Below the pieces are notes generated by a model. That model saw only the letters and a list, made by a program, of their open reading frames with translations, was not told the origin of the DNA and made no database searches. From positions 1 through 32,754 of the forward strand of contig CACZTI010000099.1 of the NCBI GenBank assembly GCA_902783985.1: 32,754 nucleotides of DNA, read 5' to 3'. The DNA comes from an uncultured Erysipelotrichaceae bacterium (GTDB taxonomy: Bacteria; Bacillota_I; Bacilli_A; RF39; UBA660). Shown piece by piece: positions 1 through 32,754 of the stretch; the first letter of the stretch is position 1, and each line of letters opens with the position of its first letter. Both the position numbers and the translations under genes were made by a program.

Positions 1-10
1 CATTTTTTTT

Positions 11-86
11 GGCTCTATAGCTCAGTCGGTAGAGCAAGGGACTGAAAATCCCTGTGTCGCTGGTTCGATTCCCGCTGGAGCCACCA
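11..86 (+). tRNA. tRNA-Phe (anticodon GAA), CCA encoded
   Basis: A complete cloverleaf can be read. The acceptor stem 11-17 pairs with 76-82 with one G-U pair. The anticodon stem 37-41 pairs with 49-53 around the loop CTGAAAA, giving anticodon GAA at 44-46, which decodes Phe UUC/UUU. The T-arm GGTTCGATTCC is canonical. A83 is the discriminator base and the 3' CCA is encoded at 84-86. A terminator follows closely. The promoter would lie left of the window, so this may be the last tRNA of a cluster. Confidence 0.97.
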
Positions 87-98
87 TATTAATAAAAT

Positions 99-129
99 AA
101 TCCCTGATAACAGGGATTTTATTTTTTTC
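99..129 (+). terminator. Intrinsic terminator after tRNA-Phe
   Basis: The stem AATCCCTG (99-106) pairs with CAGGGATT (111-118) around the loop ATAA. It is followed by a T-rich tract to 129. It ends the tRNA transcript. Confidence 0.9.
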
Positions 130-158
130 TAGACAAAATCTTTAAAATATGATATAAT
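130..158 (+). promoter_or_regulatory. Sigma-A promoter of the HExxH gene
   Basis: A -35 box TAGACA (130-135), a 17-bp spacer and a consensus -10 box TATAAT (153-158) can be seen. The SD AAGGGGG at about 172-178 follows at the right distance for the ATG at 186. Confidence 0.8.
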
Positions 159-185
159 ACTAAAGAATTTTAAGGGGGAATAGGT

Positions 186-1058
186 ATGGATATTTTAAAG
201 ATACCTGAAGAAAAATATCAAAAATCAAGTGTTGCTATTAGAAGTGTTAATAATTATCATTTAAGAGAATATCTAGATCAATTTATAAAATTTTTACTTG
301 ATAATTTTGATGATGAAAATTTATCTAATTTTTACCATAATATATCAAGTTTAAAAATAAAAAATAAAAAAGCATCTTTTTTAACAGGTATATGGCGTTA
401 TTATGATGGATGCTATGACGCTTGCACTAACACTATTTATGTTTATGATATTGAAATTTTGTTTCATGAATTATTGCATATGGCAAGTAATAATTATCAA
501 CAAGAAAGTAAATTTATTTATCAAGGATTTTCTCAAGTAAATTTAAATAAAAAAAGTGAAAGAACTATTGGAATTTCATTAAATGAAGGATATACGGAAC
601 TTTTGTATAAAAGACATTTTGATGGAAAACATGACTCCGCATATAACTATGAATTATTTATCGCTTATATTATCGAAAGAATAATTGGTCCACTTACAAT
701 GGAAAAATTATATTTAAACGCTGACTTATATGGACTTGTTGAAAAATTAAAAGAATATGCATCAAGTGAAGAAATTATAAAATTTTTAGAAAAATTTGAT
801 AAGATATTAGGCAATGAATATAGCAATCGAAAATATTATCAAGAAATAAAAAAAGATATTTACTATTTTCTATATAAAACTTTTTTGATTAAGGTTAGAA
901 AAAATTTAGAAAACAAAATAATATCCCAAGATGAAGCAATACGTAAAATTACTAGTTTTGTATTATTATATAATGAAAATTATCCTATAAAAAATGAAAA
1001 AGATTTAAATGAAACATATGACGATGTTCAAAAAACATATACAAAAGTAATGCTATAA
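186..1058 (+). CDS. Putative cytosolic zinc metallopeptidase (HExxH), family not recognised
   Basis: This 290-residue protein belongs to no family I can name. It carries HELLH at residues 94-98, preceded by a hydrophobic stretch, and NEGYTE from residue 133. HExxH followed about 35 residues later by an E-containing helix is the layout of gluzincin-type zinc peptidases, where the two His and the distal Glu bind zinc. The C-terminal half is helical and charged. No signal peptide or membrane segment is visible, so it is probably cytosolic, or exported by another route. The gene has its own promoter and a good SD, and a terminator begins inside its last codons, so it is probably monocistronic. 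Peptidase function is inferred from the motif only; the substrate is unknown. Confidence 0.6.
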   Translation: MDILKIPEEKYQKSSVAIRSVNNYHLREYLDQFIKFLLDNFDDENLSNFYHNISSLKIKNKKASFLTGIWRYYDGCYDACTNTIYVYDIEILFHELLHMASNNYQQESKFIYQGFSQVNLNKKSERTIGISLNEGYTELLYKRHFDGKHDSAYNYELFIAYIIERIIGPLTMEKLYLNADLYGLVEKLKEYASSEEIIKFLEKFDKILGNEYSNRKYYQEIKKDIYYFLYKTFLIKVRKNLENKIISQDEAIRKITSFVLLYNENYPIKNEKDLNETYDDVQKTYTKVML

Positions 1059-1086
1059 TTAAAATATTTAGCATTGCTTTTTATTA
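1046..1086 (+). terminator. Terminator overlapping the 3' end of the HExxH gene
   Basis: AGTAATGCT (1046-1054) pairs with AGCATTGCT (1070-1078) with one G-T pair, and a T-rich run follows. The 5' arm lies inside the coding sequence and the stop codon falls in the loop. Confidence 0.6.
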
Positions 1087-1102
1087 TAAAATACGATATA
1101 TT
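1074..1102 (+). promoter_or_regulatory. Candidate promoter of the envelope cluster
   Basis: TTGCTT (1074-1079), a 17-bp spacer and TATATT (1097-1102). The -35 box overlaps the 3' arm and T-run of the preceding terminator, so both signals share the same bases. The -10 matches at five of six bases, so the call is moderate. Confidence 0.45.
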
Positions 1103-1124
1103 ATTAATGTAGGAATTAGAGTGT

Positions 1125-2246
1125 ATGAAGGATAAGTTTTTTGATTATGTAATTATAAGTGTTTTTATTATTAATTTTTTATTAATATTTTGTGCTGTTT
1201 ATTCTATATTGCAAAAAAAAGATATGCATATTAAACAAGTAAATAATAAAGTAGAAGAAGTAGTAAAAGAAAAAGATGAAGTACAAGAAGAAGTGTTAAA
1301 ACCACAAATAGATGTTATTGAAATAACTACAGCTGGTGATTGTACCTTAGGGACAGATTCCAATTTTGGATATAAAAATGAATTTGATTGGTATTTTAAA
1401 GAAAAAGTTAAAGAAAACTATTCCTACTATTTTGAAAAAGTAAAATACTTATTTGATAACGATGATTATTCCTATGTTAATTTAGAGGGAACTCTAACCA
1501 CCTATAATAAAAAAACCAAAAAGAAATATAATTTTAAAGGAAATCCTAAATACGTTAATATTTTAAAAGAAGGAAGTATTGAAGGAGTTAATATCGCTAA
1601 TAATCACAGTAATGATTATGGAGATATAGGATATTCTGATACTCAGAAATATTTAAAAGAGGCAGAAATAGATTATTTTGGTCATGATAATGTCTTGATT
1701 AAAGAAATAAAAGGTAAAAAAATAGCTTTTGTTGGATATACGGGTGTAGGACTTTGGATTGATAAAGATCAAGAAATGGTTAAAACTATCAAAAAACTTA
1801 AAGAAGAAGTTGATATTGTTATTGCAAATTTTCATTGGGGAATAGAGTATTCCCATGCTATGACCGATGTTCAAAGAAAAAGGGCCCATCTTGCAATAGA
1901 TAGTGGAGCGGATATTGTAATAGGATCTCATCCACATTGTCTTCAAGGAATGGAATTATATAAAGATAAGTATATCATCTATTCTTTAGGTAACTTTGTT
2001 TTTGGAGGTAATTCTAATCCAAAAAGTATTGGAAGAGAATGTATTATTGTTAAAATGTATTTTAATTTTGTTGATGGAGAATATCAAGGTGTTAAAATTA
2101 AAGTTATTCCATGTAATATTTCATCAACAAAATCAAGAAATAATTATCAACCAATTGTTGTAGATGAAAAAACGAAAAAGGCATATATAAACATAATGAA
2201 TAAATATAGTAAAAATTATAAGTATATAGAAAGTGAGGATTTATGA
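1125..2246 (+). CDS. CapA-family (PGA_cap) surface-anchored metallophosphatase-like protein
   Basis: This is a 373-residue protein. One N-terminal membrane segment (about residues 8-28) and a charged, probably coiled linker (about 35-60) are followed by a PGA_cap domain. Family motifs are visible: TAGDCTLG (69-76), NLEGTLT (119-125), NIANNHSNDYG (156-166), NFHWG, and GSHPHCLQG leading into YSLGNFVFGG. These are the metal-binding blocks of the calcineurin-like fold seen in CapA/PgsA proteins, which act at the outer membrane face, classically in poly-gamma-glutamate capsule handling. No other pgs/cap genes are in the window, so a poly-gamma-glutamate role is not supported here. It overlaps the DUF368 gene by 4 bp (ATGA), which implies translational coupling. 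The SD AGGA at 1111-1114 is modest. Confidence 0.85.
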   Translation: MKDKFFDYVIISVFIINFLLIFCAVYSILQKKDMHIKQVNNKVEEVVKEKDEVQEEVLKPQIDVIEITTAGDCTLGTDSNFGYKNEFDWYFKEKVKENYSYYFEKVKYLFDNDDYSYVNLEGTLTTYNKKTKKKYNFKGNPKYVNILKEGSIEGVNIANNHSNDYGDIGYSDTQKYLKEAEIDYFGHDNVLIKEIKGKKIAFVGYTGVGLWIDKDQEMVKTIKKLKEEVDIVIANFHWGIEYSHAMTDVQRKRAHLAIDSGADIVIGSHPHCLQGMELYKDKYIIYSLGNFVFGGNSNPKSIGRECIIVKMYFNFVDGEYQGVKIKVIPCNISSTKSRNNYQPIVVDEKTKKAYINIMNKYSKNYKYIESEDL

Positions 2247-3082
2247 AAAATAATATTATGAATGTTTTAAAAGGAATGATTATTGGGGTTGCTAATATTA
2301 TACCAGGAGTTAGTGGGGGAACATTAATGATTATCTTAGGAATTTATGAAGATGTCATAAATACCATTAGTCATTTCTTTAGTAATTTAAAAAAGAATAT
2401 ATTATTTATTTTACCACTTGGTATAGGAATGATTATTTCGATATTATTACTTAGTAAAGTAATTAGTTTTTCCCTTGAAAAATATCCCTTTGCCACAACT
2501 ATTTTCTTTATAGGGTTAATTATTGGAGGACTTCCACTTTTATGGAAAAGAGCATCAGCAAGTAAAAATAAATTCAGTAATTGGTTAGTTTTCTTGATAA
2601 CTTTTGGAATTGTTTTACTATTTACATTTATTAAAAGTAATGATGCAGTTGTTTCGTTAACCAATTTAGATTTGTTGGGATATTTTAAATTATTTATTAT
2701 TGGAATTATCTCAGCAGCTACAATGGTTATTCCTGGAATTAGTGGGTCATTTGTTTTGATGCTTTTAGGTTACTATGAACCAATAGTTAATACTATTAGG
2801 GATTTAACTAAATTTTCCAATTTAGGAAATAATATTCTTATATTAATACCTTTTGGTATTGGTATTATAATAGGTATTGTTTTAGTTGCCAAAGTATTAG
2901 AATTTTTATTTAAAAAATATCCTGTTAAAACTAATTATGGAGTTTTAGGTTTTGTTATTGCATCGATTATTTCTATAGTTATTCCCATTCTTAATGTTCA
3001 CCCATCTATTTTGGAAGTTTTTATTGCTTTTATTCTATTTATATTAGGTGGAATAGTATCATATAAATTAGGTGAAAAATAA
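2243..3082 (+). CDS. popT: DUF368/PopT-family polyprenyl-phosphate transporter
   Basis: This is a 279-residue polytopic membrane protein with about eight hydrophobic segments. It has the two inverted-repeat signatures of DUF368: IIPGVSGGTLMIILGIYE near the N-terminus and VIPGISGSFVLMLLGYYE about halfway. DUF368 proteins (PopT) have been shown to move undecaprenyl phosphate back across the cytoplasmic membrane, recycling the lipid carrier for peptidoglycan and surface polymers. The start overlaps the end of the CapA-like gene by 4 bp, and 24 bp separate it from the next gene. The three form one apparent envelope operon, which fits a lipid-linked or wall-associated process. The family call is confident; the substrate follows from the family. 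Confidence 0.88.
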   Translation: MKNNIMNVLKGMIIGVANIIPGVSGGTLMIILGIYEDVINTISHFFSNLKKNILFILPLGIGMIISILLLSKVISFSLEKYPFATTIFFIGLIIGGLPLLWKRASASKNKFSNWLVFLITFGIVLLFTFIKSNDAVVSLTNLDLLGYFKLFIIGIISAATMVIPGISGSFVLMLLGYYEPIVNTIRDLTKFSNLGNNILILIPFGIGIIIGIVLVAKVLEFLFKKYPVKTNYGVLGFVIASIISIVIPILNVHPSILEVFIAFILFILGGIVSYKLGEK

Positions 3083-3106
3083 TTTTTTTCTAATAAGAGG
3101 TTAATT

Positions 3107-6091
3107 ATGAAAAAAAACATTGGTTCAATTTTTAGTTTAATATTAATAGGAGGAATAATTGCATCATTGTATTTTATTTTCAATATCGAACAAGAAAAAA
3201 AATATCGAACTTTATTATTAGACAATAAGGTTGCAGTTTTCATGGTAGATGGTAATGTTTATTCTCGTACTGCAATTATTGATGGAAAAATGGAGTATTT
3301 TCCAGATAATCCTGAAAAAGATCATTATGTATTTGAATATTGGGAATTAGAAGGTAAAAAATTTTCTAATAGTACTAAACTAAAGGATGATATAACTTTA
3401 ACAGCAGTTTTTAAAAAAGAAAACAATGATAATAAAAATAATGGTAATAATAATTCAGGGAATTCTAATAACAAACAAATATCAGATACAACCAAAGTTG
3501 AAAATATCAAACTAGATAAAAACATTATAAAAATAAATATTGGCCATGGAGAAAAAATAAATGGAGAGATTTTACCTAGCAATGCAACAAATAAAAAAAT
3601 AACATGGATTAGTAATAATTCTACTATTGCAACTGTTGATGATAATGGTCAAGTAAAAGGAGTAGGTATAGGAACAACATGGATTATTGCAAGAAGTAGT
3701 AATGGTAAAGAATCAAAGTGTGAAGTAACAGTTTCAGGAAATAATATCAATGCTTCCAAAATATCTATTGATAAAAAGAATACTAGTATTAATGTAGGTG
3801 ATAGTATAACATTAAACCCCATAATCACACCCGAAAATACTACTAATAAAGTTGTAACTTGGCAAAGTTCTAATAATGATATTGCAACTGTTAGTACCAA
3901 CGGTGTAGTAAAAGGTTTAAAAAAAGGAAGTGTTACAATAACTGTTAAAACAAGTAATGGAAAACAAGATCAAAGTACAGTAACAATATATGATAAAAAA
4001 ATTGATGTATCAAAAATTGATATAAATATTACTAATAAAAATATTGAAGTTGGAGATAGTTTTAAAATAACATCGACTATTACACCTAATAATGCAACTA
4101 ATAAAAATGTTACATGGCAAAGTTCTAATGATAAAGTAGCAATAGTGGATCAAAATGGTTCAGTTAAAGGTGTTGGTCCTGGTAGTGCAACGTTAACTGC
4201 TATAACCCATAATGGTAAAGGAGCAGAATGTCATCTTACAGTTACAGGAAAAATAATAGCAGTATCAAGTATAACTCTTAATAGTAATAATTTATCAATG
4301 TTTGAAGGAGATAAAACAACTTTAAAAGCAACTATTAATCCTAGTAATTCAACCAATAAAAATATTAAATGGATTAGTAGTTCCTCAAAAATTGCTACAG
4401 TAGATCAAAATGGTGCTGTAGTAGCAGTTGGTGTTGGAACAACTACAATAACGGCAACAATCGAAGGTAAAAGTTCATCATGTACCGTTAAAGTATCCGC
4501 TAAAACAGTGGCAGTAACTGCAGTAGTATTAAATAAAATAAATGCCAGTATGTATGTGGGAGATAATATTCAATTAATGGGGACCGTAAGTCCAAGTAAT
4601 GCCACAAATAAATCGATTTCATGGCGTAGTAGTAATACAAGTATTGCAACAGTTGATGCTAGTGGCAAAGTAACTGCTAAATCACCGGGTACCGCTAAAA
4701 TAATTATAACTTCTAGCAATGGTAAAAGTGCAGAATGTACGATTACTGTAAATAAAAAAGTAACCACAACACCCACACCAAATCCTGTTAAAACACCAAG
4801 CCCAAGTAATGGTATTAGTAAAATTCATTTTATGAATGTTGGAAGTTCCGATGCTACCATAATTGAAAGTAATGGGCATTTTGGACTAGTAGATACAAGT
4901 AATCCATATAATGATAATACTCCCCAATCATCAGCTACACCAAATAAAACAGAAAGCGTTGAACATGTTATTGACTATTTATCAAGATTAATTGGTTGTA
5001 GTGGCACTAATTGTAAAGGAAAATTAGATTTTGTTGTTGCAACACATTCACATTCTGATCATATTGGTGGTGTTCCAAGAATCGCTAGTGTTTTTGCCAA
5101 TTCTAATACAAAATATTATTACCGTTCATATGTTAAAACAACTGATGATTCCGTTCATCCTGATTGGGATAATATGGGATATCATAATCGTGCCGTAAAC
5201 GCTATGAAATCATCTGGGGCTCAAATGATTGAAATAACTAATAAAGATATAACTTTTAATTTTTATGATTATACAATAAAATTAATGAATACCGAAAGTG
5301 TTAGTAGCGATGAATTATCAAATAATCTAGCAAATGGTGAAAATAAAAATGCTGTAATAGAAATGATTACTCATAAGAATGGTAAAAAAGTCTTATTAGC
5401 ATCTGATATGGAGATGCAAGATGAAAATAGAATGAAAAATAAAATAGGTAAGGTTGATGCTTTAAAATTTGGTCATCATGGATACTCGACATCTTCATCA
5501 AATGATTTTATTGGTACTTTAAAACCTAGTGTTTCTATTATAAGTAATAATATGATATCATTAAATGCTAGTGTCTTTGGTATGTGTTACGCCCTATATA
5601 ATGGGACAAATATATATATGACTGGAAATTCCCAAGATGCTATAGTTATGACGTTCAGTAATAATGGTTATACTATTTTAAATTCAAACGGTAGTTCCAT
5701 GAAAACATCTAATTTTTGTTCATCAAGTAAAGTAGGATGGCAACAAATTAAACTTCCTAGTGAGAAAGAAAATGTTTGGATATATATTGATTCTAATCAT
5801 AAAATATCAACTGGATGGAAGAAAATAGATAATTTATGGTATTATTTTGATGAATCAGGAATTATGGCAACTGGTTGGCGAGAAACATATTGGGAAGGAA
5901 AAAAATGTTGGTATCACATTGATAATGATGGACACTATGATACAGGTTGGAAACAAATAACATGGAGCAAGGGAACAAATTGGTTTTATTTTGAATCTGA
6001 TGGATGTATGTTACAAAATACATCAAGAACAATCAATGGCAAACATTATTCCTTTGATTCTGATGGTGTATGTACGGGACCAGATTGTTAA
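3107..6091 (+). CDS. Exported ComEC-like metallo-beta-lactamase with five BIG2 repeats and wall-binding repeats
   Basis: This is a 994-residue exported or membrane-anchored mosaic. An N-terminal hydrophobic segment (about 7-26) is followed by an InlB B-like/Flg_new module (about 45-103), an N-rich linker (105-125), and five Ig-like BIG2 repeats at about 131-209, 217-294, 301-379, 386-463 and 470-548. Each repeat contains a variant of SNATNK..W.S....IATV. After a Pro/Thr linker comes a metallo-beta-lactamase domain (about 569-860) with HSHSDH at 647-652 and GHHGYSTSSSN from 789. It resembles the soluble hydrolase domain of ComEC. The C-terminus (about 876-994) holds GW..../YYFDESG-type cell-wall-binding repeats. 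The likely job is hydrolysis of a phosphodiester or ester at the wall; the substrate is unknown. It sits 24 bp after popT. The ATG at 3107 follows AAGAGG. Confidence 0.85.
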   Translation: MKKNIGSIFSLILIGGIIASLYFIFNIEQEKKYRTLLLDNKVAVFMVDGNVYSRTAIIDGKMEYFPDNPEKDHYVFEYWELEGKKFSNSTKLKDDITLTAVFKKENNDNKNNGNNNSGNSNNKQISDTTKVENIKLDKNIIKINIGHGEKINGEILPSNATNKKITWISNNSTIATVDDNGQVKGVGIGTTWIIARSSNGKESKCEVTVSGNNINASKISIDKKNTSINVGDSITLNPIITPENTTNKVVTWQSSNNDIATVSTNGVVKGLKKGSVTITVKTSNGKQDQSTVTIYDKKIDVSKIDINITNKNIEVGDSFKITSTITPNNATNKNVTWQSSNDKVAIVDQNGSVKGVGPGSATLTAITHNGKGAECHLTVTGKIIAVSSITLNSNNLSMFEGDKTTLKATINPSNSTNKNIKWISSSSKIATVDQNGAVVAVGVGTTTITATIEGKSSSCTVKVSAKTVAVTAVVLNKINASMYVGDNIQLMGTVSPSNATNKSISWRSSNTSIATVDASGKVTAKSPGTAKIIITSSNGKSAECTITVNKKVTTTPTPNPVKTPSPSNGISKIHFMNVGSSDATIIESNGHFGLVDTSNPYNDNTPQSSATPNKTESVEHVIDYLSRLIGCSGTNCKGKLDFVVATHSHSDHIGGVPRIASVFANSNTKYYYRSYVKTTDDSVHPDWDNMGYHNRAVNAMKSSGAQMIEITNKDITFNFYDYTIKLMNTESVSSDELSNNLANGENKNAVIEMITHKNGKKVLLASDMEMQDENRMKNKIGKVDALKFGHHGYSTSSSNDFIGTLKPSVSIISNNMISLNASVFGMCYALYNGTNIYMTGNSQDAIVMTFSNNGYTILNSNGSSMKTSNFCSSSKVGWQQIKLPSEKENVWIYIDSNHKISTGWKKIDNLWYYFDESGIMATGWRETYWEGKKCWYHIDNDGHYDTGWKQITWSKGTNWFYFESDGCMLQNTSRTINGKHYSFDSDGVCTGPDC

Positions 6092-6114
6092 TTATAAAAT
6101 TATATTATTTATAT

Positions 6115-6130
6115 AAAAAACAAGTTTTTT
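6115..6130 (+). terminator. Weak A/T hairpin after the exported hydrolase gene
   Basis: Six A (6115-6120), the loop CAAG and six T (6125-6130). The stem is A-T only, so this is a weak or partial terminator. It is the only candidate between 6091 and the rplS promoter. Confidence 0.25.
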
Positions 6131-6141
6131 CTAAATTACTA

Positions 6142-6169
6142 TTGTATTTTTGTAAATTTATGGTATAAT
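6142..6169 (+). promoter_or_regulatory. rplS promoter
   Basis: TTGTAT (6142-6147), a 16-bp spacer and consensus TATAAT (6164-6169). It would start a transcript near 6176, just before the leader hairpin. Confidence 0.65.
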
Positions 6170-6177
6170 TTATGAAG

Positions 6178-6210
6178 TGTAATCCGCTGATAGTCTTTTT
6201 TATGATTACA
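6178..6210 (+). promoter_or_regulatory. Candidate L19-type ribosomal protein leader hairpin
   Basis: A perfect 7-bp stem TGTAATC (6178-6184) with GATTACA (6204-6210) closes a 19-nt loop at the very 5' end of the predicted rplS transcript. It lies 10 nt before the SD AAGGAG (6221-6226). A structured leader upstream of rplS (L19 leader) is known in Firmicutes and is thought to mediate autoregulation. Equivalence with this hairpin is inferred from position only. Confidence 0.4.
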
Positions 6211-6234
6211 TTGTATAGAAAAGGAGTGATTTCG

Positions 6235-6573
6235 ATGAACGTAATTGATAAGATTACTAAAGAACAACTTAATCCTAACATTCCAGAATTCCGTGTTGGT
6301 GATACTGTAAGAGTAGATGTTAAGATTATTGAAGGAAAAAGAGAAAGAATTCAAGCTTTCGAAGGAATAGTAATGGCTCGTAAAGGTTCAGGAATTAGTG
6401 AAACTTTCACTGTTCGTAAGATTTCTTATGGAGTAGGTGTTGAAAGAATTTTCCCTGTTCATTCACCTAAAATTAGTAAAATTACTGTTGTTAGAACTGG
6501 TAAAGTTAGAAGAGCAAAATTAAATTATCTTCGTAAAGTAGTTGGACAAGTAAAAATTGAAGAAAGAGCATAA
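6235..6573 (+). CDS. rplS: Large ribosomal subunit protein bL19
   Basis: This is a 112-residue basic protein, close to the usual bL19 length of about 115. Recognisable blocks are [55 protein letters not shown] and the C-terminal RRAKLNYLR. bL19 lies at the 30S-50S interface. I chose the ATG at 6235 because AAGGAG sits 8 nt upstream and bL19 begins MN.... The reading frame stays open back to 6172, but that extension would consist of the leader hairpin. It is expressed from its own promoter and closed by a strong terminator immediately after the stop. Confidence 0.97.
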
Positions 6574-6599
6574 AAGATAAGCCAGTCTTATCTTTTTTT
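6573..6599 (+). terminator. rplS terminator
   Basis: AAAGATAAG (6573-6581) pairs perfectly with CTTATCTTT (6587-6595) around CCAGT. The T-run continues to 6599. It separates rplS from lepB, which starts only 11 nt later. Confidence 0.92.
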
Positions 6600-6609
6600 G
6601 GTATTTAAT

Positions 6610-7116
6610 ATGAATAGTAAAATAAAAAATATTTTGTCATATGTTTTTGTAATTGCGATTGCCATATTGATTAAAGAATTCATCTTTTCACCAATTAAAG
6701 TTAATGGAACAAGTATGTATCCAACACTTAATGATGGAGATTTGATGATCTTAAATGAAATAGGATATTATTTAAATGGTGTTGAAAGATTTGATATAGT
6801 TGTTGTTAAAAAGAATGGTGAAAGACTAATTAAAAGGGTAATTGGTTTACCTGGTGAAACCGTTGAATATAAGAATAATGAATTATATATCAATGGAAAA
6901 ATTGTTAATGAGGATTTTACCCATGCCACAACACATGATTTTACTTTATCAGAAATTGATTGTGATGTAATTCCTGAAGGTTATTATTTTGTTGTCGGAG
7001 ATAATAGGACCAACTCACTAGATTCAAGGAAAATAGGATTAATTAGTAAAAGTGAAATAAAAGGTAAAACAAAATTAGTTGTTTTTCCTTTCAATAAGGT
7101 GGGTAATGTAAAATGA
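6610..7116 (+). CDS. lepB: Type I signal peptidase
   Basis: This is a 168-residue protein from the ATG at 6610. A single N-terminal membrane anchor (about 8-27) is followed by the S26 catalytic core: SPIKVNGTSMYPTL with nucleophile Ser35, then ERLIKRVIGLPGE with general-base Lys75, and GYYFVVGDNRTNSLDSR, the conserved box E. It cleaves signal peptides of exported proteins on the outer membrane face; the 994-residue hydrolase upstream is one possible substrate. No SD is visible before 6610, only T-rich terminator tail. A TTG at 6598 is the alternative start but lies inside the T-run. The gene overlaps the next by 4 bp (ATGA), forming an operon with it and the M48 protease. Confidence 0.95.
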   Translation: MNSKIKNILSYVFVIAIAILIKEFIFSPIKVNGTSMYPTLNDGDLMILNEIGYYLNGVERFDIVVVKKNGERLIKRVIGLPGETVEYKNNELYINGKIVNEDFTHATTHDFTLSEIDCDVIPEGYYFVVGDNRTNSLDSRKIGLISKSEIKGKTKLVVFPFNKVGNVK

Positions 7117-7607
7117 TTAATGGTTATAAATGTTTTTATAAAGGATTAGTAACTCACTTTTCCGATACAATGGAATTAAACCGGGTGTATTATTCTTCCC
7201 AAGATGTAAATTTTTTTAAGGGTGGTTTTCATTTATGTACTAATTTAGAAGATACTTTTAGATATTTTGATACTTTTAATAATGAAGTTGATGTTGCTGA
7301 AGTACATGGCTATGGAAAAATAAGTAAATATGATGATGAATACAATGGATTTTATGACATGTACGCTGTAGAATTTATCAAAATAACTAAAGTATTAACA
7401 AGAGATGAAATAATTGCTTATGCCATAAATCTTCCCGAATATCGATTAGATAGATTTTTATCTTTATATAAATTAAGTGATGATGAAATAATGCTATTTA
7501 AAAAATTATTTTATAATAAACCAAATATTATAAAAACTATTATGTATTGTCAAGAAAATATTAAAGATGTTTATGAAAATAATTATCAATTAAAAATTAA
7601 GAGGTGA
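7113..7607 (+). CDS. Uncharacterised protein with a KGGFHLCTN-type domain (DUF7666-like)
   Basis: This 164-residue protein has no signal peptide or membrane segment. The N-terminal half has the pattern NGYKCFYKGL...VYYSSQDVNFFKGGFHLCTNLEDTFRYF...DVAEVHGYGK. It resembles a small domain found in Firmicutes and phage proteins (consensus like KGFHFC...P...F.Y....), which I believe is catalogued as DUF7666. The name is from memory and should be checked. The helical C-terminal part (about 95-164) shows nothing recognisable. It is translationally coupled to lepB through a 4-bp overlap, and its stop lies inside the SD region of the following M48 gene. Function is unknown; I see no reason to link it to protein secretion beyond the operon. 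Confidence 0.6.
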   Translation: MINGYKCFYKGLVTHFSDTMELNRVYYSSQDVNFFKGGFHLCTNLEDTFRYFDTFNNEVDVAEVHGYGKISKYDDEYNGFYDMYAVEFIKITKVLTRDEIIAYAINLPEYRLDRFLSLYKLSDDEIMLFKKLFYNKPNIIKTIMYCQENIKDVYENNYQLKIKR

Positions 7608-7610
7608 ATT

Positions 7611-9206
7611 ATGAAAAAAAATTTATTTGGAATATCTATGATTACTATTGCTAGTTTATATGGGTTACTAGCAGGATTAGTTATTTTAATAACCCTAATT
7701 GCTGGGGGGCAAGTATTATACGCCATTATAGGTAGTATTATAGTTCTACTTATTCAATTTTTAGTATCACCATGGCTTACTGATTTATCAATGAAATGGT
7801 TTTATAAAGCTAAATTTAATCAAGAAATACCTGATTATTTAAAAAAGTTTATTGAAGAAGAATGTCAAAAACATAATATTAAATATCCTAAAATTGGTAT
7901 AATTGATGATGGGGCTCCTAATGCTTTTACTTATGGAAGAACAAGAAAAGATGCCAGAATTATTATTACAAGAGGTATTTTTGAATTACTTGAAGAAGAT
8001 GAAGTTAAATCAGTTATTGCTCATGAAATGGGTCATATCTATCATCTTGATATGATGGTAATGACTTTTGCTAATTTAGTACCACTTGTTTTATATGCTA
8101 TTTTTGAAATGTTAACAAGTAATAACTCTAGTGATAGTGATGATAATAAAGCAGCTATTATAGGTTATGTTGCATATGCATTATACATAATTTGCCAATA
8201 TATCATTCTATGGTTATCTAGAACTAGAGAATATTATGCCGATGAATTCTCATGTAGTATTACTAAAAATCCTCATGCTTTATGTGAAGCTTTAGTTAAA
8301 ATTGGTTTTGGTTTAGGTAAGGGAAGTGAAGATACCAAACATAATGTTTCTAAAAATAATGCATTAGGTATTTTTGATACCAAAGCTGGTAAATCACTTG
8401 CTATAGCATCAATGAGTAGTAATGGAAAAGTCGATAAAAATAATATTAAAAATGCCATGAAATGGGAAAAATGGAATCCCTGGGCAAAATGGTTTGAATT
8501 TAATTCAACACATCCATTAATTACTAAAAGAATTGAAGCAATAAATAAATTATGTAAAGAATATCATCAAGAAGAATATATTGTCTTTGATTATAAAAAA
8601 GAAGAAAATTATTTAGGTAATTTCTTTGTCGAATTATTAATTAATTTCTTACCAGTTATCTTTGCAATTCCTATTGTTATTTTAGTTATTACGGCAATCA
8701 TTAATGAAAAAACTATATCTTTTGATTTAGTTGGTTTATTTCTTTTGTTAGCAACAATATTCTCTTTTATCAAGTTAAAAAGAGCTCATCGAGATGGATA
8801 TAAAGATTATACTGTAAAAGATTTATTAGGTATTGTTAATGTATCTCATATTACCAGTGTTCCTGCTGTTGTTAAAGGAAAAATTATTGGTAGAGGTAAT
8901 CCCGGATGTATCTTTAGTGAAGATTATGTTATTCAAGATGAAACAGGTATTATCTTCCTAGATTATAATCAACCATTAAATATTTTAAATAAAATTTTTG
9001 CAATTTTTAAATCTAGTAGTAATTTTGATAAAGATGTTATTGTAAAAGGATGGTATCGAAGAAACCCAACACCATATGTTGAAATTAAAGAATATACAAT
9101 TGATGGTAAAACTAAAAAAATTTATACATATGCTATAAGTGTATTCATCCATATCTTATTTGCATTAATAGCAATAGGTTTAATGGTTTATTCTAGGATG
9201 ATATAA
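7611..9206 (+). CDS. M48-family (HtpX-like) membrane zinc metalloprotease with C-terminal extension
   Basis: This is a 531-residue protein. Two N-terminal membrane segments (about 9-32 and 36-58) precede the M48 domain with HEMGH at 138-142 and third ligand Glu207 in REYYADEF, split by a further hydrophobic hairpin (about 150-202). DDGAPNAFTYGR matches the HtpX N-terminal catalytic region. HtpX-like proteases degrade misfolded membrane proteins, with the active site in the cytosol. The protein is much longer than HtpX (about 290). After residue 330 come two membrane segments (about 343-385), a beta-rich domain (about 410-500, with GRGNPGCIFSEDYVIQDETGIIFLDY) and a last membrane segment. The SD GAGGTGA overlaps the upstream stop codon. 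It is the last gene of the lepB operon. Confidence 0.88.
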   Translation: MKKNLFGISMITIASLYGLLAGLVILITLIAGGQVLYAIIGSIIVLLIQFLVSPWLTDLSMKWFYKAKFNQEIPDYLKKFIEEECQKHNIKYPKIGIIDDGAPNAFTYGRTRKDARIIITRGIFELLEEDEVKSVIAHEMGHIYHLDMMVMTFANLVPLVLYAIFEMLTSNNSSDSDDNKAAIIGYVAYALYIICQYIILWLSRTREYYADEFSCSITKNPHALCEALVKIGFGLGKGSEDTKHNVSKNNALGIFDTKAGKSLAIASMSSNGKVDKNNIKNAMKWEKWNPWAKWFEFNSTHPLITKRIEAINKLCKEYHQEEYIVFDYKKEENYLGNFFVELLINFLPVIFAIPIVILVITAIINEKTISFDLVGLFLLLATIFSFIKLKRAHRDGYKDYTVKDLLGIVNVSHITSVPAVVKGKIIGRGNPGCIFSEDYVIQDETGIIFLDYNQPLNILNKIFAIFKSSSNFDKDVIVKGWYRRNPTPYVEIKEYTIDGKTKKIYTYAISVFIHILFALIAIGLMVYSRMI

Positions 9207-9215
9207 GTTGATATT

Positions 9216-9244
9216 AAAATCTAGTTTATACTAGATTTTTTTTT
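9216..9244 (+). terminator. Terminator after the M48 protease gene
   Basis: AAAATCTAG (9216-9224) pairs with CTAGATTTT (9231-9239) around TTTATA, followed by further T to 9244. Confidence 0.9.
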
Positions 9245-9250
9245 AATTTA

Positions 9251-9259
9251 TGATAAAAT
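9251..9259 (+). promoter_or_regulatory. Candidate extended -10 promoter of nfnAB
   Basis: TGATAAAAT (9251-9259) is a TGn extended -10 with no clear -35. The predicted start near 9266 leaves a leader of about 12 nt holding the SD AAGGAGA (9267-9273). The same TGATAAAAT element precedes the toxin-like gene at 25159. Confidence 0.45.
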
Positions 9260-9277
9260 TATAATGAAGGAGACAAT

Positions 9278-10120
9278 ATGAAAAAAGTAGTTATAAATGA
9301 AAAGATAAGTGAAAATTCCTATTTAATAGGAATTGAAGATAAAGAAATAATTAAAAATTTTATTCCAGGTCAATTTTGTGTTATTATGGCTAAGGAAAGT
9401 AGTGAAAGAATTCCTCTAACTATTTATGATTATGATGATAAAGGTATTGTTTATTTAATATATCAAGTGATAGGGGCATCTACTAAAGAATTAAGTATGA
9501 TTAAAGATAGTATTTATTCATTATCTGGACCAATGGGAAGACCAAGTGAAATTTGTATGAATTATAAGGAATACTTGGATAAAAAAATAATTTATGTAGC
9601 AGGTGGTGTTGGAATCGCTCCCGTTTATCCTCAAGTTAAATATCTAAAAAGTAAAGGTGTTTCTTGTGATATTATTTATGGTGCAAGAAATAAAGATTTA
9701 TTATTAATTAGAGATAAGATTGAAGAACTTGCTAATGTTACTTACGCTACTGATGATGGAAGTTTTGGAATAAAAGGTAATGTATGTGATGCCTTAAAGA
9801 AAAATATTAAAAAATATGATTATTGTGTAGCTATAGGACCAGTTATTATGATGAAATTTGTTTGTGAATTAACCAAAAAGTATCATTTAAAAACCATTGT
9901 AAGTATGAATCCAATTATGGTTGATGGTAGCGGTATGTGTGGAGCTTGTCGTTGTATGGTTGATGGTAAAATGAAATTTGCTTGTATTGAAGGTCCAGAA
10001 TTTGATGGTCATTTAGTCGACTTTGATAGTGCCCTAAAGCGACTTAACATATATAAAGAAGAAGAAAAAGAAAAAATGATTTTAATGGATAAAAAAATGG
10101 AGGCTAATAATGGAAGATAA
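9278..10120 (+). CDS. nfnA: NfnA-type ferredoxin/NAD(P)H oxidoreductase FAD subunit
   Basis: This is a 280-residue protein of the SudB/NfnA/PyrK-like group. An N-terminal beta-barrel FAD domain (FIPGQFCVI; ERIPLTIYDYD) is followed by the pyridine-nucleotide domain with VAGGVGIAPVYPQ (107-119), and a C-terminal [2Fe-2S] site. In NfnA the cluster is held by an unusual Asp plus three Cys; here Asp216, Cys221, Cys224 and Cys236 stand in that pattern (DGSGMCGAC...FAC), with an extra Cys226. With NfnB it forms a complex that couples NADH, NADPH and reduced ferredoxin by flavin-based electron bifurcation, in the cytosol. The reading frame overlaps nfnB by 11 bp. Physiological direction cannot be read from sequence. 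Confidence 0.88.
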   Translation: MKKVVINEKISENSYLIGIEDKEIIKNFIPGQFCVIMAKESSERIPLTIYDYDDKGIVYLIYQVIGASTKELSMIKDSIYSLSGPMGRPSEICMNYKEYLDKKIIYVAGGVGIAPVYPQVKYLKSKGVSCDIIYGARNKDLLLIRDKIEELANVTYATDDGSFGIKGNVCDALKKNIKKYDYCVAIGPVIMMKFVCELTKKYHLKTIVSMNPIMVDGSGMCGACRCMVDGKMKFACIEGPEFDGHLVDFDSALKRLNIYKEEEKEKMILMDKKMEANNGR

Positions 10121-11480
10121 GAAAACTGTTATGAGGACATTATCATCTAATATTAGAAATAAAACATTTGAAGAAGTAGAACTTGGATATAATGATCTTG
10201 AAGCTAAAAAAGAAGCAAGTAGATGTTTAAACTGTAAAAATCCTCGTTGTGTCAAGGGATGTCCTGTTGGTATAATGATACCTAAATTCATTGAAGCAAT
10301 TAGAAACAATAATCTAAAAAAAGCTTATGAAATTATATCAGAATCAAGTAATTTACCAGCTATTTGTGGTAGAGTTTGTCCTCAAGAAAAACAATGTGAA
10401 AAAATGTGTATTAAAGGTCTAAAAGGTGATGCCATTGCTATTGGTTCTCTTGAAAGATATGTTGCTGATTACGCTAATGAACATGAACTTGGATTAAAAT
10501 CAAAGATTAAAGAAAATGGTAAAAAAATAGCTATTATTGGCTCCGGTCCATCAGGACTTTCTTGCGCTTATACTTTAAGAAAAGAAGGATTTTCTGTAAC
10601 TATATATGAAGTATTACACAAATTAGGTGGTGTACTAACTTATGGTATCCCAGAATTTCGTCTTCCTAAAAAAATAGTTCAACATGAAGTAGAAAAGTTA
10701 AGCAAAATGGGAGTAAATATTGTAACAGATACTTTAGTTGGTAATACTATTTCTATTAAAGAATTAGAAAAAGATTATGATTATATTTTTATTGGAACAG
10801 GAGCAGGTCTTCCTAAATTTATGGGAATAGAAGGGGAGGATGCCAATGAAGTTTTCTCTGCTAATGAAATATTAACCAGAGTTAATTTAATGGAAAGTTA
10901 TAAAAATGATTCAACAACACCAATAAAAAAAGGCAAAATATGCTATGTCATTGGTGGTGGTAATGTAGCAATGGATGCCGTAAGAACTGTTAAAAGACTT
11001 GGAATGGAGGCTCATCTAATGTATCGACGAGATGAGAAAAGTCTTCCTGCAAGAAAAATGGAAATAACTCATGCCAAAGAAGAAGGTGTTATTTTCCATT
11101 TTCTAGAAAATCCCACAAAGATCATTAAAGACAATGATAATCATGTAATTGGCATGGAAACAGTTGATATGAAGGTTCTTGATGAAGGAGAAGATGGCAA
11201 GAAGAAAATTGTTCCAATAGATAATAGCAAAAATATTGTTAAATGTGATATGATCATCATGGCTTTAGGAACAAATCCTAATAAATCAGTGTTAAATAAT
11301 AGTAATATTAAAGTGGATGATAAAGGTTTAATTATGACAGAAGATAGCGTTACCAATAGAAAAAAAGTATACGCTGGTGGTGATGCTGTAACAGGAGCTG
11401 CTACCGTAATTCTAGCAATGGAAGCAGGGAAAAAAGCAGCATTTAAGATAATAGACTCAGAAAAATGTAAAAATAAGTAA
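10110..11480 (+). CDS. nfnB: NfnB-type subunit (glutamate-synthase small-chain-like, two [4Fe-4S] sites)
   Basis: This is a 456-residue protein. The N-terminal iron-sulfur domain carries C39/C42/C47/C51 (CLNCKNPRCVKGC) and C86/C90/C96/C100 (CGRVCPQEKQCEKMC). Then come an FAD dinucleotide fold, KIAIIGSGPSGLSCAYTL, and an NAD(P) fold, CYVIGGGNVAMDAVRT, ending with the conserved YAGGDAVTGAATVILAMEAGK. The architecture matches GltD/SudA/NfnB. The adjacent NfnA and the absence of a gltB large subunit favour NfnAB over glutamate synthase. Its role is probably balancing ferredoxin and NADPH pools in an anaerobe. The start ATG at 10110 lies inside the end of nfnA, with GGAGG at about 10098-10102 as SD. 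Confidence 0.9.
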   Translation: MEDKKTVMRTLSSNIRNKTFEEVELGYNDLEAKKEASRCLNCKNPRCVKGCPVGIMIPKFIEAIRNNNLKKAYEIISESSNLPAICGRVCPQEKQCEKMCIKGLKGDAIAIGSLERYVADYANEHELGLKSKIKENGKKIAIIGSGPSGLSCAYTLRKEGFSVTIYEVLHKLGGVLTYGIPEFRLPKKIVQHEVEKLSKMGVNIVTDTLVGNTISIKELEKDYDYIFIGTGAGLPKFMGIEGEDANEVFSANEILTRVNLMESYKNDSTTPIKKGKICYVIGGGNVAMDAVRTVKRLGMEAHLMYRRDEKSLPARKMEITHAKEEGVIFHFLENPTKIIKDNDNHVIGMETVDMKVLDEGEDGKKKIVPIDNSKNIVKCDMIIMALGTNPNKSVLNNSNIKVDDKGLIMTEDSVTNRKKVYAGGDAVTGAATVILAMEAGKKAAFKIIDSEKCKNK

Positions 11481-11530
11481 ATAAAAAAATATAACTTTTT
11501 ATACTATATAACATAAAACTAAAAAAATAT

Positions 11531-11559
11531 TTGACAAATTATGTAAAGTGTGTTATAAT
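11531..11559 (+). promoter_or_regulatory. Full-consensus sigma-A promoter of the 138-aa orphan
   Basis: TTGACA (11531-11536), exactly 17 bp and TATAAT (11554-11559). This is the only promoter in the window with both hexamers perfect, and it predicts very high constitutive transcription. Confidence 0.92.
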
Positions 11560-11572
11560 ATGTACAAGAAAT

Positions 11573-11589
11573 GGATAGAAAGGGTATCC
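11573..11589 (+). promoter_or_regulatory. Short 5'-leader hairpin before the SD of the 138-aa gene
   Basis: GGATA (11573-11577) pairs with TATCC (11585-11589) around GAAAGGG. It lies a few nt after the predicted transcription start and directly before the SD GAGGGG. It could protect the 5' end or modulate initiation; the stem is short. Confidence 0.4.
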
Positions 11590-11605
11590 AAGAGGGGTGG
11601 TTTTG

Positions 11606-12022
11606 ATGAGAGAAAGTTATATTTTTGAATATCAAAATGAAAATGAATTTAGAAAGATCGAAAGATCAGTAAGAAAGTATAATATGCTTGCTTATAAAAA
11701 ACTTACATTTGATTATTATCCAAGTATTAAAAATGGAGAATTTTTAGGTAAACTTGTAAGTGATAAAGATGGTGTTAAATCATATGATTTAGTTCTTCCT
11801 ACTGATGATATGTTTGTTAAAGTACATGGTGAAGTAGTTCTTCATTATTCAGTATATCAAGATAAAAAAGTTATTCTATTAACTAATATTACATGTGATG
11901 ACAATATTTTAGAAGAAGGACATCGTACAGAACTTAAAGCTTATAAAGGTGTTATGATAAGTAAAGATAATCCAGAAAAAGATATGTTTAAAATTAATTT
12001 ATTAAATATGTTACAAAAGTAA
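11606..12022 (+). CDS. Uncharacterised 138-aa cytosolic protein, highly expressed by promoter
   Basis: I do not recognise this 138-residue protein. It begins MRESYIFEYQNENEFRKIERSVRKYNMLAYKK, then appears as an alternating beta-rich core (VKVHGEVVLHYSVYQDKKVILLTNITCD), and ends in a short helix. There is no signal peptide, membrane segment or metal motif; a single Cys lies in ITCDDN. The ATG at 11606 has GAGGGG 8 nt upstream. The frame is open back to a GTG at 11597, but that codon lies inside the SD. The gene has a perfect promoter, a leader hairpin and a terminator whose stem starts in its last codons, so it is a monocistronic, strongly expressed unit. This suggests a housekeeping or abundant small protein rather than an accessory gene. 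Confidence 0.8.
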   Translation: MRESYIFEYQNENEFRKIERSVRKYNMLAYKKLTFDYYPSIKNGEFLGKLVSDKDGVKSYDLVLPTDDMFVKVHGEVVLHYSVYQDKKVILLTNITCDDNILEEGHRTELKAYKGVMISKDNPEKDMFKINLLNMLQK

Positions 12023-12043
12023 ACGAAACTGTTTACTTTTTTT
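12016..12043 (+). terminator. Terminator of the 138-aa orphan
   Basis: AAAGTAAAC (12016-12024) pairs perfectly with GTTTACTTT (12031-12039) around GAAACT, then T to 12043. The stop codon TAA at 12020-12022 is inside the 5' arm. Confidence 0.93.
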
Positions 12044-12059
12044 CTTTTATTCATACAAT
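12032..12059 (+). promoter_or_regulatory. Weak candidate promoter of the 134-aa orphan
   Basis: TTTACT (12032-12037), 16 bp and TACAAT (12054-12059), overlapping the preceding terminator. The -10 extends to CATACAAT (12052-12059), which also fits the -10 of the early mother-cell factor sigma-E, but no matching sigma-E -35 is seen. Either way the leader would be only about 7 nt. Confidence 0.3.
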
Positions 12060-12072
12060 ACTTTAGATTAAT

Positions 12073-12477
12073 ATGAAAATAAAATATCAAAATGATGTCA
12101 TTATCATTTATCTATATAATTATTATCTAAGTATTGATAAAAAAGATAAATTACATCAAGAAATTAAGGATTTGTTTGTAAATTTAATAAAAAATTATAA
12201 ATTAGATTTATTTGGATACTTTAAAGTTGATATATATAATAATAAAAAATATGGTAGTATTTTAGAAATTAATAAAATATTTGGTGATAATAATGAATTT
12301 ATTGATTTAAAAATAATTATACATCATAATACTAAATTTTATTTATCTATGAATGAATACTACTTTCTAGATATAAATGATGTAAAATATCAAAATAATA
12401 AATATCTTGTTGATATTGAAAATATTGATAATTTAGCATCATTTATGGAATTTGGAGAAATAGAATATGACAAATAA
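12073..12477 (+). CDS. Uncharacterised 134-aa protein, no SD
   Basis: I do not recognise this 134-residue protein. It reads as a small alpha/beta domain rich in Tyr, Asn and Lys (IIIYLYNYYLSIDKKDK, LFGYFKVDIYNNKKYG, FYLSMNEYYFLDINDVKY), with no signal peptide, membrane segment, Cys or metal motif. The ATG at 12073 has no SD in the 15 nt before it (CTTTAGATTAAT), and the nearest candidate promoter leaves almost no leader, so translation may be leaderless or weak. It lies between two terminators and so is probably a single-gene unit. Codon choice matches its neighbours, and the frame is clean for its whole length, so it looks like a real gene. Confidence 0.6.
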   Translation: MKIKYQNDVIIIYLYNYYLSIDKKDKLHQEIKDLFVNLIKNYKLDLFGYFKVDIYNNKKYGSILEINKIFGDNNEFIDLKIIIHHNTKFYLSMNEYYFLDINDVKYQNNKYLVDIENIDNLASFMEFGEIEYDK

Positions 12478-12499
12478 TAAAGAAAATATTATTTTTTTT
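12473..12499 (+). terminator. A/T-only terminator candidate after the 134-aa orphan
   Basis: AATAATA (12473-12479) pairs with TATTATT (12487-12493), with T to 12499. There are no G-C pairs, so it is weak. The 5' arm overlaps the stop codon. Confidence 0.4.
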
Positions 12500-12509
12500 A
12501 TAAATGAAA

Positions 12510-12538
12510 TTGATTAATTTAAACATATAATGTATAAT
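12510..12538 (+). promoter_or_regulatory. Promoter of the receptor operon
   Basis: TTGATT (12510-12515), 17 bp and TATAAT (12533-12538). A second TATAAT lies at 12526-12531 with no matching -35. Confidence 0.65.
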
Positions 12539-12562
12539 GGTAATATAGTTTGTGGAGGAGAA

Positions 12563-13051
12563 ATGAAAAGGTTTATAAAAAAACATCGTTATACATTAGT
12601 TTTATTATTAATATTTATATTATTAGGATTTTTAACAATTAAGGTTAAAGATATTTTAGTTCCTGATGAAGGAAAAGCAACATATGGAGATAGATTAAAA
12701 GATATTGAAAAACATGCTATATCTAAAGAAACATACGCTAAAATTGATGAAGAATTAGAGAGTAATAAAAATGTTTTAAAATCATCACATAGATTACAAG
12801 GTAAAGTTTTAAATTACTATATAACTGTTGATGATAAAGTAGCTGTTAAAGATGCTAAAGAAATAGGTAATAAAATAATTACTTTAATGGATGAGGATTT
12901 ATTAAGTTACTATTCTATCCAAATGTATGTTACCAAAAATGATGAAAGTTTAAATAATTTCCCAATTATAGGATTTAAAGATCCATTAGCAAAAGATTTA
13001 AGTTGGACGAAAGATCGTGAAATAGTAAAGAGTGATGAAAATGAAGAATAA
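12563..13051 (+). CDS. Uncharacterised single-pass membrane protein upstream of the GGDEF receptor
   Basis: This 162-residue protein from ATG 12563 is set by the excellent SD GGAGGAG (12554-12560). A basic N-terminus, MKRFIKKHR, precedes one membrane segment (about 10-29), then an extracytoplasmic alpha/beta domain with LKSSHRLQGKVLNYYITVDDKVAVKDAKEIGNKI split by charged helices, and an acidic tail. The positive-inside rule places the soluble domain outside. I do not recognise the family. It overlaps the following receptor gene by about 11 bp, so the two are co-translated. A partner or accessory role for that receptor is the simplest inference, but nothing in the protein shows it. Confidence 0.75.
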   Translation: MKRFIKKHRYTLVLLLIFILLGFLTIKVKDILVPDEGKATYGDRLKDIEKHAISKETYAKIDEELESNKNVLKSSHRLQGKVLNYYITVDDKVAVKDAKEIGNKIITLMDEDLLSYYSIQMYVTKNDESLNNFPIIGFKDPLAKDLSWTKDREIVKSDENEE

Positions 13052-15065
13052 AAAGAAATTGATATTTTTAATCATCGGAATAGCTCTAATTGTTTTTGTT
13101 GGCCTATATTTAATTGTAAACTATAATGATAAAAACATTCTCAATTCTGATGATAAAAAATGGATAAGTGAAAATGGTGGTAAAATCATTGATATTGCTG
13201 TTTTAAATGATATTCCCGTCTATGCCAATAATGGAAATGGTGTTATTTTTGACTATTTAAATTTTGTTACTAGTGAAACAAAATTAGAATTTAATAAAAT
13301 ACCATATATTGATAATAGTAATACCTTTAATACAGGATACAAGATTGAAACAGTAGATGCTAGTAATAAACTAGCTACTAATCAATTACTAATTTATAAG
13401 GATTACTATGTAAGTATTTCCAAAAATGAAATTAAAATAAATTCTCTTAATGATTTAAAAGGACAGACAATTGGTTTATTAGAACGTGATAGTAGCAATA
13501 TCAATTACTATTTTGAAAATATTGAAAATGTTAAATATAAGTCCTATGCAGATATAAATAGTTTATTTAAAGGAATGGATGATAGTGAAGTTAATATGGT
13601 AATTATTCCTCATATGATTAATTTGGATAAGACCATTAAAGGAGATAACTATGTTAATTATTTCTTTAACAATATTGCGGTAAACATTGTTTTAACATTG
13701 GATAATAATAATCCATCATTAAATAGCATTATTACTAAGACATATAAATATTGGTATAATAATAACTATATTGCAGATTATAATAGTACATATTTAAATT
13801 ATTATATGTCAATGAGAAACATTAATGATAAAACAAGAGCTGATTTACTTAGTAAAACATATGTTTATGGATATGTAGAAAATCATCCTTATGAATTTAG
13901 TATTGCATCTAAAATGGAAGGTATTGCTATTGAATATATAAAAAGAATAGTAAGACTTACAGATATTGATATTAAATATCAAAAATATGATTCAATTAAG
14001 GATTTAAAAGACGCTATTAATAAAGGCGATGTTGATATTTACTTTAATTATTATAATTATGAAGATAGCAAGTATTTAAAAACTAAATCAACATTTATTG
14101 AAAATTATGTTATTTTAGGAAAGAATGATGAAATAATTATTGATAATCTTGAAAGTATCAAAGGAAAAAATGTTTCAATTTTAGCCAATAATGTCTTAGG
14201 AGAATATTTAAAAGCAAGTACTAAAGCTAATATTTCTGAAAAAAACAGTATTAATGATTTAGTAAAAGATAATTTAGTAATTGTAGATAAAGAAGTATAT
14301 TCATATTACAAAAATAATAAATTTAAGGATTATGAAGTCTTATTTACAGATGTAATGAAAAATGATTATACTTTTATGATAAAAAGCGATAACGAAAATT
14401 TTTATAATTTATTTGATTATTTTATTAATACAAATTCATATTATAATTATCGTAATGTTGCTTATCAAAATTTTAATAAAGGATTACTTGAAAGAGTTAC
14501 CTTTGAAGAATTGTATTTAATAATTTTAGCAATTATTCTTATACCTTTACTGATTTTCATATTAGTGTATGTTTTACTTAAAAACAAAAGAAAAATTAAA
14601 ATACTAAAAAGAGATGATCGTAAGCGTTACACAGATTTATTAACATCTCTTAAAAATCGTAATTTCTTAAATGTTAATATTGAAAAATGGAATCAAAATA
14701 AAGTATATCCTCAAGCCATTGTTATTATTGATCTTAATAATACAAAATATATAAATGATAACTATGGAAGAGAAAAAGGTGATATGCTTATTGTTAAAGC
14801 AGCTGGTATTCTTGTTAATACTCAACTTGAAAATACTGAAATAATTCGAAGCGATGGTAATGAGTTTATGATATATATGGTTGGTTACAATGAAAATCAA
14901 GTTGATATCTATACTAAAAAGTTATCAAAATCACTTCAAGAATTACCATATGGTTTTGGAGCAGCAATTGGATATAGTATAATACAAGATAATATTAAAA
15001 GTATCGATGATGCAATAAATGAAGCAACAATTGCAATGCAAAGTGATAAAGAAAGTTATAAATAG
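13041..15065 (+). CDS. Membrane receptor: tandem solute-binding domains plus degenerate GGDEF
   Basis: This is a 674-residue protein from ATG 13041, set by AAAGAG 8 nt upstream; GTG 13032 and ATG 13035 are alternatives too close to the SD. An N-terminal anchor (about 7-26) precedes two extracytoplasmic regions that read as SBP_bac_3-like lobes (about 45-255 and 270-470; both contain a SLNDLKGQTIGLL / NLESIKGKNVSIL motif). Then come a second membrane segment (about 487-513) and a cytosolic GGDEF domain (about 530-674). DLLTSLKNRNFL, IIDLNNTKYINDNYGREKGD and AAIGYSI are GGDEF landmarks, but the signature motif is DGNEF, losing the first Gly and the catalytic acidic third residue. It probably senses a small ligand outside and signals without making c-di-GMP. 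It is co-transcribed with the membrane protein upstream and yihY downstream. Confidence 0.82.
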   Translation: MKNKKKLIFLIIGIALIVFVGLYLIVNYNDKNILNSDDKKWISENGGKIIDIAVLNDIPVYANNGNGVIFDYLNFVTSETKLEFNKIPYIDNSNTFNTGYKIETVDASNKLATNQLLIYKDYYVSISKNEIKINSLNDLKGQTIGLLERDSSNINYYFENIENVKYKSYADINSLFKGMDDSEVNMVIIPHMINLDKTIKGDNYVNYFFNNIAVNIVLTLDNNNPSLNSIITKTYKYWYNNNYIADYNSTYLNYYMSMRNINDKTRADLLSKTYVYGYVENHPYEFSIASKMEGIAIEYIKRIVRLTDIDIKYQKYDSIKDLKDAINKGDVDIYFNYYNYEDSKYLKTKSTFIENYVILGKNDEIIIDNLESIKGKNVSILANNVLGEYLKASTKANISEKNSINDLVKDNLVIVDKEVYSYYKNNKFKDYEVLFTDVMKNDYTFMIKSDNENFYNLFDYFINTNSYYNYRNVAYQNFNKGLLERVTFEELYLIILAIILIPLLIFILVYVLLKNKRKIKILKRDDRKRYTDLLTSLKNRNFLNVNIEKWNQNKVYPQAIVIIDLNNTKYINDNYGREKGDMLIVKAAGILVNTQLENTEIIRSDGNEFMIYMVGYNENQVDIYTKKLSKSLQELPYGFGAAIGYSIIQDNIKSIDDAINEATIAMQSDKESYK

Positions 15066-15077
15066 AAAGGTGAAATT

Positions 15078-15884
15078 ATGAAAAAAGCAAGAGGAATATT
15101 TTCAAATGTAGTAAAATTAATTAGCGATGATAATATGCAAATACTACCAGGACAACTTGCTTTTTTTATTATCCTTTCTTTTTTTTCAATTATTCCATTA
15201 ATTGGTTTAATTACCTCTAGTTTTATTAGTATTGATTTAATTAAAGAATTAGAAACTAGTTTACCTTCAGGTGTTTATCAGATATTAGAAGCATTACTCG
15301 ATGTTAAATCTACTGGAAGTATTATTATATTTGTAGTAGTGGCTCTTTATTTTTCATCAGATGGCGCAAATGCTTTAATTATTACAAGTAATGTTGTATA
15401 TAAAATACCAAATGATCAGTTTCTTAAAAGAAAAATTAAATCAATAGTTATGACAATTCTTTTAATAATATTAGTTATCTTCGTTGTTGCTATCCCAGCA
15501 TTTGGAGATTTAATAATTAATTTAATAAAAGAAAATTATCCTGGTAATTTAATTAATCATATTGGAGTAATTTATAATTTTTTAAAGATACCTCTATCAT
15601 TTGTTTTAATATTTTTAATAATTAAAATACTATATACTATTGCTCCAGATAAAAAAATTCCAAGTAAATATAATAATTATGGAACATTATTTACTACTAT
15701 TTCATGGATTATTGTTACAAGAATTTATTCTTGGTATTTATCAGTTAATAATACTTATAATTTGTTCTATGGTAGTTTTGCTAATGTTGTCATATTGTTT
15801 TTCTGGATGTATATCTTATCATTTATTTTAACATTAGGAATTGCTATTAATAGTGCATACTATTATAAATGTCAAAAAGTGTAA
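15078..15884 (+). CDS. YihY/BrkB-family inner membrane protein
   Basis: This is a 268-residue integral membrane protein with about six membrane segments. The YihY/UPF0761 landmarks are present: LPGQLAFFIILSFFSIIPL near the N-terminus, DGANALIITSNVVYKI in the middle, and the C-terminal YGSFANVVILFFWMYI. The family was once called ribonuclease BN by mistake; its true function is unknown, and transport has been suggested. The SD AAAGGTG (about 15065-15071) directly follows the stop of the GGDEF receptor gene 12 bp upstream, so it is the third gene of that operon. A strong terminator follows. Confidence 0.92.
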   Translation: MKKARGIFSNVVKLISDDNMQILPGQLAFFIILSFFSIIPLIGLITSSFISIDLIKELETSLPSGVYQILEALLDVKSTGSIIIFVVVALYFSSDGANALIITSNVVYKIPNDQFLKRKIKSIVMTILLIILVIFVVAIPAFGDLIINLIKENYPGNLINHIGVIYNFLKIPLSFVLIFLIIKILYTIAPDKKIPSKYNNYGTLFTTISWIIVTRIYSWYLSVNNTYNLFYGSFANVVILFFWMYILSFILTLGIAINSAYYYKCQKV

Positions 15885-15915
15885 ATAATTTAAAAATTTT
15901 TATTTAAGAAAAAAT

Positions 15916-15947
15916 GATATTTTTCCTAGAGAAAATATCTTTTTTTT
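15916..15947 (+). terminator. Terminator after the yihY-like gene
   Basis: GATATTTTT (15916-15924) pairs with GAAAATATC (15931-15939) with one G-T pair, around CCTAGA. An eight-T run ends at 15947. Confidence 0.85.
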
Positions 15948-16127
15948 ATAGATGAAATTCCCTTTTTGAAGAAAAATAAATTTTAAAATTTTTTTCTTAT
16001 TATTAAAAACAACCATTTTCTTTATAATTTTGTTAGCTTATTATTATAAATTTCATAATTATCTTTTTTTTATTATCAAATACTTACAAAATGCTTATAA
16101 ATTTTAATGTCAAATATTTTTGAAAAT
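15948..16127 (+). other. Gene-free AT-rich stretch between operons
   Basis: The whole gap 15885-16236 is about 350 bp and carries no gene. Its left part is the yihY terminator and its right part the comEA promoter and leader. The 180 bp between are runs of T and A with only trivial frames (for example ATG at 15952, six codons). I see no hairpin, direct repeat, DnaA-box-like 9-mer or conserved RNA in it. Confidence 0.6.
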
Positions 16128-16156
16128 TTGTTTTTTTTCTAACATTGTAATATGAT
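16128..16156 (+). promoter_or_regulatory. Candidate promoter of comEA-comEC-dinD
   Basis: TTGTTT (16128-16133), 17 bp and TATGAT (16151-16156). The transcript would begin near 16163, only about 15 nt before the strong SD-like sequence. No ComK box was recognised. Confidence 0.55.
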
Positions 16157-16176
16157 TATCTTGTCAGCTGATATAA

Positions 16177-16222
16177 AAAAGGAGGAGGTAAACTATTTTT
16201 AGTACCCCAAAAAAATAGTTTA
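16177..16222 (+). promoter_or_regulatory. Detached strong SD (STAB-SD-like) plus 12-bp hairpin in the comEA leader
   Basis: A run ending in GGAGGAGGT (16181-16189) is an excellent match to the 16S anti-SD but has no ATG, GTG or TTG within the next 15 nt. It runs directly into a perfect hairpin: TAAACTATTTTT (16189-16200), the loop AGTACCCCAA and AAAAATAGTTTA (16211-16222). The comEA ATG is 14 nt past the hairpin and has no SD of its own. Two readings are possible. The 30S may bind as a 5'-end stabiliser, as in the STAB-SD of B. thuringiensis cry3A. Alternatively, the folded hairpin brings the SD close to the ATG. Confidence 0.6.
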
Positions 16223-16236
16223 TTACAATAATTTAT

Positions 16237-16908
16237 ATGGATTATTATAAATTAAAAGTATTAAACCATAAAAAAATAATTATTTTTATTATCATCATAA
16301 TTATTATGATATTGTTAGGTTATTATTATTTTTATTATGAACATGAAAGTGATAATATTGTCTTAGAAAAAGAAGAAGTGAGTAGTGCTACTACGATTTC
16401 TATTGATTCTATTGAAACAATATGTGTTGATATTAAAGGACTTGTCGCTAAACCTGGTGTTTATTCTTTTAAAAAAAATGATAATGCAAGAATAAATGAT
16501 TTAATATTAAAAGCAGGTGGATTATTAAAAGATGCTGATACATCGTTTTTAAATCTTTCAAAAAAATTAGAAGATGAAATGACTATTATTATTTACTCTA
16601 AAAGTGAAGTAGAAAATTATGTTAAAGAGCAAAATGATCTTTTGAAAAAATTAGAATTATGTGAGCAAAAGGTTAAAAATAACGCTTGTATTAATCAACC
16701 AGAAGTAAATAATAGTAATGAAAAAATTAATATAAATAAAGCATCAAAAGAAGATTTAGAAACTATTCCAGGAATTGGAAGTAATAAAGCAGAAAATATT
16801 ATTAATTATCGTAATAATACACCTTTTGAAAAAGTTGAAGATATCAAAAATGTTGATGGAATAGGAGATAGTTTATTTGAAAATATTAAAGAATATCTTA
16901 CTATCTAA
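16237..16908 (+). CDS. comEA: ComEA, competence DNA receptor
   Basis: This is a 223-residue protein. One long N-terminal membrane segment (about 12-34) is followed by an SLBB-type domain (about 61-121; VDIKGLVAKPGVYSF, LILKAGGLLKDAD), a charged linker with Cys142 and Cys151, and a C-terminal helix-hairpin-helix pair (about 164-223) with NINKASKEDLETIPGIGSNKAENII. This is the exact layout of ComEA, which binds incoming double-stranded DNA outside the membrane and hands it to ComEC. Its start at 16237 lacks a nearby SD; see the leader feature. comEC begins inside its 3' end. No pilus (comG) genes are in the window. Confidence 0.95.
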   Translation: MDYYKLKVLNHKKIIIFIIIIIIMILLGYYYFYYEHESDNIVLEKEEVSSATTISIDSIETICVDIKGLVAKPGVYSFKKNDNARINDLILKAGGLLKDADTSFLNLSKKLEDEMTIIIYSKSEVENYVKEQNDLLKKLELCEQKVKNNACINQPEVNNSNEKININKASKEDLETIPGIGSNKAENIINYRNNTPFEKVEDIKNVDGIGDSLFENIKEYLTI

Positions 16909-18883
16909 CTATTTGTTAAAAATCATTTTGTTTTTAATTATTATTATAAGTTTTATAAGAATATCATTAAATAATAAGAGTAAATATGATTTAAAGGAAG
17001 AATCTTTTCAATTAATAGTTGATAAAGTGTATTATAAAAACCAAAAATATGTAATTGAATTTATTGGAAAAGAAAAATTAATAAGTTATTATGAAAAAGA
17101 ATTTCCCTATGATATCGGTGATATATTAAATGTTAAAGGAACTCTTTATAAAGCAGACAATAAAACAATACCTAATTTATTTAATTATCAAAAATATTTA
17201 GAAAATAAAGATATATATTATTTAATTAACATAAATGAAATGTCTCTTTATAAAAGAAATAATAATTTATTAAATAATATCAAAAAATCAATAATTAAAA
17301 GAATATCAAAAATTCCTAAAAATGAATATCTTTATACTTTTATTTTAGGCGATAAACATTACTTGAATGATGATATCAAAAATAGTTTTTCTTATAATAA
17401 TCTATCTTATCTTTTAGCAATTGGTAGTTTACATGTATATTTAATTGCAAAAATACTAGATTATTTTCAAAGAAAAATTCGTATAAAAGAAAAATATCAC
17501 TTAATAATAATAAGTTTAATATTTTCCTTCTTTTTTTTACTATTTAGAGAAAATATTGGTATTTTAAGAAGTCTTTTATGTTATTTAATAAAAAGAATTT
17601 TAAAATATTTTCATATAAAATATAAATATTCCAATGTTATTATTATTGTTGGTATTATCTTTCTTTTAATAAATCCTAAATATCTATATCATATAGGTTT
17701 TTTATATTCTTTTATTATCAGTTATGGAATATCTTTGTATAGAAAAATAATTAAAGGATCATATTGTCAAAAATTATTAAAAATAACTTTACTTGCAACA
17801 TCATTATCAATACCAATAACTATTTATAATAACTATGAAATTAATTTTTTGGGTATTGTTATATCCTTTATTTTTAATATTATTTTTCATTTTTTGCTAT
17901 TTCCTTTATCTATAATTGTATTTATTTTTCCTTTCTTAGGTAATATATATAATATAGTCTTTACAATTATAGAAAATATCACATTATCTTTAAGCAATAT
18001 TACCATATTTAATGTTATTTTTCCTAAACCATCAATTTTTATAGTAATTATTTATTATTTTATATTATTACTAAAACCATCTAAGAATTTTTTTTATTAT
18101 TCATTATTAATGTTATTAATATATAAAATAATATTTAAAATATTGTTAAATGATTTTGTATTATTTCTTGATGTTAATCAAGGTGATTCTTGTATTATTA
18201 AAAACAATAATAATGTATATGTAATAGATACTGGTAGTGGTATTAATGATTATTCTAGTGATATTATTAATTATCTACATTCTATAGGTATAAATAAAAT
18301 AAATACTCTTTTTATATCTCATGGTGATTATGATCATATAGGATCAGCCATTAATTTAACCAATAATATTAATATCGATAATGTTATATTTAATTGTGGT
18401 GAACTTAATGATTTAGAAAATGATTTAATAAATAATTTAAATAAAAAGAAAATTAAACATTATAGTTGCGTTAATCAAATAAATCGTCATAATATCACCT
18501 TATTAAATACAAAGATATATGATAATGAAAATGATAATTCATTGGTTATGCTAATCAATATGCATAATTATAATTTTATGTTTATGGGAGATGCATCAAG
18601 TACAACTGAAAAAGAAATATTAAATAGATATAATTTACCAGATATCAATATATTAAAAGTAGGTCATCATGGAAGTAAAACAAGTAGTTCTAATGAATTT
18701 ATAAAAAAAATAAATCCTAAATATTCCATTATTAGTGTTGGTAAAAATAATCTGTATGGTCATCCAAATAAAGAAGTATTAGATAATTTACAAGATTCTA
18801 AAATATATAGAACTGATCAAGATGGAAGTATTATGTTTAAGATTAAAAATAAAAAATTGAAAATAGAGACTTGTAGTCCATAG
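16877..18883 (+). CDS. comEC: ComEC, DNA uptake channel with C-terminal metallo-beta-lactamase domain
   Basis: This is a 668-residue membrane protein, somewhat shorter than the roughly 780 of B. subtilis. The order is: N-terminal membrane segment, OB-like DUF4131 domain (about 36-125, with NLFNYQKYL), the competence membrane domain (about 150-425), then a metallo-beta-lactamase domain (about 427-660) with [18 protein letters not shown] (482-487; the HxDxDH form usual in ComEC) and [11 protein letters not shown]. It forms the channel for single-stranded DNA, and the hydrolase domain may degrade the other strand. The family motif ISGLHV reads IGSLHV (182-187). The TTG start at 16877 is supported by AGGAG (16863-16867), 9 nt upstream inside comEA; the genes overlap by 32 bp. 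A TTG at 16913 is the only other early candidate and lacks an SD. Confidence 0.95.
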
Positions 18884-18899
18884 GAAGGAAGATGATAAA

Positions 18900-19721
18900 A
18901 TGAACGAAATAAAAGAATATACAGAAAAAGTTTTTGAAGATATTAAACATATAGATGAAAATAATAATGAATATTGGTTAGCAAGAGAGTTGCAGAAAGT
19001 TCTTGAATATAAAGATTGGAGAAACTTTAATAAAGTTATAGATAGAGCAATTATATCTGCAAATAATAGTTTTCCTAACCAAAATCTTTGGGGTGTTGAA
19101 GTCACCACCCCAATAAATAGTGGTAAGGGTAAAATTGAAATAATTAAAGACTATAAATTATCAAGATATACCTGTTATCTTATTGCGCAAAATGGTGATC
19201 CTAGAAAAGAAGTAATAGCATTAGCTCAAACTTATTTTGCAATTCAAACCAGAAAACAAGAACTTTCTGAAAATGAGTATAATGAACTTTCTGAAGATGA
19301 AAAAAGATTATATCGAAGAAATCAAGTAAGAAAAGGGAATTATTATTTAAATAAAACTGCAGTTAAAAGTGGAGTAAAAGATTTAGCAAGATTTCATAAC
19401 GCAGGATATAAAGGACTTTATAATGGTGAAACAGCAGATGATATTTTTAAAAGAAAACAATTAAGATATAGAGAAGATATATTAGATAATATGGGTAGTG
19501 AAGAACTGGCAGATAATATATTTCGAATAGCCCAAACAGATGCCAAATTAAAAAGAGATAAAGTAGATAATGAGTATACTGCAAATTCTGTTCATTATGA
19601 AGTGGGTAGAAAGATTAGAAAAACCATTAAAGAATTAGGCGGTACTATGCCGGAAAATTTACCAACACCAGAAAAGAGTTTAAAAAAATTAGAAGCAGAA
19701 AAAAAGCAACTTCATGAATAA
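18900..19721 (+). CDS. dinD: DinD-family DNA damage-inducible protein
   Basis: This is a 273-residue soluble protein, the length of E. coli DinD. DinD landmarks are [20 protein letters not shown], the long helical middle [61 protein letters not shown] and [15 protein letters not shown]. The N-terminal part resembles the BRO-N fold. In E. coli DinD is SOS-induced and inhibits RecA filament activity. It follows comEC after 16 bp, with the SD GGAAGGAAG, and no promoter or LexA-like box is seen in the gap, so it is probably expressed with the uptake genes. That places a RecA-affecting protein on the same transcript as DNA import; such coupling is inference. Confidence 0.93.
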
Positions 19722-19776
19722 TTTTTTCTATTAATAGTTGTCATTAAAAAAATCTTTTTGCATAAAATATTATAGT

Positions 19777-19810
19777 CCGTTATTAAACGGTTGATATAGA
19801 TGGAGCTCCA
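19777..19810. repeat. Two short palindromes between dinD and rnj
   Basis: CCGTT-ATTA-AACGG (19777-19790) and the self-complementary 10-mer TGGAGCTCCA (19801-19810) are much richer in G+C than their surroundings. Neither has a T-run. They could be a protein site, part of a 3' RNA structure of the dinD message, or a relic. No known element was recognised. Confidence 0.4.
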
Positions 19811-19847
19811 AAAAAAATAAGTTACTTTTTAGGTAACTTATTTTCTT
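19811..19847. terminator. Bidirectional terminator between dinD and rnj
   Basis: A perfect 12-bp stem (19814-19825 with 19833-19844) encloses a 7-nt loop. On the minus strand the tail is a run of T (A 19811-19817 on +), ending rnj, whose last codons lie in the stem. On the plus strand the tail TTTTCTTAT can end the com operon. Confidence 0.9.
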
Positions 19848-21502
19848 ATATCCGTTATAATTGGTAAAACAAGTGGTCTTCTACCAGTTAATTCATCAAT
19901 ATATTTTGCAATAGTAATTGCTAAAGTACTTCTAATATCAGCAAATGTTGTATCAGGATCTTTTAATTTTTCAATAATAATCATACTACATTTTACTTCA
20001 ATCATTTTTAATAGTTCTTCACTTTTATTTACTTGTACAAAACCTCTTGTAGTAATATTAGGTTTTATAAGTAATTTTCTTTTTTTAATATCAAGATTAG
20101 CAATAATAACCAAAATTCCATCGCTAGCCATTATTTTACGATCTCTTATAACTCCAGCTGCTACTTCACTTGCATTATTCCCATCAACAAAAACCTCTTC
20201 TTGTTTTATCGATTCTCCTTGATATATCTTACCTTTATCAAGAATAAGAGAGTCTCCATTATCTAAGATAAATGTATTATTGGGATCAACTCCACAAGCA
20301 ACACTTATATCAGCATGATTTTTAAGCATTCGATATTCACCATGGAAAGGTAACATATACTTTGGTTTAATTAATCTTATCATTAATTTTAATTCTTCGA
20401 TATTAGCATGTCCAGATGTATGAATATCAATATTATCAGTATTAGTGTAAACGGTAACCCCTTTTAAATATAGTTTATTGATTGTTCTACCAATACTCAT
20501 AGCATTACCAGGAATAGGACTAGATGAAAATATTACTACATCATCTGGTCTTAATTTAATAGATTTATGTTCACCATCAGCTATTCTTGATAAAGCAGCA
20601 AGTGGTTCTCCTTGACTACCTGTACATAAAATACATACTTCATTTGGTTTTAAATTGTTCGCTTCATCTGGTGTAATAAATAATTCTTTATGATTTATAT
20701 ATCCACCATTTATTGATATTTCAATATTATTTTCCATACTTCTTCCGAAAATGCATATTTTTCGATTATATTTATAACATGTTTCAACAATATGTTTAAG
20801 CCTATAAATATTAGAAGCAAAAGTTGCAATAATAATTCTTTCTAATTTATGTTTAGCAAAAATATCATTTAAAGCTTCATCAACTTTCGATTCACTATTA
20901 CTAACCCCTTCATTTAAAGCATTGGTAGAATCACTTACTAATAAGTCAACACCTTCTTCACCAATACGAGCCATTTTATGAAGATCAGCCATTGGTCCAA
21001 TTGGTGTTAAATCAAATTTAAAATCACCTGTAGTAACAACTGTTCCATTAGGTGTTTTAATTCTAATACCATGTGAATCAGGAATTGAGTGTGTTGTTCT
21101 AAAAAAATCAACAATAAAATATTTAAATTTAACGATATCATCTGACTGGTATGTTCTAACATTATCGTAACGGATATTTTTATCTTGTAATTTTAATTTA
21201 ATTAGTTCACTAGCCTGGTTTGGTGCGTAAATATAAGGAATATTTACTGTTAATAGTAAAAATGGTATACCACCAATATGATCTTCATGTCCATGAGTAA
21301 TAAATAATGCTTTAATTTTACTTTCATTTTCTTTAAGATAAGAATAATCTGGTACTAGATAATCAACACCAAATGTAGTCATATCTGCAAATGATATTCC
21401 AGCATCAATAATAATGATTTCATCATTATGTTCAAGGGCATACATATTTTTGCCTATTTCACCAAGTCCACCCAAGATAATAAACTTTGTTTTATCTTTC
21501 AT
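19838..21502 (-). CDS. rnj: Ribonuclease J
   Basis: This is a 554-residue protein, the typical RNase J length (B. subtilis J1 is 555). The metallo-beta-lactamase core begins LGGLGEIGKNMY and carries HGHEDHIGG with His70, His72, Asp74 and His75. SDSTNA, the beta-CASP motifs including CTGSQGEPLAALSRIA, SGHA, and the C-terminal domain follow. RNase J is the main 5'-3' exoribonuclease and an endonuclease of Firmicutes mRNA turnover, and also matures 16S rRNA. One paralogue only is visible, so J1 versus J2 is undecided. A strong SD, AAAGGAGG, precedes the ATG at 21502 on the minus strand. It is divergent from dnaG and convergent with dinD. Confidence 0.97.
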   Translation of the reverse strand: MKDKTKFIILGGLGEIGKNMYALEHNDEIIIIDAGISFADMTTFGVDYLVPDYSYLKENESKIKALFITHGHEDHIGGIPFLLLTVNIPYIYAPNQASELIKLKLQDKNIRYDNVRTYQSDDIVKFKYFIVDFFRTTHSIPDSHGIRIKTPNGTVVTTGDFKFDLTPIGPMADLHKMARIGEEGVDLLVSDSTNALNEGVSNSESKVDEALNDIFAKHKLERIIIATFASNIYRLKHIVETCYKYNRKICIFGRSMENNIEISINGGYINHKELFITPDEANNLKPNEVCILCTGSQGEPLAALSRIADGEHKSIKLRPDDVVIFSSSPIPGNAMSIGRTINKLYLKGVTVYTNTDNIDIHTSGHANIEELKLMIRLIKPKYMLPFHGEYRMLKNHADISVACGVDPNNTFILDNGDSLILDKGKIYQGESIKQEEVFVDGNNASEVAAGVIRDRKIMASDGILVIIANLDIKKRKLLIKPNITTRGFVQVNKSEELLKMIEVKCSMIIIEKLKDPDTTFADIRSTLAITIAKYIDELTGRRPLVLPIITDIRK

Positions 21503-21537
21503 GTTCCTCCTTTCTTTTAAGAACCATTAACTTTACA

Positions 21538-21566
21538 ATTATACAATTTTTTTAAATAAATGTCTA
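21538..21566 (-). promoter_or_regulatory. rnj promoter
   Basis: Read on the minus strand: TAGACA (21566-21561), 17 bp and TATAAT (21543-21538). The start point would be near 21531, about 30 nt before the ATG. Confidence 0.75.
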
Positions 21567-21610
21567 GTATCGAATGAAATTTTCTTATAAGTCATTTTTT
21601 TTAAATGTTA

Positions 21611-21639
21611 TAGACATTTTGATAAAAATTAACTATAAT
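21611..21639 (+). promoter_or_regulatory. dnaG-rpoD-trmK promoter
   Basis: TAGACA (21611-21616), 17 bp and TATAAT (21634-21639). These are the same hexamers and spacing as the divergent rnj promoter 45 bp away. Confidence 0.78.
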
Positions 21640-21657
21640 TATTATTAGTGGGTGATT

Positions 21658-23388
21658 ATGAATCAAGAAGAAATTAATGAAATACGAAGTAAACTTAATA
21701 TTGTTGATGTAATATCATCATATATACCCCTAACTAAAAAAGGAAGAAATTATTTTGGATTATGTCCTTTTCATGATGATCATACACCAAGTATGGCAGT
21801 ATCTCCAGAAAAACAAATATATAAATGCTTTGTTTGTGGTGAGAGTGGTAATGTCTTTAACTTTGTAATGAACTATGAAAAAATATCTTTTAAGGATGCA
21901 TTATCACGTTTAGCAAATAGTATTGGTATAAATTTAGATATTCAAGAAAAAAAAGATAATAAATATGATAAATATTATGAAATTATGGATATTGCTAATA
22001 AATTTTATCAAAATAATTTGTTAAGCAAAGAAGGAGAAATAGCCAGAAAATATCTAGAAAATAGAAAACTTGATAAAAAAACAATTCAAGAGTTTGGTAT
22101 CGGATTATCTTTAAATAAAATGGATATTCTTACTAATTTGCTAGTAAGTCAAGGAAATTCTTTAGAAGAACTTAATTTAATAGATTTATCAAATCAAAAT
22201 CATGATACTTTTATTAATAGAGTAATATTTCCTTTACATAATAAAGATGGAAAAGTAATAGGTTTTTCTGGAAGAAGACTAGATGATAATCAAAAAATAA
22301 ATAAATATCAAAATACTAAAGAAACACCATTATTTAAAAAAAGAGAAAATCTCTTTAATTATCATAGAGCAAAAGATGCTATTAGAACAGAAAAGAAAAT
22401 TATTGTTATGGAAGGATTCATGGCAGTAATTAGAGCTTATACCGTAGGTATTAAAAACTGTATTGCAACCATGGGAACAGCACTTTCTCATGAACAAGCT
22501 GATTTTATTAAAAGATTAAGTAACAATATCTATTTATGTTATGATGGTGATGAAGCAGGACGTAAAGCTACCTTATCTAGTGGAGAGGTTTTTACAAAAA
22601 TGAATATGAATGTTTTTGTAATAAGTCTTTCTGATAATTTAGATCCCGATGATTATATTATTAAATATGGTAAAGATAGTTTTCAAAAAAAGATTGATGA
22701 TGCACTTCCTTTTAATGAATATAAAATTAAAATATTAAAACAAAATTATAATTTTGATAATATTGATGATAAAACTAAATATATTAATCAAGTATTACAA
22801 GAAATAAATAATGAAAAAGATATTATTAAACAAGAAATAATGTTAAAAACACTTGAAAAAGATACTAATGTATGGTATAATACCTTGGAAAAAAAGTTGT
22901 TAGAACTAAAAAAGGACGAAAATAAAGGGAAAAGTGAACCGATAGTAATTAAAAAAGATAAAAAAAATGGTTTTTTAAAAGCTATGGAATCACTTGTTTA
23001 TTATTCTCTTAATTATCCTAAAGTTATAACAACAATTGATAATAGTAATGTTTATATTCCTGATACTAATATAAGACTTTTATTAAATGAAGTTATTGCA
23101 TATTACAATCGCTATGGTGAAATAAGTGAAGCTGATTTTTATGCCTATTTAAGTAATATGGAAAAAGATGATTTAATAAAAGAATTAAAGAAAGTATTAC
23201 AAAATGATTATCCAAAAATGGAAAATGATCAGATTAACGAATGTTTGTTAGCAATAAAAAAGTATAATATAGCTCTTGAAATTAAGAAATTAGAGAAAGA
23301 TGTTAAAAATGAATTGGATTTTGAGCGACAAATTAAGTTAATGGAAGAAATACGAACATTAAGAACGAAAGAGGGAAAGTCATGGTAA
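21658..23388 (+). CDS. dnaG: DNA primase
   Basis: This is a 576-residue protein from ATG 21658; a GTG at 21652 is an alternative, and the SD is weak (GGGTG overlapping the GTG). The N-terminal CHC2 zinc finger has C36, H39, C57 and C60 ([10 protein letters not shown]...[11 protein letters not shown]). The catalytic core includes GFSGRRL and [12 protein letters not shown]. The TOPRIM domain has Glu252 in EGFMAVI and Asp296/Asp298 in YDGDEAG. The C-terminal helicase-binding region (about 430-576) is helical and divergent. It makes RNA primers at the replication fork with DnaB. The usual EGFMD motif reads EGFMA here. It is first in the operon with rpoD, overlapping it by 7 bp; rpsU is absent from this version of the macromolecular-synthesis operon. 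Confidence 0.96.
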
Positions 23389-24473
23389 ATGAAGTTAAAT
23401 CTATTGAAGATAGAAAAGCATCACTTGTATTACTAGGAAAAGAAAAAGGTTATGTTACATATGAACAAATAGCAGAAGAGTTAAAAGGTCTTGATATGGA
23501 CGCTGATACTCTTGATGATTTATATAATACCTTTATAGAAAATAAAATTGAAATTGTATCAGAAGAGGGACTTGGAGAGACAATAGAAACAGAAGAGAAT
23601 CCTGATGATATTTTAGAAGAATTAAGCTCATCAAAAGATGTTAAAATAAGTGACCCAGTAAGAATGTATTTAAAAGAAATAGGTCAAATTAATCTATTAT
23701 CAAATGATGAAGAATTTGAATACGCTCATCGCGCTGTTGAAGGCGATGAATATGCCAAAAAGGTACTTGCAGAAAGTAATCTTCGTTTAGTAGTTAGTAT
23801 TGCAAAACGTTATGTAGGTCGTGGAATGTTATTTCTTGATTTAATTCAAGAAGGTAATATTGGTCTTATGAAAGCAGTTGATAAATTTGATCCAGAAAAA
23901 GGATATAAATTTTCAACATACGCTACATGGTGGATAAGACAAGCTATCACAAGAGCAATTGCTGATCAAGCAAGAACTATAAGAATTCCGGTTCATATGG
24001 TTGAAACAATTAATAAAATAGCAAGAGTTCAAAGACAATTAACTCAAGAATTAAACCGTGAACCCACTGATGAAGAAATTGCTAAAAAAATTGGTATGCC
24101 TGTAGAAAAAATAAGAGATGTATATAAAATTAGTCAAGATCCTGTAAGTCTTGAAACCCCAATCGGTGAAGAAGACGATTCTCATCTTGGAGATTTTATC
24201 AAAGATGAAAGAACGATGTCACCAGAAGAATATGCAACTATTGAAATGTTAAAAGAAGAATTATCAGGAGTATTATTAACTTTAACAGAAAGAGAAGAAA
24301 AAGTATTAAGACTTCGTTTTGGACTAGATGATGGACAATGTAGAACCCTAGAAGAAGTAGGTCAAGTATTCAATGTTACAAGAGAAAGAATTAGACAAAT
24401 TGAAGCTAAAGCTTTAAGAAAATTAAGACATCCATCACGTAGTAGAAGACTTAAAGACTTTATGACAGACTAA
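23382..24473 (+). CDS. rpoD: Primary sigma factor RpoD (SigA)
   Basis: This is a 363-residue protein. Region 1.1 is short (about 1-80). Region 1.2 contains [13 protein letters not shown]; region 2 [27 protein letters not shown], with the -10 recognition helix [22 protein letters not shown] split across 2.3-2.4; region 3 IPVHMVETI...; and region 4.2 ends [29 protein letters not shown] with the -35 recognition helix. It directs transcription from the TTGACA/TATAAT promoters seen throughout the window. The start codon is inside the end of dnaG, with GAGGGAAAG as SD, and the stop overlaps trmK by 1 bp (TAATG), so expression is coupled to both. Confidence 0.98.
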
Positions 24474-25123
24474 TGAAAAAAATAATTAATGACCGTTTAT
24501 TAAAATTAAGCGGTCATCTTTTAAATACTGATAATATTCTTGATATCGGATGTGATCATGCACTACTTGAAATATATTTATGTTTAAAATATCCAAATTT
24601 TTATATAACAGGATCAGACATTAATCAAAAACCATTAGAAATTGCTATGAAAAATATTTCTAAATATCACTTGGAAAATCAAATTAAATTACTTTTATCA
24701 AATGGTATCGAGAAATTAGATAATAACATTGATACTCTCGTAATATCAGGTATGGGAGCTATTAATATGATTAATATTTTACAAGATGTTAGAAATTATC
24801 CTAATATTAAAAAAATTGTTTTATCTCCTAATAATGATTTTCCATATTTACGATATGAAATGAATAAATTAGGTTTTAAGATAACCAAAGAAGAAATAGT
24901 AAAAGATAATAATAAATATTATTTAATAATAGAATATTCCAAAGGATTAGAAAAAATAGATAATTATTTTGGTAAATTAGATTTAAATAATAGCATTAAT
25001 AGAGAATACTATTTAAATATTTTAGAGAAAAACAAATTGTTTTTAAATAAAATAACTGATATTAATAAAAGAGATTTATTAGAAAAAGAAAATATGATGA
25101 TAATTCATAAATTAGAACGATAA
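24473..25123 (+). CDS. trmK: tRNA (adenine(22)-N1)-methyltransferase TrmK
   Basis: This is a 216-residue protein of the TrmK (YqfN) family. INDRLLKLSGHLL is the family opening. The SAM-binding motif I is ILDIGCDHALLEIYL, followed by TGSDINQKPLEIA. The motif IV region LVISGMGAINMINIL and the downstream KKIVLSPNNDFPYLRYEM are typical. A coiled helical C-terminus completes it. It methylates N1 of A22 in Gly-less class tRNAs such as tRNA-Ser and tRNA-Tyr. Its position after rpoD is conserved in many Bacilli. The ATG shares its A with the rpoD stop, so translation is by re-initiation. A terminator begins in its last codons. Confidence 0.94.
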   Translation: MKKIINDRLLKLSGHLLNTDNILDIGCDHALLEIYLCLKYPNFYITGSDINQKPLEIAMKNISKYHLENQIKLLLSNGIEKLDNNIDTLVISGMGAINMINILQDVRNYPNIKKIVLSPNNDFPYLRYEMNKLGFKITKEEIVKDNNKYYLIIEYSKGLEKIDNYFGKLDLNNSINREYYLNILEKNKLFLNKITDINKRDLLEKENMMIIHKLER

Positions 25124-25136
25124 TTCGTTCTTTTTT
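25114..25136 (+). terminator. Terminator of dnaG-rpoD-trmK
   Basis: AGAACGA (25114-25120) pairs with TCGTTCT (25125-25131) around TAAT, then T to 25136. The stop codon lies in the loop and the 5' arm encodes the last residues. Confidence 0.9.
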
Positions 25137-25138
25137 GA

Positions 25139-25167
25139 TTGCTAAAAAATAATATTTGTGATAAAAT
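25139..25167 (+). promoter_or_regulatory. Promoter of the toxin-like gene
   Basis: TTGCTA (25139-25144), 17 bp and TAAAAT (25162-25167), with a TGn extended -10 (TGA at 25159-25161). It begins directly after the trmK terminator. Confidence 0.65.
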
Positions 25168-25194
25168 TAATACATAGAATATATGAGGTATGCA

Positions 25195-28100
25195 ATGAAT
25201 GAAGAAAGTAAGATTGCTAGTATAAAATCTAAATATAAAGAGTTACATGGTATGAATGTTGATATTCAATATAATCAAGAAACAGGGAAATATGTTGTTG
25301 TCGACAAAGATAATAACATTGTTAGAACATTTGAATCATTAGAAGAAGAATTAAAACAATTTGAACAAGAAGAACCGGAGTTTTATAATGATGGTGTTAA
25401 TCCAACTTATGTTAATGAAAATTCTTCAAGAGATAACTCTAACCCACCAAATAATAAAAAGAATGATAAGATTGATATATATTATAGTGTAATGGCAAGT
25501 ATTATAAATAAAATTAAAAGTATGGCAGGATTAGTTACCAGTTGTGATACTTCATATGCCAATTGTTTAACTGGAGAATTAAGAGATTTTTATAATACAT
25601 TAAATGATAATACACCTGAAGCAATAAAAAATCTTATAGATCTCATTATGGCGGCTGCGTCAGTAACAGAATCAAGTGTATCTCTATGTCATGATATAGG
25701 GATAGAAATTTTAAAAGAATTAGAAGCCTTAATAAATGGATTTCTTAATTTATCTGATGATAATATAGACATATATGATTATGTAGATGAGACACAGCCA
25801 GCTGATATAAGTAAAATTATTGAAAGTTATGAAAGAGTATTAAATGATTTAGTATCAACATATACAAATTTGTATGGAAATGGTGTCCCTTTTGATAAAG
25901 ATAAAATAAATTGTATGCTTAATTTGTTCTCATCATTAGGCATATTTAATGGTATCGATGGAGATACTCCTCATGCAGATGAAAATGGTATATGCGTTCA
26001 AAAATATAATAATATTTTTTTAGATGTAGATCAAACAAATGAACTGTTAACATATATTAACAATAAAGATGTAATGTCGTCAATAAAAAGATACCTAAAT
26101 GGTGAAGATTGGGTACAATCAGGTATGGATACCTTGTTTGGTGAAAAATTAATAAATTCATATGATGTCAAAAATGGTAATTTGGATTTTAAAAACGAAA
26201 GAATAAAAAACATAGATTCAGAAACAATTTTTTTGGAAAATTACATTAATGGTTGTTATGGCACATTAAGAAGATTAGGTAAAGGTGATTATAGTCAATC
26301 TCATAGCGATTTTGGAAATTTTGCAAATGATTTATTTTTAGGAGAAAATATTTCAGATGAATTATTTGAAAAACTAGAATTTTTTGATAATACATTCAGC
26401 GAATATGATGGATATGAAGGATATAAAGTAGATAACAAGGAATCAGCAAGAATATATGTTTTGGAATACATAAAAAATAAAGACGTTGTCTCTGTATATG
26501 ATAAAGTCCAAGATGATTTAAATAATTGTTTAACGATGCAAAATGATTTAAAAACACTTTCTAATACTGTATATAATTATAAACAAGCCCAAAAATTAAT
26601 GCCTTATGAAAAATATCTTCAAGATACAGGTTATAACGAATACTTAGCAATAAATTATGAAGACTATACATTAATTGATAAATCAAAATTAGAGTATTTA
26701 AAACAAGAGGAAATAGCATTATATGATTATTTGTACAATAATAAAGGTAAGAAATTAGCTAATGATTATTTAAATGCATTAAATGATATGATTAATAGTC
26801 GCCAAGGATTAGTAAATGCTTACAATTACTATAATTCTGTCAATGATAAAAGTTTGATTGTGGCAGATTTAATAACTGTAGGAAATGGATTTTTAGATGG
26901 TAATATGAATTTTATTCAAGGCTTAAAAAGATTTTATAATCCATCTGGAGTAAGAAGTGCACTAGATTATTCAATAATGTATAAAGTTGGCTTTTTAGAT
27001 AATCCCGTTGGTATGTACAAATCATATGCCGATATATTGGATATAAAAAAAGATTTAAATAAAGATGCTTTTTTTGTTAATTTGAGTGACGAAGAAAGAA
27101 AAAGCCTGAAAATAACTTATAATTTATTTAATGGTGTTGGTAATATGTTTATACCGCAAATGGTTGGATTAGCCGGAAGTATAGCTTCAAAGGTAACACA
27201 AAATCCTATTTTTGCAACTGCTTCTGGAAAATTAAGAGATTTATTGATTTTTCAATCATCTGCAGGAAATAGTATTAATAATGCTCTAGTAGAAGGATAT
27301 TCTCCTGCAACATCTTATTTATATGGTGGACTTGCCGGAGCAAGTGAGATGTTATTTGAAAAAATTGGTGGTATAATAGGTATTGGTGAAGATATTGGAT
27401 TATCTAGTCTAAAAGGTTTTGATTTTGTCAAAGGATATGTCAAATCAATGTTTAGAGAAGGACGAGAAGAATTTTTTCAAGAATATTTTAATGCTGGTAT
27501 GAGAGCTGCAATATTAGGAGAACCACTTGATTTGACCAATACAACATTTGATGCATTAATAGCAGGATTATATGGAATGGGAACAGCAGGTATTATGAAC
27601 TCACCAACTATTGCAATTAAATTTGGAGGAAAAGTTTATAATTTAACACATAATCAGCTTTCACGACTTACTCAAATGTTAAATGATAGTGCAGATAGTG
27701 CAATTCCAAATGATTTTTTTGACAATTTGGATATAGGAAATTATTCTTATGATGAAATGTTTGGAGAAGTAACATCCGAATTAGACCAAAATTTTAAACA
27801 ACCTAAAACTTTAGGTGATAAACTATCATTTATTGAGGATAACATAAACAGAGCTGATTTACCTCTTGAAACCAAAGAAAAATTACAGCAGGCATATGAT
27901 GTATTAAATAAATACGCTGGTGGTTTTTCTGGAGAATACACTATTACTGAATTATTGGCATTTTGTCCATCTAAAGATAATTTTGATATAGTAGGTTTTG
28001 TTAATTATCTTATAGATAATGATAGAATGAATCAACACAACGATTTTATTTCACAAGTTAATGATGGCACCATTTCTACTATTCCAATGAATAATGAAAT

Positions 28101-28872
28101 TCAATATGCATACATGCAGACTGTTAATCCAGAAACAGGCGAAATATCAATGTATTATTATGTTGATACTAACACACCAAATAAAACTTCTGTAAGTTTG
28201 AAAAGTTTTGATCTTAATCAAGAAATATATTATAAAGATGAGAAAGGTAATACCATAGTAAAAAAATTGTCTGATGTTGTAGGAAGTAAAGATGAAGGGT
28301 ATAATATATATAAAGATCAAGATAATCCATCAAAATATATTGCTGTCATCAATGATAAAGTAAATATAAATGGTGTAAAATATTATTTGTCATTACGTGA
28401 TTCATCAAATGTTAAAACAGACTATAATGTAAAAGAAATACGTGTTGATGGATGGATTCCAACTACTACTGAAATCCAAATAAAAAAAGTAATGTCAATA
28501 GGAGGAACTAGAATTGATAATTTAGCACAGTCATATCAAACAGCAAATGTTTCTTATGATAGTAAAGGAAATGTTGAATTATCAGTGCAAGATGATCGAT
28601 ATAAAATTGTATATGAACATAAAAATGGTCATATTCTAATGACTTATGATAATAAACCAAAGATTGACAAAGTATACGATTTAAAAACAGGACATGAAAT
28701 GAAATATTTTAGAGATGCAAAGATTTATAGCAATGAATATAATACTGCAGATATATATACTAAAACAGAAGGAGAAACTACAATTAATGGTGAAAAAGTA
28801 ACGGTTCATTTTATTGCAGATAATAATGGTAACTGTTTTGATTATAAAATGAAAAAATCACCAAAAAATTAA
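25195..28872 (+). CDS. Large putative polymorphic toxin (LXG-like architecture), toxin activity unknown
   Basis: This is a 1,225-residue protein from ATG 25195, with GAGGT (25185-25189) as SD; an in-frame ATG at 25183 overlaps the SD. There is no signal peptide. The N-terminal third is mostly helical; about 90-190 resembles the helical hairpins of LXG/WXG-type type VII secretion substrates (SVMASIINKIKSMAGLV...). The middle (about 645-810) is a Gly/Ala-rich hydrophobic region, with GGLAGASEMLFEKIGG, then MFREGREEFFQEYFNAGMRAAILGEPLDL. I associate this with the pre-toxin region of gut Firmicutes polymorphic toxins. The C-terminus (about 1070-1225) is beta-rich, Lys/Asp/Tyr-rich, and without a known nuclease or ADP-ribosyltransferase motif. 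A 101-residue gene follows at 62 bp with no terminator between. Toxin function is inference from architecture. Confidence 0.55.
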   Translation: MNEESKIASIKSKYKELHGMNVDIQYNQETGKYVVVDKDNNIVRTFESLEEELKQFEQEEPEFYNDGVNPTYVNENSSRDNSNPPNNKKNDKIDIYYSVMASIINKIKSMAGLVTSCDTSYANCLTGELRDFYNTLNDNTPEAIKNLIDLIMAAASVTESSVSLCHDIGIEILKELEALINGFLNLSDDNIDIYDYVDETQPADISKIIESYERVLNDLVSTYTNLYGNGVPFDKDKINCMLNLFSSLGIFNGIDGDTPHADENGICVQKYNNIFLDVDQTNELLTYINNKDVMSSIKRYLNGEDWVQSGMDTLFGEKLINSYDVKNGNLDFKNERIKNIDSETIFLENYINGCYGTLRRLGKGDYSQSHSDFGNFANDLFLGENISDELFEKLEFFDNTFSEYDGYEGYKVDNKESARIYVLEYIKNKDVVSVYDKVQDDLNNCLTMQNDLKTLSNTVYNYKQAQKLMPYEKYLQDTGYNEYLAINYEDYTLIDKSKLEYLKQEEIALYDYLYNNKGKKLANDYLNALNDMINSRQGLVNAYNYYNSVNDKSLIVADLITVGNGFLDGNMNFIQGLKRFYNPSGVRSALDYSIMYKVGFLDNPVGMYKSYADILDIKKDLNKDAFFVNLSDEERKSLKITYNLFNGVGNMFIPQMVGLAGSIASKVTQNPIFATASGKLRDLLIFQSSAGNSINNALVEGYSPATSYLYGGLAGASEMLFEKIGGIIGIGEDIGLSSLKGFDFVKGYVKSMFREGREEFFQEYFNAGMRAAILGEPLDLTNTTFDALIAGLYGMGTAGIMNSPTIAIKFGGKVYNLTHNQLSRLTQMLNDSADSAIPNDFFDNLDIGNYSYDEMFGEVTSELDQNFKQPKTLGDKLSFIEDNINRADLPLETKEKLQQAYDVLNKYAGGFSGEYTITELLAFCPSKDNFDIVGFVNYLIDNDRMNQHNDFISQVNDGTISTIPMNNEIQYAYMQTVNPETGEISMYYYVDTNTPNKTSVSLKSFDLNQEIYYKDEKGNTIVKKLSDVVGSKDEGYNIYKDQDNPSKYIAVINDKVNINGVKYYLSLRDSSNVKTDYNVKEIRVDGWIPTTTEIQIKKVMSIGGTRIDNLAQSYQTANVSYDSKGNVELSVQDDRYKIVYEHKNGHILMTYDNKPKIDKVYDLKTGHEMKYFRDAKIYSNEYNTADIYTKTEGETTINGEKVTVHFIADNNGNCFDYKMKKSPKN

Positions 28873-28934
28873 ATATAAATATAATAATAAATAGATAAAT
28901 TTAGAAAACAAGGTTTGGTTATTAGGAGGAATAA

Positions 28935-29240
28935 ATGGATAGAACATTCAAAGGTTTAATTGTTTATTTAGGAAACAATTATGATGATATAGGATTACAT
29001 AATGAAGATGAATTTCTAGTAAAGAGCATAAAAAAAAGGAATATTCTACTAAAAAGAGTTGAAACTGATGAAGAATTAAATTTGGAAATCGGTGATGTGA
29101 CTGGGAATAGTGACGAATATATTGGAAGATGGGTTGTATGTAGTGATGAAATAGGTATTTTAAAAACATATTTTACTAATTATAAACCTGTCTCGATAAA
29201 AAGAGTAGACATGATTAATGATTTTAAAAGAACAAGATAA
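28935..29240 (+). CDS. Small acidic protein downstream of the toxin-like gene; candidate immunity protein
   Basis: I do not recognise this 101-residue soluble protein. It reads as beta-rich: FKGLIVYLGNN, DEFLVKSIKKRNILLKRVETDEELNLEIGDV, YIGRWVVCSDEIGILKTYF, PVSIKRVDMI. There are many Asp/Glu in the first two thirds and one Cys. No signal peptide or membrane segment is present, so it would act in the cytosol. The SD AGGAGG (28924-28929) is strong. The 62-bp gap after the toxin-like gene holds no terminator or clear promoter, so they should share a transcript. Small soluble proteins in this position are typically cognate immunity proteins of polymorphic toxins. That is the only basis for the suggestion. 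Confidence 0.5.
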   Translation: MDRTFKGLIVYLGNNYDDIGLHNEDEFLVKSIKKRNILLKRVETDEELNLEIGDVTGNSDEYIGRWVVCSDEIGILKTYFTNYKPVSIKRVDMINDFKRTR

Positions 29241-29268
29241 TAAATTTTACTCATGAAAGGAAATTGTT

Positions 29269-30549
29269 ATGGATATTTTTGTTGATATAAAAGAAATAAT
29301 GAAAAAAATAAATGATGTTGGAAAAGAGTGTTATTTAGTTGGTGGATTTGTTAGAGATAGCCTATTAATGAAGGAAAATCATGATTATGATTTTTGTACC
29401 AATATTCCATTTAATGAATTAAAAAAAATATTTCCTGATTTAGTTGTTATGAAAGAAAATGATCATCGTAACACAGCAGTAATTATGAGAAATAATAAAG
29501 AATTTGAGTTTACATTATTTAAAGGTAATGATTTGTATGAAGATTTATTTCATCGCGATTTTACAATAAATTCTATAGCTGTAGATGCAAATGGAAAAAT
29601 ATTTGATCCATTTGGAGGAGTAAATGATATAAATAAAAAAATATTAAGGAATGTAAATGATAACTGTTTTGATGAAGACCCTCTAAGAATACTAAGGTGT
29701 ATTAGATTTGCTAGCAAATATAATTTTGAGATTAATGAAAAAACAGTTCAACTTATGTTACAAAAAAAACATTTATTAAATTGCATTGCTCCTGAAAGAG
29801 TATATTCGGAACTTCAAAAAATATTGATATCACCTAATGTTTCATATTATTTTAATAAATATAGGGATATATTTTTTGAAATTATCCCAGAGTTAAAAGA
29901 ATGTTATAATTTTAATCAACATAATGATTATCATATATATGATGTATATAATCATACATTGTCAGTTATAGAAAATTCACCGCCAAATTATTATGTTAAA
30001 TTAGCTGCATTATTTCATGATATCGGAAAACCAAGATCATTTACTATAGATGATAAGGGCATTGGGCACTTCTATGGTCACGCAAAAAGAAGTCTTGAAA
30101 TATTTGAAAAATTTTCAAAAAAATATAAAATTGATAATAAAACACATGATATAGTTGCTGATTTGATATTATTTCATGAAGATGAATTGAGTATCAAAAA
30201 TTCTAAAATATTTAAATTTTATAAAAAATATAAAATGGAATATGTTGAGCTACTTTTTGACCTAAAACTAGCAGATATAAAAGGACAAAATCCCAAATAT
30301 ATAAATAGAATTGAAAAAATAAAGGAATTGAAGAATAAATATTTGGAAATAAGAAAGAATTACAACGAAATTAACTACAGTGGTAGTAATTTAGTTCAAA
30401 AAGGTATAACAGGAAAAAACATAGGTATGATTCTCGAAAATATTAAATTTCAAATAATTAATAATCAGTTAAAAAATAATATAAATGATATAGACAGTTA
30501 TGTAAATAAATTTATAGAACAGCAAGACGATATAAAAAAACATATGTAA
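29269..30549 (+). CDS. cca: CCA-adding enzyme (tRNA nucleotidyltransferase) with HD domain
   Basis: This is a 426-residue protein. The class II nucleotidyltransferase head has LVGGFVRDSLL (23-33) and the catalytic pair Asp39/Asp41 in HDYDFCTN, then HRDFTINSIAVDANG, DPFGGVNDI, the nucleotide-selecting EDPLRILRCIRFASKY and PERVYSELQKIL. The second half is an HD domain, with His229, LFHDIGKPRSF (His250-Asp251) and HFYGHAKRS. HD-containing CCA enzymes are common in Clostridia and can also have phosphatase activity. It repairs or adds the tRNA 3' CCA; the tRNA at 11-86 encodes its own CCA. It starts 28 bp after the 101-residue gene with the SD AAAGGAAA and no visible promoter, so it may be read through from the toxin-like unit. 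Confidence 0.93.
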   Translation: MDIFVDIKEIMKKINDVGKECYLVGGFVRDSLLMKENHDYDFCTNIPFNELKKIFPDLVVMKENDHRNTAVIMRNNKEFEFTLFKGNDLYEDLFHRDFTINSIAVDANGKIFDPFGGVNDINKKILRNVNDNCFDEDPLRILRCIRFASKYNFEINEKTVQLMLQKKHLLNCIAPERVYSELQKILISPNVSYYFNKYRDIFFEIIPELKECYNFNQHNDYHIYDVYNHTLSVIENSPPNYYVKLAALFHDIGKPRSFTIDDKGIGHFYGHAKRSLEIFEKFSKKYKIDNKTHDIVADLILFHEDELSIKNSKIFKFYKKYKMEYVELLFDLKLADIKGQNPKYINRIEKIKELKNKYLEIRKNYNEINYSGSNLVQKGITGKNIGMILENIKFQIINNQLKNNINDIDSYVNKFIEQQDDIKKHM

Positions 30550-30553
30550 ATCA

Positions 30554-30578
30554 AGAGCGATTTTATCGTTCTTTTTTT
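30554..30578 (+). terminator. Terminator after cca
   Basis: AGAGCGA (30554-30560) pairs with TCGTTCT (30566-30572) with one G-T pair around TTTTA, followed by T to 30578. The T-run touches the stop codon of the convergent rodA gene. On the minus strand there is no T-run, so it serves mainly cca. Confidence 0.85.
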
Positions 30579-31683
30579 AATTAATATATTTCCCCTGATA
30601 CCTCGCAATATGAAGAATTATTCCTAAAATAAACATATATGATAAAAGACTAGATCCCCCATAACTAATAAAAGGAAGTGTTATACCAGTAATAGGAAGA
30701 AGAGCAATAGTCATACCAATATTTTGTATTTGTTGATATAGAATCATAATAAAACAACCTACTAATAAATATGCATTTATTACCTTAGTTTTAGAATTAA
30801 TTATTCTTAGAATACTTGTATCAAATAAAATAATAATTACTATTAAAAAGATGCATCCTAATAGACCAAAACAACTAGCAAATGAGGTAAAGATAAAATC
30901 AGTACTTGATTCTGGAAAATAGATTGGAATATTACGAATACCAAAACCAGTTATTCCAGCTGATCCTATAGCGATTAAAGAATTTTCAAGTTGATATCCA
31001 GTACCTTGTTGCCAATTAAGAATTCTATCTAATCGATAAAATAAATTATTTCCTAATAAATCCAATAATAATTCTTTTTGAAATAAATAAAAATATACCA
31101 TACCACCAATAATTATTAATAAAATTAATCCAAATATCATATACCATTTTTTATTAATTCCTCGATATAAAATCATCGTGATAATAATCATAAAATAAAT
31201 AATCACAACACCAGTATCAGGTTCTAAGAAAGTAAGAATAGAGGGAATTAACAAAATAATTAATGATTTAAATAATAACATAAAATCATTTTTCATACTT
31301 CTTTTATGACGATATTTATATAATAAATGTGCTTCTGTAAGAATAAGAGATAATTTCATAAATTCACTTGGTTGAAAACTAATTGGTCCTAATATAATCC
31401 AACACTTACTTCCATTAATACTTATACCTAAAAATAATAATATTAATAATAGAAAATTAAAACCTATATAAAATAAATAATGATATTTAAGAATCTCTTC
31501 CGTATATTTATAAGATAATAATAAAATAATAATACCAATTATATAGTAAATTATTTGTTTAACAAAGATATTCCCTAAATCACTACTTGATATAGGAATT
31601 GCACTATAAATTGATATTAAACTAATAATAAAAAAGATACCTAATGATAAAATAATTTTCTTAATATTAATATTTTTTTCCAT
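30577..31683 (-). CDS. rodA: SEDS-family glycosyltransferase RodA/FtsW
   Basis: This is a 368-residue polytopic protein with about ten membrane segments. SEDS landmarks are GSKCWIILGPISFQPSEFMKLSLIL, FLEPDTGVVIIYFMI, NWQQGTGYQLENSLIAIGSAGITGFG, FPESSTDFIFTSFASCFG and the C-terminal PITGITLPFISYGGSSLL. SEDS proteins polymerise lipid II with a class B PBP, for elongation (RodA), division (FtsW) or cortex (SpoVE). The spacing of QQGTGYQ and the length favour RodA, but SpoVE is not excluded in a spore former. The start is uncertain. The frame is open to ATG 31725, which adds 14 polar residues but has no SD. I prefer the internal ATG at 31683 because a TATAAT (minus strand, 31716-31711) lies just upstream of it. 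Confidence 0.9.
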   Translation of the reverse strand: MEKNINIKKIILSLGIFFIISLISIYSAIPISSSDLGNIFVKQIIYYIIGIIILLLSYKYTEEILKYHYLFYIGFNFLLLILLFLGISINGSKCWIILGPISFQPSEFMKLSLILTEAHLLYKYRHKRSMKNDFMLLFKSLIILLIPSILTFLEPDTGVVIIYFMIIITMILYRGINKKWYMIFGLILLIIIGGMVYFYLFQKELLLDLLGNNLFYRLDRILNWQQGTGYQLENSLIAIGSAGITGFGIRNIPIYFPESSTDFIFTSFASCFGLLGCIFLIVIIILFDTSILRIINSKTKVINAYLLVGCFIMILYQQIQNIGMTIALLPITGITLPFISYGGSSLLSYMFILGIILHIARYQGKYIN

Positions 31684-31747
31684 AGTCTTATTATTCCCAA
31701 GATAATAATTATTATACTTTATCATATATTATATGGGAGGCTAACTA

Positions 31748-32062
31748 ATGAAAAATAGAATTTATGTAAATAAAAAGAATAAACCTAAAAATAATAATCA
31801 AAAGACATTCAATATTGAAGAAAATATAAAGAAAATAAATAGGGAAATAATCAATGATTTAGAAGTATATGAAATAAGTATTCAAGATAAAATAAATGAT
31901 TTATTAAATGAAAATGGATATATATTTAATAAAAAATTAGATATTATAACGAAGGATAATGTATATCACACAAGTATTGCTAATGTTTTAAAAGATAAAA
32001 TAATAACAATGGATAAGGATATTATAAATATCAGTGATATATTAGATATTAAAAGAATATAA
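31748..32062 (+). CDS. Uncharacterised 104-aa protein upstream of cotJ
   Basis: I do not recognise this 104-residue protein. The N-terminus is very basic and Asn-rich (KNRIYVNKKNKPKNNNQK) and probably disordered. The rest is a small charged helical and beta part (INREIINDLEVYEISIQDKINDLLNENGYIF...). There is no membrane segment or Cys. The SD GGGAGG, 8 nt before ATG 31748, is strong. It starts 65 bp from the rodA start on the other strand and ends 60 bp before the spore-coat genes. Whether it is part of the cotJ unit is unclear; no terminator lies between. Confidence 0.7.
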   Translation: MKNRIYVNKKNKPKNNNQKTFNIEENIKKINREIINDLEVYEISIQDKINDLLNENGYIFNKKLDIITKDNVYHTSIANVLKDKIITMDKDIINISDILDIKRI

Positions 32063-32096
32063 ATAGGCATCTTTCCTTATCAAGATAGGATATTAT

Positions 32097-32105
32097 CATA
32101 AAATA
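32097..32105 (+). promoter_or_regulatory. Possible mother-cell sigma -10 element before cotJ
   Basis: CATAAAATA fits the CATAnnnTA -10 of sigma-K and, at seven of eight bases (CATAAAAT), the CATACAAT-type -10 of sigma-E, which drives cotJ in B. subtilis. No convincing -35 is found at the right spacing, and the sequence is so AT-rich that chance is a real possibility. Confidence 0.25.
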
Positions 32106-32122
32106 ATTGATGAGGAGGATAA

Positions 32123-32557
32123 ATGAATTACGATTTTTATGATAATTTTGATATGGAAAGTATAATGCCTTTTAATGAATATTCTAATAGTTTTGATAAT
32201 CAAAATAATAATTTAAATTTATTTGATCCATATGAAGGATACCTAAAAGGTAATGCTTTTAAAGATGAATATAAACCATATAAAAATTATAAAGTAGCGA
32301 AAATTAATATCTCTAGTGAAAAAGAAGAAATGCTAACTAAAATAGGGGAAGATAGTTTTATGATGCATGATTTAAATCTTTATTTAGATGTTAACCCAAA
32401 TGATACTGAAGCGCTAAATAAATTTATTATGTATCGTAATAAACTTAATGATGAAATTATGAAATATGAAAGGAAATATGGTCCATTAGGAATTAAAAGT
32501 GAAGAAAGTAATAACAATAACTTCAATTGGGTTTCTAATTGGCCATGGGGTAAATAA
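32123..32557 (+). CDS. cotJB: CotJB spore coat protein with an N-terminal CotJA-like segment
   Basis: This is a 144-residue protein, longer than the roughly 87 residues of B. subtilis CotJB. The C-terminal half (about 60-144) is CotJB: EEMLTKIGEDSFMMHDLNLYLDVNPNDTEAL, then YGPLGIKSEE and the typical NWVSNWPWGK end. The N-terminal 60 residues contain LFDPYEGYLKGNAFKDEYKPYKNYK. This resembles the conserved core of CotJA (P..G...G..F..L..PY), which is normally a separate gene upstream. The protein thus looks like a CotJA-CotJB fusion. CotJ proteins are made in the mother cell and sit in the inner spore coat. The SD GAGGAGG is strong, and CotJC starts 2 nt after the stop. Confidence 0.88.
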   Translation: MNYDFYDNFDMESIMPFNEYSNSFDNQNNNLNLFDPYEGYLKGNAFKDEYKPYKNYKVAKINISSEKEEMLTKIGEDSFMMHDLNLYLDVNPNDTEALNKFIMYRNKLNDEIMKYERKYGPLGIKSEESNNNNFNWVSNWPWGK

Positions 32558-32559
32558 TT

Positions 32560-32754
32560 ATGTGGGCATATGAAAAAAGATTACAATATCCTATTAATAT
32601 TAAATCTAAAAATTTAAAAATGGCAAAACTTTTAGTAACTCAATATGGTGGAAGTCAAGGAGAACTTGCAGCTGCTTTAAGATATCTAAATCAAAGATAT
32701 ACCATGCCTGATGATTTAGGAAAAGCTCTACTTACTGACATTGGTACTGAAGAA
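32560..32754 (+). CDS. cotJC: CotJC, manganese-catalase-like spore coat protein (5' part, cut by window end)
   Basis: 65 codons are visible from ATG 32560, and the frame is still open at the window edge; the full family length is about 190-220. MWAYEKRLQYPINIKSKNLKMAKLL, then TQYGGSQGELAAALRYLNQRYTMP and LLTDIGTEE are the characteristic N-terminus of CotJC. It includes the Glu residues (GELAAALRY, TDIGTEE) that in manganese catalases bind the dimetal site. It starts 2 nt after the cotJB stop with no SD of its own beyond that region, so it is translationally coupled. Together with cotJB it indicates spore-forming ancestry or ability. Confidence 0.95.
   Translation, partial: MWAYEKRLQYPINIKSKNLKMAKLLVTQYGGSQGELAAALRYLNQRYTMPDDLGKALLTDIGTEE

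Follow-up and report, generated by a model that had tools for sequence, protein, structure and literature searches.

A candidate split ribosome-binding site, bridged by a hairpin, upstream of comEA in an uncultured Erysipelotrichaceae bacterium

The best-described split ribosome-binding sites are those of phage T4. The STAB-SD of Bacillus thuringiensis cry3A was reportedly described by Agaisse and Lereclus in 1996. In T4, a hairpin reduces the path between Shine-Dalgarno (SD) sequence and AUG from 22 to 5 nt in gene 38 and from 27 to 11 nt in gene 25 (PMC3014915). In Escherichia coli thrS, too, a hairpin lying within the binding site is accepted by the ribosome, as stated in a paper that cites Sacerdot et al. 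on this point (PMC3936740). Here, we compare the comEA leader of an uncultured Erysipelotrichaceae bacterium with these systems.

The leader lies within a stretch of 32,754 nucleotides, the whole of which is referred to here as the window (Table 1). ComEA was assigned by its Pfam/NCBIfam domains (TIGR00426, SLBB, and HHH_3), and the genes for DnaG and RNase J are found further downstream. No GGAGG-type SD is found at the usual spacing before any of the in-frame starts at the comEA-comEC junction (16877, 16913, and 16928) and, therefore, comEC is probably translationally coupled to comEA.

Table 1. Features of the comEA leader and neighbouring genes (positions in the window).
Feature	Position	Strand	Remarks
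Putative sigma-70-type promoter, TTGTTT-17-TATGAT	16128..16156	+	Consensus match only
8-bp palindrome TCAGCTGA	16164..16171	.	Sits at the predicted +1
Detached SD AAGGAGGAGGT	16179..16189	+	AAGGAGG kept in 4/4 comEA-bearing genomes of the genus
12-bp hairpin in the SD-AUG gap	16189..16222	+	Loop AGUACCCCAA at 16201-16210; stem kept, with changed sequence, in L036, L008, and L009
A/T-rich spacer before the start codon	16223..16236	+	No SD; proximal SD duplex +0.8 kcal/mol
comEA	16237..16908	+	Start codon set by the N-terminus MDYYK(L/I)K, conserved in four species
comEC	16877..18883	+	ORF opens within comEA
RNase J gene	19838-21502		In the window, beyond comEC

An earlier sequence-only reading of this DNA had pointed to a strong SD with no start codon in range, fused to a perfect 12-bp hairpin and followed by a comEA gene lacking an SD of its own, and all of these elements were recovered. 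The SD (GGAGGAGGT, 16181-16189) is positioned approximately 50 nt upstream of the comEA AUG (16237) and no ATG, GTG, or TTG falls within its range in the window leader, though an ATT at 16195-16197 does. The arms of the inverted repeat (TAAACTATTTTT, 16189-16200; AAAAATAGTTTA, 16211-16222) enclose the loop AGTACCCCAA, and the hairpin extends to 14 bp (16187-16224) if two G-U pairs are counted. An intrinsic terminator was considered and rejected, with no U-run after the stem and none predicted.

The same reading had placed the SD close to the 5′ end of the mRNA, and the promoter consensus match agrees with this. Transcription of comEA would start near 16163, and each of the four leaders from the genus has its detached SD approximately 15-20 nt downstream of the predicted 5′ end. 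Promoter-like sites occur at the corresponding place in L036 (TTGATA-17-TATGAT), L008 (TTGCTA-17-TATATT) and, weakly, L009. The distance from promoter to SD resembles that of an ordinary short leader, the hairpin being an insertion between SD and AUG. A palindrome occupies the same place in the window, L036, L009, and L008 and changes symmetrically between species (TCAGCTGA in the window, TCGGCCGA in G003, and TGGTTGCAACCA in G004, the latter two being genomes of the same genus); it may represent an operator or a 5′ hairpin. A regulon was also sought genome-wide using the palindrome GTCAGCTGAT and GGAGG-N-ACCCC, and no second copy in a similar leader was detected. Likewise, an origin from a repeat or mobile element was rejected, the leader being single-copy in the genome.

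Within its own genome the comEA start is an outlier. Among 928 ORFs surveyed from 1.12 of 1.31 Mb, 83% form a proximal SD duplex at least as stable as -6 kcal/mol, against +0.8 for comEA. In genes of this genome carrying GGAGG, the spacing between motif and start is 3-12 nt in nearly all cases (median 5), reaching at least 13 nt in one of 217 genes and at least 16 nt in none of the 217. In only eight of the 928 genes, infC (ATC start) and prfB among them, is a strong SD detached (by 22-75 nt) and no strong proximal SD present, and in three of these eight (comEA, ileS, and one unknown gene) the gap holds a clear hairpin. The match of ileS and the unknown gene to the comEA anatomy is loose, and ileS retains AAGG near its AUG. 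In ileS (L133, 9424-12522, minus strand), AAAGGAG is followed by a 12-bp hairpin with ACCTC in its loop and then by AAGGATTTATG; no Rfam T-box match was obtained for this leader. A hairpin alone is not rare, as the 32.7-kb window, at 25% GC, contains two perfect 12-bp hairpins, and it is the combination of a detached SD, a hairpin, and a missing proximal SD that is rare. The frequency of such hairpins could favor chance, with an unrelated hairpin beside a decayed SD. However, the order of elements is the same in four species whose stems have been replaced, with a combined shuffle p below 1e-4, and we regard chance as extremely unlikely.

Five genomes of the genus, whose members have small genomes, were sampled and comEA is present in four of these, with ComEA identities of 61-83%; the fifth, G002 (65% complete), gave no match to comEA or its leader. 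The order of promoter, strong SD, hairpin, 9-13 unpaired nucleotides, and AUG is kept in all four comEA-bearing genomes, with 48-68 nt from GGAGG to ATG, and no SD is present at the comEA AUG in any of them. The stems pair UAAACUAUUUUU with AAAAAUAGUUUA in the window, UAGACUAUUUAUUU with AAAUAAAUAGUUUA in G001, and AAAUAAUCUA with UAGAUUAUUU in G004, while that of G003 consists of 18 bp with one bulge. No sequence match to the window stem can be made for those of G003 and G004, and the window and G001 stems differ in extra base pairs and in a U-A pair replaced by A-U; thus, it is the pairing rather than the sequence that has been kept. As there are only four leaders, two of them close, formal covariation is thin and this conservation is of modest strength. 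Hairpin energies range from -6.7 to -12.7 kcal/mol and are better than those of shuffled sequences in all four leaders (dinucleotide-shuffle p for the SD-to-AUG fold of 0.0085 in the window, 0.0005 in G001, 0.003 in G003, and 0.015 in G004; Fisher combined p = 5e-5 for the three most divergent leaders). The anti-SD GGATCACCTCCTTT is present in G004. A second hairpin over the AUG was also considered and rejected, being found in the window, possible in G001, and absent from G003 and G004.

The hairpin had been proposed earlier to bring SD and AUG together, and of the three readings put forward this is the best supported, with the hairpin kept in 4/4 leaders, the stems changed, and no other SD available. 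We tentatively interpret the comEA leader as a split (bipartite) ribosome-binding site of the T4 gene 25/38 type, an explanation that falls a little short of probable, in which the hairpin probably sets how well comEA is translated. A 30S subunit would dock on the strong SD, which would be single-stranded and close to the predicted 5′ end of the mRNA, and folding of the hairpin would take 32-48 nt out of the path, leaving the AUG 13-20 nt from the SD vs. 48-68 nt when unfolded, a state in which the AUG would have no usable SD. Initiation would be modest, hinging on the stability of the hairpin and possibly on whatever recognizes the conserved ACCCC loop. Because comEC overlaps comEA without a clear SD, such a device would set the levels of both DNA-uptake proteins, ComEA and ComEC. 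The residual distances with the hairpin discounted (13, 16, 16, and 20 nt) exceed both the 3-12 nt of normal genes here and the T4 cases; translation of comEA is therefore probably weak or regulated. This long residual distance may reflect weak initiation, sliding of the subunit from an SD used as a standby, or a partner of the ACCCC loop that improves or blocks initiation. A point against the split site is that initiation at the A/T-rich AUG might need no SD.

Such an SD-free start, at an A/U-rich AUG, is what a STAB-SD or standby site would entail, with a parked 30S subunit shielding the mRNA from RNase J or waiting, and the hairpin acting as a roadblock or spacer. This was among the original suggestions and part of it has held up: an RNase J gene is present in the window and, if the predicted promoter is right, the SD is close to the 5′ end in 4/4 leaders. 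There is also a precedent in cry3A, where an SD-like, non-initiating sequence binds the 3′ end of 16S rRNA and blocks RNase J1 (PMC4113751). However, the cry3A stabilizer sits approximately 129 nt before the start codon and is not itself the element that directs translation, whereas a gene protected in this way should have its own ribosome-binding site and none of the four leaders offers comEA a second SD. Nor does this explanation give the hairpin a role that would account for its being kept directly after the SD in every member. We consider it unlikely, and a weaker reading than the split site.

Alternatively, the detached SD could serve a short ORF of 6-8 codons ending before the AUG, with comEA translated by reinitiation. 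G003 has an ATG in range of the SD (ATG GAA ATG ACT TAT TAT TAT CAA TAA), an AUU in range opens an ORF of seven or six codons in the window and G001, respectively, and related genera use non-AUG starts for comEA. However, three of the four leaders lack a canonical start, the codons are not conserved, the G004 frame runs into comEA without a stop, and an AUU or AUA in range followed by a nearby stop is expected by chance in A/T-rich sequence. A leader peptide is thus very unlikely in our view. An N-terminally extended ComEA was rejected for the window, G001, and G003, where frame 0 upstream of the AUG is closed by stops and the SD, therefore, cannot serve a longer protein.

The loop has a conservation of its own. 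The motif ACCCCAA is common to the window, G001, and G003 (3/4) although their stems differ, and is unexpected at 25% GC. The leader could accordingly be a switch, in which base pairing between the ACCCC loop and the end of the SD, or binding of the loop to a protein, small RNA, or ligand, closes or opens the split site. Loop-SD pairing, another of the initial proposals, is possible in three of the four leaders (GGUA/UACC in the window and GGG/CCC in G001 and G003), and in G004 neither the C-rich loop nor the additional G's that follow GGAGG are present. This pairing would, however, comprise only 3-4 bp across a stem of 12-18 bp and is absent in G004; moreover, the switch has no known partner and no Rfam riboswitch or leader family (Rfam 15, gathering score) matched the leaders of the window, L036, L008, or L009. 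We regard a switch of this kind as quite unlikely.

The comparison of leaders from relatives that the sequence-only reading had called for gave a divided result. Inside the genus none of the four leaders has lost the stem or the SD, while relatives outside the genus lack the arrangement, which is therefore a genus-level trait. The family survey covered 112 comEA leaders, four from the genus and 108 from other genera, and the detached-SD/hairpin arrangement was found in none of the 108, in which the SD adjoins the start (that of L249 being only weak). With 4/112 leaders, all in one genus, the arrangement therefore arose, or was kept, there only.

Other comEA leaders of the family have peculiarities of a different kind. 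Ten leaders from related genera (L076, L078, L084, L089, L092, L205, L217, L218, L243, and L256) place AUA, AUU, or AUC at the correct spacing after a strong SD (about -15 to -18 kcal/mol); these starts are mostly in register with the ATG, GTG, or TTG of orthologues, the N-terminus being mostly xTFKYRYRKQ or (I)TFKYRYRKQ. Non-standard starts of this type are known for infC. A search for further ORFs with such starts gave none among 242 ORFs in part of one such genome and five candidates among 973 ORFs in the window genome, infC included. In the latter, infC (L190, region 4885-5388, minus strand) has an apparent ATC start after GGAGGTGTTTAAT, and two more ORFs have a strong SD with ATT or ATA replacing ATG (L174 at ~7960, plus strand; L156, minus strand). 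A GTC start is described for sigR, under IF3 control (PMC5472188). Of the 95 comEA leaders with a proximal SD, 17 carry this SD in a hairpin shaped like a terminator, where it lies in the 3′ arm and a U-run precedes the start codon (L010, L014, L020, L023, L035, L074, L082, L083, L087, L202, L206, L211, L212, L213, L227, L231, and L240). The same test on control genes gave 0/566 in the window genome and 0/127 in one relative, these two genomes being the only controls and neither being among the 17. This correlation suggests that lineages differ in the means by which they restrain comEA translation. The ACCCC loop could then serve as the target of a small RNA, a protein, or the SD and switch comEA-comEC on or off, as one of several independent devices in the family for translational control of DNA uptake, alongside AUA/AUU/AUC start codons and SDs inside terminator hairpins and with the split site itself among them; this broader proposal is, in our opinion, doubtful.

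Control of comEA at translation initiation was not found in the literature searched. A conserved chromosomal split site on a competence gene would mean that bacteria themselves use hairpin-bridged initiation, and the four leaders would provide natural variants for measuring the reach of the ribosome across a hairpin. Taken with the odd starts and the SD-burying hairpins, it points to translation initiation as a step at which DNA uptake is restrained family-wide.

The known systems resemble the comEA leader to different extents. As in T4 genes 25 and 38, the SD is too far from the AUG and a stable hairpin would shorten the path, and the gene 25 hairpin is similarly retained among close relatives but missing from distant ones (PMC3014915). 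In contrast to T4, comEA is a bacterial chromosomal gene, its stems are 10-18 bp with a C-rich loop motif, and the site is predicted from sequence; the linear distance is 48-68 vs. 22-27 nt and the residual distance 13-20 vs. 5 and 11 nt. In thrS, the ribosome likewise contacts two single-stranded parts flanking a hairpin that need not unfold; however, that hairpin (-48 to -14) precedes the start region and sets it apart from a further single-stranded domain, whereas the comEA hairpin separates SD from AUG (PMC3936740). The cry3A STAB-SD resembles the comEA leader in that a strong SD lacking a canonical start codon lies close to the 5′ end of the mRNA, a predicted end in the case of comEA, and in the presence of RNase J (PMC4113751), but comEA differs in having no separate SD and a hairpin directly after the detached one.
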